64,000 nt of DNA. It comes from Terrimonas sp. (GTDB lineage Bacteria > Bacteroidota > Bacteroidia > Chitinophagales > Chitinophagaceae). The stretch covers positions 124,001 to 188,000 of the forward strand of contig NZ_QCZJ01000003.1 in the NCBI RefSeq assembly GCF_003075435.1. Direction: 5' to 3'. Each line of letters opens with the position of its first letter. The stretch's first letter is position 1. The notes beneath the pieces were generated by a model. That model made no database searches and was not told the origin of the DNA. It saw only the letters and a list, made by a program, of their open reading frames with translations. Positions 1 through 64,000 of the stretch are shown piece by piece. Position numbers and translations under genes: made by a program.

Positions 1-1326
1 AAAAGAGTTAAATCGACCGGCACATGGGATGGTGAAATAAATCTAGAAAAAAAAGATGGGCAAAAAATTACAGCCTCTCTTTCCTGGTCGGCTATCTGGG
101 CACCCAATGGCAAAGTCCGGGGCAGTATAACCATTGCAAGAGATGTTACGCCACGTAAACAACTGGAAGAGCAATTGAAAAGATTTAATGCAAAACTTGG
201 CAAGCAGGTAGAAGAAAGAAAGGCTGAAATAAAACATGTAGTTGAGCGGTTGGTATCATCGGAAAAGAAGTACAAGCAATTGTTTGAAAACAATCCGCTG
301 CCTATGATGATGCTTAGCTATCCTGAATTAAATATTATAGATGTTAATGAAGCGGCAATTTTGCAATATGGTTTTACCAAAGAAATGTTTTTAAAAAAGA
401 ATATAAAAGATATACAGGTTAAAGAAGAGTTGTTGGATTTTAAAGATTATATAAAGGAAGATGTTGCCGGTTACCAGGAGGCAGGCGTATGGAAGCACCA
501 TAAAATAGATGAGACTATTATTTTTGTTGAAATATTTGTTCACAGCATGATTATAGACGGGCTAAAAGCAAAGCTTGTATTGGCGCATGATATTACACAA
601 AAAGTAGAAACGGAAAAAAAGCAAACGGAATACCTGGAACAAATACGGATGCTTACAGGATACCTGCAGGAAGTGAGGGAAACAGAGCGGAAAAATATTG
701 CAAGGGAAATACACGATGAACTGGGCCAACAACTTACTGTTTTAAAAATGGAAATTGCCTGGATGATAAAAAAGTTAGAAGTAAATGAGAAAAATGTAGA
801 AGTAAAACTTACGGAGTTACTTGATACCATTGATGGCACAATGACAGCAGTTCGCCGTATCTGCGCAGAACTAAGACCAACAGTATTGGATGATATAGGG
901 CTTGAAGCAGCTATGGAATGGCATATAAAACAATTTCAGCAGGCAACAGGGATAGCAGTGAAGCTACTCAGTACTACCCAGGATTTTCATATTTCTGCGG
1001 ATATTAAAACCGCGCTATTCAGAATTTTTCAGGAATCACTTACTAACATTGCAAGGCATGCAAACGCGAGTGCTGTTCAGGTTGATTTGAGCAAGAAGGA
1101 TGGATTTATAACTTTGATGATAGCGGATAATGGAAGAGGTTTTGATATGGCAATTGCCGATCAAAAGCGTACGCTTGGAATATTAGGTATGAAGGAGAGA
1201 AGCCTGGCACTTGGCGGAGAATATAAAATTAACAGCAAACCCGGAAAAGGAACGGCAATACGAGTGAGCATTCCACTTATGCCATCTGAAGAAAAACTGG
1301 ATATATTAAACAAGAAAACAGGATAG
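1..1326 (+). CDS. PAS-domain sensor histidine kinase, NarX/HisKA_3 type (5' end outside window)
   Basis: The frame is open from base 1, so only the last 441 residues are present. The fragment begins in the tail of one PAS/PAC domain (about residues 1-55). A short coiled linker and a second PAS domain (about 80-205) follow, then the HisKA_3 dimerisation helix with the phospho-acceptor motif AREIHDELGQQL (His at fragment residue 238). An HHE-type ATPase ends the protein, with DNGRGF and GILGMKERSLALGG as its nucleotide-binding loops. No membrane segment is seen in this part. Kinases of this class autophosphorylate on His and pass the phosphate to NarL-type regulators. The next gene, 4 nt downstream on the same strand, is exactly such a regulator, so the two are a cognate pair. 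The signal is unknown because the N-terminus is missing. A TTG at 175 is an internal codon, not the start. Confidence 0.93.
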   Translation, partial: KRVKSTGTWDGEINLEKKDGQKITASLSWSAIWAPNGKVRGSITIARDVTPRKQLEEQLKRFNAKLGKQVEERKAEIKHVVERLVSSEKKYKQLFENNPLPMMMLSYPELNIIDVNEAAILQYGFTKEMFLKKNIKDIQVKEELLDFKDYIKEDVAGYQEAGVWKHHKIDETIIFVEIFVHSMIIDGLKAKLVLAHDITQKVETEKKQTEYLEQIRMLTGYLQEVRETERKNIAREIHDELGQQLTVLKMEIAWMIKKLEVNEKNVEVKLTELLDTIDGTMTAVRRICAELRPTVLDDIGLEAAMEWHIKQFQQATGIAVKLLSTTQDFHISADIKTALFRIFQESLTNIARHANASAVQVDLSKKDGFITLMIADNGRGFDMAIADQKRTLGILGMKERSLALGGEYKINSKPGKGTAIRVSIPLMPSEEKLDILNKKTG

Positions 1327-1330
1327 CAAT

Positions 1331-1963
1331 ATGACGATCAGTATTCTTATCGCAGACGACCATGCTATAGTAAGAAAAGGACTTACACAGTTGATCAAGG
1401 ATGAGTTTCCTAATGCCAATATAGCAGGTGTAGGAGATTCAGAAAGCCTTATGTCGAAAATTACCGAAGAGCATTGGGATATTGTAATATGCGATTTGTC
1501 AATGCCCGGGAGAAGCGGGCTTGATGCCCTGCGGCAGATAAAGCAAATATATCCTTCTATGCCGGTGCTGATTATGAGTATGCATGGCGAAGACCAGTAT
1601 GCATTGCGGGTATTAAAAGCCGGAGCCTCTGGTTACCTGGGAAAAGATAGTATTCATGAAGATATTATAAAAGCTATAAGAACAGTTTTATTGGGCAAAA
1701 GGTTTATAACGCCTGGTGTGGCAGAAAAACTTGCACAGATGTTAGAGGGCGACTTAAACCAGATGCCTCACGAAAGATTATCTGACAGAGAATTTGATGT
1801 ATTTAAACTTTTGGCTGGCGGTAAAGCTGTGTCTGATATTGCCGACCAGCTCTCACTTAGTGTAACAACAGTAAGCACATACCGGGCAAGAATTTTAGAA
1901 AAAATGAATCTGAAATCTAACGCCGACCTTACCCGCTACGCTTTGGATAATAATCTTATATAG
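1331..1963 (+). CDS. NarL/LuxR-family response regulator
   Basis: A 210-residue two-domain regulator. The receiver domain (about 3-120) has the acidic pair D9/D10, phospho-acceptor D55 in VICDLSMPG and the conserved Lys105 in YLGKD. A LuxR-type helix-turn-helix (about 146-208) follows, with LSDREFDVFKLLAGG and the recognition-helix region SVTTVSTYRARILEKM. It lies 4 nt after the histidine kinase and is almost certainly its partner. Length and domain order are normal for the family. Target promoters cannot be read from the sequence. A paralogous receiver-only gene follows at 2076. Confidence 0.95.
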   Translation: MTISILIADDHAIVRKGLTQLIKDEFPNANIAGVGDSESLMSKITEEHWDIVICDLSMPGRSGLDALRQIKQIYPSMPVLIMSMHGEDQYALRVLKAGASGYLGKDSIHEDIIKAIRTVLLGKRFITPGVAEKLAQMLEGDLNQMPHERLSDREFDVFKLLAGGKAVSDIADQLSLSVTTVSTYRARILEKMNLKSNADLTRYALDNNLI

Positions 1964-2075
1964 AAAGCATTTTCTGTGCCCTGTAGTATTTTTACTACAA
2001 GTATTCAGTCTTCCACTCTACATATTTAACTTCTGTACTTAACTAATTTTCTTCCCAGTTTATATGCTGCATAAT

Positions 2076-2450
2076 ATGCTAAAAATTTTAATTGCAGATG
2101 ATCATGAGTTTATTCGAAAAGGGTTAAAACAAATTTTAATTGACGAATTTTCTCCGGTTCATATAGGTGAAGCAGAAGATACAAATAAGCTGCTTGAACT
2201 TGCTTCAATGGAAGAATGGAATATCATTATATCTGATATATCAATGCCGGGAAAAGGAGGACTTGAAGCTCTGGCTATTCTGAAAAAACAACAACCTCAT
2301 ATACCGGTACTGATGTTAAGCATATATCCTAAAGATCAGTATGCAGATAATGTGTTAAGTGCTGGCGCTGCAGGTTATTTAAATAAAGATTCTGCCCCTG
2401 CTGAATTAGTGCAAGCGGTAAAAGCTATTCTTTATGAAGGTACACTGTAA
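2076..2450 (+). CDS. receiver-only response regulator, output domain missing
   Basis: About 124 residues forming a CheY-like receiver and nothing else. It has the acidic pair DD, phospho-acceptor Asp in IIISDISMPGKGG, and the conserved Lys in YLNKDSA. It is clearly a paralogue of the receiver half of the regulator at 1331 (shared IADDH, RKGL, SMPG and AGAxGYLxKDS). It stops right after the last receiver helix (AILYEG), where the paralogue runs on into its DNA-binding domain. Just past the stop another frame reads a string like the paralogue's ITPGVAEKL linker, hinting that a helix-turn-helix was lost by frameshift and deletion. The ATG at 2076 fits the receiver start better than the ATG at 2064. 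It may be a phosphate sink or a decaying gene. A strong terminator follows at 2502. Confidence 0.8.
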   Translation: MLKILIADDHEFIRKGLKQILIDEFSPVHIGEAEDTNKLLELASMEEWNIIISDISMPGKGGLEALAILKKQQPHIPVLMLSIYPKDQYADNVLSAGAAGYLNKDSAPAELVQAVKAILYEGTL

Positions 2451-2501
2451 CGTAAAAAACTTAACTCCGCTGAAACTTGTTTTCGTTATCCCTACACCCA
2501 A

Positions 2502-2536
2502 AAAAACTGGCTATCAATGCAGCCAGTTTTTATTTA
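2502..2536. terminator. bidirectional intrinsic terminator
   Basis: A perfect 11-bp stem (AAAAACTGGCT at 2502-2512 with AGCCAGTTTTT at 2521-2531) around an 8-nt loop, with T-rich flanks on both strands. It lies between the receiver gene (plus) and the LEA-like gene (minus) and can end both. Confidence 0.85.
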
Positions 2537-2541
2537 TAATA

Positions 2542-2850
2542 CTATTTACCTGGTTGTTGGGGTTTGTTATCATCATCAAATTTATCTGTAATCCTGTCCC
2601 AAAGTTTTTTAGCGCCATCTTTCAGGTCATCTAATTTATCTTCAGCTTTATCCTTCCACTCACCGGCTGTTTTCTTCGTGTCTTCCCATATGTCTTCCGC
2701 TTTGTCTTCAACCTTATCCCATACTTTTTCCGCTTCATCTCCTGCTTTTTCTAATTTTTCGCTCGCTTTGCTTTTAAGTTCGTTTGCTTTATCGCTTAAT
2801 TTATCCGTCCAGTCTTTTTGGTCATTTGGATTGGTGTTATTGTCTGCCAT
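2542..2850 (-). CDS. LEA-like / YtxH-like amphipathic helical protein
   Basis: A 102-residue, very charged protein with no membrane segment or signal peptide. Its middle is built of degenerate 11-residue units with Lys, Asp, Glu and Ala in register (for example DKANELKSKASEKLEKAGD and DKVEDKAEDIWEDTKK). This is the pattern of group 3 late-embryogenesis-abundant proteins and similar bacterial stress proteins. Trp recurs at regular points (DWTDKL, KVWDKV, DIWEDT, GEWKDK, KLWDRI). By analogy it would be an intrinsically disordered protein that folds on drying or on membranes, protecting cell contents. That role is inferred from composition only. It stands alone, with a shared terminator at its 3' end. 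Confidence 0.7.
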   Translation of the reverse strand: MADNNTNPNDQKDWTDKLSDKANELKSKASEKLEKAGDEAEKVWDKVEDKAEDIWEDTKKTAGEWKDKAEDKLDDLKDGAKKLWDRITDKFDDDNKPQQPGK

Positions 2851-2980
2851 AGTAACTATATTAAAAGTGAATAATAGAACTAAGATATCAATTTTAATAA
2901 ATGGGTTGCAGGGTTGACCATGTATTATTAAACAAATTGTTGAACTATTAATGAAGATAGCTTTACCATTAAACCTTTCT

Positions 2981-2988
2981 TATTTTTG
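2981..2988 (+). promoter_or_regulatory. Bacteroidota -7 promoter box for cca
   Basis: TATTTTTG matches TAnnTTTG and sits 7 nt before the ATG at 2996. Transcription should start at or next to the start codon, giving a leaderless or nearly leaderless mRNA. This decides the start: the upstream in-frame ATG at 2951 would lie before the promoter. Confidence 0.6.
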
Positions 2989-2995
2989 CAGCCTT

Positions 2996-4414
2996 ATGCT
3001 AATTGATTTTTCAGATAAGGAAAAGCTTGTTTTCAGGAAGATAGCAGAAGCTGCTGCGGAAATTGGCGTTGATTGCTACGTGATTGGTGGCTTTGTTCGT
3101 GATAAAATAATAGGGCGGCAAACCAAAGACGCTGATATTGTTTGTGTGGGAGATGGTATTGCATTGGCTCACCAGGTGGCAAAACAGTTTTCACCTGTGC
3201 CGCATGTGTCTTTTTTTAAGAGTTATGGCACAGCGCATTTTAAAGTAGAGGAGCTTGATATAGAATTTGTAGGCGCCAGGAAAGAAAGCTACAGCTCTCA
3301 TTCCCGTAATCCCGAAGTTGCAGCCGGAACATTGAAAGATGACCAGGACAGGCGGGATTTTACCATTAATGCCTTAGCCGTCAGCCTTAATAAAAAAGAC
3401 TACGGCAGCCTGCTTGATCCCTTTGCCGGGTTAAGCGATATGGAGCAGAAAGTCATTCGCACGCCTCTTGATCCGGATAAAACATTCAGCGATGATCCCT
3501 TAAGGATGATGAGGGGAATTCGGTTTGCTTCTCAATTGCAGTTTGACATTGCCGGAAATACATGGGAAGGTATTAAAAAGAATGCCGGGAGGATATCTAT
3601 TATTTCGCAGGAGCGTATTACAGATGAATTGAATAAAATATTGCTCAGTAAAAAACCATCGGTTGGTTTAGACCTGTTGTATAAAAGCGGGTTGATGAAG
3701 CTCATATTTCCGCAAATGGTTGATCTTGCCGGTGCTGAATACAAAGATGGGAAAGGGCATAAGGACAATTTTTATCATACCCTGCAGGTGGTGGATAATA
3801 TATCTGAACACACTGATGATCTTTGGTTGAGATGGGCTGCCGTTTTGCACGATATAGCAAAACCTGCCACAAAAAAATTTGAGGAGGGGCATGGCTGGAC
3901 TTTTCACGGGCATGAAGTGGTTGGTGCAAGAATGGTTCCGAAAATATTTACCAAAATGCGGTTGCCGCTTGATAATAAAATGCGGTTTGTTCAGAAAATG
4001 GTGGAATTGCATTTGCGTCCTATAAGTCTAACAAAAGAAAATATAACAGACTCGGCCATACGAAGATTATTGTTTGATGCAGGTGATGATATTGATGCCC
4101 TGATGACGCTGTGCAGGGCAGACATCACCTCAAAAAATAAGCAAAAAGTAAAACGTTATCTTGAAAATTTTGAAATGGTTGAACAGCGTTTAAGGGAAGT
4201 GGAAGAAAAAGACAGGATACGTAACTGGCAGCCGCCGATAACCGGTGAAATGATTATGGATATATTTGGCATAACGCCATGTAAAAAAGTAGGCGATATA
4301 AAAAACGCAATTAAAGATGCTATACTGGATGGTGAAATAGAAAACAATTACGAAGCGGCTTATGATTTTATGTTGAAGAAAGCAAAAGCTTTGGAACTGG
4401 AACCGGTAAAATAA
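2996..4414 (+). CDS. cca: CCA tRNA nucleotidyltransferase with HD domain
   Basis: About 472 residues. The N-terminal class II nucleotidyltransferase head has GGFVRD (31-36) and the metal-binding DAD (45-47), followed by RRDFTINALAV and the DPLRMMRGIRFASQL helix typical of tRNA nucleotidyltransferase/poly(A) polymerase enzymes. An HD-type phosphohydrolase domain follows in the second half (LHDIAKP, HGHEVVGARM). The enzyme adds or repairs the 3'-CCA end of tRNA in the cytoplasm; the HD domain in related enzymes hydrolyses phosphodiesters or 2',3'-cyclic phosphates. I chose ATG 2996 because a TAnnTTTG promoter box lies just before it, and ATG 2951 falls upstream of that box. Single-gene unit. 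CCA-adding activity is the likeliest reading, but an A-adding-only enzyme cannot be excluded by eye. Confidence 0.93.
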   Translation: MLIDFSDKEKLVFRKIAEAAAEIGVDCYVIGGFVRDKIIGRQTKDADIVCVGDGIALAHQVAKQFSPVPHVSFFKSYGTAHFKVEELDIEFVGARKESYSSHSRNPEVAAGTLKDDQDRRDFTINALAVSLNKKDYGSLLDPFAGLSDMEQKVIRTPLDPDKTFSDDPLRMMRGIRFASQLQFDIAGNTWEGIKKNAGRISIISQERITDELNKILLSKKPSVGLDLLYKSGLMKLIFPQMVDLAGAEYKDGKGHKDNFYHTLQVVDNISEHTDDLWLRWAAVLHDIAKPATKKFEEGHGWTFHGHEVVGARMVPKIFTKMRLPLDNKMRFVQKMVELHLRPISLTKENITDSAIRRLLFDAGDDIDALMTLCRADITSKNKQKVKRYLENFEMVEQRLREVEEKDRIRNWQPPITGEMIMDIFGITPCKKVGDIKNAIKDAILDGEIENNYEAAYDFMLKKAKALELEPVK

Positions 4415-4840
4415 AAGCAATGCATTTTAATATGTTACAGGAATTATAGGCAACATTTCAATGTAAGAAAATCTCGCAGCAAGATAATATCCCGCCGCTC
4501 TGGCAGCTTAACTGCTTATTGTTTTAAGGCTATAAATACTGCGGTACGCTGCGCCTGTTTGTGTTCAGGTGTTTTTGTTATATGGGGTATGATGATGCAT
4601 TGCCAGCTCAGGAGATAAATTGCTGGAATATTACGGTAGCACCTACAGCCGCAGAGCGGCAACAATATTTGTAGCACTATAGGAGTGCGGGGAGACAGGT
4701 GCAGCGCACCGGAATATTAAATGCCCGGTAGTACAATTGCTATCTCACCCATCTGCGCCTCAATAATATAATTCGTTTATAATCTACAAATATTATGATA
4801 CGCTGTAACTGATGATAAAATCAACTAACTATATTTACAG
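4415..4840. other. non-coding gap with decayed short repeats
   Basis: No convincing gene. The motif (G/C)AATATT followed by GGTAGCAC, TGTAGCAC or GGTAGTAC occurs three times (4625-4642, 4663-4677, 4711-4734). A small hairpin GGTGC-AGC-GCACC sits at 4698-4710. It looks like remnants of a dispersed intergenic repeat rather than an RNA gene. Confidence 0.4.
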
Positions 4841-4848
4841 TATATTTG
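4841..4848 (+). promoter_or_regulatory. -7 promoter box for the PRiA4b-like gene
   Basis: TATATTTG matches TAnnTTTG, 36 nt before ATG 4885. It shows that the open frame extending back to 4846 is not translated there. Confidence 0.5.
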
Positions 4849-4884
4849 ATATCTTATAACAAACTCAACACCAAAACGTTAAAC

Positions 4885-5457
4885 ATGGCAGTTTTAAAAT
4901 TCAGGGTATATTTTGAGGAAGATGACAGTATTTACAGGGACATCGCCATAAAGCATACCCAATCTTTTCTCGACTTTCATTTTGCTATATTGAAAAGTTT
5001 TGAATTTGACAGTAAACACCAGGCTACTTTCTTTCGCAGCAATGATAACTGGCAAAAGGGCCGTGAGATCAGCGTTGAAAAATACGACAAGCTTTATAAG
5101 GTAGCTCCATTAATAATGGCTGATACAACTATAGGCTCAGAAATAAAGAATCCTAACGAGAAGTTTATGTATCTATATGACTTCAGCCGGAACTGGGGAT
5201 TTATGATTGAGCTGATCAACGTATCTAAAGATGAAAATCCCAAACTTAGTTATCCTGCTACTGTGCGCACTGAGGGTATAGCTCCCAGCCAATACGGAAC
5301 AAAAAGTGTTTTAGGCGATCGCTTTGTTGATGTAGAAGAAAAATATGATCTTACCAAAGTAGCAGAAGGGTTCGGTACCGAAGGTGATAGTGATGATGGT
5401 GATGGTGCGGAGGATGATGCAAATGAAGAAGAAGGAACGGGAGAGGAAGAGGTATAG
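4885..5457 (+). CDS. PRiA4b ORF-3-like protein (IS1096 TnpR-like family)
   Basis: About 190 residues, probably cytoplasmic. The body (1-150) resembles the plasmid pRiA4b ORF-3 / IS1096 passenger family: opening FRVYFEEDDSIYRDIAIKHTQSFLDFHFAIL, then a FEFDSKHQATFF strand, and the MYLYDFSRNWGFMIEL stretch equivalent to the family's YxYDFGDxW signature. The tail (about 160-190) is very acidic (Asp, Glu and Gly only in long runs) and probably disordered. The molecular function of the family is not known; members are found both beside mobile elements and as lone chromosomal genes. No transposase is seen here. ATG 4885 is chosen because a promoter box lies at 4841. Confidence 0.75.
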   Translation: MAVLKFRVYFEEDDSIYRDIAIKHTQSFLDFHFAILKSFEFDSKHQATFFRSNDNWQKGREISVEKYDKLYKVAPLIMADTTIGSEIKNPNEKFMYLYDFSRNWGFMIELINVSKDENPKLSYPATVRTEGIAPSQYGTKSVLGDRFVDVEEKYDLTKVAEGFGTEGDSDDGDGAEDDANEEEGTGEEEV

Positions 5458-5557
5458 TTTTGCTGTTGAGCCTATCAGGTTATATGCGTACTTTTCATCA
5501 GGCGAAAGAGAAGAAACGAACTTTTACATCTTGCATTTTTTGGCGTAGCACTGTGGG

Positions 5558-5950
5558 TTAATGAACAATAACTATCCATGTTGCACTCAGCCCGTATTTT
5601 TCCCTGTCTTCGCTTGCCTGTTTAATAACTTCATTAATACATGCTTCATCGTCAGGGAGACAGGTGTAAGTATAATTTGGGCCTGTGATTCCAAAATGCC
5701 GGGCGATGGCGCCACATACACTATTGGCTAATGTCCACGGAAATAATTCAGGGTTCGCAAATGCCGGTCCGTTCTTGATCACATCTTTCCAGAATGCCAG
5801 GGATGAATTAGTGCCGATATGATTTGATATTACGTAAAGCCCTGTTGTATCAGGATCAGCAGGTCTGCCCGGTTCCTTTTCCAGCGTTGCAATAATAGCA
5901 GGCATCGCTTCTTTCTCCTGCTGCGCTCCTATATGTACATGACAGATCAT
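5558..5950 (-). CDS. truncated ketosynthase-like protein (chain-length-factor-like fragment)
   Basis: About 130 residues. The core ISNHIGTNSSLAFW, FPWTLANSVCGAIARHFGITGPNYTYTC resembles the segment of beta-ketoacyl synthases just before the active-site Cys. The rest of the thiolase fold, including the nucleophile elbow and both His, is absent. Such short 'ketoacyl-synt_2-like' proteins accompany ketosynthases in aryl-polyene-type clusters as non-catalytic partners. It is the last gene of the leftward cluster and starts 8 nt after the ketosynthase stop if ATG 5950 is used, or overlaps it by 13 nt from ATG 5971. It probably binds or modulates the ketosynthase encoded upstream. No membrane segment. 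Confidence 0.65.
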   Translation of the reverse strand: MICHVHIGAQQEKEAMPAIIATLEKEPGRPADPDTTGLYVISNHIGTNSSLAFWKDVIKNGPAFANPELFPWTLANSVCGAIARHFGITGPNYTYTCLPDDEACINEVIKQASEDREKYGLSATWIVIVH

Positions 5951-5958
5951 CTTCAAAT

Positions 5959-7101
5959 TTAATACATGCACGAACCAAGTAACAAACTTGCGTTAAGTCC
6001 TCCAAAGGCTGATGCGTTATTTATAACCCAATTAATTTTTTTATGAACAGGTTGGGTAGTACAATCCAGTGCGATATCCGCATCCTGTATTGCATAGCCC
6101 GGCGTGGGAGGAATAGTTTGGGTGGCGATACCTTTTACACATATCGCCAGTTCAAGCGCGGAGGCAGCGCCGAGTGCATGACCGATAGCACCTTTACTGC
6201 CACTGAGCAAAGGCATGTTGGTTCTAAAAATATTTTTTAAGGCAATTGATTCCGCTGCGTCTGATACTCTTGTACCGCTGCCATGTATATTCACCCAATC
6301 TATGTCACCAGCATTAATGCCCGATTTTTTAAATGCTGCATTCATCGCATTAGTCAGACCTCTGCCATCAGGGTGCGGAGATGTGGGATGATATGCATCA
6401 CAGCTTAATCCTAATGCATGCACGGTGGCTAAAGTCATTGCGCCTCTTTTTACCGCATCATCCAGTCTTTCCACAATAAATATAGCCGCACCTTCGCCTA
6501 ACACCATGCCGGTTCTGTTAGCATCAAATGGTTTACAGCCATCAGCCGCCATTGCTCTTGATCTTGTAAACCCTACCATCGCTATTCTTGAAAACGGTTC
6601 CGCACCGCCGGCAATGGCAACATCTATATCGCCTCTTTGTAAAGCAGCCATTGCCGCGCCAACCGCATAGTTACCTGCAGTACAGGCAGTAGATAAAGCC
6701 TGTATCGGCCCAATAACCTGGTAAGTATCAGCAATAGCTTTAGCTATCGAAAAAGTATTGTATGCTTCAGGGTCAATAGGCTCACCTTCTGCCGCTAATT
6801 CGTAAGCCATACTTTCACCCAATGTGCTTCCTAAAAAAATGCCGGTATTTTTTGGTAGCTGAATATTTGATTGGGCTATTGCCTGCTTTGCCGCTTCAAG
6901 CGCCATACAGGCGCCGCGGGTAATTTGCTGTGCTTCAAAATCAGTTACTCTGCACGCGCTGGTATTTCTGTATCCTGCTGCCTCAAGATCGTTAAAATGC
7001 TGTAGTGATGTTTTACTGCTGAGTAAATTATTCCAGAGCACATCTATACCAATACCCAACGGAGAAACAACCCCAACACCTGTAATCACAATAGTATTCA
7101 T
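5959..7101 (-). CDS. beta-ketoacyl-ACP synthase (KAS I/II type)
   Basis: A 380-residue thiolase-fold condensing enzyme. The catalytic residues are in place: Cys140 in ALSTACTAGN, His273 in NIHGSGT, Lys303 and His308 in GSKGAIGHALGAA. The first His motif reads HGSGT rather than the usual HGTGT. It would join an acyl thioester to malonyl-ACP in the cytoplasm. It is about 35 residues shorter than FabF and distinct from the housekeeping fabF at 36662. Its start overlaps the ACP stop by 4 nt (ATGA), so the two are translationally coupled. No ketoreductase, dehydratase or thioesterase is nearby, so a full pathway is not encoded here. The product is unknown. Confidence 0.9.
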   Translation of the reverse strand: MNTIVITGVGVVSPLGIGIDVLWNNLLSSKTSLQHFNDLEAAGYRNTSACRVTDFEAQQITRGACMALEAAKQAIAQSNIQLPKNTGIFLGSTLGESMAYELAAEGEPIDPEAYNTFSIAKAIADTYQVIGPIQALSTACTAGNYAVGAAMAALQRGDIDVAIAGGAEPFSRIAMVGFTRSRAMAADGCKPFDANRTGMVLGEGAAIFIVERLDDAVKRGAMTLATVHALGLSCDAYHPTSPHPDGRGLTNAMNAAFKKSGINAGDIDWVNIHGSGTRVSDAAESIALKNIFRTNMPLLSGSKGAIGHALGAASALELAICVKGIATQTIPPTPGYAIQDADIALDCTTQPVHKKINWVINNASAFGGLNASLLLGSCMY

Positions 7102-7346
7102 ACCACTATCATTTTGCTGTGCAGGTATGCGGCCGTTGCATTTAATGAATACAGTTCCTTTAAATCTTTATCAGGAATAAGTATCTTAAAGGATTGTTCA
7201 ATTCTTGCTACAAATTCTACCAGTTCCAGGGAATCCAGTCCCCAGTCATCCCGGAAATTATCTGCATTACCAATGGCGGCAGATATTTGCGGCTTTACAT
7301 CGTATAGTGTGGTACGTAATTGTGCTATTATTTCATTTTGTTCCAT
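7098..7346 (-). CDS. acyl carrier protein of the 5.5-11.4 kb cluster
   Basis: An 82-residue carrier protein with the phosphopantetheine site GLDSLELVEF (Ser39). It is more divergent than the housekeeping AcpP at 36388 and shares only the helix II signature and the acidic character. It overlaps the following ketosynthase gene by 4 nt, so the pair is surely made together. A long-loop hairpin (7365-7466) separates it from the peptidase gene upstream and could weaken or break transcription between them. It should carry the acyl chain extended by the adjacent ketosynthase. Whether an acyl group is then passed to a protein or lipid is not shown by the sequence. Confidence 0.9.
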   Translation of the reverse strand: MEQNEIIAQLRTTLYDVKPQISAAIGNADNFRDDWGLDSLELVEFVARIEQSFKILIPDKDLKELYSLNATAAYLHSKMIVV

Positions 7347-7364
7347 AGTTGTTGTTTTGCTGTG

Positions 7365-7466
7365 AGCTATCAGCTATCAGCCTTCAGCGATTACTGTATG
7401 CTTACTATTCATTCCCGTTTTTTCCACTGCTAACTGCTAACTCCTGAAAACTGATAGCTGATAGCT
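7365..7466. repeat. long-loop inverted repeat, AGCTATCAGC family
   Basis: AGCTATCAGCTATCAG (7365-7380) and its exact complement CTGATAGCTGATAGCT (7451-7466) form a 16-bp stem with a 70-nt loop. The loop contains the echo GCTAACTGCTAACT. The right arm runs into the stop codon of the peptidase gene. Related structures lie at 22241-22341 and 49224-49331. Confidence 0.7.
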
Positions 7467-8394
7467 ATTCACTGACCACTATCTTTTTTGCCCTCTTTAT
7501 TCCCCCTGCATCAGTATACAGTGGCGCAAACGGATCGCCGATAATTCTGTAATGCTCCACTGCTTCAATATTGGGTGGCTCTGCGTGTATGAGCAGATCG
7601 CCCAGGTTATCTATACCTTCATTAACAGCGTCACAAATTCTTATCGCCCATTTCATATTATCTGTATGCCTTGTTTCACGCACCGCGCCAAATGCGGCAG
7701 CAGATATGCCCATCAGTGGCAATGATTCCGCATAGGAAAGCCCGGTTCGTTTACGGCTTGCCGTTTTGCAGCATAAAGATAGCATGCATCCCAACGGATT
7801 TCCTGTAAAGCTTTCAAAATGATGAGATCGCATGCCGTAATATCCAACCCAGCCAACTGATCTGCCATGGCCGAAATATATACCCATACCTAACCCGCAA
7901 CCCAAGGCATTCACCACGTCTTCCCTGGTAATAATATCCCCTGTCCATTTGAATACCGGAATGTTGTCTTCCAGGAGGTCAGTCATGCGCTGTGTAAGCC
8001 TTAAATACTGCGGATGCCATTGCGCCAGCAGCGCCATGCCAGGCACAGTATTTTTTCGCCGGTGCACTTTTTTTAATGTTTGTATGAACGGGAAAACATC
8101 GGTTTCTTCCTGTAAGGGAAGCCATGCTGCCGGTATCTTTTTTTTCTGTGTAAAAAGAAACGGACCATGCAGTACTGTAGAAGGCGCATACATTTTTTTA
8201 CCTGCTACTAAAACCGCGTCTACGTCTTCAGATAAAATTTGACGATAAAAATCCGGCGCAGGCGGACGTCCACTGTATTCAATGCATGTTGCATGTATAT
8301 TCAGCAGGCTATAAGCCTCCGACAGATATTTGCCTGCAAGGCGCATATCTGCCGGATAAACCAATAGCAAATGCCTGTTTTTATTAAGCTGCAT
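7465..8394 (-). CDS. cytoplasmic gingipain-like (C25 / caspase-fold) cysteine peptidase
   Basis: About 309 residues. MGIYFGHGRSVGWVG carries the catalytic His (His176 from this start) and LGCMLSLCCKTA the Cys (Cys209). Their spacing of 33 equals that of His211/Cys244 in gingipain RgpB. GLSYAESLPLMGISAAAFGAV and the late HYRIIGDPFAPLY also match the C25 pattern (E..L....GA.A and GDP). Unlike gingipains it has no signal peptide, no prodomain and no secretion C-terminal domain, so it should act in the cytoplasm. ATG 8394 follows an AGGA-like stretch; ATG 8415 is the alternative. Either way it overlaps the end of the large repeat protein, which makes that protein the obvious candidate partner or substrate. 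A CHAT-like assignment is possible, as the folds are related. Confidence 0.72.
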   Translation of the reverse strand: MQLNKNRHLLLVYPADMRLAGKYLSEAYSLLNIHATCIEYSGRPPAPDFYRQILSEDVDAVLVAGKKMYAPSTVLHGPFLFTQKKKIPAAWLPLQEETDVFPFIQTLKKVHRRKNTVPGMALLAQWHPQYLRLTQRMTDLLEDNIPVFKWTGDIITREDVVNALGCGLGMGIYFGHGRSVGWVGYYGMRSHHFESFTGNPLGCMLSLCCKTASRKRTGLSYAESLPLMGISAAAFGAVRETRHTDNMKWAIRICDAVNEGIDNLGDLLIHAEPPNIEAVEHYRIIGDPFAPLYTDAGGIKRAKKIVVSE

Positions 8395-11300
8395 CCGGTC
8401 TGTTTTCCTGTACATAATCTACATAAGGCTGCCATGCTTCATAATCTGCCGCGGGCCTCATCTGCAAATACCTTCTTACAAAATAATGCATGGTTATTTG
8501 TCCCTGCTGTTCCGGATTGAACGACATGAAATCGCCATCAGCTGCATCAAGCGCTGCTTCACCTCCCTGTCCGTCAATACGACCTGAAGCATCGGTGAAC
8601 GAATTACCGGCATAATCGCCGTTGGGTATTGTAATTGCCGCACCTTCTGTATAACCATAATTATATCCGGCTCCTGCCTGGCTTACTATAGCATGCGCCA
8701 TATAAATAGGACCTACATTCTGGTTCTGCCAAACATGTGTCATCTCATGTATTAATGATGATCTGCGTATCGGGCCGTCATCAGCATCAAAATTTATGAG
8801 GTTGCCTGTAACAAATGCCCTTGACTGCGGATTGCCTGTAAAGAAATCCTGGATGCCAAAGATGATGCTGTTGGTAGGGCTTTCAGTAGCGATATATACG
8901 GTATTAAAGTCAATAATATCTCCGAATATAAGCGTTGCGTCAGCTTTTTCCGCTTCAGTAAGATGGCGGAAGGAGTTGAGCATTTCCATCAATATAAACA
9001 CCGCTGTATCTAATAAACCGCCTGCTATCTCCAGTATGCCTTCCAGCATTGCTACTAAATCTTCGCCAATAGAAACCATAGAGCGTATAAACTCATCCAA
9101 AAATTCTTCGCCTGCATCAACAACTGCCTGAACAACCTGGTCCATTGTTTGCCCTAACTGGCGAGCCGCCTTAAGCAAATTGTCCATTGCCTGGTCTGGA
9201 TGAATAGCAGTTTCTATGATTAACTGTGCCAAAGTAATGCCTGCCTCAAACGCGCCACGCACCACTTCAAGCACCACTTCAAATGCTTTGCCTACCGTCC
9301 ACACTACTAGTTTTGCCAGTTTGAACCCGGCATTCAGCGCGCCTTTCACAAATTTTGCTACTCCAGGTATGAAATCTTTTTCAAGATAATTCAGCGCATA
9401 TACTATTGAATTGCCAAGCCGTTCCCACATGCCGGCAAGTTGTTCCAGCATTTCATCGCCGATTGTTATAGCCCAGTCAATTATTTCCGTAATGGCAGCG
9501 CCTACATTTTCCACTAATTGAATGATCTTTTCAAATACCGCGTTTGTTTGCTGTGCGGCCCATGTTAATACTTCTGAAATACTCTTCTTCACAAACCTGC
9601 ATGCTAAAATAGCTTCTCTCCATAATGCTGAAGCAAGATCTTCACCGCGGCTTATCAGCCAGTCGAGTACTTCGCCTACCGGACCAAGTGCCTGTAATAT
9701 ACCATTTACTACTTTGCGGAATATATAGTACGTTGTACCGACTACTGTTTCCAGTATTTCTGCAACAGTTTTACCAATTTGAAGTGCCGCATCAATCAGG
9801 CGGGCTGCGGTTCTGTATGTAAATTCAACAAGTGTTCTTGTAAATTCAAGAATTGTTTTTCCTAATTCAAAAGCGGATTTCAATACCTGCTTCAGCAGAT
9901 TCATGGCGATATTGAATACATCTTTAACCAGGTTAAGCATTGTTTTGCCCAGGTTAAAGAATGCCTGTACTACTTTCTTAATGGCGCTCAACGCATGTGT
10001 GGCAATGGTTTCAATTACTTCAAACAAAGTGCGGCCTGCCTGTAAAAGCCCGTCGAGCACTTTAGTTGCAATATCTATTGCTGCGGTGGCAATATATTTG
10101 GTAAACTCAATAATGGCCGTGCCAATACGAACCGCAGCATTCACCACTTCACGTACCAAGTTTATACCGGCACTCACCGCATTGTCAATAATATTGCCCA
10201 GTGTTCTGCCCAGGTCCATAAAAGAGCGGATGATAGTATCGAACAATGCGGAAGGACGTGTAATAGCAGTTATCAGGATCTCGCCAATGGTTTTGCCAAT
10301 TTCAAACAAAGCCTGCACAAAACTTTTTACCAATGTAAAGCCAAATTCAAGCGCTTTTTCAAGAATATTACCAATGCTTTTGCCAATTTCAATCAATGCT
10401 TCTACCGCTTTCTTTATAACATCAAATGTTTTTGTTGCAAGCCATGATACAAATTCTATTAACTGGCGGCCTAGCTGGTCTATGGCACGCAATACTGTAA
10501 TAAATGCATCCTTTACTAAATTAACGGCAGCATCCAGTACTTCAAACATAGCTTTGCCAATAGCGGTAATGCCGGCTATTATTTTCTTCACCAGTTCATA
10601 ACCTGTTTCAATAGCGGCAGAAATAAGATCAAAGATGGTTTTGCCCGCAGCTATCAGGGCTTCAACCAAACCCGCAACCGCATCGGCAGCCCAGTTTACC
10701 ACATCAACTATGGCCGCGGCAAGTGTTTCAACTGCATCAACAATAGCATCAACCACGGCATTGATAGCATTTACAATATCATCTGCCAGGTCTTCAAAAA
10801 ATTCAACTACTGCGTCATCCATATCTTCATGCTGCGGAGTTACTGTTTTTTTCCCCTGGGATTTTAATCGTTGCAATTCCAGTCCTGCATCTCTCAGCCA
10901 GAACAATACTTCATCAACGGCAGATTTATCAATGTTTTTTTTATCACCTACAAAATCTTTCATGATCACCCGCCCGTAACCTCTGGGCAACTGGCTGATG
11001 GCATGAACAACACCCCTTGCCTGCCCGGCTTTCCTGTAGCCGGTTATCAATGCTTTTCTTTCATCTTTTTTTAGATGGACAGCACCCTGGAATAATTCCC
11101 GGTGCTGCTGGTGATCCGGCAGGTTAATGGCATAAGACTCTGCTAATTTAATGGCATCCTGGTGAGATCTTTTATATACCCTGCTAAAAGCCGGTGCCAG
11201 TTCCACAGGTTTAAAATTGCCTTTCCTGATGGTAGCCTGTAATGCTTTTTTATTTCGGAACGATGTTTTTTCAAGTGATTTAACAAGCCTGTTGGTACCG

Positions 11301-11434
11301 GGAGCCATTTTGGTGATGTCCGGCAATGTTTTTAAAGATTTTTTTGATCGCGAAGCCTTGATCGATTTCTTTGCCGCTTTTGGCTTTGGTTTAGCTTTTT
11401 CAGCTTTTGCCCTTGTAGCTTTTTTACTTTTCAT
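8384..11434 (-). CDS. large 29-residue-repeat helical protein with C-terminal HEMTH zinc-peptidase-like domain
   Basis: 1016 residues. Residues 1-45 are very basic (Lys/Ala-rich) with no signal peptide. Residues 45-200 form a helical domain. From 205 to about 830 the protein is almost purely amphipathic helix. Residues 264-582 are eleven tandem units of exactly 29 residues, each opening with Gly-Lys/Arg-Thr or close variants (GKTIFDL, GKSIGNI, GRTLFEV, GKTMLNL, GKTVAEI). A further unit starts at GQTMDQV. The C-terminal part (about 840-1000) has HEMTHVWQ (His896, Glu897, His900), an HExxH zinc motif in a DUF4157-like setting (fTGNLINF before it). The family is not one I can name. It could be an effector, a membrane-acting protein or a scaffold; phage tape-measure proteins share the helical look, but no phage genes are near. 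It is first in the leftward cluster. Confidence 0.75.
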   Translation of the reverse strand: MKSKKATRAKAEKAKPKPKAAKKSIKASRSKKSLKTLPDITKMAPGTNRLVKSLEKTSFRNKKALQATIRKGNFKPVELAPAFSRVYKRSHQDAIKLAESYAINLPDHQQHRELFQGAVHLKKDERKALITGYRKAGQARGVVHAISQLPRGYGRVIMKDFVGDKKNIDKSAVDEVLFWLRDAGLELQRLKSQGKKTVTPQHEDMDDAVVEFFEDLADDIVNAINAVVDAIVDAVETLAAAIVDVVNWAADAVAGLVEALIAAGKTIFDLISAAIETGYELVKKIIAGITAIGKAMFEVLDAAVNLVKDAFITVLRAIDQLGRQLIEFVSWLATKTFDVIKKAVEALIEIGKSIGNILEKALEFGFTLVKSFVQALFEIGKTIGEILITAITRPSALFDTIIRSFMDLGRTLGNIIDNAVSAGINLVREVVNAAVRIGTAIIEFTKYIATAAIDIATKVLDGLLQAGRTLFEVIETIATHALSAIKKVVQAFFNLGKTMLNLVKDVFNIAMNLLKQVLKSAFELGKTILEFTRTLVEFTYRTAARLIDAALQIGKTVAEILETVVGTTYYIFRKVVNGILQALGPVGEVLDWLISRGEDLASALWREAILACRFVKKSISEVLTWAAQQTNAVFEKIIQLVENVGAAITEIIDWAITIGDEMLEQLAGMWERLGNSIVYALNYLEKDFIPGVAKFVKGALNAGFKLAKLVVWTVGKAFEVVLEVVRGAFEAGITLAQLIIETAIHPDQAMDNLLKAARQLGQTMDQVVQAVVDAGEEFLDEFIRSMVSIGEDLVAMLEGILEIAGGLLDTAVFILMEMLNSFRHLTEAEKADATLIFGDIIDFNTVYIATESPTNSIIFGIQDFFTGNPQSRAFVTGNLINFDADDGPIRRSSLIHEMTHVWQNQNVGPIYMAHAIVSQAGAGYNYGYTEGAAITIPNGDYAGNSFTDASGRIDGQGGEAALDAADGDFMSFNPEQQGQITMHYFVRRYLQMRPAADYEAWQPYVDYVQENRPDAA
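9689..10645 (-). repeat. eleven tandem 29-codon repeats inside the large protein
   Basis: Units start at residues 264, 293, 322, 351, 380, 409, 438, 467, 496, 525 and 554 of the 8384-11434 product, with no gain or loss in length. The rough consensus is G-K/R-T at positions 1-3, hydrophobic at 4, 7-8, 11, 18-19 and 22-23, basic at 20-21, Ala at 25, and Leu/Ile at 29. The DNA itself is diverged, so the repeat is old and kept at the protein level. Confidence 0.85.
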
Positions 11435-11492
11435 GGTAATGTATTTAAAGGAAAATGAAGTAGTGATGTTCCATTATAGTGCAACAGCATCA

Positions 11493-11511
11493 CATGATAG
11501 CTGCTATCATG
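11493..11511. promoter_or_regulatory. candidate operator palindrome
   Basis: An 8-3-8 perfect inverted repeat, CATGATAG-CTG-CTATCATG, 59 nt upstream of the large repeat protein. Size and symmetry suit a dimeric regulator, but no regulator gene is in the cluster. A small RNA hairpin is the alternative. Confidence 0.35.
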
Positions 11512-11728
11512 CATTGCTTTTAGATGAGGCAGGTGGGTAAAAGTTGTTGAGATACCAGCGATGAAAACATCAAAGATTAAATACCCCAAACAGGAATTTA
11601 CGATACATAAGAGAATGGATAGGCGCAGAAATTTACTTTGGTTACGGAGTATACAAGGGGAATACCGGGGTGGCACGAATCGGCAACTAATATACTTCAA
11701 AGAAATGGGCTGTGCAATAGCAGTTATA

Positions 11729-11736
11729 TAAATTTG
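11729..11736 (+). promoter_or_regulatory. -7 promoter box for miaA
   Basis: TAAATTTG matches TAnnTTTG, 55 nt before ATG 11792. Confidence 0.45.
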
Positions 11737-11791
11737 CATGGATGGTGAAATTCTTTATTGTATAACAAGATTGAACGATTAAGCATATTTC

Positions 11792-12706
11792 ATGGGGGAT
11801 AAAAAAACGTGTATTGTAATTGTTGGGCCAACTGCTTCAGGAAAAACAAAGCTTTCCCTGCAACTGGCTGAATATTTTAAAACAGATATTATATCCGCAG
11901 ATTCACGCCAGTGTTACCGGGAGTTGAATATAGGTGTGGCAAAGCCGGACGAAAAAGCGCTTGCAGAGATCAGGCATTATTTCATTAATTCACACTCCAT
12001 ACATGATGACGTAAATGCAGCGGTTTTTGAAACTTATGCTTTGACTGCGGCTGAAGCAATCTTTGCTGAAAAAGATTATGCTGTGGTGGTTGGCGGCACC
12101 GGTTTGTACATCAAAGCCTTTTGTGAGGGAATGGATGATATGCCGGATATTGACATCTCTGTGCGGGAATCGCTTCGCAATGAATATAACAGCAAAGGCA
12201 TTGATTGGCTGAAGGAAATGCTTAAAACGCATGATGCTTTGTTTTACAGTAGAGGAGAAATGTTAAATCCCCAGCGTATGTTGAGAGCGCTGGAGGTAAA
12301 ACTGTCAACCGGCAAATCGGTTCTTGCATTTCATACCGCTGAAAAAAAACAGCGCCCGTTCAATATTATTAAGGTTGGCATTGATGCTCCCCGTGAAGTG
12401 CTGTATGAGCAGGTAAACAAGCGGGTAGATATGATGATGGAAGCAGGTTTGGCTGAGGAAGTAAGATCGCTTAATGATCACCGTTATATCAACGCCTTGC
12501 AAACAGTGGGATATAAAGAGCTTTTTGAATATATAGATGGGAAAGTAAGCCTGGAAAAAGCAGTAGACAATATCAAACAAAATACCAGGCATTATGCCAA
12601 AAGGCAGATGACATGGTTCAGAAGGGATGAAGAGATAAAATGGTTAGGGAAGAACGCGGATGATTATATCCGCTTTGTTAATGACAGGAGAGGTTTAGTA
12701 AAATAG
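11792..12706 (+). CDS. miaA: tRNA dimethylallyltransferase
   Basis: 304 residues, normal for the family. It transfers a dimethylallyl group from DMAPP to N6 of A37 in tRNAs that read UNN codons, in the cytoplasm. Visible signatures are the P-loop VGPTASGKTKL near residues 12-22, the DSRQCYRELNIGVAKP segment that binds substrate, VVVGGTGLYIKAF, and the C-terminal helix with ALQTVGYKELFEY and KQNTRHYAKRQMTWFRRD, which contacts the tRNA. ATG 11792 is the first Met of the frame and lies just before the P-loop. It is transcribed away from the repeat-protein cluster and followed by a small membrane protein gene 72 nt on. Confidence 0.97.
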   Translation: MGDKKTCIVIVGPTASGKTKLSLQLAEYFKTDIISADSRQCYRELNIGVAKPDEKALAEIRHYFINSHSIHDDVNAAVFETYALTAAEAIFAEKDYAVVVGGTGLYIKAFCEGMDDMPDIDISVRESLRNEYNSKGIDWLKEMLKTHDALFYSRGEMLNPQRMLRALEVKLSTGKSVLAFHTAEKKQRPFNIIKVGIDAPREVLYEQVNKRVDMMMEAGLAEEVRSLNDHRYINALQTVGYKELFEYIDGKVSLEKAVDNIKQNTRHYAKRQMTWFRRDEEIKWLGKNADDYIRFVNDRRGLVK

Positions 12707-12778
12707 GTTATTGCTGAAATCAGGAGCTAAACGTTGTCAGCCTTTTTCCTTTCGCGAAACTTTATTATATTTATTGAG

Positions 12779-13255
12779 ATGAATGTTTCATTATTCAGGA
12801 TGGTTTGTATAATACAGTTTGCCTTATGCGGGTATATGGCAGTGAATAGTTTTGTATATATTTTCAATGCTCCCGGGTGGCATAGTTATGTAAGCTTTGG
12901 AGCATTCAGCGTAGCCGTATATCTTGCTTCTTTCATCATACAGATGCTGAATAAGAATTACCCTGACGAGCCATTATCTGTAAAGCAGAAATCTGCTTTT
13001 AACTGGCTTTTTGTACTGAATTTTTTTATGTTTTCCCTGTTGCTCTCGTATAATATCAATGATGTAAAATTGATAATCGGATCAACGAAGCGGGAAATTG
13101 CATTAGCAGGACCACTTTTTTATGCTATGGTTTTATTACATTTTCTTATCACCATTTTACAGGTGTATATATTGGTGAACATGGTAAAACTCCGCCGCGC
13201 ACTCAACAGGAATTTTGAGAAAAAATCTTTAGACCTGGATATCCTGGGAAATTAA
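12779..13255 (+). CDS. small integral membrane protein of unknown function
   Basis: About 158 residues with four or five predicted membrane segments (near residues 5-28, 37-55, 73-93, 110-145). Short loops include KNYPDEPLSVKQKS and a basic C-terminal tail (RRALNRNFEKKS). I do not recognise a family. The ATG at 12779 is preferred over a TTG at 12734, because 12734 lacks any start context and the hydrophobic protein begins naturally at MNVSLF. Possibly co-transcribed with miaA. Confidence 0.65.
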   Translation: MNVSLFRMVCIIQFALCGYMAVNSFVYIFNAPGWHSYVSFGAFSVAVYLASFIIQMLNKNYPDEPLSVKQKSAFNWLFVLNFFMFSLLLSYNINDVKLIIGSTKREIALAGPLFYAMVLLHFLITILQVYILVNMVKLRRALNRNFEKKSLDLDILGN

Positions 13256-13633
13256 TGAATATTGTTTTCAAAGCGTATATGCACGGTACTCCCCGGGCGT
13301 GAAGGTTTGACCAATACTCAAAAATAATTTTAGGTCATTGTTAAAACTTTGTTATATTGCACAATCGATTGTTTTACAAAATATGAGAAATATGTTGTCC
13401 AAAACCTTATACTGCTTAATCGAAAGGCAACAGCTATGCTGTGTTGCAAACAAAAACTTCAATAAATATTCTCCTCCGGAAATTAACAGTGAGCCACATT
13501 TAAACTTTTATAAGTCATAATGTGAAATATGTAATGCCGGGCTCAGATATGCTTCGTATGCTGATACCACTATAATTGAATTCTTATCAGAATAACATAG
13601 GTCTATTTTAATCATTTAAAAATCAATTAAACC
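13256..13633. other. leader region of the first susC gene
   Basis: No gene supported; a 60-codon frame at 13338 lacks coding character. It contains ATATGTTGTCCAAAA (13390-13404), a 15-mer repeated exactly before the second susC gene (27932-27946). Confidence 0.4.
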
Positions 13634-16600
13634 ATGCTTGCAAAACTAAAACATGCAAAAGGCGTAGCCTTAGTATTATGCATGCTGCTTTCGGGAAATT
13701 TCCTGTTCGCACAGGGAAAAAAAATCTCCGGTAAAGTAACCAATAGTGCGAGTGGTCAACCCATACAGGGGGCAACCATTAACATTAAAGGCTCAACCAC
13801 AGGCACCGTTTCAGATGCCGAAGGTGCTTTTAGCATTACCGTGCCTAATGAAAAATCCGTACTTATTATTACTTCGGTGGGATTTGATCCTATTGAAATT
13901 TCTGCTGAAGGAAGAGATATGATAAGCGTTGGATTAAAGGAAAAACAGGGTTCTCTTGAAGAGGTGGTTGTAACGGGTTATACCTCTCAAAAAAAGAAAG
14001 ATCTAACCGGGGCTGTATCTGTTGTAGACGTATCTCAAATGAAAGCACAACCTGTTGCAAGCCCGGTTGAGGCATTACAGGGTAAAGCTACAGGGGTACA
14101 TATCATCAATGATGGTGCGCCCGGTTCTACCCCGCAAATCAGGATCCGCGGTTTCAGTACCATCAACAACAACGACCCCCTTTTTGTTATTGACGGAGTA
14201 CCTTTTGAAGGTAAATTAAGCTGGTTAAACCAGAACGATATTGAAAGTATGCAGGTATTGAAAGACGCTTCTGCCGCCTCAATATACGGGGCAAGAGCAA
14301 ATAACGGTGTTGTAATCATTACTACTAAAAAAGGTAAAAATGGTGCCCCTCCACGGGTAACATTTGATACTTATGTAGGTACTCAGGTTCCGCGCAGGGA
14401 AACATTTCCTAAAATGATGAATCCATCACAGTTTGCCGATTATGTATATGCATCATTTAATAATTTAAACGACCCCGCCCAGGCACCTGGTAAAGGAAGC
14501 ACAACAGGTACAAACTATGGCACAGGTTCAACGCCTGTTTTACCCGAATATTTACTGGCAGGTACAAAAACCGGACATGATGTAACGGCTACAGATGCGG
14601 ATATGAGCAAATATAATTATACCCGCGATGCCTCTAAATTTTACCAGATAACCAAAGCTAACCAGCAGGGTACGGACTGGTTCAGAGAAATTACTACCAC
14701 TGCGCCAATGCAAAATTATATGTTGAGTGTGAGTGGTGGTGGTCAGTCATCTAACTATGCGGTTTCAGGTAGTTATATGAATCAGCAGGGTACTGTTAAG
14801 TACACTGGGTTTGAGCGGTATACATTCCGCGCAAATACAAATTTCTCCATGTTTGATAACAGGGTAAGAGTTGGAGAGAACTTTCAGTTTGCAAGAACAC
14901 GCTCAAATGGTGTTGGCGTTAACGTAAATACTTCCGGTGATTACCAGGGAGAAGGATCTGCACTTGGATTTGCATACAGAATTCAAACCATTATTCCTGT
15001 GTACGATGAAGGGGGAAATTTTGCAGGAACAAGAGGCGATAAGTTAGGCAACGCACAAAACCCTATGGCAATTTTGTATAGAGCAAAAGACAACTATACA
15101 ATGAGCAATACTTTATTGGGTAACGTGTATGCAGAAGTAGATATTCTTAAAGGTTTAGTATTGAGAACAAGTTTTGGTTTGCGTTATGAAAACTGGAATT
15201 CTTTTAGTGCAAGCTATCCAAACCCTGAGCATTCAGAAGGTAGCATCACCAGCAATTCAATGAGTGAAAATTATGGTTTTAATAACGACTGGACATGGAC
15301 AAATACACTGAATTATAAAAGATCTTTTGGAAAACACGGGTTAAATCTGTTAGCGGGTACCGAAGCGATTAAAACAAAATATCGTTATTTAAGCGGTGGT
15401 AGAAACGATTTCTTTATCCTTGGTAACCTCGACTATTATTATCTTGATGCCGGATCTTCTAATATCAGTAACAGCAGTAATGGTTCTTTAAGCTCACTAT
15501 ATTCGCTGTTTGGAAAAGTTGAATATAACTACGACAGCAAATATATCCTGACAGGAACATTGAGAAGAGATGGTTCTTCCAATTTTGGACCTGAACATAA
15601 ATATGGAACTTTCCCGGCTATCGGCGCCGCCTGGCGTATTTCCGGCGAGAACTTTATGGAAAGCGTAAGCTGGATCAACGATTTGAAATTAAGAGTTGGT
15701 TATGGTGTTACTGGTAACCAGCGTATACCGGCATTTAACTACCTGCCACGTTATAGCTCTTCACAGGCAGCTTCTTATTATCCAATTACCGGTTCGTTGG
15801 TATCTGGCGTATGGCAGAGTAACTACGATAACCCTGCTATCAAATGGGAAGAGTTAAGCTCCTTGAATGTGGGTTTGGATTTCAGCCTTTTAAACAACAC
15901 CATTGATGGTAGCTTTGAATGGTATAACCGTGATACAAAAGATATGCTTTATCCCGTACCTCAACCATCAGCAGCAGTTGGGCAGGGTAGCGCGCCTTTT
16001 ATAAACGTTGGTACCATGAATAATAAAGGTGTTGAGTTAACGCTGAACTATCATTACAATAAACCAAACGCCAATAATTTTACTTTTGATTTTGGTGTTA
16101 ATTTTTCAAAAAATATTAATGAAGTTACTTACCTCGCTCCTTCAGTGCCTGAACAACCATACCTGGGTTATAGAAACTTAACTGTATCTATATTAAAACC
16201 CGGACAACCATTTGGTGCTTTTTATGGATATAAAATGATCGGTATTTACCAGGACGCATCTGAGCTCGCTTCAGGTTATACCGGTGCAAGAATCGGTGGT
16301 CCAAAATATGCTGATGTATCTGGTCCGGACGGAAAACCTGACGGTATTATTAATGCTTTTGATCGTACTATCATTGGCAGCCCGCATCCTGATTTTATCT
16401 ATTCATTTAGCCTGAATGCAACATTTAAAAACTTTGATGTGGTAATGTTCTTTAATGGTTCTCAGGGTAATGACTTGTATGAAGTAACACGCCAGTTTAC
16501 TGACTTTGGTTTATTTGGCGGTGCAATTTCAACAAGATTGTTGGATGCATGGAGCCCGACCAATAAAGACAGTAATATTCCTTCGCCTTATGCTAACCGT

Positions 16601-16885
16601 GCTGCTTTTGAAATGAATTCCAATTCATATTATGTACAGGATGGTAGCTTTTTCAGAATGAGAAACCTCCAGATTGGATATACCTTTGGTGAAAAAGTAT
16701 TGGGTAATTATATTAAAAGCCTGAGGGCTTATGTAAGTGCAACAAACTTATTTACTATTACTAAATATAGTGGTATGGATCCTGAAGTAAGCCAGTTGAG
16801 CAGTACTTTCTCCGCTCCTGGTGTGGATAGTGGTATCTATCCTGTGTCAAGGCAATATCTTGTTGGTTTATCTGTTACATTTTAA
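13634..16885 (+). CDS. SusC/RagA-family TonB-linked outer-membrane transporter
   Basis: 1083 residues. It has a signal peptide (1-26, ending FLFAQ), a carboxypeptidase-regulatory-like beta domain (about 30-105), the TonB box region LEEVVVTGYTSQKKKDLTGAV, a plug domain (about 115-235, with IRIRGFSTINNNDPLFVIDGV split by short loops, and ASAASIYGARANNGVVIITTKKG), and a C-terminal 22-strand barrel ending in an aromatic residue (VGLSVTF). It imports a ligand captured by the SusD partner using TonB energy. There is no STN signalling domain and no sigma/anti-sigma gene beside it, unlike the second pair at 27991. No glycosidase, peptidase or other degradative gene flanks it, so the substrate is unknown. 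Confidence 0.96.
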   Translation: MLAKLKHAKGVALVLCMLLSGNFLFAQGKKISGKVTNSASGQPIQGATINIKGSTTGTVSDAEGAFSITVPNEKSVLIITSVGFDPIEISAEGRDMISVGLKEKQGSLEEVVVTGYTSQKKKDLTGAVSVVDVSQMKAQPVASPVEALQGKATGVHIINDGAPGSTPQIRIRGFSTINNNDPLFVIDGVPFEGKLSWLNQNDIESMQVLKDASAASIYGARANNGVVIITTKKGKNGAPPRVTFDTYVGTQVPRRETFPKMMNPSQFADYVYASFNNLNDPAQAPGKGSTTGTNYGTGSTPVLPEYLLAGTKTGHDVTATDADMSKYNYTRDASKFYQITKANQQGTDWFREITTTAPMQNYMLSVSGGGQSSNYAVSGSYMNQQGTVKYTGFERYTFRANTNFSMFDNRVRVGENFQFARTRSNGVGVNVNTSGDYQGEGSALGFAYRIQTIIPVYDEGGNFAGTRGDKLGNAQNPMAILYRAKDNYTMSNTLLGNVYAEVDILKGLVLRTSFGLRYENWNSFSASYPNPEHSEGSITSNSMSENYGFNNDWTWTNTLNYKRSFGKHGLNLLAGTEAIKTKYRYLSGGRNDFFILGNLDYYYLDAGSSNISNSSNGSLSSLYSLFGKVEYNYDSKYILTGTLRRDGSSNFGPEHKYGTFPAIGAAWRISGENFMESVSWINDLKLRVGYGVTGNQRIPAFNYLPRYSSSQAASYYPITGSLVSGVWQSNYDNPAIKWEELSSLNVGLDFSLLNNTIDGSFEWYNRDTKDMLYPVPQPSAAVGQGSAPFINVGTMNNKGVELTLNYHYNKPNANNFTFDFGVNFSKNINEVTYLAPSVPEQPYLGYRNLTVSILKPGQPFGAFYGYKMIGIYQDASELASGYTGARIGGPKYADVSGPDGKPDGIINAFDRTIIGSPHPDFIYSFSLNATFKNFDVVMFFNGSQGNDLYEVTRQFTDFGLFGGAISTRLLDAWSPTNKDSNIPSPYANRAAFEMNSNSYYVQDGSFFRMRNLQIGYTFGEKVLGNYIKSLRAYVSATNLFTITKYSGMDPEVSQLSSTFSAPGVDSGIYPVSRQYLVGLSVTF

Positions 16886-16930
16886 ATAATGATCAGAAGG
16901 TATTATTAATACTATAAAAGCATTTCAAAT

Positions 16931-18649
16931 ATGAATAAGTTTAAAATTTTTACAGTAGCAATAGCGGTGTCCCTAGCAGGATTATCCTCTTGTAAACAAA
17001 GCTTTCTTGAGCTATCACCTCAGGGTCAGCTCACCGGGAGTCAATTGAATTCTACAGACGGGGTTGAACAAATATTGATCGGTGCATACGGTATGTTAAA
17101 TGGAAACAGAAGTGGTACCTGGGGTAACTATGTTTCTGCTCCAAGCCAATGGCTGTTAGGTGAGGTAACGGCTGACAATGCACATAAAGGCAGTACAGCT
17201 ACTGATATTACAACCATGACAGATCTCGAAAAAATGGTTCCGACAAGTACTAATGATCAGTTGGAAACACTCTGGACAAGATGTTATGAAGGAGTATTGA
17301 GCTGCAATAGTGTATTGAAGGCTTTAGCTACTTTACAAGCTGGGGATGGTGCAAAATTTGATGATAACAGAGCCAAAGAAATACAGGCAGAGGCGAGGTT
17401 TCTGAGAGCGCATTATTATTTCCTGTTAAGGAGGGTTTTTGTAAAGGTTCCTTATGTTGATGAAACAACTTCTACTTCAGATGCCGGTATAAAACCTAAT
17501 GATACTGATATATATCCACAAATTCAGGCAGATCTTGAATTTGCAGTGTCAACTCTTCCTGAAACTAAACCTAAAGGTGAAGTAGGTAGAATTAATAAAA
17601 AAATAGCACAGGCATATTTAGCTAAAGTTTTATTATATCAGAATAAACATTCAGAAGCGCTGCCTTTGTTTCAGTCTGTAATAACTGCTTCAGGTGATCT
17701 TGTAAGCATGCCATTTGAAAATAATTTTCAAACAGAAACTGAAAATGGTCCGGAAGCTGTATTCCAGGTTCAGCATGCTATAAGTGGTTCTGTTAGTGAT
17801 AACGCTAATGTGGGCGATATGCTGGGCGGTTATTATGGTAGCGCACCTGTAACCTGCTGCGGGTTTTATCAACCTACTATTGACCTGGTAAATGCCTTCA
17901 AGGTTGATGCCAATGGGTTGCCTATGCTGGATAATTCTTACAGAACAAACCCTTATATCTCCGATTTGCAATCTCCGGGTGATAAATCAAGTTATGTACT
18001 TGATAAAAGCATCAAGTTCGATCCGCGTATTGATTATACCGTAGCGAGAAGGGGTGTTAAGTTCAGAGATTGGGGAGTGATGCCCGGCGATGGTTGGATC
18101 AGAGATCCGGCATTCGGCGGGCCTTTTCTTGCACAAAAGCATACCATCAATAAATCTGCTTTTGGTACGCAAACCTTAGCGGGTTCTGAGTATGTTACAG
18201 GATTGAATGTAAATGTTATCCGGCTTGCTGATGTGTATTTAATGGCAGCAGAGTGCTATATAGACGCAGGTGATCTTGATGAAGCCAGGAAACTTGTAAA
18301 TAAGGTTCGCGAAAGAGCATCCAAGCTTACACATAAGCAAGCTGCTGATGGAACAGAAGCTGCTAGTTATCAAATTGGTCAATATCCATCATTTCCTGAT
18401 GAAGCTTATGCTTTAAAGGCAGTTCAGTTTGAGCGCAGGCTGGAATTAGCTTTGGAAGGGCACAGGTTTTATGACCTTGTGCGTTGGGGAATTCTGAAAC
18501 AGGTTAAAGAAAGTTATTCTGCTTTTGAATCAACTTATCTGCCTGCTTATGGTAATATTGTTGTTAATGCTTATAATAACTATTTCCCGATACCTCAAAA
18601 CCAGATAGACAGAAGCTTGGGGAATGTGAAGCAGAATGACGGGTACTAA
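16931..18649 (+). CDS. SusD/RagB-family surface lipoprotein
   Basis: 572 residues. The lipoprotein signal has its lipobox ending at Cys21 (LAGLSSC). It has the helical SusD fold, with TPR-like segments such as EIQAEARFLRAHYYFLLRRVFVKVPYV and VIRLADVYLMAAECYIDAGD, and the C-terminal RRLELALEGHRFYDLVRWG signature. It caps the SusC barrel encoded 45 nt upstream and binds substrate at the cell surface. The pair forms a two-gene operon closed by a strong terminator at 18692. Confidence 0.95.
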   Translation: MNKFKIFTVAIAVSLAGLSSCKQSFLELSPQGQLTGSQLNSTDGVEQILIGAYGMLNGNRSGTWGNYVSAPSQWLLGEVTADNAHKGSTATDITTMTDLEKMVPTSTNDQLETLWTRCYEGVLSCNSVLKALATLQAGDGAKFDDNRAKEIQAEARFLRAHYYFLLRRVFVKVPYVDETTSTSDAGIKPNDTDIYPQIQADLEFAVSTLPETKPKGEVGRINKKIAQAYLAKVLLYQNKHSEALPLFQSVITASGDLVSMPFENNFQTETENGPEAVFQVQHAISGSVSDNANVGDMLGGYYGSAPVTCCGFYQPTIDLVNAFKVDANGLPMLDNSYRTNPYISDLQSPGDKSSYVLDKSIKFDPRIDYTVARRGVKFRDWGVMPGDGWIRDPAFGGPFLAQKHTINKSAFGTQTLAGSEYVTGLNVNVIRLADVYLMAAECYIDAGDLDEARKLVNKVRERASKLTHKQAADGTEAASYQIGQYPSFPDEAYALKAVQFERRLELALEGHRFYDLVRWGILKQVKESYSAFESTYLPAYGNIVVNAYNNYFPIPQNQIDRSLGNVKQNDGY

Positions 18650-18691
18650 GTGAGGTGTAGAGTGTAAGGTAAGGTGGAGGGTGAATGGGTT

Positions 18692-18733
18692 AAAGCGTAA
18701 GGTGCGGATTTTACCACACCTTACGCTTTTTTC
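18692..18733 (+). terminator. intrinsic terminator after susD
   Basis: A 13-bp perfect stem (AAAGCGTAAGGTG at 18692-18704 with CACCTTACGCTTT at 18717-18729) followed by a T run. The surrounding GTAAGGTG-type strings also occur at 42429-42490. Confidence 0.85.
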
Positions 18734-18807
18734 GTTTATCCCCTCTGCATTTCATCTTACGCCTTTCACCTTAAAGCATAGAGTGCCGGGTGAAACACTT
18801 AACACTT

Positions 18808-19008
18808 TTACTTATCACAACTTTCGCAACCTTCCCCGAAGAAAGGTTTTGTTTCGTGGTGAACTTCCTGCAAGTGATCTTTTGCATTTTTCCAGAATTG
18901 CATAAGTGCATCATTATCTGTCATAAATTGCTTTAACCGCTCTTCCGGGGGTTTGGAAAGCCAGATTTTCAATTGCAATGCTTTAATATGTTCAGGTGTA
19001 TCATTCAT
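18808..19008 (-). CDS. small protein paired with a nucleotidyltransferase
   Basis: 66 residues, no membrane segment. It is helical and charged in the first two thirds (EHIKALQLKIWLSKPPEERLKQF) and ends in a Gly/Cys-containing tail (GEGCESCDK) that could bind metal. Its start overlaps the nucleotidyltransferase stop by 8 nt, so the two are one unit. Small partner genes beside MNT-fold nucleotidyltransferases are often antitoxin-like or regulatory; that is an inference from context. I do not recognise the family. Confidence 0.6.
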   Translation of the reverse strand: MNDTPEHIKALQLKIWLSKPPEERLKQFMTDNDALMQFWKNAKDHLQEVHHETKPFFGEGCESCDK

Positions 19009-19534
19009 GATCCAGTAGCCCGAAAGTATTCAATTTTAACCGGTTTATCCAAAAATCTATATACGCCCAGTCGAGAGATGATATTTGTTTTAAAACATAA
19101 ATATCCTCTTTTTGCAGGGAAGATTGCAGTTGTTGTATCCATACAAGTTTGGAGATCAGCAGATCCTCTGGTGTAACTACATAAATCGGCGTATCAAAAA
19201 AATCAGTTTTTCGCCGCCGGTCAAATTCTGTTAAGCGGTAAGGCTCATCTTTCAGTATCACAAAATCAACCTTAAAGCTGGAATTGCGATCAATGATATT
19301 GAACATGCTTTTTCTTTTTACAGCTTCTCTTACCGCATCTTCATCACAATAAAACCCTTCATTGAAATAAGCAAGGAGGGCGGGGATATCTTCCTCCTTG
19401 AGGTGAACAATAATATCAAAATCACGCGTTGCCCTGGGGATAACGTATAAACTCATCGCTACACTGCCCGAAAGCATATAAGGGATATTATGGGTACTTA
19501 AAAATTCAATTATTTTTTTAAAGAATTGGAACAT
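19001..19534 (-). CDS. MNT-fold nucleotidyltransferase (AbiEii-like)
   Basis: 177 residues. The nucleotidyltransferase core is visible: IPYMLSGSVAMSLY with Gly23-Ser24, the metal ligands in RATRDFDIIV (Asp38, Asp40), and the third Asp in FKVDFVIL (Asp90). YVVTPEDLLISKLVW follows, typical of AbiEii/DUF6036-like enzymes. These transfer a nucleotide to a protein, RNA or small molecule; many are toxins or toxin-inactivating enzymes. Upstream member of a two-gene unit with the 66-residue protein. ATG 19534 is the only sensible start. Confidence 0.8.
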   Translation of the reverse strand: MFQFFKKIIEFLSTHNIPYMLSGSVAMSLYVIPRATRDFDIIVHLKEEDIPALLAYFNEGFYCDEDAVREAVKRKSMFNIIDRNSSFKVDFVILKDEPYRLTEFDRRRKTDFFDTPIYVVTPEDLLISKLVWIQQLQSSLQKEDIYVLKQISSLDWAYIDFWINRLKLNTFGLLDHE

Positions 19535-19981
19535 ACATTAAAAGTACATTTTATAAAACATCTCCTTTGGAGGAAATTTCTAAAATTTCTTATTTTTTTG
19601 CAGGAAATTGCTGAAGACATCATATCGAGTACCAAACCTGATTCAGGAGAAATATAAGGATGACATTAAAGTGCCTCACAAAGACTTTTGGACTTGGAAA
19701 GAAAAATACTTTGTTTACAGAGCTGGTTGCAAAACCAAAATACTCTCGCACGTCACTGCGAACCCGCCAGCATGAAGATACGAATTGAATGCATGTTGCG
19801 GCGGATGAAGCCGTTCCCGCAGTTGGCAAGTGGTTGTAAAACCTATAAGGTTTGCAGCGCTGCAATGCCGCCCGGTAAACCTTATAGGTTTAGAATGACA
19901 AATGTAATAGCACACGGAACCCTATACACTCCACCTTATGCCCCTTCACCTCTCTTCTGCCACTATATCCCCCTCCCTCCT
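19535..19981. other. non-coding gap with inverted AAACCTATAAGGTTT repeats
   Basis: AAACCTATAAGGTTT (19839-19853) and its exact complement AAACCTTATAGGTTT (19877-19891) can pair around a GCAGCGCTGC palindrome. The same 15-mer recurs at 22272-22286. A stretch near 19604-19755 has gene-like codons broken by a stop and frame change, possibly a gene remnant, but too weak to call. Confidence 0.45.
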
Positions 19982-19989
19982 TATCTTTG
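19982..19989 (+). promoter_or_regulatory. -7 promoter box for the amgK-murU unit
   Basis: TATCTTTG matches TAnnTTTG, 18 nt before ATG 20007. Confidence 0.55.
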
Positions 19990-20006
19990 CCCACTAAAAT
20001 TTTATT

Positions 20007-21458
20007 ATGGCAGATGTTCTTGAAAAAGTAACGCACTTTTTCGAAAGCTGGAAAAACGAAAAGCCGGATGAAATATATACCCTGAGACAAGCCGGGAGCA
20101 ACCGGCAATACTTTCGTGCAAAAGCTGAGGGTGGTTCATATATCATTACCTATAACCCCAATAATATTGTAGAGAATAATGCTTTTATAGAATTTTCAAA
20201 ACACTTTTTCAAAAACAACCTTGCCGTTCCGCAAATACTTTTTGAGGATACCGATAAAACACAATATGTTCAAACCGATTTTGGAGACATCTCTCTCTAT
20301 GATATTTTACGCAAAGAAGGTTATTCCGAACATGTAAAGTCTTTATATAAAAAATCTTTTATTGCCTTGGCTAAGCTACAGATACAAGGCGGTAAGGGAT
20401 TGGATTATAGCAATTGTATTGCCACGCGTTCGTTCGATAAGCAGGCTATATATTCCGACCTCCTGTATTTTCTGTACTACTTTGTAAGAGCGCTTGACCT
20501 GCCTTACGATAAAAATTTATTACTGAATGATTTTGAGATACTGAGCAGTTACCTGATGCAGGAAGACGCGAAATATTTTATGCACAGGGATTGCCAGAGC
20601 AGGAATGTAATGGTGAAAGATGAAGAAGTGTATTTTATAGACTACCAGGGAGGAATGCAGGGCGCATTGCAGTATGATGTGGCTTCAATGCTATGGCAGT
20701 CGCGGGCTGCTTTACCGCATGAATGGAAAGATGAACTGGTGAACTTCTATTTTGATGAGGTTAACAAGCTTTTAGACAGTAACCTGAACAGGCAGGATTT
20801 TTTAGACAGCTACGATGGTTTTGTGCTGATACGCATGCTGCAAACATTAGGCGCTTATGGTTTTCGCGGGCTTTTTGAAAGAAAGCAAACCTTTATTACC
20901 AGCATACCTTCAGGATTAAAACAACTGAAATGGTTTTTACAAAATAAAAAAATCCCCATCCGTTTACCGGAGCTGCAAAAGGTGCTATGGGCAATTGTTG
21001 ATGATGATATTATTAAAAGATATGAAACGCCGATGGCTGGTGCGGCTTGCCCTTTAACAGTAAACATTAATAGCTTCTCCTATCGTAAAGGTATACCCGA
21101 AGATACAGGAGACAATGGTGGCGGTTTTGTTTTTGATTGCAGGGGAATTTTCAATCCCGGAAGATTTGAAGCATATAAAAAACTAACCGGCCGTGATAAG
21201 GAAGTGCAGGAGTTTTTATTGCATAAAAGTGAGATGCCTTCTTTTTTGCAATATGTATTTGGTATAGTAGATATATCTGTGGCAGATTATATAAAACGGG
21301 ACTTTAAAAGCCTGTCGGTAAATTTTGGTTGCACAGGCGGGCAACACCGCAGTGTTTTTGCGGCTGATAACCTTGCCAGGCATCTTAAAGAAAAATTTGG
21401 TGTTAAGGTTGAATTGCATCATTTGGAACAGGAGGCTAAAAACTGGGTGAATGGATAA
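20007..21458 (+). CDS. AmgK-like sugar kinase fused to a RapZ C-terminal-like domain
   Basis: 483 residues in two parts. Residues 1-330 are an aminoglycoside-phosphotransferase-fold kinase with the catalytic loop YFMHRDCQSRNVMV and the metal site FIDYQGG, as in AmgK, which phosphorylates MurNAc or GlcNAc at the anomeric carbon. Residues about 350-483 resemble the C-terminal domain of RapZ (FDCRGIFNPGRFEAYKKLTG and FGCTGGQHRSVFAADNLA), which in enterobacteria senses glucosamine-6-phosphate. The next gene, overlapping by 8 nt, is a MurU-like nucleotidyltransferase, so kinase and uridylyltransferase together would turn recovered MurNAc directly into UDP-MurNAc. The fused domain may sense an amino-sugar intermediate; that is inference. 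Confidence 0.85.
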   Translation: MADVLEKVTHFFESWKNEKPDEIYTLRQAGSNRQYFRAKAEGGSYIITYNPNNIVENNAFIEFSKHFFKNNLAVPQILFEDTDKTQYVQTDFGDISLYDILRKEGYSEHVKSLYKKSFIALAKLQIQGGKGLDYSNCIATRSFDKQAIYSDLLYFLYYFVRALDLPYDKNLLLNDFEILSSYLMQEDAKYFMHRDCQSRNVMVKDEEVYFIDYQGGMQGALQYDVASMLWQSRAALPHEWKDELVNFYFDEVNKLLDSNLNRQDFLDSYDGFVLIRMLQTLGAYGFRGLFERKQTFITSIPSGLKQLKWFLQNKKIPIRLPELQKVLWAIVDDDIIKRYETPMAGAACPLTVNINSFSYRKGIPEDTGDNGGGFVFDCRGIFNPGRFEAYKKLTGRDKEVQEFLLHKSEMPSFLQYVFGIVDISVADYIKRDFKSLSVNFGCTGGQHRSVFAADNLARHLKEKFGVKVELHHLEQEAKNWVNG

Positions 21459-22203
21459 TAAAAAAGAAATGATTGAGGGTGAGTTGAACACTGCTATGAT
21501 ATTCGCTGCCGGCTTAGGCACAAGGCTTAAACCATGGACTGACCATCATCCCAAAGCGCTGGCGATTGTAAACGGCAAACCGCTATTGCAGCGCAATATC
21601 GAATACCTGAAAGGTTTTGGTATTAATAAGCTTGTAATAAATGTTCATCATCTTGCTGAACAGGTTATTTTTTTCCTGGAGAAGCATAATAACTTTGGTT
21701 GCACGATACAGGTATCTCACGAAAAAGAAGAAGCGCTGGAGACTGGTGGCGGATTGAAGTATGCCGGTCCGCTTTTAAAAAATGCAAAGCGATTTTTAGT
21801 GATTAACGCAGACATCCTTACTAACCTGGATATTGCAGCCATGCTGGCATTTCATTTGCAGCATAATCCGCTGGCTACGCTTGCGGTAACCAACCGTTCT
21901 TCGTCGAGGTGTTTTTTGTTTGATGAACACCATCGCTTATGCGGATGGCAGAATAATAAAACAGGAGAGGAGAGAATTGCTGTAATTTCTCCGCTGAATA
22001 TACCAATGGCATTCAGCGGTATTCATATTATTGATCAAAACATTTTTTCATTGATCACTGAAACAGGAAAATTTTCAATGGTAGATCTTTATCTCCGGCT
22101 TTGTAAAGACCATGCTATTATTGGTTACGATCATTCTAATGATATTTTGGTTGACGTAGGCAAGCCGGAATCAATTGCAGTAGCAGAAAAATATTTTTTG
22201 TAG
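21451..22203 (+). CDS. murU: MurU-like sugar-1-phosphate nucleotidyltransferase
   Basis: 250 residues with the nucleotidyltransferase signature MIFAAGLGTRLKPWTDHHPK near the N-terminus, KPLLQRNIEYL, and the metal Asp in VINADILTN. It is short, with no left-handed helix domain, as in MurU (MurNAc-1-P uridylyltransferase) and small mannose-1-phosphate guanylyltransferases. The 8-nt overlap with the AmgK-like kinase favours the MurU role in peptidoglycan recycling in the cytoplasm. ATG 21451 lies inside the end of the kinase gene; an ATG at 21496 would cut into the signature. Confidence 0.8.
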   Translation: MDNKKEMIEGELNTAMIFAAGLGTRLKPWTDHHPKALAIVNGKPLLQRNIEYLKGFGINKLVINVHHLAEQVIFFLEKHNNFGCTIQVSHEKEEALETGGGLKYAGPLLKNAKRFLVINADILTNLDIAAMLAFHLQHNPLATLAVTNRSSSRCFLFDEHHRLCGWQNNKTGEERIAVISPLNIPMAFSGIHIIDQNIFSLITETGKFSMVDLYLRLCKDHAIIGYDHSNDILVDVGKPESIAVAEKYFL

Positions 22204-22240
22204 ATGGCTAGTAGCTAGCAGCTATCAGCTATCAGCTATC

Positions 22241-22341
22241 AGCTTTCAGGTATCAGCCGTCAGCCGTTATAAAACCTATAAGGTTTACTGCCGATAGCCC
22301 AAAACTCACTGCCCAAAGCCGATAGCTGATACCTGAAAGCT
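22241..22341. repeat. long-loop inverted repeat, AGCTATCAGC family
   Basis: A 17-bp perfect inverted repeat (AGCTTTCAGGTATCAGC at 22241-22257 with its complement at 22325-22341), preceded by three tandem GCTATCA copies (22221-22240). The loop carries the AAACCTATAAGGTTT repeat (22272-22286). It fills the gap between murU and pdeM. Confidence 0.65.
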
Positions 22342-22352
22342 TACACCTCACA

Positions 22353-23009
22353 ATGCACCCACCCATAAAACATATCATACACAATCAAACACTATGGCTT
22401 TCCGGCTACAGGGCAATTTTTTGGGAGGAAGAGCATGCGTTGATCCTCGCTGACCTGCATTTTGGAAAAACAGGTCATTTCAGAAAAGCCGGCATCGGCG
22501 TACCTCAAACAGTATATAAAGAAGATCTTCAGCGACTGATTACACTGATACAATTTTTTAAACCGTTGCAGTTAATTGTGGTTGGTGATATGTTTCACAG
22601 TAAATCAAATATTGAACATGCGTTGTTTGAAAGGTGGCGTAATGATTTGCCATTAGTGGAGGTACATCTTGTAAAAGGAAATCATGACATACTGCATAAA
22701 GATTGGTATCAAAAAGTCTCGATAAAAGTACATGACCATCAATTGCTGATCAGGGACTTTGTTTTTTTACATGATATCGCAGATGGTACTGAAGATTTTC
22801 CCGGTAAATATTTTTTTTGCGGGCATATTCATCCAGGCATCCGGATAGGAGGAATAGCAAAGCAGGCTTTACATTTGCCCTGTTTTCATTTTGAGCAAAC
22901 TTGTTGCACTCTTCCGGCATTCAGTAAGTTTACCGGCATGATAAATGTGAGGAGGAATACAGGTGATAAAATTTTTGCTATAGCTGAAGGAAGCGTGTTT
23001 GAAGTATAA
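22353..23009 (+). CDS. pdeM: ligase-associated DNA damage response endonuclease PdeM
   Basis: 218 residues of calcineurin-like metallophosphoesterase fold. The metal-binding motifs appear in order: LADLHFGKTGHF, VVGDMFHSK, VKGNHD, FLHD and FCGHIHPGIRIGG. Length and the KxGHFRKAGIGVP element match the PdeM family, which is usually near a Lhr-like helicase, an exonuclease and an ATP-dependent ligase. Those partners are not in this window. ATG 22353 gives a start directly before the conserved IHNQTLWLSGYRAIFWEE region. It is separated from murU by the inverted repeat. Confidence 0.88.
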   Translation: MHPPIKHIIHNQTLWLSGYRAIFWEEEHALILADLHFGKTGHFRKAGIGVPQTVYKEDLQRLITLIQFFKPLQLIVVGDMFHSKSNIEHALFERWRNDLPLVEVHLVKGNHDILHKDWYQKVSIKVHDHQLLIRDFVFLHDIADGTEDFPGKYFFCGHIHPGIRIGGIAKQALHLPCFHFEQTCCTLPAFSKFTGMINVRRNTGDKIFAIAEGSVFEV

Positions 23010-23128
23010 TGAATAGGCAATGGTGAATAATGAATAGCGATACGAGAGACAAAAGACAGGAACCTCTTGTGCCAGAAACCTTCTCATGTTTATCTTCTCA
23101 TCTCTCAGGTCTTCTCACCAATATTTAA

Positions 23129-23451
23129 GGCTTGCTGTTTAACTCCATTTTGGTGATATTCTGATAAAGATCATTGTATATTCATGCTTTGGTTATTAAA
23201 TTGCTGCAAGGGTTTTGAATCAAATTTTTCAAAAACCATGCAGTTGTTTCGCCATAATTAAATTTTACGAACCTTTTTTGCCTCCACAGCCGGCGGGCTG
23301 CGTAACCGGAACGCCGCTGCTTTTTGTCTTTTGAAAAAATATGCTTCGCATTTTTTCAATTTCGCCTTCGGCGAAACCAGACAAAAAGAGGCGGCTAACC
23401 CGGTTACTGGTAAAAACTTAAAAAAAAATGCCGGGAGTTAAACAGCAAGCC
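23129..23451. mobile_element. MITE-like nested hairpin element with 18-bp terminal inverted repeats
   Basis: Ends: GGCTTGCTGTTTAACTCC (23129-23146) and its exact complement (23434-23451). Inside, a second imperfect stem pairs GTAACCGG (23302-23309), GCCGC (23313-23317) and CTTTTTGTCT (23320-23329) with 23400-23407, 23391-23395 and 23379-23388. At the centre are two perfect hairpins: TTGAAAAAAT/ATTTTTTCAA (23331-23359) and TTTCGCC-TTC-GGCGAAA (23360-23376). There is no coding capacity. It is likely a non-autonomous element or a folded RNA/DNA repeat. Confidence 0.6.
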
Positions 23452-23472
23452 CTATTTACAATCTTACCAAAA

Positions 23473-23504
23473 CAATAACGTCAACCTTTCGGTTGACGTT
23501 ATTG
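23473..23504. terminator. 14-bp perfect hairpin, possible terminator
   Basis: CAATAACGTCAACC at 23473-23486, loop TTTC, and the exact complement at 23491-23504. No T run follows, so termination is only one possibility. Confidence 0.4.
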
Positions 23505-23644
23505 CCAATATTTTCATATTGGTTTGAATTCCTGAATAACATGGTCAGCGAAGGTGTAATCCCTCTTGTTTTCCGGATACTGGATTTAAAATTACCTATC
23601 AATTTTGACTACTGCTTGCGCTTTTGTCGATGTAAAACTGGTAA

Positions 23645-23683
23645 ATAAAAACCGGCAATCGAACTTTATTCGATTGCCGGCTT
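23645..23683 (-). terminator. terminator of the SMP-30-like gene
   Basis: A 12-bp stem CCGGCAATCGAA (23652-23663) with TTCGATTGCCGG (23669-23680). Read on the minus strand it is followed by TTTTTATTT. Confidence 0.85.
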
Positions 23684-23723
23684 ATATCTTTCGATAACTG
23701 ATTAGTTATCTGCGATAAAAGAT

Positions 23724-24557
23724 TTATTGAAGTGTATAGGCTACAATACCGTTCTTCCAGAAAGTAGGCACATATACTGTTTTTGTAGCAGGATCATAGC
23801 CAATATCTGCAGAATTAATTTTTTGTTCGCGTGTGTCAAGCAATGGTTCTTTGCTGCCGGGACGAACGCGCCAAACAGCACCTGCCCAGCATGAAACAAT
23901 AAAGCTTCCATCTCCAACAGCTTCAATGCCATCGGTGCCGCCTTCCATACCATCAGCTAATTTGGTTAGTGATTTGTTTGATTCTACTTTGTAAAGTCCG
24001 CCTGCATCGGTAATATACAGGTTACTCTTATTCCAAAGCACACCATTAGGCCCGTTTAAGTTTTCGAGAAATACGGTTGCTTTACCATTTTCAACACGGT
24101 GTATCTTTTTTGTTTTTGAATCGGACACATAGATTACACCTTTCCCGTCAACGCTGATATCATTTAATCCTTCAGCACCATCAAAGCTGATCCTGTTTGT
24201 AATCTTTCCCTGGCTTATATCAATCACAGCTATGCCATCAACGTCAGCAACATATAATTTACCATTATGCACTCCCATTCCTTTAGGCGCATTTAACCCG
24301 GTTACCCATTCTGTAGCTATTATCTTTCCGTCTAATCCAACCTTTCCAATTGATCCTTTCCCATCTTTTTCCCAGGGCTGGCCATCAATATTGGCTACAT
24401 ACAATACTTTATTCTTAGCATCAAAGTAAACAGATTCAGGTACTTTTAAAACGGTATCGGTTGCCCATTTTTGTACCAGCCGGCTTTGCTGTGACTGAGC
24501 AGAGCCATACAATAAAATAAAACTGAAAAGTGCTGCGCAAACAATAGAAGGCTTCAT
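23724..24557 (-). CDS. secreted SMP-30/NHL-repeat beta-propeller protein
   Basis: 277 residues with a signal peptide (1-22, cleavage near GSAQSQ). The rest is a beta-propeller of repeated blades such as VPESVYFDAKNKVLYVAN, LNAPKGMGVHNGKLYVAD, LNDISVDGKGVIYVSD and LNGPNGVLWNKSNLYITD, typical of SMP-30/gluconolactonase or NHL-repeat proteins. The family binds divalent metal and may hydrolyse lactones, but the substrate cannot be read here. It is likely periplasmic. Stands alone with its own terminator; an approximately 300-bp gap (24558-24852) with nothing recognisable separates it from tonB. Confidence 0.85.
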   Translation of the reverse strand: MKPSIVCAALFSFILLYGSAQSQQSRLVQKWATDTVLKVPESVYFDAKNKVLYVANIDGQPWEKDGKGSIGKVGLDGKIIATEWVTGLNAPKGMGVHNGKLYVADVDGIAVIDISQGKITNRISFDGAEGLNDISVDGKGVIYVSDSKTKKIHRVENGKATVFLENLNGPNGVLWNKSNLYITDAGGLYKVESNKSLTKLADGMEGGTDGIEAVGDGSFIVSCWAGAVWRVRPGSKEPLLDTREQKINSADIGYDPATKTVYVPTFWKNGIVAYTLQ

Positions 24558-24852
24558 AATTACATTATTTAAGTGCTTAATTATACTTTATTACAGGGGA
24601 ACAGGGTTGATGATGGTTTATCAAAGGAGAATCAAATATAGAAATATCAATTGAATATTTGAAAGATAGACTGGGATTTCGTTTTTAGAAAAATCTAAGG
24701 ATAAGTGTGGGATTGTAAAGTTGCCGATCATTCATCGAGTATTTGGAGCCTGGTAATTAAGTCTTCTACACCAGATACAATAAATAAATCCCGGTAAAAT
24801 CTTTTCAGATATACCAGGATTTACACAGCTTCAGGTTATGCGCAATCTCTTG

Positions 24853-25680
24853 CTATTCGCTTATCCTGAATGTAACGGGTTGTTTTCTCCAGGCTTTTAC
24901 TTTCATACCATTATTTTCGGCAGGGGTCCAATCCGGGCCTTTGCGAATAGCATTCATACAGAGCTCGGCAAGTTTGGTGCCTTTCATTGTCAGCGCCTCT
25001 ACATCACTTATTTTACCGTCTTTGTCTACAATGAATTGTACTATACAAGTACCGGCTTTTCCATCTTCCTGTAATTCATCGGTGTGCCGTTCTATTTCTC
25101 TTGAAATGTATTTTCTCCATGCTTCATCGCCACCGGGAAATTTGGCTTGTATCTGAACAGTAATTAGGGTTTCATCTTTTTCTTCTTTTTGAGGACCAAT
25201 AATAACTCCCGTATGATCGTCTTCAATTGGAGGAGATACTATATCAGCCCCTTTTATTCCATCTACATTTGCTGTGCTGATTTTTGTATCTATCATATCG
25301 TCAATATCTTTCATTACCTCTTCAGGTTTCAGTTCTTCAACCATTTTAATTGAAGATGTTAAACGTGACATTTCTATCTGGGGTTGCACTAAAGGTTTTA
25401 CCTGAGGCGGTGGGGGCGGTTCAACAACAGGGTCATTTTTAGGAGGATCAATTAATATAACACTATTCTTTTCGAAGCCTGCAGCGGTTCTTTCACTTTT
25501 AAATTTTGATCCTGCAAAAGAAGCCAGCAAAACAACCAATGCCAGGGCGCCTGTGCTTAATAATGCTTTTAATAAGCGGCTTGAATACCTGCTCCGCAAT
25601 TCGTATGCGCCATATACTTTGTTGCGGTTATCGAATACAATGTCTAGCAGACTTGCCTGCAAAATTTTATTCTTTTCCAT
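24853..25680 (-). CDS. tonB: TonB-family energy transducer
   Basis: About 275 residues. A short cytoplasmic segment (LLDIVFDNRNKVYGAYELRSRYS, common to Bacteroidota TonB proteins) comes first, then one membrane helix (about 36-58, ALLSTGALALVVLLASFAG), a Pro-rich periplasmic spacer (EPPPPPQVKP), and the C-terminal TonB domain (about 180-275) with KFPGGDEAWRKYISREIE, CIVQFIVDKDGKISDV and VTFRIS. It carries proton-motive energy from ExbBD to outer-membrane receptors such as the two SusC proteins here. I chose ATG 25680 (MEKNKILQ); the frame opens at 25713 but that start lacks family support. Confidence 0.92.
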   Translation of the reverse strand: MEKNKILQASLLDIVFDNRNKVYGAYELRSRYSSRLLKALLSTGALALVVLLASFAGSKFKSERTAAGFEKNSVILIDPPKNDPVVEPPPPPQVKPLVQPQIEMSRLTSSIKMVEELKPEEVMKDIDDMIDTKISTANVDGIKGADIVSPPIEDDHTGVIIGPQKEEKDETLITVQIQAKFPGGDEAWRKYISREIERHTDELQEDGKAGTCIVQFIVDKDGKISDVEALTMKGTKLAELCMNAIRKGPDWTPAENNGMKVKAWRKQPVTFRISE

Positions 25681-26011
25681 AAACAATGTTTTTATCTGAG
25701 ATGGCTGCAGCAAAGAATTCCACAGTATTTTAGTGCAATTATATTTTTATAATCAGACAAGATTTGCTTGTGGATTTTGTAAGATTATGAATCGCGGCGC
25801 TGCTAATGTTATGTCAAACGTGAAATATGAAACATGAACGCTGATCTCACGTTTATTGACAACGTGCCGACATTCTTTAGTTAACATGACACCAGATTAC
25901 TGCAATATTTCTCTTATATATATTTAAAGTGCTCAAACGTTTGCGAAGCTTTTTTTGGTAGTATGTAAATATGGTAATACTTTCATAACACTTACCGGTA
26001 TCGGTTTTTAT
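25681..26011. other. divergent region between tonB and the ECF sigma gene
   Basis: No gene. An inverted repeat AAACGTGA (25816-25823) / TCACGTTT (25847-25854) is the only structure seen. Confidence 0.35.
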
Positions 26012-26019
26012 TACATTTG
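26012..26019 (+). promoter_or_regulatory. -7 promoter box for the ECF sigma gene
   Basis: TACATTTG matches TAnnTTTG and ends 4 nt before ATG 26024. This predicts a leaderless mRNA and decides the start, since the frame is open from 25955. Confidence 0.55.
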
Positions 26020-26023
26020 CTGT

Positions 26024-26611
26024 ATGAGAAATAATGAGATCATTCCCTCTTTATTTTTTGATGTTTGCTCCAATAGCAATGTGAAGGCGTATGAGCAGCT
26101 TTACAAAATACTTTATGCCCGTCTTGCTCATTTTTCGGCATCAATAGTTGGGTCATTTCAGTCGGCAGAAGAAATTGTTTCGGATGTATTTATCATGCTT
26201 TGGTGTAAAAGAGAACAATTTGTGCATGTAGAGAATCCTGTGGTATACCTGTATGTATGTGTACGGAATTTTTCTTTAAATGCGCTACCCCGGAACAAAG
26301 CCCGGTATATTGATTTTGACACACTTGATAAGGATGCATTATCTGTGATACCGGATATTGAAGAACGGTTGATTTCAAGAGAGGTGGCAGTTATAATTGA
26401 AAAAGCAATACGTGAACTTCCGGGGCGTTGCCAGATGATTTTCAGGTTGATAAAAATAGACGGATTAAGTTATAAAGAAGTAGCGGAGCTTTTGGACATT
26501 TCATCTAAAACAGTTGATGCACAATTAGCTATCGCAGTAAAAAAACTTTCTCATGCCATCAGGCTATATACTCCCACCCATCTCGTAAATGACTATCTTA
26601 AAATTTCCTGA
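26024..26611 (+). CDS. ECF RNA polymerase sigma factor (FecI-like)
   Basis: About 195 residues. Region 2 (about 20-90) contains VGSFQSAEEIVSDVFIMLWCKR and VVYLYVCVRNFSLN. Region 4 (about 125-185) contains AIRELPGRCQMIFRLIKIDGLSYKEVAELLDISSKTVDAQLA, the DNA-binding helix pair. It should direct transcription of the SusC/SusD locus downstream when released by its FecR partner, encoded 57 nt further on. The ATG at 26024 is preferred because a promoter box sits immediately before it; the longer reading from 25955 would be untranslated. Confidence 0.95.
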   Translation: MRNNEIIPSLFFDVCSNSNVKAYEQLYKILYARLAHFSASIVGSFQSAEEIVSDVFIMLWCKREQFVHVENPVVYLYVCVRNFSLNALPRNKARYIDFDTLDKDALSVIPDIEERLISREVAVIIEKAIRELPGRCQMIFRLIKIDGLSYKEVAELLDISSKTVDAQLAIAVKKLSHAIRLYTPTHLVNDYLKIS

Positions 26612-26668
26612 AAAAAATATTGATTTGTTTTAGGGAATTTTTGCTGCAGATACTGTCCTTAACATTGC

Positions 26669-27790
26669 ATGGATATTAATCAAAAAGAAAACGAGAGGCT
26701 ATGGTATTTGCTTGCCAGGAAAATGGCAAATGAAATAACAGCAGCGGAAAATAAAGAATTGATTACGCTATTGCAGGCAAATCCTGATGCATTATATGCA
26801 CAGGAAGTTTTGAGTCAGCAATGGCATGATGGCTACAAGAAGTTCAGTTCAAAAGACGCAGATGATGCTTTCAATAAACACCAACTGCGTATGCAAAAGG
26901 CGATAAATGGCGATACGGTTCCGGAATATGAAAACAATACCCGGGAAAACCTGCAACGCAAAGGCAGGATAATATTATGGCGATATGTATTTGTTGCAGC
27001 AGCCTGCATTTTGGTGGCTTTAATATGGTTTAAATGGAATAACCAACTAAAACCGCCGGCTAAAGTTGAGGACTTACAACAACTGGTTACACAATATGGA
27101 TCAAAGTCGCAATTGATTTTGCCGGACGGTACCAAAGTTTGGCTGAATGGAGGTAGTACACTGGATTATCCCAAACAGTTTTCCGGGCTGTTGCGTGAGG
27201 TTACATTGGAAGGGGAGGCTTTTTTTGATGTTACCGAAAATAAACTGCAACCTTTTCTCGTGCATACAAAAACCTTTACGGTAAAAGTATTAGGCACTGC
27301 TTTTAATATACGGGCTTACAATGATGAGGATAGCGCTTCCGCATCGCTCATCAGGGGATCTGTTGAAGTGGAACTTAATGCCAGGAAAAATAATAAGGTA
27401 TTACTTCGTCCCAACGAAAAATTAGTTGTATCCGCGTTGTCTGCAATAGCTGAACCTGGTGAAACTGCTGCCAATACAGGTGTCACACCTTCAGTAGTGG
27501 AGGTGAAGAAATCTTTGGTTACCACCGACAGGTTTAACACCGTTGCTGAAACAGCCTGGGTTGATAATAAACTGGTATTTAAAAATAAATCATTTGAGCA
27601 AATTGCATTGGTGCTTGAAAAATGGTTTGCAGTGGAGATAGATTTCAAAAATGAAAACAGGAAGAAGCTGAACCTGAGCGGAACTTTTGACGGAGAAAAT
27701 CTTGATGAAATATTAAAGGCGTTCATGGAAACCGGCGCATCAACATTTTCTTACAAAAAGGATACTACAGGTGCCATCATAATTTATTGA
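26669..27790 (+). CDS. FecR-family anti-sigma factor
   Basis: 373 residues. The cytoplasmic N-terminal region (1-103) binds the sigma factor, a single membrane helix spans about 104-122 (YVFVAAACILVALIWF), the periplasmic FecR domain covers about 145-245 (LPDGTKVWLNGGSTLDYP, REVTLEGEAFFDVTEN, VLGTAFNIRAY), and a DUF4974 domain lies at the C-terminus (FKNKSFEQIALVLEKWF). It relays the state of the STN domain of the SusC protein encoded next to the sigma factor encoded upstream. Gene order sigma - fecR - susC - susD is the standard cell-surface signalling layout. Confidence 0.96.
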   Translation: MDINQKENERLWYLLARKMANEITAAENKELITLLQANPDALYAQEVLSQQWHDGYKKFSSKDADDAFNKHQLRMQKAINGDTVPEYENNTRENLQRKGRIILWRYVFVAAACILVALIWFKWNNQLKPPAKVEDLQQLVTQYGSKSQLILPDGTKVWLNGGSTLDYPKQFSGLLREVTLEGEAFFDVTENKLQPFLVHTKTFTVKVLGTAFNIRAYNDEDSASASLIRGSVEVELNARKNNKVLLRPNEKLVVSALSAIAEPGETAANTGVTPSVVEVKKSLVTTDRFNTVAETAWVDNKLVFKNKSFEQIALVLEKWFAVEIDFKNENRKKLNLSGTFDGENLDEILKAFMETGASTFSYKKDTTGAIIIY

Positions 27791-27990
27791 TCAAGCTCTA
27801 AAGTCGAAATAATAACCAAACTAAGCTGCATGATTCAAACTGATAATACTACCTGATAAAAAACAGCATATATCTCCATAAACAAAAACGGGAAATGTTG
27901 GCGCATTCCCCGTATGATGATGGTGAAGGAGATATGTTGTCCAAAAATGCGATTTAAACAAATATTCAATCAACCAACAAATCAAAGGTA

Positions 27991-30900
27991 ATGCAAAAAT
28001 TACTACGGCTTAACTGTTCCCGCCCGTGCAGGGAACTAAGAAAAGTGATCCTGTTTATGAAACTGACTGCGCTTTTTTTATTTGTATGCTGTTTGCATGT
28101 TAGTGCAAAAGTACATTCTCAAAAAATCACCATTACCCTATCCCGGGTTAGTCTTGAAAAGGCATTTGCCGCCATCGAAAAGCAATCTCAATACCGCTTT
28201 GTATACAATGATGATAATATTCCCTTTAACCGCAGGGTAACAGTATCTGCTTCAGGAGCTTCTATTAATGAGATTCTTACGAGTATCCTGAATGAGACCA
28301 GCCTTGGCTTCAGGATGCTATCTGATAAACTCATTGTTATAGCGCCGAAAGGCACTGAAAAAAAAGATGTAACAGTAACAGGTACCGTAATAAATACTTT
28401 AAATGAACCTTTACCGGGGGTAACTGTTCAATTAAAAAATACCAATGTTGTAGTCACTACAGACAGTGACGGAAAATTTGAAATAAAAGTTCCGGAGAAT
28501 GCTATTCTGATTTTTTCCTTCATTGGCCACGAAACACAGGAAGTGCCGGTTGATGGAAGAACATCTGTTAATATAACATTGAATGCCGCAGAAAATTCTT
28601 TGAATGAAGTGGTGGTGGTAGGGTATGGATCTGAGAAGAAAATAAATATAACCGGAGCGGTAGACCAGATATCCGGTAAAAAGCTGGCAGAAAGACCAAT
28701 CGCTAATCTCTTCCAGGGATTACAGGGCATCAGCCCGGGATTGAATATTACATATCCCGGCGGACGCCCCGGCGCAACGCCGGCTATTAATATCCGTGGC
28801 GTAACAACCTTAACAGGCGGGGGCTCACCTCCATTGATCATTATTGATGGTATCGCTTCTACGGTTGATGATATTCTTCGTTTAAACCCACAGGATATCG
28901 GATCTATGTCGGTATTGAGAGATGCAGCTTCCGCTGCTATTTACGGAGCAAGGGCTGCTTTTGGTGTTGTATTAATTACTACTAAAGCCGGCGCAAGCAG
29001 TGGTAAACAAAGAGTAAGTTATAATAACTACTTTTCCTGGTCAAAACGCACTGTATTACCTAACCAGATCACCGATCCCTATATTTATTCTAGAGTGCTG
29101 GAAACAGCTACAGATAATACGCCATGGGATTATGTTAACTATTCCGACTATCAATATCAATGGGCTAAGGAACGTTCCGAAAATCCATCTATTGAAGATA
29201 CAAGGGTTGATCCAAATGATCCTACCAAGTGGACTTATATGGGCAACAATAACTGGAACGATTATTTTTTTAATAAAGCCAGTGCTTCACAAAATCACAG
29301 CATATCATTCAGCGGGGGCGCTGAAATAGGAAAAGGCAAACCATTTGGTTACCTGCTTTCTGCAGACTGGACAAAAGAGAATGGTTTGAATAAATTAGCG
29401 AAAGATGACTGGAACCGTTATGGATTACGCGCTAAAGTAAATTTCACCCCACTTACCTGGTTTAAGATTGAAAACAACCTCAACATCTATCAAACAATTA
29501 CAGATGCACCCACTTATAATATTACTGACCTGTATTATCTGCAACCCACGCAGGTAGCTAAAAACCCTGATGGAACCTGGGCTAACACAGGTGCCGGAAG
29601 ATTAGGCGCTCAGTTAACAGATGGAGGACGTAATGATCAGACAAGATTCGGGTTTCAAAATATCATACGTGGAACAGCGAGCTTTTTGAATAATGATCTG
29701 CAGGTAACAGGAAGTGCGAGCTTTAAAAGAGAGATATGGAAATATAATGTTGACTATCGTAAATATAAAATCGGGTATGGCCCCGATGATATACGCGAAG
29801 AAGGCGGCAGCGGTTCAGTATCTGCAACCAACGGAATTGTAAAGCATGATGTGTATGATTTGTTTGCAACCTACAATAAAACTGTTGCCAATGATCATTC
29901 ATTCAAAATACTGGCAGGTTATAACCAGGAAGAATATGTGTGGTCTTATGAGCAGGTAAGTCGTGACAGGCTTATATCTTCTTCGCTACCCTACATATTT
30001 TTAACTACAGGAGAAAACCCTCTCCTTGATGCAGATTACAGCACTTACGCGCTGCAAAGTGTTTTTGGAAGATTGAATTATACTTTTAAGAATCGTTATA
30101 TCATTGAAGGAAACGGGCGCTACGACGGATCATCAAGATTCCCGAGGCAGAGGCGCTGGGGCTTCTTCCCATCTGTTTCCGCGGCGTGGATTGCCAGCGA
30201 AGAAAATTTCTTCAAACCCCTGCAGGATAAGATCTCTTCATTGAAGTTTCGAATTTCTTATGGCGACCTGGGTAATCAGAGCGTAAGTAACTTCGGCTAC
30301 ATACAAACCTTACCAACCGGCATTTCCTCCTATCTTATCAACAATGCAATGCCCACTATTATTACTGGCGCTCCGCCATTGAGCGTTGATCCTGATACCT
30401 ATACCTGGGAAAAGGTAACCACCTTCAACGTAGGTACAGATATAGGGTTGTTCAATAATAAAGTACAGGCAGGCTTTGATTATTTTGTGCGCAAAACAAT
30501 TGGTATGCTTGGCCCGGTACAGGAGTTGCCTGGTGTATTAGGCACTTCGGCGCCAACACAAAATGTTGCTGACCTGTCTACCAAAGGATGGGAATTAACT
30601 GTAGGTTATCGCGATAATTTCGATATCGCTGCCAAACCATTTTCATTTGGCATAAAAGTGTTTGTATCTGATTCAAAGTCTAAAATTACAAAGTACAGAA
30701 ACGATCAGTTGTTGTTGTCAAGCTATAGGGTTGGGCAGGAAATTGGCGAAATTTGGGGATTGGAAAATGATGGATACTTCTCAAGTCAGGAAGAGATTGA
30801 TGCGCTGGACGAATCTGCTATTGTACCATGGGGTGCATTGGATATAGTGCCTGGTTGGCCCAAATATATTGACCAGAACAAAGATGGGGTAATTGAAAAG

Positions 30901-31515
30901 GGAAATACGGTAACCGACCCCAAAGACTTAAAGATCATAGGCAATACCAGCCCGCGATACCGCTTTGGCATTAACCTCGATTTTGACTGGAATAATTTTG
31001 ATCTCTCTGTATTTTTACAAGGTGTTGGTAAGCAGGATTTTTATCCCCGTCACTATCTTTTCTGGGGGCCTTACCAGCAACCTTATGCCGGTATTTATGA
31101 ATGGAATCTTGATTACTACCGCGGTGCTTCTGAAACCGGCGCAGAAAGAGACAGGCATTCCGCATCGTATATAGCGGCCGGACTGGCAGATGAAAATAAA
31201 AATTCCTATTTCCCTGTATTGCAATCCTGGCTTGCTGATGCTAATTACGGCGCTGGGCTGGATATTCCGCAAACAAAATATCTTTTAAATGCATCTTATC
31301 TGCGCATTAAGAATGTAACGCTTGGGTATACTATTCCAAATGCTGTTACCAAAAGATTTAAAGTAAGCAGGCTGAGGGTGTTTTTTACCGGGGAAAACCT
31401 GTATGAATTTTCTGCTATCAAAAAATATATTGATCCCGAAGCTGTGGCAGATGGATGGGGCTGGGCTTATCCATACCAGCGTAAATATGCTTTTGGTATC
31501 AATCTCGATTTCTGA
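27991..31515 (+). CDS. SusC-family TonB-dependent transporter with STN signalling domain
   Basis: 1174 residues. After a long basic leader and signal peptide (cleavage near residue 43, HVSAKVHSQ) comes an STN domain (about 45-115, ITITLSRVSLEKAFAAIEKQ and the FRMLSDKLIVI end strand). A carboxypeptidase-regulatory-like domain (about 125-200), TonB box NEVVVVGYGSEKK, plug domain (TRAAFGVVLITTKAG-type end) and beta-barrel ending in NLDF follow. The STN domain senses ligand loading and contacts the FecR protein, turning on the ECF sigma factor. The locus also encodes two phosphatases, so a phosphate ester is a plausible ligand. The leader shares a 15-mer with the first susC gene. Confidence 0.96.
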   Translation: MQKLLRLNCSRPCRELRKVILFMKLTALFLFVCCLHVSAKVHSQKITITLSRVSLEKAFAAIEKQSQYRFVYNDDNIPFNRRVTVSASGASINEILTSILNETSLGFRMLSDKLIVIAPKGTEKKDVTVTGTVINTLNEPLPGVTVQLKNTNVVVTTDSDGKFEIKVPENAILIFSFIGHETQEVPVDGRTSVNITLNAAENSLNEVVVVGYGSEKKINITGAVDQISGKKLAERPIANLFQGLQGISPGLNITYPGGRPGATPAINIRGVTTLTGGGSPPLIIIDGIASTVDDILRLNPQDIGSMSVLRDAASAAIYGARAAFGVVLITTKAGASSGKQRVSYNNYFSWSKRTVLPNQITDPYIYSRVLETATDNTPWDYVNYSDYQYQWAKERSENPSIEDTRVDPNDPTKWTYMGNNNWNDYFFNKASASQNHSISFSGGAEIGKGKPFGYLLSADWTKENGLNKLAKDDWNRYGLRAKVNFTPLTWFKIENNLNIYQTITDAPTYNITDLYYLQPTQVAKNPDGTWANTGAGRLGAQLTDGGRNDQTRFGFQNIIRGTASFLNNDLQVTGSASFKREIWKYNVDYRKYKIGYGPDDIREEGGSGSVSATNGIVKHDVYDLFATYNKTVANDHSFKILAGYNQEEYVWSYEQVSRDRLISSSLPYIFLTTGENPLLDADYSTYALQSVFGRLNYTFKNRYIIEGNGRYDGSSRFPRQRRWGFFPSVSAAWIASEENFFKPLQDKISSLKFRISYGDLGNQSVSNFGYIQTLPTGISSYLINNAMPTIITGAPPLSVDPDTYTWEKVTTFNVGTDIGLFNNKVQAGFDYFVRKTIGMLGPVQELPGVLGTSAPTQNVADLSTKGWELTVGYRDNFDIAAKPFSFGIKVFVSDSKSKITKYRNDQLLLSSYRVGQEIGEIWGLENDGYFSSQEEIDALDESAIVPWGALDIVPGWPKYIDQNKDGVIEKGNTVTDPKDLKIIGNTSPRYRFGINLDFDWNNFDLSVFLQGVGKQDFYPRHYLFWGPYQQPYAGIYEWNLDYYRGASETGAERDRHSASYIAAGLADENKNSYFPVLQSWLADANYGAGLDIPQTKYLLNASYLRIKNVTLGYTIPNAVTKRFKVSRLRVFFTGENLYEFSAIKKYIDPEAVADGWGWAYPYQRKYAFGINLDF

Positions 31516-31553
31516 GAGGACGGTGCAATATTGTTAACAGAAAAAATGTACAA

Positions 31554-33344
31554 ATGAAAAAGTTTATCAACATAAATATTATAATCACCTGCATGATACT
31601 GCTACTGGCTTCATGCAAAAAAGATTTTATGGACAGGTACCCGCAGACATCAGTACCGCCTGACCTCTTTTTTAAATCTGAAGAAGACCTTTCACTTTAC
31701 ATCAATGGACTTTTAACCATACCGGGCAGGGGCAATTACCTGTCAGACCAGGATACGGACGATAAAGCCACAACAGGCGCGGTAGAAATAAAATCTATCA
31801 TGACAGGTAATCCAAGTTCCCAGAATATTACATCAGGATGGTCATGGGGCAGACTGAGAAATATTAATTATTTCCTGGACAATTATGGCAAAGCCGATGT
31901 TTCTGAAGAAGTGAAAAATCATTATGCCGGGTTGGCGAGATATTATCGTGCGTTGTTTTATACAAATATGGTAAAACGTTACTCAGATGTTCCCTGGTAT
32001 TCCAACGCGCTTAACCCATCTGATACAAGTGATTTATATAAACCCCGCGACCCCCGTGCATTGGTAATGGATAGTGTGATGGCTGACCTGGCATTTGCTG
32101 CCGATAAAGTGAGAGAAGATGTACCAACAGGAACCCCCAATGTATGGGTGATGAAACTCCTGCAGGCAAGAACAGCCCTGTATGAGGGAACATATAGAAA
32201 ATACCACGATGAACTGGGGCTTGAAAGTACTGCTGGCGGGTTATTGCAATTGGCGGCAGAAGTATCAAAAGAGATAATGAGTTCCGGCAACTTTATCCTG
32301 CACGATTCTTATGGAGAATTGTTTACCAGCGCCAGCCTTGCAGGTAATAAAGAAGTATTACTGGCAAGCATTTACGACCAGGATCTGAAACGCAGCGGAG
32401 GTAATGGAAATATTCTTGACTATGAAATGTCGCCTTCACGCGACCTGGTGCAAACTTATCTTATGAAAGATGGCAGCAGGTTTACCGCGCAACCTGGTTA
32501 TCAAACTTTCGGATTTGTGCAGGAGTTTCAAAACCGTGACCCAAGACTATCTGCATCATTAATATACCCAGGTTTTGTATTTGCCACCAACGCGCCTAAT
32601 CCTAAACCATATGTTCAACGGCTGAATAAGAACTTCACAGGATATCATCAGTTGAAAGGTTATATCAATAGCACAGACAATAAAACAATTGCTGATGTTG
32701 ATTTTCCCGCTTATCGCTACGCAGAGGTGCTGCTTATTTATGCGGAAGCAAAAGCAGAACTGGAAAACCTTACCCAATCCGATCTTGATGAAAGTGTAAA
32801 CCTGCTTCGCGACCGCGTGGCGCTTCCTCATCTTGATCTGGCTTGGGCCAACAGCAATCCGGATCCGGTGCTGGCTGCAAAATATCCTAATGTATCGGGA
32901 GCAAACCAGGGTGTTATTTTAGAAATACGCCGCGAAAAAAGAGTAGAATTTGCTATGGAAGGGTATAGGTTTGATGATTTGATGAGATGGGAAGCCGGCA
33001 AAGAGCTGGAGAAAATACCAGAAGGTATGTACTTTTCCGGGTTAGGAAATTTTGATCTTACAGGAGATGGTATTCCTGATATTAAATTGATAGATAAAGG
33101 AGCAACAATACCTAATGAAGATGCTAAAGAGACAAATTCGCTTGGTGAAAAACTGGTATATTATAAAGCCGGAAGCTTTGGTGAAGATGTAACGGTATAT
33201 CTTAAAAACGGGAATTCGGGCGGTACAACTGTTACGGAGGTAACACCAAGGCAATTCCTCGATCCGAAATATTATTATCGTCCCATACCGTTCAACCAGG
33301 TTACTTTAAACCCTGCTCTGAAGCAGTTATTCGGATGGCAGTAG
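31554..33344 (+). CDS. SusD-family surface lipoprotein
   Basis: 596 residues with a lipoprotein signal ending at Cys21 (LLLASC). SusD helical fold signatures are YAGLARYYRALFYTNMVKRY, YRYAEVLLIYAEAKAELEN and the C-terminal EIRREKRVEFAMEGYRFDD. Partner of the STN-SusC encoded 38 nt upstream; a terminator at 33358 closes the susCD unit. Residues about 495-560 form an insert with GDGIPDIKLIDKGATIPNED just before the usual C-terminus, which is a common place for variable loops. Confidence 0.95.
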   Translation: MKKFININIIITCMILLLASCKKDFMDRYPQTSVPPDLFFKSEEDLSLYINGLLTIPGRGNYLSDQDTDDKATTGAVEIKSIMTGNPSSQNITSGWSWGRLRNINYFLDNYGKADVSEEVKNHYAGLARYYRALFYTNMVKRYSDVPWYSNALNPSDTSDLYKPRDPRALVMDSVMADLAFAADKVREDVPTGTPNVWVMKLLQARTALYEGTYRKYHDELGLESTAGGLLQLAAEVSKEIMSSGNFILHDSYGELFTSASLAGNKEVLLASIYDQDLKRSGGNGNILDYEMSPSRDLVQTYLMKDGSRFTAQPGYQTFGFVQEFQNRDPRLSASLIYPGFVFATNAPNPKPYVQRLNKNFTGYHQLKGYINSTDNKTIADVDFPAYRYAEVLLIYAEAKAELENLTQSDLDESVNLLRDRVALPHLDLAWANSNPDPVLAAKYPNVSGANQGVILEIRREKRVEFAMEGYRFDDLMRWEAGKELEKIPEGMYFSGLGNFDLTGDGIPDIKLIDKGATIPNEDAKETNSLGEKLVYYKAGSFGEDVTVYLKNGNSGGTTVTEVTPRQFLDPKYYYRPIPFNQVTLNPALKQLFGWQ

Positions 33345-33357
33345 CTTTGTGCAATAT

Positions 33358-33395
33358 AAAAAGCCGGGATTTTGAAATAGCTCCCGGCTTTTATT
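33358..33395 (+). terminator. intrinsic terminator after the second susD
   Basis: An 11-bp stem AAAAGCCGGGA (33359-33369) with TCCCGGCTTTT (33382-33392) and a T-rich tail. The two phosphatase genes that follow therefore need read-through or their own promoter. Confidence 0.85.
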
Positions 33396-33625
33396 TACAA
33401 TCTGTAACTATCAACTCATGCATCCTGTACAACAAATCCCTGTTAAGCATGGCAAGTGCAGAGAGTGGAATACAGATATGAGAGAAATTCGCGAAATGCA
33501 TCCTCGTTGGCCGGTATCATCCGTGTATTCTGTGCGCTATTCTGTAAAAAGAAGATAGCTATATTGTCATGCAGCGCAGGTAACGGAATCCGGGGCTTTA
33601 AAAACAATTGTATAAATTAGTCAAG

Positions 33626-34861
33626 ATGAAAAATTTTATTCTTCCGGTTTTTTTTCTTTGTTGTATCGCATCTTCTTTTGCCCAGCAAAACAAAAAAGCC
33701 ATCTTTGTTATTGTTGATGGTATTCCGGCTGATGTGATAGAAAAATTAAACACACCCAACCTTGATGCTATAGCAAAAGCGGGTGGCTATACGAGGGCGC
33801 ATGTTGGAGGAGAAAGAGGGGGCTATTCAGAAACACCTACTATCTCCGCTGTAGGTTATAACAGTTTACTTACCGGCACATGGGTAAACAAGCATAACGT
33901 TTGGGATAATGATATTGCTGCACCCAACTATAGTTACTGGACCATCTTCCGCTTTTTAAAAGAACAGTATCCACAGAAAAAAGCGGCTGTATTTTCCAGC
34001 TGGGAAGACAACAGGACAAAACTGGTTGGTGAAAATCTTGCAGCAACCGGAAATCTCAAGCTCGATTATCATTTTGACGGGCTGGAACTTGACACAACAA
34101 AATATCCCCATGATAAAAGAAGAGATTTTATGCACCGGATAGATGAAGCGGTGGTAGATAACGCGGCAGATTATATTAAGAAAGAAGCACCGGATCTTTC
34201 ATGGGTATATCTTGAATACACCGATGATATGGGGCATATGCATGGCGATAGCCCTGAGTTTTATAAAGCCGTTGAAATGATGGATAACCAGATGGGGAGA
34301 TTATGGTCGGCTATACAATACCGTGAGAATAATTTTAAAGAAGATTGGGTGATATACATTACTACCGACCATGGCAGAAGCGCAGATAACGGAAAAAATC
34401 ATGGCGGACAATCAGACAGGGAAAGAGCTACATGGATAGTGACCAGTGCAAAAGGTTTGAACAGTTATTTTAAAACAGGCAATCCCGGTGTGATTGACAT
34501 CATGCCATCCATTGCTTCCTCCTTAAATATAACCATTCCTAAAGAGCGGCTGATGGAGGTAGATGGTATTCCACTTACCGGTACTATTTCTGCTACAACT
34601 GCCAATGCTATGCTGGAAAATGGCAAAATAAAAGTTAGCTGGAAAGCTGTTGCTAAAAAAGGCAATGCGAAAATATGGCTCGCAACTACCAATCATTTTA
34701 AAGAGGGAGGGAAAGATGAATACAGTTTGGTTGCCACTGTGCCGCTTGTAAAGCAGGAAGCGGTTATTGATGTAAGCAATAGTCCTTCATCGTTTTATAA
34801 AATAGTTATTGAAGCGCCCCAAAATATGCTTAACCGGTGGATTGTAGAAAAGAAACAATAG
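33626..34861 (+). CDS. secreted alkaline-phosphatase-superfamily phosphodiesterase / nucleotide pyrophosphatase
   Basis: About 411 residues with a signal peptide (1-19, CCIASSFAQ). The superfamily metal site and nucleophile region are visible: KAIFVIVDGIPADVIEKLNTPNLDAI, SETPTISAVGYNSLLTGTW with the Thr/Ser nucleophile, YTDDMGHMHG, and TTDHGRS. These match type I phosphodiesterase/NPP-like enzymes that split nucleotides or other phosphodiesters outside the cytoplasm. ATG 33626 is chosen over a TTG at 33608. It is followed 31 nt on by an acid phosphatase, so a diester could be cut in two steps to free phosphate. Confidence 0.88.
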   Translation: MKNFILPVFFLCCIASSFAQQNKKAIFVIVDGIPADVIEKLNTPNLDAIAKAGGYTRAHVGGERGGYSETPTISAVGYNSLLTGTWVNKHNVWDNDIAAPNYSYWTIFRFLKEQYPQKKAAVFSSWEDNRTKLVGENLAATGNLKLDYHFDGLELDTTKYPHDKRRDFMHRIDEAVVDNAADYIKKEAPDLSWVYLEYTDDMGHMHGDSPEFYKAVEMMDNQMGRLWSAIQYRENNFKEDWVIYITTDHGRSADNGKNHGGQSDRERATWIVTSAKGLNSYFKTGNPGVIDIMPSIASSLNITIPKERLMEVDGIPLTGTISATTANAMLENGKIKVSWKAVAKKGNAKIWLATTNHFKEGGKDEYSLVATVPLVKQEAVIDVSNSPSSFYKIVIEAPQNMLNRWIVEKKQ

Positions 34862-34892
34862 CTGATATTTGATGAATTAATTGTAATAAAAT

Positions 34893-35699
34893 ATGCGTAT
34901 AAAATATAGCATCGCCATCTGTGTTGCTGTGCTGGTAATATCATGTAAAGTTCAGCGTAGCGCCTCAACAAACATTACCAGCCCTTCATTGGTTACGCAA
35001 GGCCCATTGTGGGGTGCGGTATGGCAGCAAAAAGCGTCAGAGTATAAGGCACTTTGTTTCCAGGCATATAATACTGCCAGGCTGCAATTGGATATGATTT
35101 TAAAAGAACCGCAGGATAAACCGCTTGCACTTGTTACAGATATTGATGAAACGATCTTGGATAATAGTCCTTACCAGGTGCATAGTTCTTTAAAAAATGA
35201 GGAGTATAGTGATTCATCCTGGATAGTATGGACAAAACGTGTGGATTGCGATACGGTGCCGGGTGGTTTGAGTTTTTTTCAGTATGCAAAAAGCAAAGGT
35301 GTAAGTGTATTTTATATTACCAACAGGCTGGAGGAAGAACGGGAACAAACTTTAAAAGATCTGCAACGTTGGAATTTTCCGGACGCGACCAACGATCACC
35401 TTATTTTGAAAACCGCTGGTTCCGGCAAAGGTCCCCGCCGCGACAAGGTTGCTGCCAATTATAAGATTGTAATGCTTTTTGGAGATAACCTCAGTGATTT
35501 CAGCTCTGTGTTTGATAAGAAGCCGCAGGATGAAAGAGATAACCAAACCAGGGATAATGCTGCTATGTTCGGTTCAAAATTTATTGTGCTGCCCAATATT
35601 ATGTATGGCGATTGGGAAGGAGCATTATATAATTACCGGCATGCATTGCCTGCCGGGCAAAAGGATAGCATCATTACAGCAAACCTGAGAAAATATTAA
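34893..35699 (+). CDS. 5'-nucleotidase, lipoprotein e(P4) family
   Basis: 268 residues. A lipoprotein signal ends at Cys18 (LVISC). WGAVWQQKASEYKALCFQAYNTAR is the family's helical cap, and the HAD-type active site is LVTDIDETILDNSPYQ (DxDxT). VFYITNRLEEEREQT and FGDNLSDF supply the later motifs. The family hydrolyses nucleoside monophosphates and other phosphomonoesters at the outer membrane. The preceding phosphodiesterase could supply its substrates. Both lie behind the ECF-controlled SusCD locus. Confidence 0.93.
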   Translation: MRIKYSIAICVAVLVISCKVQRSASTNITSPSLVTQGPLWGAVWQQKASEYKALCFQAYNTARLQLDMILKEPQDKPLALVTDIDETILDNSPYQVHSSLKNEEYSDSSWIVWTKRVDCDTVPGGLSFFQYAKSKGVSVFYITNRLEEEREQTLKDLQRWNFPDATNDHLILKTAGSGKGPRRDKVAANYKIVMLFGDNLSDFSSVFDKKPQDERDNQTRDNAAMFGSKFIVLPNIMYGDWEGALYNYRHALPAGQKDSIITANLRKY

Positions 35700-35735
35700 G
35701 AACAAGACACCCTGCCCTATACCTTTCACCTTCTC

Positions 35736-36167
35736 CTACCTCAGCTTTTTGCACATAGTGTAATGCGGGATGGTTACTTCGTAAAATTCATCGCCCAGTA
35801 CCTTGTATCCGAATTTTTCATAAAATCCCACGGCAGATGTGCGGGCGTGCATCATTAAAGTTTCGTAGCCTTTATCGCGGGCTACATTTTCAGCAAAAGT
35901 CATTAAAGAGGCGCCAATACCTTTTTTCTGGAGGGTGCTGCTTACCGCCATTTGCCGTAGCCGGCAGGTACTGCCTTCGGCACGGGTAATCAGGCAGCAG
36001 CCAATCAACTTATCTTCTTCAAAAGCGCCGATTAAAATATCATCTTTCTCACGGTCTAATTCTTCCGGGTCAAAGTAAAGCCCCAGGGGCTTACGCAAAA
36101 TTTCATCCCGCAAATCAATCATTTGCTGGTATTCCACAGAATCATGGTCTATAATCTTTAATGGCAT
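35736..36167 (-). CDS. GNAT-family N-acetyltransferase
   Basis: 143 residues with the GNAT core: RDEILRKPLGL near the start, then LIGCCLI, and the acetyl-CoA-binding turn RQMAVSSTLQKKGIGASLM, ending YEVTIPHYTMCKKL. The acceptor is unknown; the short sequence resembles broad-substrate ElaA- or YjcF-like members. Transcribed convergently with the e(P4) gene, with only 36 bp between them. Confidence 0.9.
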   Translation of the reverse strand: MPLKIIDHDSVEYQQMIDLRDEILRKPLGLYFDPEELDREKDDILIGAFEEDKLIGCCLITRAEGSTCRLRQMAVSSTLQKKGIGASLMTFAENVARDKGYETLMMHARTSAVGFYEKFGYKVLGDEFYEVTIPHYTMCKKLR

Positions 36168-36351
36168 GCGCTTTTTTTACAGGGGTAAACTTAAAAATAC
36201 AAAAAAAGGATATACAAAATATGCGAAAATTGACGGTAAATCCGGTTTTAAACCCGTATTATATTAATATAGATATGCATGCCTGAAAATAGGATTAAGC
36301 ACCTCTTTTTAATACAATTTCAAATAGATATTGTTTTTATCCCAAAAACTA

Positions 36352-36359
36352 TATTTTTG
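36352..36359 (+). promoter_or_regulatory. -7 promoter box for acpP-fabF
   Basis: TATTTTTG matches TAnnTTTG, with a TTG 18 nt before it as a -33 element. It lies 28 nt before ATG 36388. Confidence 0.6.
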
Positions 36360-36387
36360 CACCCAGTATTAACCAAATTTTACAACC

Positions 36388-36624
36388 ATGTCTGACATTG
36401 CAACAAGAGTTAAAAAGATTATTGTTGACAAATTAGGTGTTGATGAAGCTGAGGTAACTCCCGAGGCATCTTTCACCAATGATCTCGGAGCTGATTCATT
36501 AGACACAGTAGAACTGATCATGGAATTCGAAAAAGAATTCAATATCTCCATTCCGGATGAGCAAGCTGAAACCATCACCACTGTTGGACAGTCTATCGCT
36601 TATCTCGAGGAGCATGCAAAGTAA
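36388..36624 (+). CDS. acpP: acyl carrier protein
   Basis: 78 residues, the classic housekeeping [23 protein letters not shown] contains the Ser that takes phosphopantetheine, and the protein is acidic as expected. It carries growing fatty acyl chains for type II synthesis in the cytoplasm. Directly upstream of fabF, the usual arrangement. Clearly distinct from the divergent ACP at 7098. Confidence 0.98.
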
Positions 36625-36661
36625 TTTTTTTCCTTTTAGCTGATCGCGGGCAAACTTGCTT

Positions 36662-37915
36662 ATGGATTTAAAACGAGTTGTTGTAACAGGCATTGGTGCC
36701 TTAACCCCATTGGGAAATTCTGTGCCGGAATACTGGCAGGGGCTCATTAATGGTGTGTCCGGGGCTGATGCAATTACGTTATTCGATGCATCTAAATTCA
36801 AAACAAGGTTTGCCTGCGAACTAAAGCAGTTTGACCCTACCAGCTTTTTAGATAAAAAGGAGGCAAGAAAAATTGACCGCTTTACACAAACTGCGCTGGT
36901 TTGCAGCGATGAAGCGGTGAAAAGCGCCGGCATAACGAAGGAAAATATTAATCCTGACCGTGTTGGTGTTATTTTTTCGAGCGGTATTGGAGGTTTAATA
37001 ACCTTTCAGCAGGAGGTAACCGAGTTTGCGCTTGGCGACGGCACTCCGCGTTTCAATCCCTTTTTTATTCCTAAAATGATACTTGATATTGCTGCGGGGC
37101 AAATATCTATGCGTCATGGATTCCGTGGTCCTAACTATGCTGTTGTTTCTGCATGCGCTTCATCTACCCATGCTATAATGGATGCCTTTAACCTGATAAG
37201 ACTGGACAAGGCTGATGCAATAATAGCAGGAGGAAGTGAAAGTGTGATACGGGAAGCCGGCGTTGGTGGCTTTAATGCCATGAAAGCTTTAAGTGAAAGA
37301 AATGACGATCCTAAAACAGCATCACGGCCGTTTGATAAAGATCGCGATGGTTTTGTAATAGGCGAAGGCGCGGGGATTTTGGTGCTTGAAAGCCTTGACC
37401 ATGCTATAAGCAGGGGCGCAAATATTATTTGTGAGATAGCGGGCGCAGGAGCTTCAGCAGATGCGCATCATATTACGGCTCCGCATCCAGAAGGGCTTGG
37501 TGCTAAAAATGTAATGACGGTTACATTGGCTGATGCCGGTATGAAACCTGAAGATATTGATTATATCAATGTGCACGGCACTTCTACACCGCTGGGTGAT
37601 ATTTCGGAAGTGAAAGCTATCCAGAGTGTATTTGGTGAGCATGCCTATAACCTGAATATCAGCTCTACCAAATCAATGACCGGGCACCTGCTTGGCGCTG
37701 CCGGTGTTATTGAAGCTATAGCCTGCGTAATGGCGGTTAGGGATGATATTGTTCCGCCCACCATCAACCATTTTACCGACGATCCGGACCTTGACCCAAA
37801 ACTGAATTTCACATTCTGGAAAGCACAAAAACGTACCGTGCGTGCCGCTTTGAGCAATACTTTCGGCTTTGGTGGTCATAATGCTTCTATCATCGTTAAG
37901 AAATATTCTGCCTGA
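36662..37915 (+). CDS. fabF: beta-ketoacyl-ACP synthase II
   Basis: 417 residues, full family length. The active site is in VVSACASSTHAIMDAFNLI (Cys), NVHGTSTPLGD (His) and STKSMTGHLLGAAG (Lys, His), and the oxyanion/gate GFGGHNAS is near the end. It elongates acyl-ACP with malonyl-ACP. ATG 36662 is chosen over a TTG at 36656. It is 37 nt after acpP and 190 nt before rnc, the common acpP-fabF-rnc order. Confidence 0.97.
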   Translation: MDLKRVVVTGIGALTPLGNSVPEYWQGLINGVSGADAITLFDASKFKTRFACELKQFDPTSFLDKKEARKIDRFTQTALVCSDEAVKSAGITKENINPDRVGVIFSSGIGGLITFQQEVTEFALGDGTPRFNPFFIPKMILDIAAGQISMRHGFRGPNYAVVSACASSTHAIMDAFNLIRLDKADAIIAGGSESVIREAGVGGFNAMKALSERNDDPKTASRPFDKDRDGFVIGEGAGILVLESLDHAISRGANIICEIAGAGASADAHHITAPHPEGLGAKNVMTVTLADAGMKPEDIDYINVHGTSTPLGDISEVKAIQSVFGEHAYNLNISSTKSMTGHLLGAAGVIEAIACVMAVRDDIVPPTINHFTDDPDLDPKLNFTFWKAQKRTVRAALSNTFGFGGHNASIIVKKYSA

Positions 37916-37961
37916 TTTTATCGTTAACTGTAAATGAAAACAACTGCCCGTGAGGCTGGTT

Positions 37962-38025
37962 TAAACATTAAGGCATTAAGGCAATTAAGAAATAACTTAA
38001 CTACTCTTAACTTCTTAATGGTTTA
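37962..38025. repeat. hairpin between fabF and rnc
   Basis: TAAACATTAAG (37962-37972) pairs with CTTAATGGTTTA (38014-38025) with one bulged base. Purine-rich ATTAAGGC copies lie in the loop. It could attenuate read-through from fabF. Confidence 0.4.
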
Positions 38026-38073
38026 TAAATTATGCCGGATAAAAAATTTGAACAGCCTCTTAAAGAGTTGTTT

Positions 38074-38081
38074 TACATTTG
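38074..38081 (+). promoter_or_regulatory. -7 promoter box for rnc
   Basis: TACATTTG matches TAnnTTTG, with TTTG (38047-38050) as a -33 element. It overlaps the first codons of the open frame at 38079, so translation must begin further down. Confidence 0.5.
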
Positions 38082-38108
38082 CTCAATATTACTCCTAAAA
38101 CAATAAAT

Positions 38109-38843
38109 TTGGCTTTAGTCAGGTATTTCATTCAATATCTCGGGATTGACAAAACCAACCGATCCTTTTACAAACAACTGTGCAATGTGCTTGGATTTGC
38201 ACCAGGTACCATTTCACTCTATAAAACCGCCCTTAGCCACCGTTCTGTTAAAGAAGGCACCGATGAAAACAACGAAAGGCTTGAATATCTCGGTGATGCC
38301 ATATTGAGCGGTATAGTGGCAGATTATCTTTTCAAACGTTATCCCTATAAAGGCGAAGGATTTCTTACAGAAATGCGCAGCAAGATGGTGAACCGCCAAA
38401 CACTGAATGAAATAGCGGTGAAAATGGGGCTGAAGAAAATTACCATCTATAATAAAAACGACGGCTCTCTTAAAGTAAGCCAGATATTCGGTAATACGCT
38501 TGAGGCGCTCGTGGGAGCAATATATGTAGACAAAGGCTTCAACCAAACCAAGCAATGGGTATTAAAGCAAATCATCATTCCTCACATGTTTGTTGAAAAT
38601 CTCGAAACGCTTGAAATAAACCACAAAAACAAGTTATACGGCTGGGCAAATAAAAATGGTAAAAACCTGGAGTTTGAAACATTGGACGAAAGGTTTGAAA
38701 ATGGCAGAAGGCTGTTTACCGTTGGCGCAGTAGTAGACGGTGAATTACTTGCAGAAGGAAAAGCCTTTAATAAAAAAGACGCCAGCCAGGTAGCTTCACA
38801 AATTGCAGTAGAGAAATTGGGATTGGGAAAGGGAGAGGAGTAG
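38109..38843 (+). CDS. rnc: ribonuclease III
   Basis: About 244 residues. The RNase III domain has NERLEYLGDAILSGIVADYLF with the catalytic Glu and Asp, and FGNTLEALVGAIYVDKG with the second acidic pair. A double-stranded RNA-binding domain follows (KNKLYGWANKNGKNLEFE to ASQVASQIAVEKLG). It cuts double-stranded RNA, including rRNA precursors. The start is uncertain: the frame opens at TTG 38079, but a promoter box covers 38074-38081, so I prefer TTG 38109 (reading (M)ALVRYFIQYLG). Confidence 0.93.
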   Translation: MALVRYFIQYLGIDKTNRSFYKQLCNVLGFAPGTISLYKTALSHRSVKEGTDENNERLEYLGDAILSGIVADYLFKRYPYKGEGFLTEMRSKMVNRQTLNEIAVKMGLKKITIYNKNDGSLKVSQIFGNTLEALVGAIYVDKGFNQTKQWVLKQIIIPHMFVENLETLEINHKNKLYGWANKNGKNLEFETLDERFENGRRLFTVGAVVDGELLAEGKAFNKKDASQVASQIAVEKLGLGKGEE

Positions 38844-38934
38844 GGTAATTTTTTTAATTGCAGTTTCTGAATTGAGAAATAGTGTCCTTTTAATGGTAAA
38901 CTCAGAGGGTATTTTTTCAGCAAGACAAACATTT

Positions 38935-39375
38935 ATGAAAAAGCCTTATACACCTTTTCTTGCTTTCCTGGTTCTAATCTTAATAACGATCCCTTTTTCG
39001 TTTGATTTTTCAACTTCTATAGTTCCAGGTTGGCATACCACAATTTTTCCAGCGTATTTTATTGGGGAACTTATAGTTATAATTGTTTTACTTTTTGTAA
39101 TAATAGGTTATTGGTTATTATCTAAACAGGGAGATAAAACAAGTTGGATTTTATTTGCAATACATTTCCTGTTTACAATACCAACAATAATTTACATAAA
39201 GTTTCCAACCGTTTTTTTGGATTTACAAATACCAAACCAAGACAAACAGATAAAAGCTATAGCATTTAGAATGCACTTTATTTCTGCAGCCTGGATATTA
39301 TTTGTTTTAGGACAAATTCTATTTGTAATTTATTATATAAGGGTACAAAAAGTTAAACATACTATATCTCCATAA
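38935..39375 (+). CDS. small membrane protein of unknown function
   Basis: About 146 residues with four predicted membrane helices (near residues 7-26, 43-66, 75-95 and 118-140). It is AT-rich compared with its neighbours, and its hydrophobic stretches use many Ile and Phe codons. The ATG at 38935 (MKKPYTPFLAF) gives a natural membrane-protein start; the frame is open from 38872. No family recognised. It lies between rnc and the hairpin-rich element at 39467, so it may be a late acquisition. Confidence 0.6.
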   Translation: MKKPYTPFLAFLVLILITIPFSFDFSTSIVPGWHTTIFPAYFIGELIVIIVLLFVIIGYWLLSKQGDKTSWILFAIHFLFTIPTIIYIKFPTVFLDLQIPNQDKQIKAIAFRMHFISAAWILFVLGQILFVIYYIRVQKVKHTISP

Positions 39376-39466
39376 CTTCTTTTCCCCAGGTTTTGTCTCT
39401 GATCAATAACCAGTTTTTTCTTACTGGTGTTTCTTCACACACCAGCATAAAGGGGTGAATATGTTT

Positions 39467-39702
39467 CGGTATGTGTCTTCACCATAGCCGTCAACTTAAA
39501 AAATATGAGCAACAAAAGACCCCGAAAGGGGTTCAATTTGAATAGCCATCGGTGCAACCGGTGGTCGAATGAATCGGTTTTTACATTGAACCCCGCAGGG
39601 GTTCAACAAAAACTCCGCCATTTTACCGTGAGTTCCACTCACGGCTATTCAAATTCAAGCCCTTTGGGCTTAAGTTGACGGTTATGGTGAAGACACATAC
39701 CG
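39467..39702. mobile_element. MITE/REPIN-like element with 33-bp terminal inverted repeats
   Basis: The left end (39467-39499, beginning CGGTATGTGTCTTCACC) and right end (39670-39702) are inverted copies matching at 32 of 33 positions. A second inverted pair lies inside (AATTTGAATAGCC at 39535-39547, complement at 39643-39655). Between them are small hairpins: ACCCCGAAAGGGGTT, AACCCCGCAGGGGTT, CCGTGAGTTCCACTCACGG and AAGCCCTTTGGGCTT. There is no coding capacity. It fills most of the gap 39376-39736. Confidence 0.65.
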
Positions 39703-39736
39703 ATAGGACAAAGTTCTCTGAAACACAAACATTCGC

Positions 39737-40906
39737 CTACATCAATGGCCACTTAAACCCACTCTTCATCGCCACCTTCATTCCTGTAGCAGACGATTTT
39801 CTTGCGGCTTCTATTACCTCAAGCACATGCAGCGCATGCTCAACATTTATAACGGGCTCAGTTTTGTTGATGAGCGATTCACCAACTTTTGTTGCGCCTT
39901 CCTGCCATACATAGCCACCCTTATCGGTGCTCAATAATTTTGGCGCCTGGTCCCATGAGTCATCGAGTATTACACCATTTGTTTCCCAATCGTAACCAAT
40001 CAGGCGCATGTTTCCTTTATCTCCAAAAATTTGTATACTATGTAAAGATTGATTGCCTGCTTCATGCCCATGCGGGTCAAAAAAGTTAAAACCGCACATC
40101 ACATGCGATATCACGCCATTGCCATGATCCATTAATATATGCGCATTATCCTCCGCCTCCACTTTTACTGTTCCTTTATCATCAACCGTTCTTTCCGGCT
40201 TCACTATAGAAAGCATCGCCATTACGCTTTTGGCAGGGCCAAGCAATGCAGTAAGCGTAGCCATATTATATACACCAAGGTCGGGCATGCTGCCTCCCCC
40301 TTTTTCATAAAAGAAAGCCGACCATGTTGGACCGGTATGCCCGTATTGCCCATGCGCACTGGCGAGTTTCCCCAACTTACCTTCCTGTATGCACTTATTC
40401 ATAAACGCAAACTGCGGGCTGTTTACAACTGCAGGCGCCCCCCATATCCGCAGCTTTTTTTGTTTAGCCAGGTCCAGCAATGCTTTTCCTTCGGCATAAG
40501 TATTTGCCATCGGCTTTTCACTCCATACATGCCTACCGGCAAGCAGTGCCTGTTTGTTCAGCCGCCCATGTTCCTGCATATCTGTTAAGGTTACCATCAT
40601 ATCAAACGGCGCGCCTTTCAGCATGGCGTCTATATGAGGATAAGTTTTAGCGCCAACATTATATTGTTTGTTCTGGGCTTCGGCACGTTCCGGTTTAATA
40701 TCGCAGAGACTAACAATTTCAATAAATAAAGAACTTTGCAGGTGCGGAATATACCGGTTGCTGACGCTGCCACAACCGATTATGGCTACCCGGAGCTTTT
40801 GTTGGCGCGCTTCAGCAGCAAAGCCTTCAAGTGAGGATAATAATGCAGCTGCCCCTGCTGAGGCTGTGTATTGCAAGAATTGTTTCCTGGAGATGTTGTT
40901 GTTCAT
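39737..40906 (-). CDS. Gfo/Idh/MocA-family oxidoreductase with Tat-like leader
   Basis: 389 residues. The N-terminus SRKQFLQYTASAGAAALL resembles a Tat signal (only one Arg, then Lys), suggesting export of the folded, cofactor-bound enzyme. A Rossmann domain (about 38-160) has VAIIGCGSVSNRYIP and the family's EKPMANTYAEG loop; the C-terminal alpha/beta domain has GGGSMPDLGVYN. Members oxidise or reduce sugars and their derivatives with NAD(P). The substrate cannot be told. Stands alone. Confidence 0.9.
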   Translation of the reverse strand: MNNNISRKQFLQYTASAGAAALLSSLEGFAAEARQQKLRVAIIGCGSVSNRYIPHLQSSLFIEIVSLCDIKPERAEAQNKQYNVGAKTYPHIDAMLKGAPFDMMVTLTDMQEHGRLNKQALLAGRHVWSEKPMANTYAEGKALLDLAKQKKLRIWGAPAVVNSPQFAFMNKCIQEGKLGKLASAHGQYGHTGPTWSAFFYEKGGGSMPDLGVYNMATLTALLGPAKSVMAMLSIVKPERTVDDKGTVKVEAEDNAHILMDHGNGVISHVMCGFNFFDPHGHEAGNQSLHSIQIFGDKGNMRLIGYDWETNGVILDDSWDQAPKLLSTDKGGYVWQEGATKVGESLINKTEPVINVEHALHVLEVIEAARKSSATGMKVAMKSGFKWPLM

Positions 40907-41060
40907 ATAGCAATCGTTTGAGGGTAGACAATGAAATGCAATTCAAAAGTAAAGTTTTTATGGAAGCTCGTTTGATTTTTCCGTTTGTCAATCAATTGCC
41001 GGTATTGTTTGTTTTCATCTTAAATTAGTGCGATAATAGCTTGTATCTAAAAAAACATAA

Positions 41061-42419
41061 ATGAATTTAAAACATGCCTCCATACTGGTAATAGATGATG
41101 ACCAGGATGTGCTTACCGCCGTGAGGCTTTTATTAAAAACAGAGGCCGCAACAGTGGTTACGGAAAAGAACCCGGAAAACCTGCGTTGGCTTTTATCCAA
41201 ACAGTCTTTCGATCTGATAATGCTTGACATGAACTTCAATAGTTCTGTAAATACAGGCAATGAAGGTTTGTACTGGTTAAAGAAAATAAAAGAATTTGGT
41301 TCTGACGCTGCTGTAATTATGATTACCGCTTATGGAGATATTGAACTGGCGGTTCGTTCTCTTAAAGAAGGTGCGGCAGATTTTATGGTAAAACCCTGGC
41401 ATAATGAAAGATTGATTTCGACTATTAAAGAAACATTAAAGAACAAAGGAAACAATCAGCCTAAATCTGCAATAGAAAATTCAGATTCAATTATAGGAAC
41501 GGAATTACTCGGCAATGCTGAAGTAATGCAGGATATTTTTCACAAAATCAATAAAATAGCACCAACAGATGCCAATATTTTAATATTGGGCGAAAACGGA
41601 ACCGGCAAAGATCTGATCGCGAAAGCTATGCACCAGTTATCTCTCCGTGCCAATAAACCTTTTATAAAAGTAGATGTTGGTGCACTAACAGAAACTTTAT
41701 TTGAAAGCGAACTATTTGGTCATAAAAAAGGAGCGTTTACAGATGCAAGGGAAGACAGGGCCGGGAGGTTTGAAGCAGCCAATGGCGGTACATTATTTTT
41801 AGATGAGATTGGTAATATTTCTTTACAACAGCAGGCCAAACTTTTAACGGTATTACAGAACAGGCAGGTTACCCGTCTCGGTACAAATCAACCTGTTCCT
41901 GTTGATATCAGGTTGATTTGCGCTACCAATGTTCCGCTGAGTGAGCTTGCTAATGAAAACAGGTTCAGGAAAGACCTTATTTACCGTATCAATACTGTTG
42001 AAATAACCGTACCCCCGTTGCGTAAAAGGCAGGAAGATATTGTGATACTCGCAAAACATTTTTCAAAAATATATGCTTCAAAATACTTAAAGCCATCGCT
42101 GGTATTAGGCGCATCAGCTATTGAAAAATTAAAGCAATATCATTACCCTGGTAATGTAAGAGAACTGCAATATACTATTGAGCGTGCAGTAATAATGGCC
42201 GATGGAGATGAGCTTACCGGCGCTGATCTTATATTCTCTCCTATAGAATCAACCGGCAGCCCGGCTGAAGAACAGGATGAACTGAATTTGAGTGCAATTG
42301 AGAAGAACGCCATACTGCGGGTGATTGAAAAGCATAACGGAAATATTACCAAAGCAGCAAAAGAACTTGGACTAACGAGAACGGCGCTGTACAGAAGATT
42401 GAGTAAGTATGATATCTGA
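41061..42419 (+). CDS. sigma-54-dependent response regulator (NtrC/NtrX type)
   Basis: 452 residues. Receiver domain 5-125 with DDD at 12-14, phospho-acceptor Asp56 (LIMLDMNFN) and Lys111. The AAA+ domain (about 145-375) has Walker A GENGTGKD (177-184), the sigma-54 contact loop as GAFTDA (224-229) and Walker B GGTLFLDEIG. A Fis-type helix-turn-helix closes the protein (NGNITKAAKELGLTRTALYRRL). When phosphorylated it would open sigma-54 promoters. The kinase follows 75 nt downstream. Confidence 0.96.
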   Translation: MNLKHASILVIDDDQDVLTAVRLLLKTEAATVVTEKNPENLRWLLSKQSFDLIMLDMNFNSSVNTGNEGLYWLKKIKEFGSDAAVIMITAYGDIELAVRSLKEGAADFMVKPWHNERLISTIKETLKNKGNNQPKSAIENSDSIIGTELLGNAEVMQDIFHKINKIAPTDANILILGENGTGKDLIAKAMHQLSLRANKPFIKVDVGALTETLFESELFGHKKGAFTDAREDRAGRFEAANGGTLFLDEIGNISLQQQAKLLTVLQNRQVTRLGTNQPVPVDIRLICATNVPLSELANENRFRKDLIYRINTVEITVPPLRKRQEDIVILAKHFSKIYASKYLKPSLVLGASAIEKLKQYHYPGNVRELQYTIERAVIMADGDELTGADLIFSPIESTGSPAEEQDELNLSAIEKNAILRVIEKHNGNITKAAKELGLTRTALYRRLSKYDI

Positions 42420-42428
42420 GGTTAAGGG

Positions 42429-42490
42429 TTAAGGGTATAAGGTGTAAGACCTTCAGCCCTATACCTTACGCCTTTTACCTTATACCTTAA
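42429..42490. repeat. GTAAGGTG-type imperfect hairpin between regulator and kinase
   Basis: TTAAGGGTATAAGGTGTAAG (42429-42448) pairs imperfectly with 42465-42490 (CTTACGCC...TTATACCTTAA). Similar strings occur around the terminator at 18692. Confidence 0.45.
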
Positions 42491-42494
42491 ACAT

Positions 42495-43841
42495 ATGTTT
42501 AACAAATACGAATGGCGCATTGTAGTACGTGTAACGGTGTTGTTTATTACACTGTGCATAACAGCTTTCTTTTTAGTGAAAGGAAGTAACTATTATATAT
42601 ACCTTGCCATTTGTATACCGGCAATTATAGTTGAGCTGATCGATTTTTTTCGTTTTCAGAAAAAAGCGCAGGATGAAGTATCTCAATTTGTAGAATCAGT
42701 GCATTACAGGGATTTTTCCCGGTACTTTGATGTAAAGAAAGCCCCATTGGAATTGCAGCCGCTGCGCAAAGGGTTTAATGACATTAATACTACTTTCAAA
42801 GTAATCAGTAAAGAAAAAGAAACGCAATACCAGTATGTACAAAAAATACTGGAGCTGGTAGATACAGGCATATTATCCTACGACAGGGAAAGTGGAGATA
42901 CAGGCTGGATGAACGAATCACTGAAAAAAATGCTGGGCATTCCCTATTTAAAAAGTATTGCATCACTCGGAAAAAGAGACCCTAAATTATTTGATGAGAT
43001 TAATACACTGAAGTCCGGCGAAACAAAAGTGGTTTCAGTTACCCGTGATAATAATATTTTCAAAGTGTTGATCTCTGCAACCGCTTTTCAAACCGATAAC
43101 AGGATATTTAAACTGGTTGCTTTTCAGAATGTAGATGATGCATTGGATGAGAACGAATCAAAAGCCTGGCAAAGGTTATTGAGTGTGATGACGCATGAGA
43201 TCATGAATTCTGTTGCCCCCATATCTTCCCTTGCCGATACCCTGAAAAACAGGCTTCAGTTGGCTTCAAAACATATTGAAGATAATGAAGGTACGGTAGA
43301 AGATCTTGAGCTGGGTATTATCACTATAAAGAGAAGAAGCGAAGGGTTGTTGAAATTTGCAGAAACATACAGGAGCCTCAATAAAATAACTACCCTCAAT
43401 CTTACAAAAGTATATGTAAGAGATCTATTTGAGAATCTTTACCAGTTAATGCAGCCCACGCTTTTACAAAAGAATATTGATATAGATGTAATATTAAAAG
43501 ATACTGAGCTTACCGTTGAAGCTGATACCAATCTTGTGGAACAGGTGCTTATTAACCTGTTGGTTAACGCCATAGACGCGGTAAAGGATAAAGAGGAACC
43601 ACATATAACCTTATCAGCAGCAAAAGGTTCCAATCAAAAAGTAATTATTAAAGTAGCTGATAATGGCAGCGGTATCCCTCCTGAGGTGCTGGATAAAATA
43701 TTTATACCTTTTTTCAGCACCAAAAAAAGCGGAAGCGGTATTGGTTTAAGTTTATGCAAACAAATCATGATGCTGCATAAAGGCAATGTGCAGGTGCATA
43801 GCAAAGAAGGTGAAGGAACGGTATTCTCGTTACTTTTTTAG
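42495..43841 (+). CDS. membrane sensor histidine kinase (NtrY-like)
   Basis: 448 residues. Two membrane helices (about 9-28 and 32-52) with almost no periplasmic loop, then a PAS-like segment (about 110-215), a HisKA dimerisation helix with VMTHEIMNSVAPISSL (His234), and an ATPase domain with NLVEQVLINLLVNAIDAV, DNGSGIPPEVLDKIFIPFFSTK and GSGIGLSLCKQI. With so little outside the membrane, the signal is probably intracellular or within the bilayer. It pairs with the sigma-54 regulator upstream. Its 3' end overlaps the convergent esterase gene by 12 bp. Confidence 0.95.
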   Translation: MFNKYEWRIVVRVTVLFITLCITAFFLVKGSNYYIYLAICIPAIIVELIDFFRFQKKAQDEVSQFVESVHYRDFSRYFDVKKAPLELQPLRKGFNDINTTFKVISKEKETQYQYVQKILELVDTGILSYDRESGDTGWMNESLKKMLGIPYLKSIASLGKRDPKLFDEINTLKSGETKVVSVTRDNNIFKVLISATAFQTDNRIFKLVAFQNVDDALDENESKAWQRLLSVMTHEIMNSVAPISSLADTLKNRLQLASKHIEDNEGTVEDLELGIITIKRRSEGLLKFAETYRSLNKITTLNLTKVYVRDLFENLYQLMQPTLLQKNIDIDVILKDTELTVEADTNLVEQVLINLLVNAIDAVKDKEEPHITLSAAKGSNQKVIIKVADNGSGIPPEVLDKIFIPFFSTKKSGSGIGLSLCKQIMMLHKGNVQVHSKEGEGTVFSLLF

Positions 43842-44759
43842 CCATCCGTTGCTCTCCATCCAGTTCTTAGCCCTGTCCATCCATTCTTCTTTGGTGGTTT
43901 TATTATACATGCCAAAGCCGTGCCCCCCTCTTTCATAAATATGTAGTTCAGCGGGTACTTTATTTTTAATAAGCGCCTGGTAAAAAACAATACTGTTGTT
44001 AGGGCTTACTCCATTATCATCACTGGCATGAACAAGAAATGTTGGCGGCGTTTTATCTGTAACCTGCTTTTCATTCGAATACAGGTCGAGTTCTTCTTTA
44101 GAAGGATTTTCACCCAAAAGATTTTTATAAGAACCAGCATGTGTAATGGTAATATCGGCGCTTATTACAGGATATATCAGCAGCATAAAATCCGGCCGGG
44201 CAGATATATTACCAGCATCCTCAACAAGCACTTTGCTAAAATGCGTGCCGGCGGTTGATGCGAGGTGCCCGCCTGCTGAAAATCCTATAATACCAATCCG
44301 TTGTGGATTTATATTCCATTTAGCGGCATTTTTTCTTACGGTAATAATTGCCTGTTGTGCATCCTGTAACGGAGCTATAGAAGGAGCTGGTTGATTTTTT
44401 TTGTTGGGCATCCTGTATTTCAGCACAAAAGCCGCAACACCCATTTCATTAAATTTTTTAGCCACGTCATATCCTTCATGACTTGCAGCAACAATACCAT
44501 ATCCGCCGCCAGGGCAAATTATAACCGCCGTGCCATTGGCTTTTACAGCATCGGGTAAAAAAACAGTAAGTGTTGGCCTGCTGATGTTACTTATACGGAG
44601 AATATTATCACTTGTCACTGATTTTTCTTCGTCAGGTCCGGGTATGCTATTGGGTATTTTATTATCGGGATAAAGTGTTATTTCCATCTTGTTGGATTGT
44701 GCATAAAGTGCTGAGATGCTTGTAACAAATAAAAATAAAACTACCAGGTATGGCTTCAT
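43830..44759 (-). CDS. secreted alpha/beta-hydrolase (esterase/xylanase-like)
   Basis: 309 residues with a signal peptide (1-20, ISALYAQ). The hydrolase triad regions are visible: the oxyanion loop IICPGGGYGIV, nucleophile GFSAGGHLAS, acid in LVHASDDNGVSP and His in GGHGFGMY. It belongs with the BD-FAE/acetyl-xylan-esterase-like group acting on carbohydrate esters outside the cytoplasm. Substrate not certain. Ends convergently inside the last codons of the kinase gene. Confidence 0.9.
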   Translation of the reverse strand: MKPYLVVLFLFVTSISALYAQSNKMEITLYPDNKIPNSIPGPDEEKSVTSDNILRISNISRPTLTVFLPDAVKANGTAVIICPGGGYGIVAASHEGYDVAKKFNEMGVAAFVLKYRMPNKKNQPAPSIAPLQDAQQAIITVRKNAAKWNINPQRIGIIGFSAGGHLASTAGTHFSKVLVEDAGNISARPDFMLLIYPVISADITITHAGSYKNLLGENPSKEELDLYSNEKQVTDKTPPTFLVHASDDNGVSPNNSIVFYQALIKNKVPAELHIYERGGHGFGMYNKTTKEEWMDRAKNWMESNGWLKK

Positions 44760-44831
44760 CGTTTTTTATTTCAGGAAAGATAAGGAATCGCGAAGTATAT
44801 TAAGCATCCAGGTATACAGTTAAAATCGTTT

Positions 44832-45014
44832 TTACATTTTTGCATGCTGCTTCAACCTTCCCAATATTAACCTTAAAGCGTATTTATTTTTTAAAATCCT
44901 ACCGTTCCTGTTTCCTCCATTATTATATCGATTTGCCCCGCGCATCCACTTCAGGTTAACATGATGGGGTTTACCGTTTATATCGATCTCAATATTTTCG
45001 ACATTCGCATTCAT
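44832..45014 (-). CDS. small hypothetical protein
   Basis: 60 residues, basic, no membrane segment (VENIEIDINGKPHHVNLKWMRG then an Asn/Arg-rich stretch). It lies 20 nt after radC on the same strand, so it may be translated from the radC message. The first half has a sensible beta-hairpin-like pattern, but there is no family match I know. It could be spurious. Confidence 0.4.
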   Translation of the reverse strand: MNANVENIEIDINGKPHHVNLKWMRGANRYNNGGNRNGRILKNKYALRLILGRLKQHAKM

Positions 45015-45034
45015 AAGTTGTAATTTAATTTTCT

Positions 45035-45730
45035 TTACAACAACCCATCATCAGCAAAACTATAAAAACCCTGATCGCTCACTATAATGTGATCATATAC
45101 TTTTATATCAAAATACTTTGCAGCTTCTTTTATTTTAGCGGTGAGTGTTTCATCAGCCCTGCTTGGTTTCAAACTTCCTGAAGGATGATTATGGCATAGT
45201 ACAATACTTACCGCGTCTTCTTCCAGCGCTCTTTTTAAAACAATTCTCGGATCAACTACAGTTCCTGTAATTCCACCTTTACTTATAATTTCTGAATGGT
45301 TTATCCTGTTGGCACGGTTTAAAAACAATACGATAAACAATTCCTGCTGTTTATCTTTAAGTATAGCCTGTAAGTAGCGGGCTACACTGGCGCTGTCGGT
45401 TACTACAGGCTTTTCAAGGCTTTCAGCAGCCTGCCTGCGGCGGCCAAGTTCCAGCGCGGCGCTTATAGTAATGGCTTTTGCTTCGCCGATTCCTTTGACC
45501 TTCATCAATTCTTTTATAGAAAGCTTGCCTACCTCTGCCAGGTTATTCTTACCTAATTGCAGTATTTCTTTAGCAAGATCTATGGCTGATTTTTGGCGGG
45601 TTCCGTTTTGTAAAAGAATGGCTATCAGCTCTGAATGGCTCAACGTTTCGGGCCCGTTATTGCGGAGTTTTTCGCGGGGCCTATCATCAACAGCCCAGTT
45701 TTTAATAGATGTTTTTTGATCAGTCAGCAT
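45035..45730 (-). CDS. radC: RadC-family JAB/MPN-domain protein
   Basis: 231 residues. The N-terminal helix-hairpin-helix-like region (ELMKVKGIGEAKAITISAALELGRR) precedes the JAMM metal site VLCHNHPSGSLKPSRAD. The fold is that of JAB1/MPN zinc proteases. The old DNA-repair name rests on a misassigned E. coli mutant; the true role of the family is unclear. Length is normal. Divergent from the small membrane protein at 45810. Confidence 0.93.
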   Translation of the reverse strand: MLTDQKTSIKNWAVDDRPREKLRNNGPETLSHSELIAILLQNGTRQKSAIDLAKEILQLGKNNLAEVGKLSIKELMKVKGIGEAKAITISAALELGRRRQAAESLEKPVVTDSASVARYLQAILKDKQQELFIVLFLNRANRINHSEIISKGGITGTVVDPRIVLKRALEEDAVSIVLCHNHPSGSLKPSRADETLTAKIKEAAKYFDIKVYDHIIVSDQGFYSFADDGLL

Positions 45731-45809
45731 AATTTTCAGGTGTTTTGCACGTTATAGTGTATTGTAATATATCCAAATTTTCTATTATAACCGTCAAAAT
45801 CTTGATCTT

Positions 45810-46028
45810 ATGAAACTTACAAACCGCCAGCTTATCCTTGGCTCACTTCAACCGCTTTTATTCTGCATCGGCATGTACTGCGTTGTATTGGTATTTTCGG
45901 TATTTGTGTGTTCATCTTTATATCATGCTATTAAAGGCGGCAAAAAAGTTGAATCTGTGGAGAATACAACAACAGCATCACTTTCTAATATTAAAGTTTC
46001 AAATAACAGCACTTTAGCTAAACAATAA
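45810..46028 (+). CDS. small single-pass membrane protein
   Basis: 72 residues. One long hydrophobic helix (about 14-38) is followed by a short Lys-rich step and a Ser/Asn/Thr-rich tail. No family recognised. The start MKLTNRQLILGSLQP and an A/T-rich leader look natural, but evidence for translation is modest. Confidence 0.5.
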   Translation: MKLTNRQLILGSLQPLLFCIGMYCVVLVFSVFVCSSLYHAIKGGKKVESVENTTTASLSNIKVSNNSTLAKQ

Positions 46029-46156
46029 TATACCAGGAAAATCACCTGGAGTTTATAATGGAAATATTGCTGCTTTCTCGGGAAGTGGCAATAATTTTTT
46101 TTATGCCTGTTCAATACTAAATCCTTCTTTTTATCTTCGCCGCTTATCCACCACAT

Positions 46157-47107
46157 ATGCAACCAAGGGCGAAATTATTTTCAGGCACCGGCTCCCGTTA
46201 TCTGGCAGAAAAAATAGCACAAAGGTTTGGAGAGCCTTTGGGAAAAATAAGTATACAGCGCTTCAGCGACGGTGAAATTCAGCCTACCTTCCTGGAAAGT
46301 ATCCGGGGCGATTATGTCTTCCTGATACAGAGTACCTTTTCTCCGGCAGATAATATTATGGAATTATTGCTTATGATAGATGCCGCACGCCGTGCTTCAG
46401 CCTATAAAATAATAGCAGTACTGCCTTATTATGGTTATGCCCGCCAGGATAGAAAAGATAAGCCCAGGGTTGCCATAGGTAGTAAGCTGGTAGCCAACCT
46501 GTTAACCGCGGCAGGTGCAGACAGGGTGATTACCATGGACCTGCATGCGCCACAGATACAGGGCTATTTCGATATTCCTGTAGATCACCTGGATAGTTCA
46601 GCTATTTTCATTCCATATATTGAACAACTTAACCTCGAAAACCTTACCTTTGCCGCCCCTGACGTGGGAAGTGCGAACAGGATACGTGAAATTGCCAGTT
46701 ATTTTAATGCCGAAATGGTGATTTGTGATAAGCACCGCAAAAGAGCAAATGAAATTTCGAGCATGGTGGTAATAGGTGATGTAACAGATAGAAATGTAGT
46801 GCTTATTGATGATATATGCGATACCGGCGGAACCCTCGCAAAGGCCGCAGGGTTGCTTAAAGAAAAGGGCGCGAGAAGTGTAAGAGCATTATGTACTCAT
46901 CCTGTATTAAGCGGAAATGCGTATGTAAATATCGAGAACAGCGTGCTGGAAGAAATGGTGGTTTGCGATACACTTCCGCTGAGAGAGCATTCAGATAAGA
47001 TTAAAGTGCTGAGCGTTGCTGATTTATTTGCGGTAGCTATAAAAAATGCCTACCACAACCAGAGTATAACAAGTTTGTTTATACATAGCCAGCGCAGGAA
47101 CAAGTAA
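46157..47107 (+). CDS. prs: ribose-phosphate pyrophosphokinase
   Basis: 316 residues, full length. ISIQRFSDGEIQPTFLESIRG, the catalytic flexible loop PYYGYARQDRKDKPRVAIGSK, MDLHAPQIQGYFDIPVDHL and the PRPP loop VLIDDICDTGGTL are all present. It makes PRPP from ribose-5-phosphate and ATP for nucleotide, His and Trp synthesis. Followed 20 nt later by rplY, a frequent neighbour in bacteria. A likely promoter (TATCTTCG, one base off TAnnTTTG) ends near 46139. Confidence 0.97.
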   Translation: MQPRAKLFSGTGSRYLAEKIAQRFGEPLGKISIQRFSDGEIQPTFLESIRGDYVFLIQSTFSPADNIMELLLMIDAARRASAYKIIAVLPYYGYARQDRKDKPRVAIGSKLVANLLTAAGADRVITMDLHAPQIQGYFDIPVDHLDSSAIFIPYIEQLNLENLTFAAPDVGSANRIREIASYFNAEMVICDKHRKRANEISSMVVIGDVTDRNVVLIDDICDTGGTLAKAAGLLKEKGARSVRALCTHPVLSGNAYVNIENSVLEEMVVCDTLPLREHSDKIKVLSVADLFAVAIKNAYHNQSITSLFIHSQRRNK

Positions 47108-47127
47108 AATTTAAATTTGAAATAAAC

Positions 47128-47751
47128 ATGAAGACAATTACAATCGAAGGACAACTGAGGACCGGAACCGGGAAGAAAGCCACCCGACAGCTCCGCTCTC
47201 AGGGACTGGTGCCTGGTGTAATTTATGGCGGTACAAAAGAGCTGAATTTCCAGGCTCCTGTACTGGCTTTTAAATCGTTAGTGTATACACCAGAATTTCA
47301 GCTCGCAAACATTTCAGTTGATGGTCAGGCGTATAATTGTATATTGAAAGATATACAGTTCGACACGGTTTCCAACGCACTCAGCCATGTGGACTTTTTG
47401 CAACTGGTTGATGACAGGCAGGTGATAGCCGATATTCCTTTAAAATTTACAGGTACTGCTGCCGGTGTAAAAGCCGGGGGTAAGTTAGTAACCAAAATGA
47501 AATCATTAAAGGTGAAAACATACCCTAAGTATTTAAAAGAAAATATCGAAGTTGATTTAACTGACCTGGAAGTAAATGGTAATATAAGGGTAGAAGACGT
47601 AGTGACAGAAAATTATGAGGTATTGAACTCACCCCGTATTCCTATTGCTTCAGTAGTTATGACGCGCCAGTTGAAACAGGAAGAATCTGCAGCAGCGCCT
47701 GCAGCTAAGGGTGCGGCTCCGGCTAAAGCAGCGCCTGCAGCAAAAAAATAA
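47128..47751 (+). CDS. rplY: 50S ribosomal protein L25 / general stress protein Ctc
   Basis: 207 residues: the L25 domain (1-90, TGKKATRQLRSQGLVPGVIYGG, SHVDFLQL) plus the longer TL5/CTC beta domain (about 95-185, GTAAGVKAGGKL, LKVKTYPKYLKENIEVDLTDLEV). An Ala/Lys/Pro-rich tail ends the protein. It binds 5S rRNA. Operon with prs; the unit is closed by the terminator at 47774. The same prs-rplY-pth order is common. Confidence 0.96.
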   Translation: MKTITIEGQLRTGTGKKATRQLRSQGLVPGVIYGGTKELNFQAPVLAFKSLVYTPEFQLANISVDGQAYNCILKDIQFDTVSNALSHVDFLQLVDDRQVIADIPLKFTGTAAGVKAGGKLVTKMKSLKVKTYPKYLKENIEVDLTDLEVNGNIRVEDVVTENYEVLNSPRIPIASVVMTRQLKQEESAAAPAAKGAAPAKAAPAAKK

Positions 47752-47773
47752 AATAAACGTTATTTAATACTAT

Positions 47774-47804
47774 ACCCAATCCTTTTTGAGGATTGGGTTT
47801 TTTG
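47774..47804 (+). terminator. intrinsic terminator of prs-rplY
   Basis: A 9-bp stem ACCCAATCC (47774-47782) with GGATTGGGT (47790-47798) and a run of T. Confidence 0.9.
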
Positions 47805-47820
47805 TTACAACTATTTGTTT

Positions 47821-48411
47821 ATGTCTAAATTTCTGGTTGTTGGTTTGGGAAATCCCGGTTCAGAATACGCTCATACCAGGCATAATATTGGCTTTGATGT
47901 TGTGGATAGCTTTGTTCAAAAACACAATGCTGCTTTCAGAACCGACAGGCTTGCAGATGTTGCGGAGGTAAAGTGGAAGGGAAAATATTTTATCTGTATT
48001 AAGCCCACCACCTATATGAATTTAAGTGGTAAGGCTTTTAAATACTGGCTTGATAAGGAAAAAATACCTCTTGAGAATTCCCTGACCATTGTTGACGAAC
48101 TGGCATTGCCACTTAGTAAGCTACGGTTGCGCGGCAGCGGTAGCGCGGCAGGGCATAACGGATTGTCAGATATTCAGCAGGTGCTGGGTACAGACAAATA
48201 TCCAAGGTTAAGATTTGGTATAGGAAGCAATTTTCCCAAAGGAATGCAGGTTGACTTTGTACTGGGAAAATGGTTTCCCGAGGAAGCGGAAATCGTAAAA
48301 CAAAAAATTGAAAAAAGCATTGAAGTGATTGAAAATGTATTTGTTACGGGGCTGGAGCGAACGATGAACTGGGTAAACACTATGGAGTTTAAACCGGCAG
48401 ATGGTAAATAA
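47821..48411 (+). CDS. pth: peptidyl-tRNA hydrolase
   Basis: About 196 residues. LVVGLGNPGSEYAHTRHNIGFDVVD carries the substrate Asn and catalytic His; KPTTYMNLSGKA and GHNGLSDI follow. It frees tRNA from peptidyl-tRNA that has dropped off ribosomes. ATG 47821 is chosen over TTG 47815. It starts just past the rplY terminator, so some read-through or its own promoter is needed. Confidence 0.96.
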   Translation: MSKFLVVGLGNPGSEYAHTRHNIGFDVVDSFVQKHNAAFRTDRLADVAEVKWKGKYFICIKPTTYMNLSGKAFKYWLDKEKIPLENSLTIVDELALPLSKLRLRGSGSAAGHNGLSDIQQVLGTDKYPRLRFGIGSNFPKGMQVDFVLGKWFPEEAEIVKQKIEKSIEVIENVFVTGLERTMNWVNTMEFKPADGK

Positions 48412-48595
48412 GAGCATGACATTAGCTAAAAAAACAGGTTAAGTGTATAAGATTCAATTTGTTTGCATTAAATTAGCGTCTCACTTATTGTTAAAATCCC
48501 CATCCACTTTCCGTGATAAGACCTCGGATCTTTTGGAAACAAATGTTCATAACCTTGGTATAAATTTATTTAAACCTAGTGAACTCTTTTGAAGT

Positions 48596-49207
48596 ATGAA
48601 AATATTCTGTATCGGCCGTAATTATGTAGATCATGCAAAGGAATTGGGAAATCAAGTGCCTTTAGAACCGGTTATTTTTATGAAGCCTAAAAGCGCATTG
48701 CTTCAGCCCCACACACCATTTTATTATCCCGAATTCACTAACGAACTGCACTCAGAAGTAGAGCTGGTGCTGCGTATCAGCAAAAATGGTAAATATATCC
48801 AGGAAAAACATGCCTCCAAATATTACAATGGAGTAACGGTTGGCATTGATTTTACAGCAAGGGATATTCAAGATGAATTGAAAGAAAAAGGACTACCCTG
48901 GGAAAAAGCAAAAGCCTGGGATAATTCAACAGTTATTGGTAAATGGGTTGACATTACTGCCGAAACCAAGAAAAATAATATTAACTTCTGCCTTTATAAA
49001 AATAAAGAGCTTGTTCAGCAGGGCAACTCAGGACAAATGATATTCAGCTTCGATTATATTGTTGCTTATATCTCCAATTATTTCTCACTCAATATTGGCG
49101 ATATTATCTTTACAGGCACGCCTGCCGGAGTTGGCGAATGTGTGGTTGGTGATGACCTGGAGGGTTTTATGGAAGATGAAAGCATGTTTGAATTGTCGAT
49201 TAAGTAA
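48596..49207 (+). CDS. fumarylacetoacetate-hydrolase-family protein
   Basis: 203 residues of the compact FAH domain, with FCIGRNYVDHAKELGN at the start, metal ligands around HSEVELVLRI and VGIDFTARDIQ, and IFTGTPAGVGECVVGD near the end. Members include acylpyruvases, oxaloacetate decarboxylase/tautomerase and ring-cleavage product hydrolases. The short length fits the acylpyruvase-like (FAHD1) group. Single gene. Confidence 0.9.
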   Translation: MKIFCIGRNYVDHAKELGNQVPLEPVIFMKPKSALLQPHTPFYYPEFTNELHSEVELVLRISKNGKYIQEKHASKYYNGVTVGIDFTARDIQDELKEKGLPWEKAKAWDNSTVIGKWVDITAETKKNNINFCLYKNKELVQQGNSGQMIFSFDYIVAYISNYFSLNIGDIIFTGTPAGVGECVVGDDLEGFMEDESMFELSIK

Positions 49208-49223
49208 GCTATCAGCAGTCAGG

Positions 49224-49331
49224 TGTCAGCAGTCAGCTATGAGCCGTGGGTTATCAGTCGGTCAACAGTCTGATGTGTGCCTTGTGCCTAAAATTTACAG
49301 CCTGTAACATTTTGATAACTGACTGCTGACA
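49224..49331. repeat. long-loop inverted repeat, AGCTATCAGC family
   Basis: TGTCAGCAGTCAG (49224-49236) and its exact complement CTGACTGCTGACA (49319-49331). GCTATCAGCAGTCAGGTGTC precedes it. Loop length about 82 nt, similar to the other two members. Confidence 0.6.
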
Positions 49332-49351
49332 GCTCAAAGCTCACCGCCAAT

Positions 49352-49384
49352 AAAAAAAGCCGCTGATTTAAGCGGCAGTTTTTA
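49352..49384 (+). terminator. intrinsic terminator of the FAH gene
   Basis: GCCGCT (49359-49364) and AGCGGC (49371-49376) with A-rich and T-rich flanks that extend the stem. Confidence 0.75.
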
Positions 49385-49609
49385 TTCCGTAAATAATAGT
49401 GACGCACCCGTTATATCACTACATCTGCCGGAACTGTATGCATGAGAACCCCTGTATTTCTATGTATGTTTAAATAAATATTCCATCTATATCGTAAATT
49501 TTGGTTTTTTTTGTCTGTAGTTTTTAATAACTCACAGTTATATATCCGCCCTTCCGAATTTTGCTACCCCTGTTTGAAGAACTTTTTTGGAATAAATATA
49601 TCAGACTAA

Positions 49610-50185
49610 ATGCAACATCCTGATCAGAAATATGTAACCGCATTGGTGCAGAACGATGCAACAGTACTGAAAGAGCTTTACGAAAAATTTTCGGGCAAAA
49701 TAAAATGGATGATACTTCAGAATAATGGCAGCGAAACCGATGCCGCTGATATCTTCCAGGATGCACTGCTTTCTATATACAATAAAGCAAAAACAGGTGA
49801 TTTTGTGCTTACCTGCCCTATAGAGGCTTTTTTGTACCTGATATGTAAAAATAAATGGCTTAATATATTAAATAAAAGGAAGACGCAAAAGGTAACAAAT
49901 ACCGATACTGAAGGATTTAATTATATAGGAGAAGACAACTTCAGGCAGGCGGAAGATTGTGTTTTACAACAGGAGCGCAGCAACCTGCTGGCAGAAAAGC
50001 TGGCGCTGATGGGCGAAAGTTGCAAAAACCTGTTACGGCTGAGTTGGAGTGGCATATCAATGGATGAAGTAGCAAAAAAATTAAATGTTACTTATGCCTA
50101 CGCAAGAAAAAAGAAATCCGAGTGTATGGCCAAGTTGATAGCTATGGTTAAAGAGTCTCCTAAATTTAATTCATTGAAATGGTAA
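49610..50185 (+). CDS. ECF-type RNA polymerase sigma factor
   Basis: 191 residues. Region 2 (about 15-85) contains GSETDAADIFQDALLSIYNKAKTG and FLYLICKNKWLN; region 4 (about 125-180) contains CKNLLRLSWSGISMDEVAKKLNVTYAYARKKKSECM. It lacks a FecR neighbour. Instead the next gene, 4 nt away, encodes a membrane TPR protein that could hold it at the membrane. It heads the sigma / TPR / subtilase / TPR-CHAT group at 49.6-55.7 kb. Confidence 0.92.
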   Translation: MQHPDQKYVTALVQNDATVLKELYEKFSGKIKWMILQNNGSETDAADIFQDALLSIYNKAKTGDFVLTCPIEAFLYLICKNKWLNILNKRKTQKVTNTDTEGFNYIGEDNFRQAEDCVLQQERSNLLAEKLALMGESCKNLLRLSWSGISMDEVAKKLNVTYAYARKKKSECMAKLIAMVKESPKFNSLKW

Positions 50186-50189
50186 TCTT

Positions 50190-50957
50190 ATGAACAACAG
50201 AATTGAGTTGATTGAAAACTACCTGAGCGGAAACCTGCCCCCCGAAGAAAGCATACGCTTTGAAAAAGAATTGTCAACGGATGCGGAGCTTAATACCCTG
50301 TTCAATATGTACAGAACGATTGAGAATGATATGGCAAATGCGGAAAAATACAAGGACCAGGAACAGGCCTTGAAGCATACTTTGCAAAATTTAAACAACA
50401 AGTACTTTAAAGCTGAGGCACCGGTAGTTCAGATGCATAAGAAAAATGACTTTGTGCGAATGGCGATGGCTGCCGCGGCAGGGCTTGTATTAATTCTCGC
50501 AGCTTATTTTGCTTTTTTTCAATCTTCAAACAACCCGGTGCAACTGGCAGATAAATATGTAAAAGAAGAGTTAACGCATCTAAGCCTAACAATGGATGGT
50601 GTTCAGGATTCTTTACAGATGGGAATGGCAGCATATAATGATAAAGATTACCAGAAAGCATTGCAGATATTTGATGGGCTTTACAAAAATCATCCTGAAG
50701 ATAATTATGTATTGAAGTATAAAGGACTTGCATACCTGCTTACTAAAAATTATGATAAAGCATTATCAAGTTTTGATGAGCTTGCTGCAAAAAAGCATTT
50801 GTTCAGTAATGATGGATTGTTTCTGAAAGCGCTTACATTATTACAAAGAAATCAGGATGGCGATAAAGATGCAGCGAAACAAATACTGGAGCAGGTGGTA
50901 AATGAGAAGACCGAAGGAAACGCCAAAGCAGAAGACTGGCTGAAGAATTGGAAGTAA
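50190..50957 (+). CDS. single-pass membrane TPR protein, candidate anti-sigma factor
   Basis: 255 residues. The N-terminal cytoplasmic region (1-85) opens IELIENYLSGNLPPEESIRFEKELSTD, resembling the zinc-less anti-sigma N-terminal helices of Bacteroidota. One membrane helix spans about 90-110 (MAMAAAAGLVLILAAYFAFF). The outer part (about 135-255) has TPR-like helices (AAYNDKDYQKALQIFDGLYKNHPEDNYVLKYKGLAYLLTKNYDKALSSFDEL broken by short turns). It follows the sigma gene by 4 nt. The layout suggests it binds sigma inside and a partner outside; this is inference. Confidence 0.75.
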   Translation: MNNRIELIENYLSGNLPPEESIRFEKELSTDAELNTLFNMYRTIENDMANAEKYKDQEQALKHTLQNLNNKYFKAEAPVVQMHKKNDFVRMAMAAAAGLVLILAAYFAFFQSSNNPVQLADKYVKEELTHLSLTMDGVQDSLQMGMAAYNDKDYQKALQIFDGLYKNHPEDNYVLKYKGLAYLLTKNYDKALSSFDELAAKKHLFSNDGLFLKALTLLQRNQDGDKDAAKQILEQVVNEKTEGNAKAEDWLKNWK

Positions 50958-51181
50958 GAAGTAAGTGATAAGATGTGAGAGACAGATCACATTGCAATTT
51001 TTACTTCTGTCGCCTGACCTTTTGACGAAAAAGGTGTAACATAAAAGAGAAACCGTACTTGTCGGGTTTTCAATAATACCCGGTATATCCCTTCCCTGCA
51101 GAATGAAGTAAATTCCTGTTTTGTTTGAAACAGGAGTTTTGTATTATATAATATCAATCGTACAAAATAAAATTAACTTCT

Positions 51182-52696
51182 ATGAGGGATAGCATACAGT
51201 GTATTTCGTTATTGCATAAGCTGAAATACATTTTTCTTTTGCCGGTTATTGTGATTTTTGGCTGTAAAGGTTGTTTTGAACAAACAAAAAACCCTCCTGA
51301 CTGGACAACCTATCTTTCTGATCAAAAAGGCGCGGTATTATCTCCCACCCCCGAAAAACAATTAATCGTATTTATCAAGCCTGGTACAAGCAGGGAGGCG
51401 TTCAATACATTTCTTGATACTGCAATTGTCAGACATAAAGATTCAGCCTTAAAAATCATTTCAGTTTGCGGCAGTTGTGATTCTACTTTACTAATGCTGG
51501 AAGGAAGCGGGGTAGAGGCGTTTATTAATGGAGAAGTAGCTAAGGGTGGAAGCGGAAGTAAAACAAAAGCTACTTTGTCAGGAGAGAATGATCTCTTATA
51601 TTTTACTACCAACAAGAGTATAGGTTTTGATGTTTTGCTAAAAGATTCTTCCGGCAAAAGGGAGTATCCAGGCTATGATTACCAGGACTCCATAACACTG
51701 GCTGTGTTTGATACGGGGATTGAACCTGGATTGTTGCAGGGGTATATTATTAGCAACGTACCGGATGTATGTATTTCGGGTGCTACAAATGGATGGAATT
51801 TTTTCTCATGGAGTAATGACTGGCGAGATGACAATGAAGGGTTGCACGGTACAATAGTTTCAAGATTTGTTATTGATGAAGTAGAACAATATAAAAAAAC
51901 AAAAGTGAATGTATTGCCGGTAAAAGTATTTAGCAAGGAAGGGCTTGCAGATTTGTATACTATTTTGTGCGGGCTTGCATACGCAAGTCACAGCGGTGCA
52001 GATATCATAAATGCAAGTTTTGGCTTTTATGAATCTAAAAACAAATTTCGTGACGGAGAACCTATAAGCGATACCACTAATTCAGCATTACTCAAGAACT
52101 TTGTTTCTTCTTATCTAACACAAAAAAATATTTTATTGATTTGTGCTGCCGGAAATAAATCCGACGATGATGGTACTATAAGGAGTTTAGATGAAATAAA
52201 TTTTTACCCGGCATCACTGGCTGCATCTTTACCAAATGTAATACCTGTAACAACTGTTGGTAACCAGGGAAATGGCAGGATAGTTAGTCCAAATCAAAAT
52301 TTTTCTGCTTCTATAGTCCAGCTTGGTGTTGATGCTGATTTTATTGATAGTAGTCATTTTGGCTTTATTAATCCAATTAATCCCAATAGTAATTCTACAA
52401 TAGCCGGTTCATCATTTGCAGCTCCAATTGCAGCGGGTAAAATGGCTGCTTATTTTTATAGCTATAAACATTTATTGAAGGAGCCTGCTGTTATCACACC
52501 TTCAGTGAGGGATAGTATATTCAACATACTTTTCAGGATTCCCGAAAGCCGTTTTCTTCAAACCGATCGTGGGTTGCTAAATAGTATCAATAGCGGAAAA
52601 GTAGTGATAAGAGGAAATGAGGTTGCTGCAAAGATTAAAGGACGTAAACTTATCCGCGGATTTGAAGATAGAGGATTAAGGATAATAAGAAAATAA
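51182..52696 (+). CDS. subtilisin-like (S8) serine peptidase, lipoprotein
   Basis: 504 residues with a lipoprotein signal ending at Cys28 (VIVIFGC). The catalytic triad is visible: Asp177 in LAVFDTGIEPG, His222 in GLHGTIVSRFV and Ser411 in GSSFAAPIAAGKMA; the oxyanion Asn lies in CAAGNKSDDD. The segment before the catalytic domain (about 30-165) may be an inhibitor-like prodomain. It is anchored in the periplasm or outer membrane. The next gene, a CHAT protease, starts 17 nt after its stop. Both could act on the membrane TPR protein upstream. Confidence 0.88.
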   Translation: MRDSIQCISLLHKLKYIFLLPVIVIFGCKGCFEQTKNPPDWTTYLSDQKGAVLSPTPEKQLIVFIKPGTSREAFNTFLDTAIVRHKDSALKIISVCGSCDSTLLMLEGSGVEAFINGEVAKGGSGSKTKATLSGENDLLYFTTNKSIGFDVLLKDSSGKREYPGYDYQDSITLAVFDTGIEPGLLQGYIISNVPDVCISGATNGWNFFSWSNDWRDDNEGLHGTIVSRFVIDEVEQYKKTKVNVLPVKVFSKEGLADLYTILCGLAYASHSGADIINASFGFYESKNKFRDGEPISDTTNSALLKNFVSSYLTQKNILLICAAGNKSDDDGTIRSLDEINFYPASLAASLPNVIPVTTVGNQGNGRIVSPNQNFSASIVQLGVDADFIDSSHFGFINPINPNSNSTIAGSSFAAPIAAGKMAAYFYSYKHLLKEPAVITPSVRDSIFNILFRIPESRFLQTDRGLLNSINSGKVVIRGNEVAAKIKGRKLIRGFEDRGLRIIRK

Positions 52697-52713
52697 CTTT
52701 GCGTAGTTTTCTT

Positions 52714-55545
52714 ATGAGGAAGCGATATAAATACCGGAGCCATCTTCTGCTGATATGCGGCTCAATATTTCTTTTATGTATTAGTTCTTACAAAGCATTA
52801 GCACAGGAGGCATCATCGTTAACTATATGGAATAACATTATTTCAATTGAAAATAATGACCAGCTTTCTGTAGCAGAAAAACTATTCGGGTGTGAAAAAT
52901 TGAAGCAATTATTTGACAATAGCCATCTCCCCGCAGACTCGGTATATGCAAGGTTACTGCACCGCATTGGTGCTCTTCAATTTCAGTTAAACCAGGCGAT
53001 TGCCACGCAGGAGGCAATTGATAATACCATTAAAGCTATTCAAATCAACAATTCAGGTAACCGAAACTGCAGCCCTTATTTTGCAATTAATAGTTATGTA
53101 AATCTTGCAACTTATTACGAAACCATTAAATTCTATAAAAAGGCCTATACCTACTATGATAGTGCCATCATACATAACGACAATAAAAAATTGTCGAATC
53201 CTTTAGCTGATCTTTGTTATATCAATAAGGTTTTAATAAATCTCAGGTTAGGAGATTATCAAAGTTGTATTGAAGATTGCACAAAAGGTATTTTTATTGC
53301 ACAAGGATCGGCAAGGTTAAGTATGCTGGCCGCGTTGTATAATCAAAGAGCGCAATCTTATCTTTATTTACATAAAACAAGTCTTGCATTTTCCGACATT
53401 GATTCAGCAAGGAAATATGCACAGATAATTAATAGCGATTATGAATTAGCTACTGAGGTAAAAACAAGAGCCTTGCTTCAGGCTGAACTGAAGCAATATA
53501 GTAATGCAGTTAAATCGTTTTCCGCCGCGCTGAAATACAGGATTGCAGATGGTGATTTAGCGCAAATTGCAGATGACTATACTGATATAGGAAATTTTCA
53601 TTTAAAAAGAAAAGAGTATAATAAAGCGATTGATAGTTACAATAAGACAATACAATATGCAAATAAAGCGAATGATGCCGAGCGCATGTGTAAAGGCTAT
53701 ACAAACCTTGGAGAAGTCTTCTTTCTGAAAGGTTCGGCTATTGACTATGAACAGAGTGAACGCTATTATGCGAAGGCGCTGGAAATATTTGGCATACATG
53801 AAAAGTCAGTTCTTGAAAACCCATCTCTGCAAAAGCTTGGAACTATTGCCAATACAGATTTACTTTTAGTGATTCTGGGAAATAAGGCAGAATTGTTGCT
53901 GCATTTATATAAAACTGATACAAAAAAAGAATACCTGGATGCCTGTATTAGCACGGGATTATTAATGGACTCTGCCGTCACAATGGCAAGGCATGAGCAA
54001 ACCGGTGAAAGTAGCAAGCTTTACTGGCGAAACAGGACAAGGAATTTTTTTGTAAATATTATTGAAGCATGTTATCTGGCCAATGATATTCCGCACGCTT
54101 TTTATTTTATGGAGAAAAGCAGGGCCGTTTTATTGAATGATAAATTAAATGAAACAGCAGCATCTATTCTTCTTCCTGAACATGAAAGTAAGAAAGAACA
54201 GGAATTCAAGTTCAGGCTGGTGGAAGCAAAAATGCAGATGAATAGCGTTGGTGTTGGCGGAAGTGATTATAACAGGCGCCAGTTAAATTTTTTACAGGTA
54301 AAAGATGAATTTGAACGATATATAAAAACATTGGAGCAAAGGTATCCTGCATATTACAAGTATAAGTATGATGATGATATTCCTGCGCTGCACGCCTTGC
54401 AGGAAAGATTGGCTAAGAATAATGAAACCTTTATCCATTATTTTCTTGAGGATACGATATTATATGCGCTTGCTATAACTGCAAGCGGAGCAAAGCTTAT
54501 GAAAGCGGCTCAGCAACAGTTTAGTGCTGCCGATTTAAAAGTGTTTATGGATATGTGCTCTGATAAGCAAAGGCTTAATAATAATTTCAATGCTTTCGCT
54601 GCACTATCCTATAAACTGTATAATGTTTTATTTGCAGAGTTACAGGTAGCGCCGGGGCGGGTGATCGTATCACAGGATAATACGCTTATTCCTTTTGAAG
54701 TATTGAGTAAAGAGGAGAACGGGAAATTTTTTTTGTTGTATGATTATACATTCAGTTATGTATATTCAGCTTCTTTCCTGCTAAAGCAAACAACAAACCG
54801 TAATGCAAATGCTGACTTTATTGGCTTTGCCCCTGTTTCATACAGTACAGGTTTAAGGCTTCCTGATTTAAAAAATGCTGCAATTGCATTACAACAATCG
54901 GCTTCTTATTACAATAGTGTGGTATTATTGGAACAAAATGCCGCTACAAGAAAATCATTTCTTAATCAAATTGCGGGTTATAATATAGTAAGTGTGTTTT
55001 CACACGCATTTGCTGATACATTGAATAATGAGCCGGTGATGTTTATGTATGATTCAATGATAAACCTTTCAGAACTTCAATTATTAAACAATCCTGCAAC
55101 CCAACTGGTAATTTTAAGTGCCTGTCAAACAAATGTTGGGCGAAATGAAACTGGTGAAGGGATATATAGTCTTGCCAGGGGATTTGCTTCAGCTGGTATA
55201 CCGGCTGTAAGCGCCACTTTATGGAAAGCAGATGAATATGCCATTTACCAGATATCAGAAATATTTAATGAATGTATTTCTAAAGGACTCAGGAAAGACG
55301 AAGCATTACGGCAGGCAAAATTGAAATTTATTGAAGGAAGCAGTAACGAAAAGCTTTTGCCTTATTACTGGGCTAATATGATTTTAATTGGCAAAAGTGA
55401 TCCGGTAAAGCTTTTACCCCAATCATCTATTTATAAAATATTGTGGTGGATTATCGGCACAACCGGAGTGATTGCTTTATTATTCATAATTAAATATTAC
55501 CTTAATAAAAAAACAATCAATCGTCATGAAAAAAGCAGGCACTAA
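52714..55545 (+). CDS. membrane-anchored TPR-CHAT protease
   Basis: About 943 residues. A signal sequence or N-terminal helix (about 10-32) is followed by TPR repeats (about 60-430, for example ADDYTDIGNFHLKRKEYNKAIDSY), a helical linker, and a C-terminal CHAT domain (about 630-905) of caspase/gingipain fold. The catalytic dyad is His764 in SVFSHAFAD and Cys804 in ILSACQTNVG, followed by GEGIYSLARGFASAGIPAVSATLW. A final membrane helix (about 911-932) and a short basic tail end the protein. The bulk should lie outside the cytoplasmic membrane. ATG 52714 is chosen over TTG 52699. TPR-CHAT proteins elsewhere (Csx29 of Craspase) cut regulators of an ECF sigma factor. Confidence 0.88.
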   Translation: MRKRYKYRSHLLLICGSIFLLCISSYKALAQEASSLTIWNNIISIENNDQLSVAEKLFGCEKLKQLFDNSHLPADSVYARLLHRIGALQFQLNQAIATQEAIDNTIKAIQINNSGNRNCSPYFAINSYVNLATYYETIKFYKKAYTYYDSAIIHNDNKKLSNPLADLCYINKVLINLRLGDYQSCIEDCTKGIFIAQGSARLSMLAALYNQRAQSYLYLHKTSLAFSDIDSARKYAQIINSDYELATEVKTRALLQAELKQYSNAVKSFSAALKYRIADGDLAQIADDYTDIGNFHLKRKEYNKAIDSYNKTIQYANKANDAERMCKGYTNLGEVFFLKGSAIDYEQSERYYAKALEIFGIHEKSVLENPSLQKLGTIANTDLLLVILGNKAELLLHLYKTDTKKEYLDACISTGLLMDSAVTMARHEQTGESSKLYWRNRTRNFFVNIIEACYLANDIPHAFYFMEKSRAVLLNDKLNETAASILLPEHESKKEQEFKFRLVEAKMQMNSVGVGGSDYNRRQLNFLQVKDEFERYIKTLEQRYPAYYKYKYDDDIPALHALQERLAKNNETFIHYFLEDTILYALAITASGAKLMKAAQQQFSAADLKVFMDMCSDKQRLNNNFNAFAALSYKLYNVLFAELQVAPGRVIVSQDNTLIPFEVLSKEENGKFFLLYDYTFSYVYSASFLLKQTTNRNANADFIGFAPVSYSTGLRLPDLKNAAIALQQSASYYNSVVLLEQNAATRKSFLNQIAGYNIVSVFSHAFADTLNNEPVMFMYDSMINLSELQLLNNPATQLVILSACQTNVGRNETGEGIYSLARGFASAGIPAVSATLWKADEYAIYQISEIFNECISKGLRKDEALRQAKLKFIEGSSNEKLLPYYWANMILIGKSDPVKLLPQSSIYKILWWIIGTTGVIALLFIIKYYLNKKTINRHEKSRH

Positions 55546-55669
55546 GAAAAATACAATTTCAGGACAGTTAAAGAAGGGTACAAAAAAAACAGCTAAAGCT
55601 GTAAAATCAACAACCCGCAGTGTAGCAAAAGGCGGAAGCAGCTCCAAATCCGGAGCTAAAATTACCTGA
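55526..55669 (+). CDS. 47-residue basic peptide overlapping the CHAT gene
   Basis: ATG at 55526 lies inside the last codons of the CHAT gene (20-nt overlap in another frame) and the frame runs to TGA at 55667-55669. The product is Lys/Thr/Ser/Ala-rich (MKKAGTKKNT, KKGTKKTAKAVKSTTRSVAK), like histone H1-type tails, with no acidic residue at all. The overlap suggests translational coupling. It may bind nucleic acid or membranes. No family recognised; a chance frame is possible. Confidence 0.45.
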   Translation: MKKAGTKKNTISGQLKKGTKKTAKAVKSTTRSVAKGGSSSKSGAKIT

Positions 55670-55689
55670 TCATACCCATCATAAAAATA

Positions 55690-55743
55690 AAAGCACAAGT
55701 AGTAGCCGCACATGAGGTTATATGCTACTGATACTTGTGCTTT
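55690..55743. terminator. bidirectional terminator between the CHAT group and mntH
   Basis: AAAGCACAAGTA (55690-55701) pairs with TACTTGTGCTTT (55732-55743), with GTAGC/GCTAC extending inward. A-rich and T-containing flanks on both sides. Confidence 0.65.
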
Positions 55744-55834
55744 GAGAGCATTAAAGAGGACAACCCGGAAGAAAATAATATAAACAGAATACTGTGCTTG
55801 TATGTATATCCAGCCGGGGTAAATATGTTACCTT

Positions 55835-57724
55835 TTAAACATTCACGATCAGCACAGGTATTTTAATCCGGTGCCTTACTGCGTCTACGGTTTCGCCATG
55901 AATAAAATCTTCAACGCCTTTGTGCCCGTGAGCGCCCATAACCAGCATTTCGCAATTGGTTTCTTTTGCCATTCTTACTATTTCATCTGAGCGCTTATCA
56001 AATCCAATCTGTGTTTCTGCCTTATAGCCGGCTTCGGCAAGCATGTTTTTATAATGCTCCAGCCGCTTTTTGTCTTCCTTGGTTTCAAAATCATCGCTTT
56101 CATGCTTCAGCATTTTTGCTGAAACGCTTTCTACCACGTGCATCAATACATAAGTAGCATGTGCATTACCCTGGGCAATGGCATAAGAAATCAGTTTTTT
56201 ATCATTATCGCTAAAGTCAAGCGCAATACCAATTTTTTCAAAGGTTGGAATGGATAGTTCAAGGCTACCTGTAGCTTCAGGGTGAACTGTAGCCGGAGAC
56301 CGCTTCTGGTATTTTGTGAAAAAGGGATGCAGGCTTACATACAATAATAATCCTACAAAAAAAATAACTGCGGCTATAATAAATACCTTCCAGAACCAAT
56401 TGCCTGATCCTGTAAAAAGCGCCACGGCTTCTTCGCCAACCATTCTTATATTAAGATATACCAGCAATACGGCAATTATCCATGCAAAAACCTTGGTTAC
56501 AGGCTTAATGGCAAATACGCCCATTGTTTTTTTATCACTTACAAAATGAATAAGTGGTATAACGGCAAAGCCTAACTGCAAACTCAATATTACCTGGCTG
56601 AGAATAAGCAATGCATCTAATTCTTTATCACCGTATATGCTTATAACAATCAGCGCCGGCACAATAGCTATTAATCTTGTAATTAAACGTCGCAGCAGCG
56701 GGTTAATACGTAACCGCAAGTATCCTTCCATTACAATCTGTCCGGCCAGCGTACCTGTAACGGTGGAGCTTTGCCCGGCCGCAATGAGTGCAATAGCAAA
56801 TAAGGTAGACGCCAGGTTTGTACCAAGCAAAGGGGATAATAACTGGTGCGCTTCTTCCAGTTGCGCTACTTCTGTTCTGCCTGATTTAAAAAAAGTTGCA
56901 GCAGCTAAAACCAGTATGGCCGCATTTACCAAAAATGCCAGGTTGAGTGCAATGGTACTATCAATAACACTCATCTTTAAAGCATACTTTATGCTTTTTT
57001 CATCCCGCTTAATTTTCCGGGTTTGCACTAATGACGAATGCAGGTATAAGTTATGCGGCATAACAGTGGCGCCGATAATACCAATAGCAATGTATAATGC
57101 CTCGCTATTGGGAATGCGCGGCACAAAGCCTGTAGCAACTTCAGCCAGGTTTGGTTTGGCAAGTACGATTTCTATTAAGAATGAAATACTGATGATGCCA
57201 ACCAGTGTAATGATAAATGCCTCCATCACCCTCATACCCATTCTCTGCAAAAACAATAGTAAAAAAGTATCCAGCACTGTTATGCAAACACCCCATATTA
57301 ATGGAATGCCTGTTAGCAGGTGAAGCCCGATAGCCATTCCCAGCACTTCGGCAAGGTCCGTAGCGGCAATTGCAATTTCTGCCAGGATGTATAGTATAAA
57401 GTTGACCCGTTTCGGGTATGTCTCCCTGTTAGCCTGGGCTAAATCGCGGCCTCTTACTATGCCGAGTCTTGCAGATAAACTTTGCAATAGCAGCGCCATC
57501 AGGTTACTCATCAGCAAAACCCATATCAGGGTATAGCCAAATTTGCTGCCGCCTGCAAGGTCTGTCGCCCAGTTGCCGGGGTCCATATAACCTACACCAA
57601 CAAGATATGCAGGACCGATAAATGCCAGCATACGTTTCCACCAGGGTTTATTTTGCGTAGCAGTAGTATCTATACTGCCATGTACTTCACTTAAAGATGC
57701 GTCTGAATGTATGTTGCTATTCAT
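55835..57724 (-). CDS. mntH: Nramp Mn2+/Fe2+ transporter fused to a universal stress protein domain
   Basis: 629 residues. The first 460 are an Nramp transporter with 11-12 membrane helices, the metal-binding GYMDPGNWATDLAGGSKFGY in helix 1 and MPHNLYLHSSLVQTR in helix 6. After a linker, residues about 490-629 are a UspA-like domain with the start IGIALDFSDNDK, HVVESVSAK, and the ATP-binding GAHGHKGVEDFIHGETVDAV. The usual bacterial MntH is about 400-450 residues, so this is a true fusion. It imports Mn2+ (or Fe2+) with protons; the Usp domain may sense ATP on the inside. Overlaps the end of mntR by 8 nt and is transcribed with it. Confidence 0.94.
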   Translation of the reverse strand: MNSNIHSDASLSEVHGSIDTTATQNKPWWKRMLAFIGPAYLVGVGYMDPGNWATDLAGGSKFGYTLIWVLLMSNLMALLLQSLSARLGIVRGRDLAQANRETYPKRVNFILYILAEIAIAATDLAEVLGMAIGLHLLTGIPLIWGVCITVLDTFLLLFLQRMGMRVMEAFIITLVGIISISFLIEIVLAKPNLAEVATGFVPRIPNSEALYIAIGIIGATVMPHNLYLHSSLVQTRKIKRDEKSIKYALKMSVIDSTIALNLAFLVNAAILVLAAATFFKSGRTEVAQLEEAHQLLSPLLGTNLASTLFAIALIAAGQSSTVTGTLAGQIVMEGYLRLRINPLLRRLITRLIAIVPALIVISIYGDKELDALLILSQVILSLQLGFAVIPLIHFVSDKKTMGVFAIKPVTKVFAWIIAVLLVYLNIRMVGEEAVALFTGSGNWFWKVFIIAAVIFFVGLLLYVSLHPFFTKYQKRSPATVHPEATGSLELSIPTFEKIGIALDFSDNDKKLISYAIAQGNAHATYVLMHVVESVSAKMLKHESDDFETKEDKKRLEHYKNMLAEAGYKAETQIGFDKRSDEIVRMAKETNCEMLVMGAHGHKGVEDFIHGETVDAVRHRIKIPVLIVNV

Positions 57725-58376
57725 GATGTACTAAAATATGCTGAGCCGCCTGCTCACTTATAATGAATAATGGGTTATCCTGAATTTTAATTTCAACGGA
57801 ATGATCAAAACCGAATTTTCTATTTATTTCTACAGCCGTACCAATACTGATTCTCCTGTGCCTCAGCAATTCCAGCATATCAGTTGATTGGTCAGTAAGC
57901 CCGCTTACTTTAGCCGGTGTATGAAGGGGAAGCTGGGTAAGCTTTACCTGCTTAAGCGTTTGCATTTTGCCTTCATGATCAGGTATAGGATCTCCATGTG
58001 GGTCAAACCTGGGAAAGCCAAGATACTCATCCAGGCGCTCAATAAGTTTTGGACTGCTTACATGTTCTAATTCTTCAGCAACCGCATGCACCTCATTCCA
58101 TTCAAATTTTAATTTTTCTGCAAGAAAATATTCCCATAAGCGATGCCTTCGTACAATATTTAAGGCTACTTTCACGCCTTCTGCACTGAGCCTGCATCCC
58201 TGGTATGGTTGATAAACGATCAGTTTTTTCGCCTTCAGCTTTTTCAGCATATCTGTAACTGATGCGGGTTTCGTATCCAAAGTTTCTGCCAGCGCATTTG
58301 TACTTACCGGTTGTTTATTGCCATTTAGGTTGTAAATAGCTTTTATATAATTCTCCTCACTTACTGAATAGTTCAC
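57717..58376 (-). CDS. mntR: DtxR/MntR-family metal-dependent repressor
   Basis: 219 residues. Winged helix (about 1-65, SEENYIKAIYNLNG, PVSTNALAETLDTKPASVTDMLKKL), dimerisation and metal-binding helices (about 70-140, with EVHAVAEELEHVSSPKL and DPHGDPIP carrying metal ligands), and a C-terminal FeoA/SH3-like domain (about 145-219). It starts with GTG at 58376. It should repress its own operon with the Nramp gene when Mn2+ or Fe2+ is plentiful. A palindrome covers its promoter (58391-58410). Confidence 0.94.
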   Translation of the reverse strand: MNYSVSEENYIKAIYNLNGNKQPVSTNALAETLDTKPASVTDMLKKLKAKKLIVYQPYQGCRLSAEGVKVALNIVRRHRLWEYFLAEKLKFEWNEVHAVAEELEHVSSPKLIERLDEYLGFPRFDPHGDPIPDHEGKMQTLKQVKLTQLPLHTPAKVSGLTDQSTDMLELLRHRRISIGTAVEINRKFGFDHSVEIKIQDNPLFIISEQAAQHILVHHE

Positions 58377-58390
58377 TTTAGCTAAATTTA

Positions 58391-58410
58391 TTTTTAGACA
58401 AACCTAAAAA
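58391..58410. promoter_or_regulatory. candidate MntR operator overlapping the mntR -7 box
   Basis: TTTTTAG-ACAAAC-CTAAAAA is a perfect 7-6-7 palindrome of the DtxR-box type. On the minus strand 58399-58406 reads TAGGTTTG, the -7 box, with TTTG (58426-58429) 19 nt upstream as the -33 element. A bound repressor would block RNA polymerase. Confidence 0.65.
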
Positions 58411-58509
58411 ATAATTTTTAATAATCAAAATTTTGTGATTGGTATTTGTTTTGCCTTATCAGAACATCAATAACAAAAAATTGATATTTTACACCCGAAA
58501 CATCGCTTT

Positions 58510-59472
58510 ATGCAAAAATTAATAGGCATTTGCCTGGTATTATTGGTATGTTTTACAGCCTGCAAGAGCAAGAAAAAGGATTTATCAGGAGAGGAACCTG
58601 TAACCGTTGAAGACTTTATTGGATTCTTCCAGGAGGTTTCTTTGCCGTATAATATTGCAGATACCCAGATCAATAAAAAGCTGCCGGATTCTTTGCTTAT
58701 CAGCGAAAAGATTTTTAAGCAATTCATTCCTGACTCTGTATTAAAAAACGACTATACCCAGAAAGTTTCTCCCAAACTATATGCTCTGGGAAAGATTTCT
58801 GACAAGGATAAAGAAACCTATGTTTTGGTTAAAGCTGCTACCGCAGAAAAACAGGTAGGCTATATTCTTTGCTTTGATAAGGATAATATTTTTAAGGCAG
58901 CGATGCCGCTGGTTAGAAATAATCCAGACCGGAACAAGTCAGTTACAGGAAATATAGATAAAAAATTAACGATCACTACTTCGGAAAGACGTAAAGCGCC
59001 TAATGGACAAAATCTATATAAGCTGAATGCTTATGTGTACAATAACGTGGGTGTATTCACTTTAATAAAAATTGAATCGAATGAAGTGGTGATTCCCAAA
59101 GAAGTGTATAATCCTATTGACACTTTTGCAAAAAAACATAAGCTATCCGGGGACTATATTTTAAATAAGAAAAATTTTGTTTCGGTCAGGGATGGACGTA
59201 ATGAAAAGAGATTACTCTTTTTCATACACTTTGAAAAAGGGAAAGATGAATGTACCGGTGAACTTAAGGGCGAAGCTGTATTTATTAAGCCTAATATAGC
59301 CCAGTTCCGGCAGGTTGGAGATCCCTGTATATTGCAGCTTAGCTTTTCAGGGAATAAAGTTACACTCAGCGAAGTACAGGCCTGCGGCAATTACCGGGGC
59401 ATTAAATGCGCTTTTGACGGCACTTATGTAAAGAAAAAAGAACCAGCGGCGGCAACCAAAAAGAAAAAATAA
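58510..59472 (+). CDS. lipoprotein of unknown function
   Basis: 320 residues with a lipoprotein signal ending at Cys18 (VCFTAC) and a Lys-rich start (KSKKKD) and end (TKKKK). The body alternates beta strands (KETYVLVKAATAEKQVGYILCFD, CTGELKGEAVFIKPNIAQFRQVG), resembling a beta-barrel or lipocalin-like sheet. No family recognised. Transcribed away from mntR, convergent with the aminopeptidase. Confidence 0.75.
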   Translation: MQKLIGICLVLLVCFTACKSKKKDLSGEEPVTVEDFIGFFQEVSLPYNIADTQINKKLPDSLLISEKIFKQFIPDSVLKNDYTQKVSPKLYALGKISDKDKETYVLVKAATAEKQVGYILCFDKDNIFKAAMPLVRNNPDRNKSVTGNIDKKLTITTSERRKAPNGQNLYKLNAYVYNNVGVFTLIKIESNEVVIPKEVYNPIDTFAKKHKLSGDYILNKKNFVSVRDGRNEKRLLFFIHFEKGKDECTGELKGEAVFIKPNIAQFRQVGDPCILQLSFSGNKVTLSEVQACGNYRGIKCAFDGTYVKKKEPAAATKKKK

Positions 59473-59489
59473 TTTATGCAGTTCTATAA

Positions 59490-59523
59490 AAATAAAGGCT
59501 GTCGTTTCCGGCAGCCTTTATTT
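59490..59523. terminator. bidirectional terminator
   Basis: A 12-bp stem AAATAAAGGCTG (59490-59501) with CAGCCTTTATTT (59512-59523). It serves the lipoprotein gene and, on the other strand, the aminopeptidase gene. Confidence 0.85.
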
Positions 59524-59532
59524 ATTAATAGC

Positions 59533-62016
59533 CTATTTGATCTTTTCATTTATATAATCAATCTGCTGCTGCAGTGCAGCCGCATCAGGAGAAACATTTT
59601 TCAATGCCATTTTTTGATTGGCAATAGACTTTAGCAATACATTATTGATGTAAGGAGCAAGATTATTTTTATATATAGAAGGAAGATCTTCCCTGAAAGA
59701 TACCAACCCGTCTACTATCTTTTTCACCTTATCAGTATTTTTTAATTGTATAGCATAATAAGCGATCATTTGTGAAAGCTCGAATTTTTCATCACTCAGC
59801 GGAAGCTTGTTGTATAAATTCATTACGTAATCCACATCTTCTTCTCTGCCTGCCATTGTAAATGCATTGGATATAGCCTGAGAAAGTTTTCCTTTTGCTG
59901 TTGATTGGGAAAGTCTCTTCGCGTCGCTGTATGCTGCCGCGCTATCTATATTTGATAAAACGGTTAATGCCGCACCTGCAACACTATAAGAAGAATCATT
60001 CACGCTTCTGCGGATCATGTCGGTATATATTTGCTTGTCGTATGCACCTAATGCCATCAAAGCGTCTGCTTTTACGGTAGGCTTTACATCTCCTTTGGCC
60101 AAATCAAATATGGTTGTTTCAACAGCCTGTTTTACTGCATCTTTTTTTAAATCAAGTGAGTTAATGGCAAAAGACCTTAATCCAAAATACTTGTCTCTCA
60201 ACGCTGTTTTCAAAAGCTCTATAGCAGCAGCGCTATCCTGAGCAGCCGCGCAGGCAGCAATAGCTTCTCTTCTATCCACATAAGCACCGGCATTTTTATA
60301 CTGGAAAATATAATTGGCCAAAGATTTTCCCGCTTCTGTTTTTTCACTTAGCAGTATTTTATCACCATCAAAATTTATAAGATCTGGCTGAGACACTGAA
60401 GGAAAAGTAAATGTTTGATCTTTTTCTGTAACCCAAACATCATGACGTACTTTTTTGCCATCTGCATAAATGTCAATGGCAACAGGCAGGGTAAATGCAG
60501 GATTAGATTGTGTTTGCTTAACATTTACCGTCGCGGTTTTATTACCGCTATCGTATGAATACGTAATATTTAATTTAGGGTGCCCGTTACTGAAATACCA
60601 TTGATTAAAAAACCAGTTCAGGTCTTTTCCACTGATTTCTTCAAATGCAAGGCGTAATTGGTTAGCATCAGCATTGCCGAATTTGTAGGTATTCAGATAA
60701 AGATTCAATCCTTTGTAAAAAGCTTCCTCTCCTAAAAAATTCCGCAGCATATTTAATATCCTGCCGCCTTTCTGGTAGCTTACCAGGTCAAACATATCTT
60801 CCTTGTCTTTATAGTAAAAGCGAACCAGGTCTTTTCTGGCATCTGCAGCACTGTGAAGATATTGCTGCATGTTTTCGTAATTCTCAGCGTCTCCTGCGTC
60901 TTTTCCATATTTATATTCATCCCAAAGTACCTGGCTGAAATTAGCGAAGGATTCGTTTACTGTTAAATTGCTCCAGCTTTTTGCCGTAACATAATCTCCA
61001 AACCAGTGGTGAAAAAGCTCATGTGCAATAGTTGACTCCCATTCATTGCCATCAAGTAACTGGCGGGAATCCTGCTGTGCACTTTCCTGGTGAAGGGTTG
61101 CGGTAGTGTTTTCCATCGCACCGCTTACATAATCTCTCGCGGTCATCTGCGCATATTTTGGCCAGGGATAATTTACACCGGTTAATTTCTCAAAGAAGGA
61201 AATCATTTCAGGTGTATTGCCAAATATCTTTTTTGCTACAGCAGCATATTCTTTCTCAACATAATAACTTACTTCTTTGCCCTTATACATATCCTTAACT
61301 ATTGCATAATCACCTATACCGATAAAAAATAAATAAGGAGAGTGAGGCAAATCCATTTTCCAGTAATCTGTTCTGGTACCGTCAGCATTTTTTTGCTGCT
61401 GAAGCAGTTTGCCATTACTCAGACTGACATATTTTGAAGGCACAATAAGAAAAAATTCCTGTGTACATTTCTGGTTTGGCTTATCAATGGTAGGACACCA
61501 TACAGAAGTGCTTTCCGTTTCTCCCTGCGTCCATATCTGGGTTGGTTTATCTTTATCCTCGCCTTTTGGGTTAATAAAATAGATTCCCTTGTTATCTTTT
61601 ATAGCCGCGCTGCCGCCACCTTTTTCCAGCTCTTCGGGCTTGGCAGTATAGGCTATATATACTTTGTATTGTTGCCCTCTCTGGTATGCTTTATCCAGCT
61701 TTATATATAGCTTCTGACCATCGTATGTATATTTTGCCGGGGCGGTTACTGTTCCTTTAACTATGCCTACAGCTTTAATATCCATGCCCTTAGCGTCAAG
61801 GGTAACCGAGTCCACACTGTAAAAATGGGGCGTAAGTGTTATCCATACTTTGCCATACATATATGATTTTTCGTAATCAAACCTTGCTTCAAGCTTGGTA
61901 TGAACAAGATCATTGATTTTTTCCGGAACAGCCTGGTAAACAGAATCTGTTGCTGATTGCGCAAAAACAACAACAGGAAGCATCAGGATAACAAGTAGTC
62001 TTAAAATGTTTCTCAC
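59533..62016 (-). CDS. M1-family metalloaminopeptidase, secreted
   Basis: 827 residues with a signal peptide (1-19, PVVVFAQ). The N-terminal beta domain is followed by the M1 catalytic domain with the exopeptidase motif GAMENTTAT and the zinc site HELFHHW (His332, Glu333, His336) and Glu355 18 residues on. The C-terminal HEAT/ARM-like helices (about 560-827) close the fold. It removes N-terminal residues from peptides in the periplasm or outside. Upstream spacing of 297 bp to the next gene holds nothing else recognised. Confidence 0.96.
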   Translation of the reverse strand: MRNILRLLVILMLPVVVFAQSATDSVYQAVPEKINDLVHTKLEARFDYEKSYMYGKVWITLTPHFYSVDSVTLDAKGMDIKAVGIVKGTVTAPAKYTYDGQKLYIKLDKAYQRGQQYKVYIAYTAKPEELEKGGGSAAIKDNKGIYFINPKGEDKDKPTQIWTQGETESTSVWCPTIDKPNQKCTQEFFLIVPSKYVSLSNGKLLQQQKNADGTRTDYWKMDLPHSPYLFFIGIGDYAIVKDMYKGKEVSYYVEKEYAAVAKKIFGNTPEMISFFEKLTGVNYPWPKYAQMTARDYVSGAMENTTATLHQESAQQDSRQLLDGNEWESTIAHELFHHWFGDYVTAKSWSNLTVNESFANFSQVLWDEYKYGKDAGDAENYENMQQYLHSAADARKDLVRFYYKDKEDMFDLVSYQKGGRILNMLRNFLGEEAFYKGLNLYLNTYKFGNADANQLRLAFEEISGKDLNWFFNQWYFSNGHPKLNITYSYDSGNKTATVNVKQTQSNPAFTLPVAIDIYADGKKVRHDVWVTEKDQTFTFPSVSQPDLINFDGDKILLSEKTEAGKSLANYIFQYKNAGAYVDRREAIAACAAAQDSAAAIELLKTALRDKYFGLRSFAINSLDLKKDAVKQAVETTIFDLAKGDVKPTVKADALMALGAYDKQIYTDMIRRSVNDSSYSVAGAALTVLSNIDSAAAYSDAKRLSQSTAKGKLSQAISNAFTMAGREEDVDYVMNLYNKLPLSDEKFELSQMIAYYAIQLKNTDKVKKIVDGLVSFREDLPSIYKNNLAPYINNVLLKSIANQKMALKNVSPDAAALQQQIDYINEKIK

Positions 62017-62266
62017 ACTATTTGATTTTATTTTTTAATTGGTGACCTTCATAAGCAGCAAAATTGTTATTAAACATAGTCAATTCTGTAGCCTATGTTA
62101 AACGAAAAAACAGTAAAATTGAGTACAAGCGATAAATAATTTGTTAGTCAACACTTTATAACACAATAATAGCAATATTTCTTACGATTTATAGAGTGCA
62201 AAAATACTTTTGCGCCGGTAAATAATAGTTTTTTTATATGAATGGCATGCTAAAGTTGTTTTAAAG

Positions 62267-62274
62267 TAGTTTTG
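62267..62274 (+). promoter_or_regulatory. -7 promoter box for the repeat-rich secreted protein
   Basis: TAGTTTTG matches TAnnTTTG, 39 nt before ATG 62314. Confidence 0.45.
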
Positions 62275-62313
62275 CAGCATGATAGTTTTGTTTCATAACA
62301 TAATTCCCCTGTA

Positions 62314-63549
62314 ATGCAGAAGTGGATATTCACTTTGTTCATTAATATGATGATGTTCCAGCTATGGGCGCAGGGAAATTATTATATATACATTCAGTCG
62401 GAAGATAATCAGCCTTTTTACGTTAAACATGGTTCACGGGTTTTGGAATCTTCCGGTAATGGGGACCTTATTTTATCCAATTTATCGGGTGGTTCCTGCG
62501 AATTCCTGGTCGGGTTTCCTGAAAAGACAGGGGTGGAATGGAAATTTACTTGTGTTACCGCCGAAACCGACCAGGCGTATATTTTAAGAACATCCGATAG
62601 TAAAGCAATTGAACTCAGCACACTGAAGCAGGGGAAAAATGTTGCCGGCATAAAAGTGGAGGCAGCAAATACAACACAAACTGCCAGGCAGGAAAAAAAA
62701 GCAACAGGTGTAGTTAGTGATGATCCATTTTCTGCTATGCTTGCCCAGGTAGTAAACGACCCCACCATCAGGCAGCAACCTGTTATTATTCCCAAACCCG
62801 GCGACCCTTTCAATAATATTGCAAAAGCAGTTAAAAAAGATTCTGCAAATGCATTGGTAGCCTTAACGGATAAGCAACCTGAAGTAAAGAAAGAAGATCA
62901 GCCTTCAGTTAAAAAGGATAGCCTTGCTGCTGCAGTAAAAGCCGATAAGGATTCCATTAATGCTTTGGCTGCATCAGACAATAAAAAAGCGGAAGTAAAG
63001 GAAGAAACAATAAGTAAGAAAGCTGATAGCAATGCTATTGTGAAAGCAGATACAGATAAGAAAGAAATTAAGCCTGTACTTAAACCGGACAGCAGCTTGA
63101 CTGTTAAGCCTACTAAAAAAGACACGGTTAATGCGTTGGTCGCTTCTGTGACAAAAAAAGAAGAGAAAGTGCCGGTTAAAATGGATAGCAGCGAAATAGT
63201 TAAAACCGTAGAGAAAGGTGCAGACAGCATGGCACTGGTGACAACGGATAAAAAACCTGAAGTAAAGAAGGAAGAGAAAATAATTGTAAAATCAGATAGT
63301 AATGCCATTCCAAAAACAACTGCTCCTGTAACAAAGCAGGATAGTAATATTGCAAAAACACAACCACCTGCAACCAGCACACCGCCCGGAACATGGGTGC
63401 CGGTTGAGAAGAAATCTATTGTCAGGTCATCTAATATTAAAAGAACGCTGCAGCGGAAAAGCAACGATGGCATGGAATTGATTTATATAGATGAGCTTAC
63501 AGACGGTACCAAAGACACCATCCGCATATTAATACCTGCAACTCCATAA
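62314..63549 (+). CDS. secreted protein with Lys/Asp/Ser-rich repeats
   Basis: 411 residues. A signal peptide (1-19, FQLWAQG) precedes a beta domain (about 20-115, YYIYIQSEDNQPFYVKHGSR, LILSNLSGGSCEFLVGFP). A long low-complexity region follows (about 174-335) of roughly 35-residue repeats built on KKDSxNALVA...KPEVKKEE...KxDSNAIVK. A short C-terminal segment (RSSNIKRTLQRKSNDGMELIYIDEL) ends the protein. The repeat region is probably disordered and may span the envelope or bind polyanions. No family recognised beyond a general resemblance to Chitinophagaceae periplasmic proteins. Confidence 0.75.
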   Translation: MQKWIFTLFINMMMFQLWAQGNYYIYIQSEDNQPFYVKHGSRVLESSGNGDLILSNLSGGSCEFLVGFPEKTGVEWKFTCVTAETDQAYILRTSDSKAIELSTLKQGKNVAGIKVEAANTTQTARQEKKATGVVSDDPFSAMLAQVVNDPTIRQQPVIIPKPGDPFNNIAKAVKKDSANALVALTDKQPEVKKEDQPSVKKDSLAAAVKADKDSINALAASDNKKAEVKEETISKKADSNAIVKADTDKKEIKPVLKPDSSLTVKPTKKDTVNALVASVTKKEEKVPVKMDSSEIVKTVEKGADSMALVTTDKKPEVKKEEKIIVKSDSNAIPKTTAPVTKQDSNIAKTQPPATSTPPGTWVPVEKKSIVRSSNIKRTLQRKSNDGMELIYIDELTDGTKDTIRILIPATP

Positions 63550-63561
63550 TTGCAGATTGTT

Positions 63562-63569
63562 TAGATTTG
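63562..63569 (+). promoter_or_regulatory. -7 promoter box for truA
   Basis: TAGATTTG matches TAnnTTTG, 26 nt before ATG 63596. Confidence 0.5.
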
Positions 63570-63595
63570 CCGCATTCAATTAACAGAACATACTA

Positions 63596-64000
63596 ATGCC
63601 CCGTTATTTTATTGAAGTTGCCTATAAAGGAAATAACTATGCCGGTTTCCAGGTGCAGGATAATGTATTGACCATACAATCTGAAGTGCAAAAAGCATTG
63701 GCTGTTTTTTATAAGGAACAAATACCGCTTACGGGTTCTTCGCGTACAGATGCGGGCGTGCATGCATTGCAAAACTATTTTCATGCGGATGTTCCGTTCT
63801 TTATTCAGCAAAAAAATATTTATAACCTGAATGCACTGCTACCACGGGATATTGCTATTAAAAATATACTGCAGGTTAACAATGAAGCCCATTGCCGCTT
63901 TGATGCGGAAAGCAGGGAGTATAAATATTACGTAAGCAGGAAAAAAAATCCCTTTATAACCGATCGTTCTTATTTCTTTCCTTATAGCATTGATGAAGAA
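63596..64000 (+). CDS. truA: tRNA pseudouridine synthase A (3' end outside window)
   Basis: The first 135 residues are present and the frame is open to the window edge. MPRYFIEVAYKGNNYAGFQ is the usual opening, and TGSSRTDAGVHAL carries the catalytic Asp. FHADVPF and CRFDAESREYKYYV follow, as in TruA. It makes pseudouridine at positions 38-40 of tRNA anticodon arms. Start chosen at ATG 63596 behind a -7 box. Confidence 0.95.
   Translation, partial: MPRYFIEVAYKGNNYAGFQVQDNVLTIQSEVQKALAVFYKEQIPLTGSSRTDAGVHALQNYFHADVPFFIQQKNIYNLNALLPRDIAIKNILQVNNEAHCRFDAESREYKYYVSRKKNPFITDRSYFFPYSIDEE

What the first reader, a model, noticed from the sequence alone, without database searches (positions are those of the whole stretch)
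5558..11434. Undescribed-looking cluster: 29-residue-repeat protein, cytoplasmic gingipain-like peptidase, private ACP and ketosynthase pair
Five leftward genes with overlaps (8384/8394, 7098/7101) form one unit that matches no pathway I know. A huge amphipathic-helix protein ending in an HExxH domain overlaps a C25-like cysteine peptidase lacking export signals. A dedicated carrier protein, a complete ketosynthase and a truncated ketosynthase follow. The hypothesis is that an acyl chain made by the ACP/ketosynthase pair modifies or gates the large helical protein, and that the peptidase cuts or activates it: a lipid- and protease-controlled membrane-acting effector. Seen: gene order, overlaps, catalytic motifs. 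Known: C25 and KAS motifs. Inferred: the shared function.
Basis: partly seen in the sequence, partly recalled or inferred. Interest (0 to 1): 0.8.

Follow-up and report, generated by a model that had tools for sequence, protein, structure and literature searches.

The report
Conserved rod-peptidase-ketosynthase gene unit
Five neighbouring bacterial genes that are gained or lost together encode a very long fixed-length helical protein with a zinc-peptidase end, a second peptidase and a private fatty-chain-building set; the set matches no system we could name, and what it does is still a hypothesis.

Summary
Five leftward genes (R, P, A, K, k; 5558-11434) keep the same order in 7 other Bacteroidota loci; all five are visible in 7 of the 8 loci. 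Here and in G004 the block sits between PRiA4 and miaA, which are neighbours in 7 of 8 same-genus non-carriers. Codon composition does not mark it as foreign.

R has a 610-residue amphipathic stretch in 29-residue register, constant to one residue in 7 full-length copies, and ends in a VgrG2b-type zinc-peptidase domain. P keeps the C25 His/Cys. A and K keep their active residues; k is half-size and ketosynthase-like, probably an inactive partner of K (analogy ApeO-ApeC).

R has the lowest dN of four genes compared, against an arms-race toxin. No injection-system or phage-tail family was found among the flanking proteins scanned. The mechanism (K-k-A make an acyl chain that acts on R; P processes R) is inference.

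The parts
8384..11434 (-). R: 1016 aa. Lys-rich hydrophilic tail (1-45), helical N-terminal domain (about 46-190), 610-residue amphipathic helical stretch in 29-residue register (about 206-815), C-terminal VgrG2b/eCIS_core-type zinc peptidase domain (about 822-1016; H896 E897 H900 E975)
7465..8415 (-). P: C25-family cysteine peptidase, H183 and C216; likely start ATG at 8394
7098..7346 (-). A: private acyl carrier protein, Ser39 in DSL motif
5959..7101 (-). K: complete FabF-like ketosynthase (C140, H273, K303, H308, F366), 31% identical to the true FabF of the same window and under the FabF cut-off itself
5558..5971 (-). k: half-size ketosynthase-like protein without a conserved nucleophile Cys (chain-length-factor-like); likely start ATG at 5950
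5458..5557 (.). left border of the block, after the PRiA4 gene (4846-5457)
   Evidence: PRiA4 and miaA adjacent in related genomes
11435..11791 (.). right border of the block: intergenic stretch before miaA (11792-12706); that it holds the promoter of R is presumed, not tested

Best explanation
A self-contained five-gene operon, gained or lost as a block. Shown from sequence: R (fixed-length amphipathic helical stretch plus VgrG2b-type zinc peptidase head), P (C25 cysteine peptidase), A (private ACP), K (complete ketosynthase) and k (half-size KS-like protein). Inferred: K and k form a KS/chain-length-factor heterodimer, as ApeO-ApeC does, and extend a chain on A, borrowing reductase and dehydratase from housekeeping fatty-acid synthesis. 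That specialised acyl chain is delivered to R, covalently or as a bound lipid, and helps the rod settle on a membrane or a lipid body. P, made from the overlapping next gene, cuts R at a defined site and so releases or activates the rod or its peptidase head. The product is an intracellular, lipid-dependent, protease-controlled helical machine rather than a fast-evolving secreted toxin.
For: Unit: same order in 8 loci; P and full-length R in the same 4 of 58 genomes; block between PRiA4 and miaA here and in G004, with those genes adjacent in 7 of 8 same-genus non-carriers and in G001, which carries the block elsewhere. Active residues invariant: R H896/E897/H900/E975 in 8 of 8, E975 aligned to VgrG2b E983 (that piece of the alignment scores only 4 bits); P H183/C216 in 8 of 8; A S39 in 7 of 7; K C140/H273/K303/H308 in 7 of 7. 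k: KS N-half by profile (11 of 14 PDB hits are KS) and fold rank (top 22 Foldseek hits are KS proteins, weak E from 0.073, many of them the same enzyme). R: one hydrophobic stripe in constant register over most of its length, 610 residues in 6 and 611 in 1 full-length copies. R has the lowest dN against L005 of the four genes compared (A was not compared there) and is more conserved than neighbouring MiaA (95/90/85% against 79/67/64% in L005, L011, L012).
Against: No acyltransferase, reductase or dehydratase is in the unit. Nothing shows that the acyl chain or P acts on R. R has no clear transmembrane segment (4 borderline windows); membrane binding was not tested. The AF2 model of R is poor (mean pLDDT 43), so rod geometry rests on sequence periodicity. 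The KS fold of k is weakly supported (pLDDT 71, best E 0.073; hhalign k against K probability 3.5%). Codon composition of the five genes is ordinary for the host (GC3 0.33-0.43 against 0.29-0.45 in 38 other frames), so it gives no support for recent transfer. The unit is rare (P in 1 of 395 phylum genomes, the own), so few independent comparisons exist.
Confidence: 0.4

Rival explanations
1. R is a tape-measure-like cargo or effector of the resident extracellular contractile injection system (CIS), encoded away from it; P and the acyl enzymes mature it before loading.
For: R's helical stretch matches phage tape measure proteins: many PHROG tail families; tblastn hits 17 phage records, 9 of the 10 listed annotated as tape measure, with some phages listed twice. 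The C-terminal domain is related to the eCIS core domain (over cut-off in 1 of 3 homologs scanned). Hydrophilic, positive N-terminus resembles reported eCIS signal features in part, but no aromatic residue is in its first eight (PMC11297309 passages). Known Tme effectors join tape-measure-like regions and DUF4157 (PMC11126660 passages). A CIS operon exists in the genome. A phage-like contig has a PhageMin_Tail protein two genes before a VgrG2b-like zincin.
Against: No CIS family among the flank proteins scanned. CIS sheath is as common in same-genus non-carriers (7 of 8) as in carriers (6 of 7). The zincin domain is C-terminal, while DUF4157 is N-terminal in Tme. Very slow evolution. Tape-measure likeness at 20-21% identity may be shared amphipathic composition; Phasin_2 also matches.
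Confidence: 0.15
2. An abortive-infection or cell-death unit: P senses a trigger, cuts R, and the freed amphipathic rod damages the membrane, in the manner of protease-activated gasdermins (recalled); the acyl group targets R to the membrane.
For: Protease plus large amphipathic protein in overlapping genes, patchy spread, presence/absence as a block.
Against: PADLOC has no match for any of the five at E 0.1. In the window the unit sits beside tRNA-processing genes (tRNA nucleotidyltransferase-like, miaA); no defence gene was recognised beside it. R is more conserved than MiaA, unusual for defence effectors.
Confidence: 0.15
3. A small biosynthetic cluster: K-k-A make a polyene- or lipid-like metabolite; R is a phasin- or apolipoprotein-like scaffold or coat for the hydrophobic product; the two peptidases mature the scaffold.
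For: K's best solved relatives are 9s5h_B and the ketosynthase 6kxd (6kxd is recalled as the ishigamide KS); Phasin_2 scores above its cut-off in 2 of 3 R homologs scanned.
Against: No reductase, dehydratase, ligase or export gene in the unit. The Phasin match may be composition. Two conserved peptidase active sites are more than a coat needs.
Confidence: 0.2

Closest known systems
VgrG2b C-terminal metallopeptidase (Pseudomonas aeruginosa, PDB 6h56; PMC6899460, passages seen)
   Same: R's last 200 residues match it (profile E 1e-5): HExxH plus a downstream Glu in an EQQG motif
   Different: No VgrG/PAAR part, no T6SS sheath (VipB 0 of 19 genomes); the next gene is a peptidase, not a small immunity gene; joined to a 610-residue helical stretch
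Tape-measure-related CIS effectors (Tme of Streptomyces davawensis, PMC11126660; also PMC13277306; passages seen)
   Same: Large protein joining a tape-measure-like helical part with a DUF4157-related HExxH domain
   Different: HExxH domain at the other end, no nuclease family matched, not in a CIS cluster, comes with peptidase and ketosynthase genes
ApeO-ApeC ketosynthase/chain length factor of aryl polyene synthesis (PMC8358021, passages seen)
   Same: A complete KS beside a half-size, one-thiolase-domain partner, plus ACP
   Different: k showed no match to PF13723 (Pfam scans) or to an ApeC chain (PDB profile search at E up to 1); no KR, DH or other ape genes in the unit
Peptidase family C25 (gingipain RgpB, PorU)
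   Same: His and Cys align with gingipain R2; Pfam score 24.6 over cut-off 23
   Different: 316 aa, no evident export signal; a separate C25 protein in a 1690-aa frame exists in the same genome, PorU-like by size but not verified
RTX toxins acylated from acyl-ACP (recalled, no call)
   Same: The idea of an ACP-borne acyl group arming a large membrane-acting protein
   Different: No RTX repeat family matched R; no acyltransferase family matched among the five genes; export genes not tested for

Membership tests
Tme-type CIS effector | DUF4157 domain in the N-terminal region | tested here: not met
   HExxH domain lies at residues about 822-1016 of 1016; eCIS_core 13.4, 20.0 and 22.4 bits against cut-off 22 in three homologs
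Tme-type CIS effector | Encoded within the CIS gene cluster | tested here: not met
   No CIS family among 9 window neighbours and 21 flank proteins scanned; own CIS is on contig C1, unit on C3
Tme-type CIS effector | Similarity to phage tape measure proteins | tested here: met
   PHROG tail families to E 4e-22; phage tblastn; may be composition
VgrG2b-type metallopeptidase domain | HExxH plus Glu zinc ligand | tested here: met
   the Glu is placed by a weak 4-bit alignment piece and the 48-residue spacing in VgrG2b
VgrG2b T6SS effector | Carried by a type VI system with adjacent small immunity gene | tested here: not met
   VipB 0 of 19 genomes; next gene is P
Peptidase family C25 | Profile match and His/Cys pair | tested here: met
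Secreted gingipain/PorU | Export signal and T9SS C-terminal domain | tested here: inconclusive
   None seen by eye in 316 aa; no sorting-domain Pfam match; no signal predictor run
KS/chain-length-factor pair (ApeO-ApeC-like) | Complete KS plus KS-fold partner lacking the catalytic Cys | tested here: inconclusive
   K complete; k weakly KS-like, Cys absent in 3 of 7; heterodimer not testable here
Aryl polyene gene cluster | Own ketoreductase and dehydratases | tested here: not met
   Unit is five genes in differing flanks; none of these among the flank proteins scanned
Phasin | Phasin_2 profile | tested here: inconclusive
   50.7 and 31.3 bits over, 19.7 under cut-off 24.9
Phasin | Linked PHA synthesis genes | tested here: not met
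   None among the five genes
Known anti-phage system | PADLOC model match | tested here: not met
   0 of 5 proteins

The most novel reading that the evidence does not exclude
A new kind of lipid- and protease-controlled molecular machine: a fixed-length (about 90 nm if one continuous helix) amphipathic rod with a zinc-peptidase head, charged with a dedicated acyl chain made by a miniature KS/half-CLF/ACP synthase and released by a C25 peptidase, inherited and exchanged among Bacteroidota as one five-gene block.
Probability: 0.25. Interest if true: 0.85.

Novelty: categorically new. Interest (0 to 1): 0.6.

Why it matters
If true, it links three separate fields (tape-measure/eCIS-type zinc peptidases, C25 peptidases, KS/chain-length-factor chemistry) in one small unit in which lipid charging and proteolytic control of a giant helical protein can be tested. 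Even without the mechanism, a 21-repeat array whose length varies by at most one residue across divergent hosts asks for an explanation: repeat arrays commonly shrink and grow (general knowledge, no call).

Tried and rejected
Composition: one search seemed to show raised GC3 in the five genes. Checking showed that the script had read codon position 1 for minus-strand genes. The true GC3 values (0.33-0.43) lie within those of 38 other window frames (0.29-0.45, median 0.37), so the claim is withdrawn. My belief that the five genes are one functional unit goes from 0.95 to 0.9 for this; the other odds do not rest on it. Phage or plasmid origin: P has no match in the 72,556 plasmid records and was confirmed in no viral contig; R has no plasmid match; its listed phage hits are tape measure proteins plus one unannotated record (7 of 17 not listed), and its two viral-contig loci are a tail protein near a VgrG2b-like domain and a PAAR-like protein. 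T6SS: rejected. Defence library: no match. Border repeats: none linking the borders seen, but each border stretch was searched separately. Foldseek of the R model gave designed helical repeats first and is meaningless at pLDDT 43. k as a pseudogene: rejected on conservation; dS was saturated or not computable for several pairs. k profile hits in 3 other phylum genomes look like ordinary full-length FabF by eye. Literature: no paper linking these parts was seen in the listings (held PMC library only, lists capped; one search matched 2,188 papers, 8 listed); 9s5h was not found as a term. In one search the gap measurement failed for 4 of 8 loci (upstream stop taken); for those the alignment ends were used.
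Full report
Observation. The five frames exist as described: R 8384-11434 (1016 aa), P 7465-8415, A 7098-7346, K 5959-7101 and k 5558-5971, all leftward. P most likely starts at 8394 and k at 5950, judged from the homologs.

One unit. A scan of genome contigs with P found 7 loci. Three are contigs of the same-genus genomes G004, G001 and G008; the others are L011 (Bacteroidetes MAG), L013 and L014 (Saprospiraceae MAGs) and L015 (groundwater Bacteroidetes MAG). With the window that is 8 loci. All five genes in the same order are visible in 7 of 8; in L014 R is cut by the contig end. L006 shows R, P, A and part of K before its contig ends (the ACP of L005, missed by the ORF filter, was confirmed). 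Identity to the window's proteins falls in step: L013 60/50/48/53/41% and L015 57/40/47/50/32% for R/P/A/K/k. Among 58 related genomes P occurs in 4 and full-length R in the same 4; a fifth R hit, in G054, is only the zinc-peptidase domain in a 357-aa frame. In evenly drawn phylum genomes P occurs in 1 of 395, the own; in the order of carrier G446 in 2 of 248; (1 of 198) repeats one of these. The unit is rare and patchy.

Gained or lost as a block. miaA is present in 12 of 12 genomes of the genus. In the window and in G004 the unit lies between the PRiA4 gene and miaA; in L011 and L012 it also adjoins miaA. In 7 of 8 non-carriers (G002, G003, G005, G006, G009, G010, G011) and in G001, which carries the unit on another contig, PRiA4 and miaA are neighbours within about 150 bp (alignment ends; 52-82 bp where the gap could be measured). 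The eighth non-carrier, G007, shows miaA without PRiA4 in the stretch held. This may be insertion or deletion; either way the five genes go together, and the other site in G001 and the different flanks of L013-L015 show that the block has more than one location. A first reading of raised GC3 was a script error: corrected GC3 is 0.384, 0.344, 0.325, 0.429 and 0.380 for k, K, A, P and R against a median of 0.373 (0.288-0.452) in 38 other frames. Composition therefore gives no sign of recent transfer. No repeats linking the borders were seen (each border was searched on its own).

R. Lag-29 identity is 108 of 566 against 0.08 expected. Residues 206-815 have one hydrophobic stripe of period 3.63 (29/8), power 134 against at most 7.6 in 200 shuffles; its phase lies between 35 and 59 degrees in the 58-residue windows starting at 206 to 612, then drifts to -24 and comes back to 27. 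The length of this stretch is 610 in 6 of 7 full-length copies and 611 in the seventh, although the most distant copies share only 57-60% identity over R; L014 is partial (470 of 470 comparable residues). AF2 gave long helices at pLDDT near 40; only the N-terminal helical domain (about 50-190) is moderately confident. The C-terminal domain matches the VgrG2b effector domain 6h56 (E 1e-5). VgrG2b's zinc ligands H935, H939 and E983 (PMC6899460 passages) correspond to H896, H900 and E975; these and E897 are invariant in 8 of 8. E983 was placed by its 48-residue distance from H935 and falls in a weak (4-bit) piece of the alignment. The helical stretch resembles tape measure proteins and Phasin_2, which may reflect composition.

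P, A, K, k. P passes the C25 cut-off (24.6 against 23; 37.5 in L015); H183 and C216 align with a His and Cys of gingipain R2 (E 0.02; their catalytic role is recalled) and are invariant in 8 of 8. K keeps Cys-His-Lys-His and the gating Phe in 7 of 7 (roles recalled). It scores 279 bits to the FabF model, under its cut-off of 494, while the FabF at 36656-37915 of the same window scores 597. That FabF is K's nearest paralog in the genome: 31% in a pairwise alignment, 33% in the genome search, which found 6 paralogs. A is 37% identical over 51 residues to the standard ACP at 36388-36624. k matches the N-terminal half of ketosynthases weakly but consistently: 11 of 14 PDB profile hits are KS (best E 0.007), the top 22 Foldseek hits are KS proteins, many of them repeats of the same enzyme (best E 0.073, TM-score over the query 0.26-0.44; model pLDDT 71), hhalign against K gives E 0.012 but probability 3.5%, and three off-target genome hits are full-length KS frames. 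Its Cys at the nucleophile place is absent in 3 of 7 copies. [quoted passage not shown] k is best read that way, although it matched neither PF13723 nor an ApeC chain in the searches made.

Rates. dN between window and L005 is 0.02-0.03 for R, 0.08 for P, 0.07 for K and 0.10 for k, with dS 0.7-1.4 (A was not compared in that pair). R (95, 90, 85%) is more conserved than MiaA (79, 67, 64%) in L005, L011 and L012. A protein in an arms race would not be expected to look like this, and I recognised no immunity gene.

Context. A CIS operon lies elsewhere in the genome, with four successive frames with HELxHV-type motifs at its end (read by eye; sheath by profile). Sheath genes occur in 16 of 19 genomes searched: 6 of 7 carriers and 7 of 8 same-genus non-carriers, so they do not track the unit. 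VipB is in 0 of 19. Domains distantly like R's end occur in 7 of 395 phylum genomes including the own, in frames of 205-752 aa in the other six; in two (G077, G228) they are on the same contig as a CIS sheath, 16-20 kb away. Of the flanking proteins, 9 in the window and 21 in other loci were scanned with Pfam: housekeeping, transport, sigma-factor and similar families, 2 without a match, and no CIS, T6SS or phage-tail family. The gene after the unit in L015 carries a T9SS sorting domain, and an AAA/ClpB-like protein lies before it; neither was seen among the scanned flanks of the other loci.

Mechanism. Shown: gene order, joint presence and absence, conserved active sites, register and length of R's helical stretch. 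Inferred: K-k pairing, acyl synthesis on A, delivery to R, cleavage by P, membrane or lipid binding. My confidence in the inferred chain is 0.4; the claim that the five genes are one functional unit I hold at about 0.9.

Novelty. The parts are known; no system definition tested fits the whole, and the literature listings named under Tried and rejected showed nothing joining them. They cover the open PMC library only, so 'categorically new' is a judgement at the level of the whole unit, not of its parts. Papers seen as passages only: PMC11126660, PMC13277306, PMC6899460, PMC11297309, PMC8213781, PMC8358021; no paper was read whole.

Noticed in passing
G000 contig C1 about 155600-181000 (L038 11635-19001, L039 1-18000): A CIS operon in the window's own genome with four successive HELxHV-type frames at its end, likely ordinary eCIS cargo (by eye; sheath by profile).
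   Followed up: partly
L071 1970-5661 (IMG/VR contig): A phage-like contig with a 797-aa PhageMin_Tail protein (61 bits) and, two genes on, a stand-alone VgrG2b-like zinc peptidase of 192 aa.
   Followed up: partly
L072 1462-2730: A PAAR-like protein (by eye) ending in a VgrG2b-like HEMTHVWQ domain followed by a small gene, like described T6SS effector-immunity pairs.
   Followed up: no
L022 8993-10066 (G054): Orphan 357-aa protein: hydrophobic helical N-terminus plus the same zinc-peptidase domain as R; no P-like or ketosynthase frame was seen in the 19 kb read.
   Followed up: partly
window 2542-2850 (-): 102-aa charged amphipathic protein with weak apolipoprotein/YtxH-like matches, below the cut-offs.
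   Followed up: no
window 11435-11791 and L005 6784-7248: The stretch between R and miaA keeps similar DNA in two genomes (by eye), possibly a shared promoter or small RNA.
   Followed up: no
L013 3241-4635 (-): HMG-CoA-synthase-like gene divergent from the unit in the Saprospiraceae locus; could be chance.
   Followed up: no
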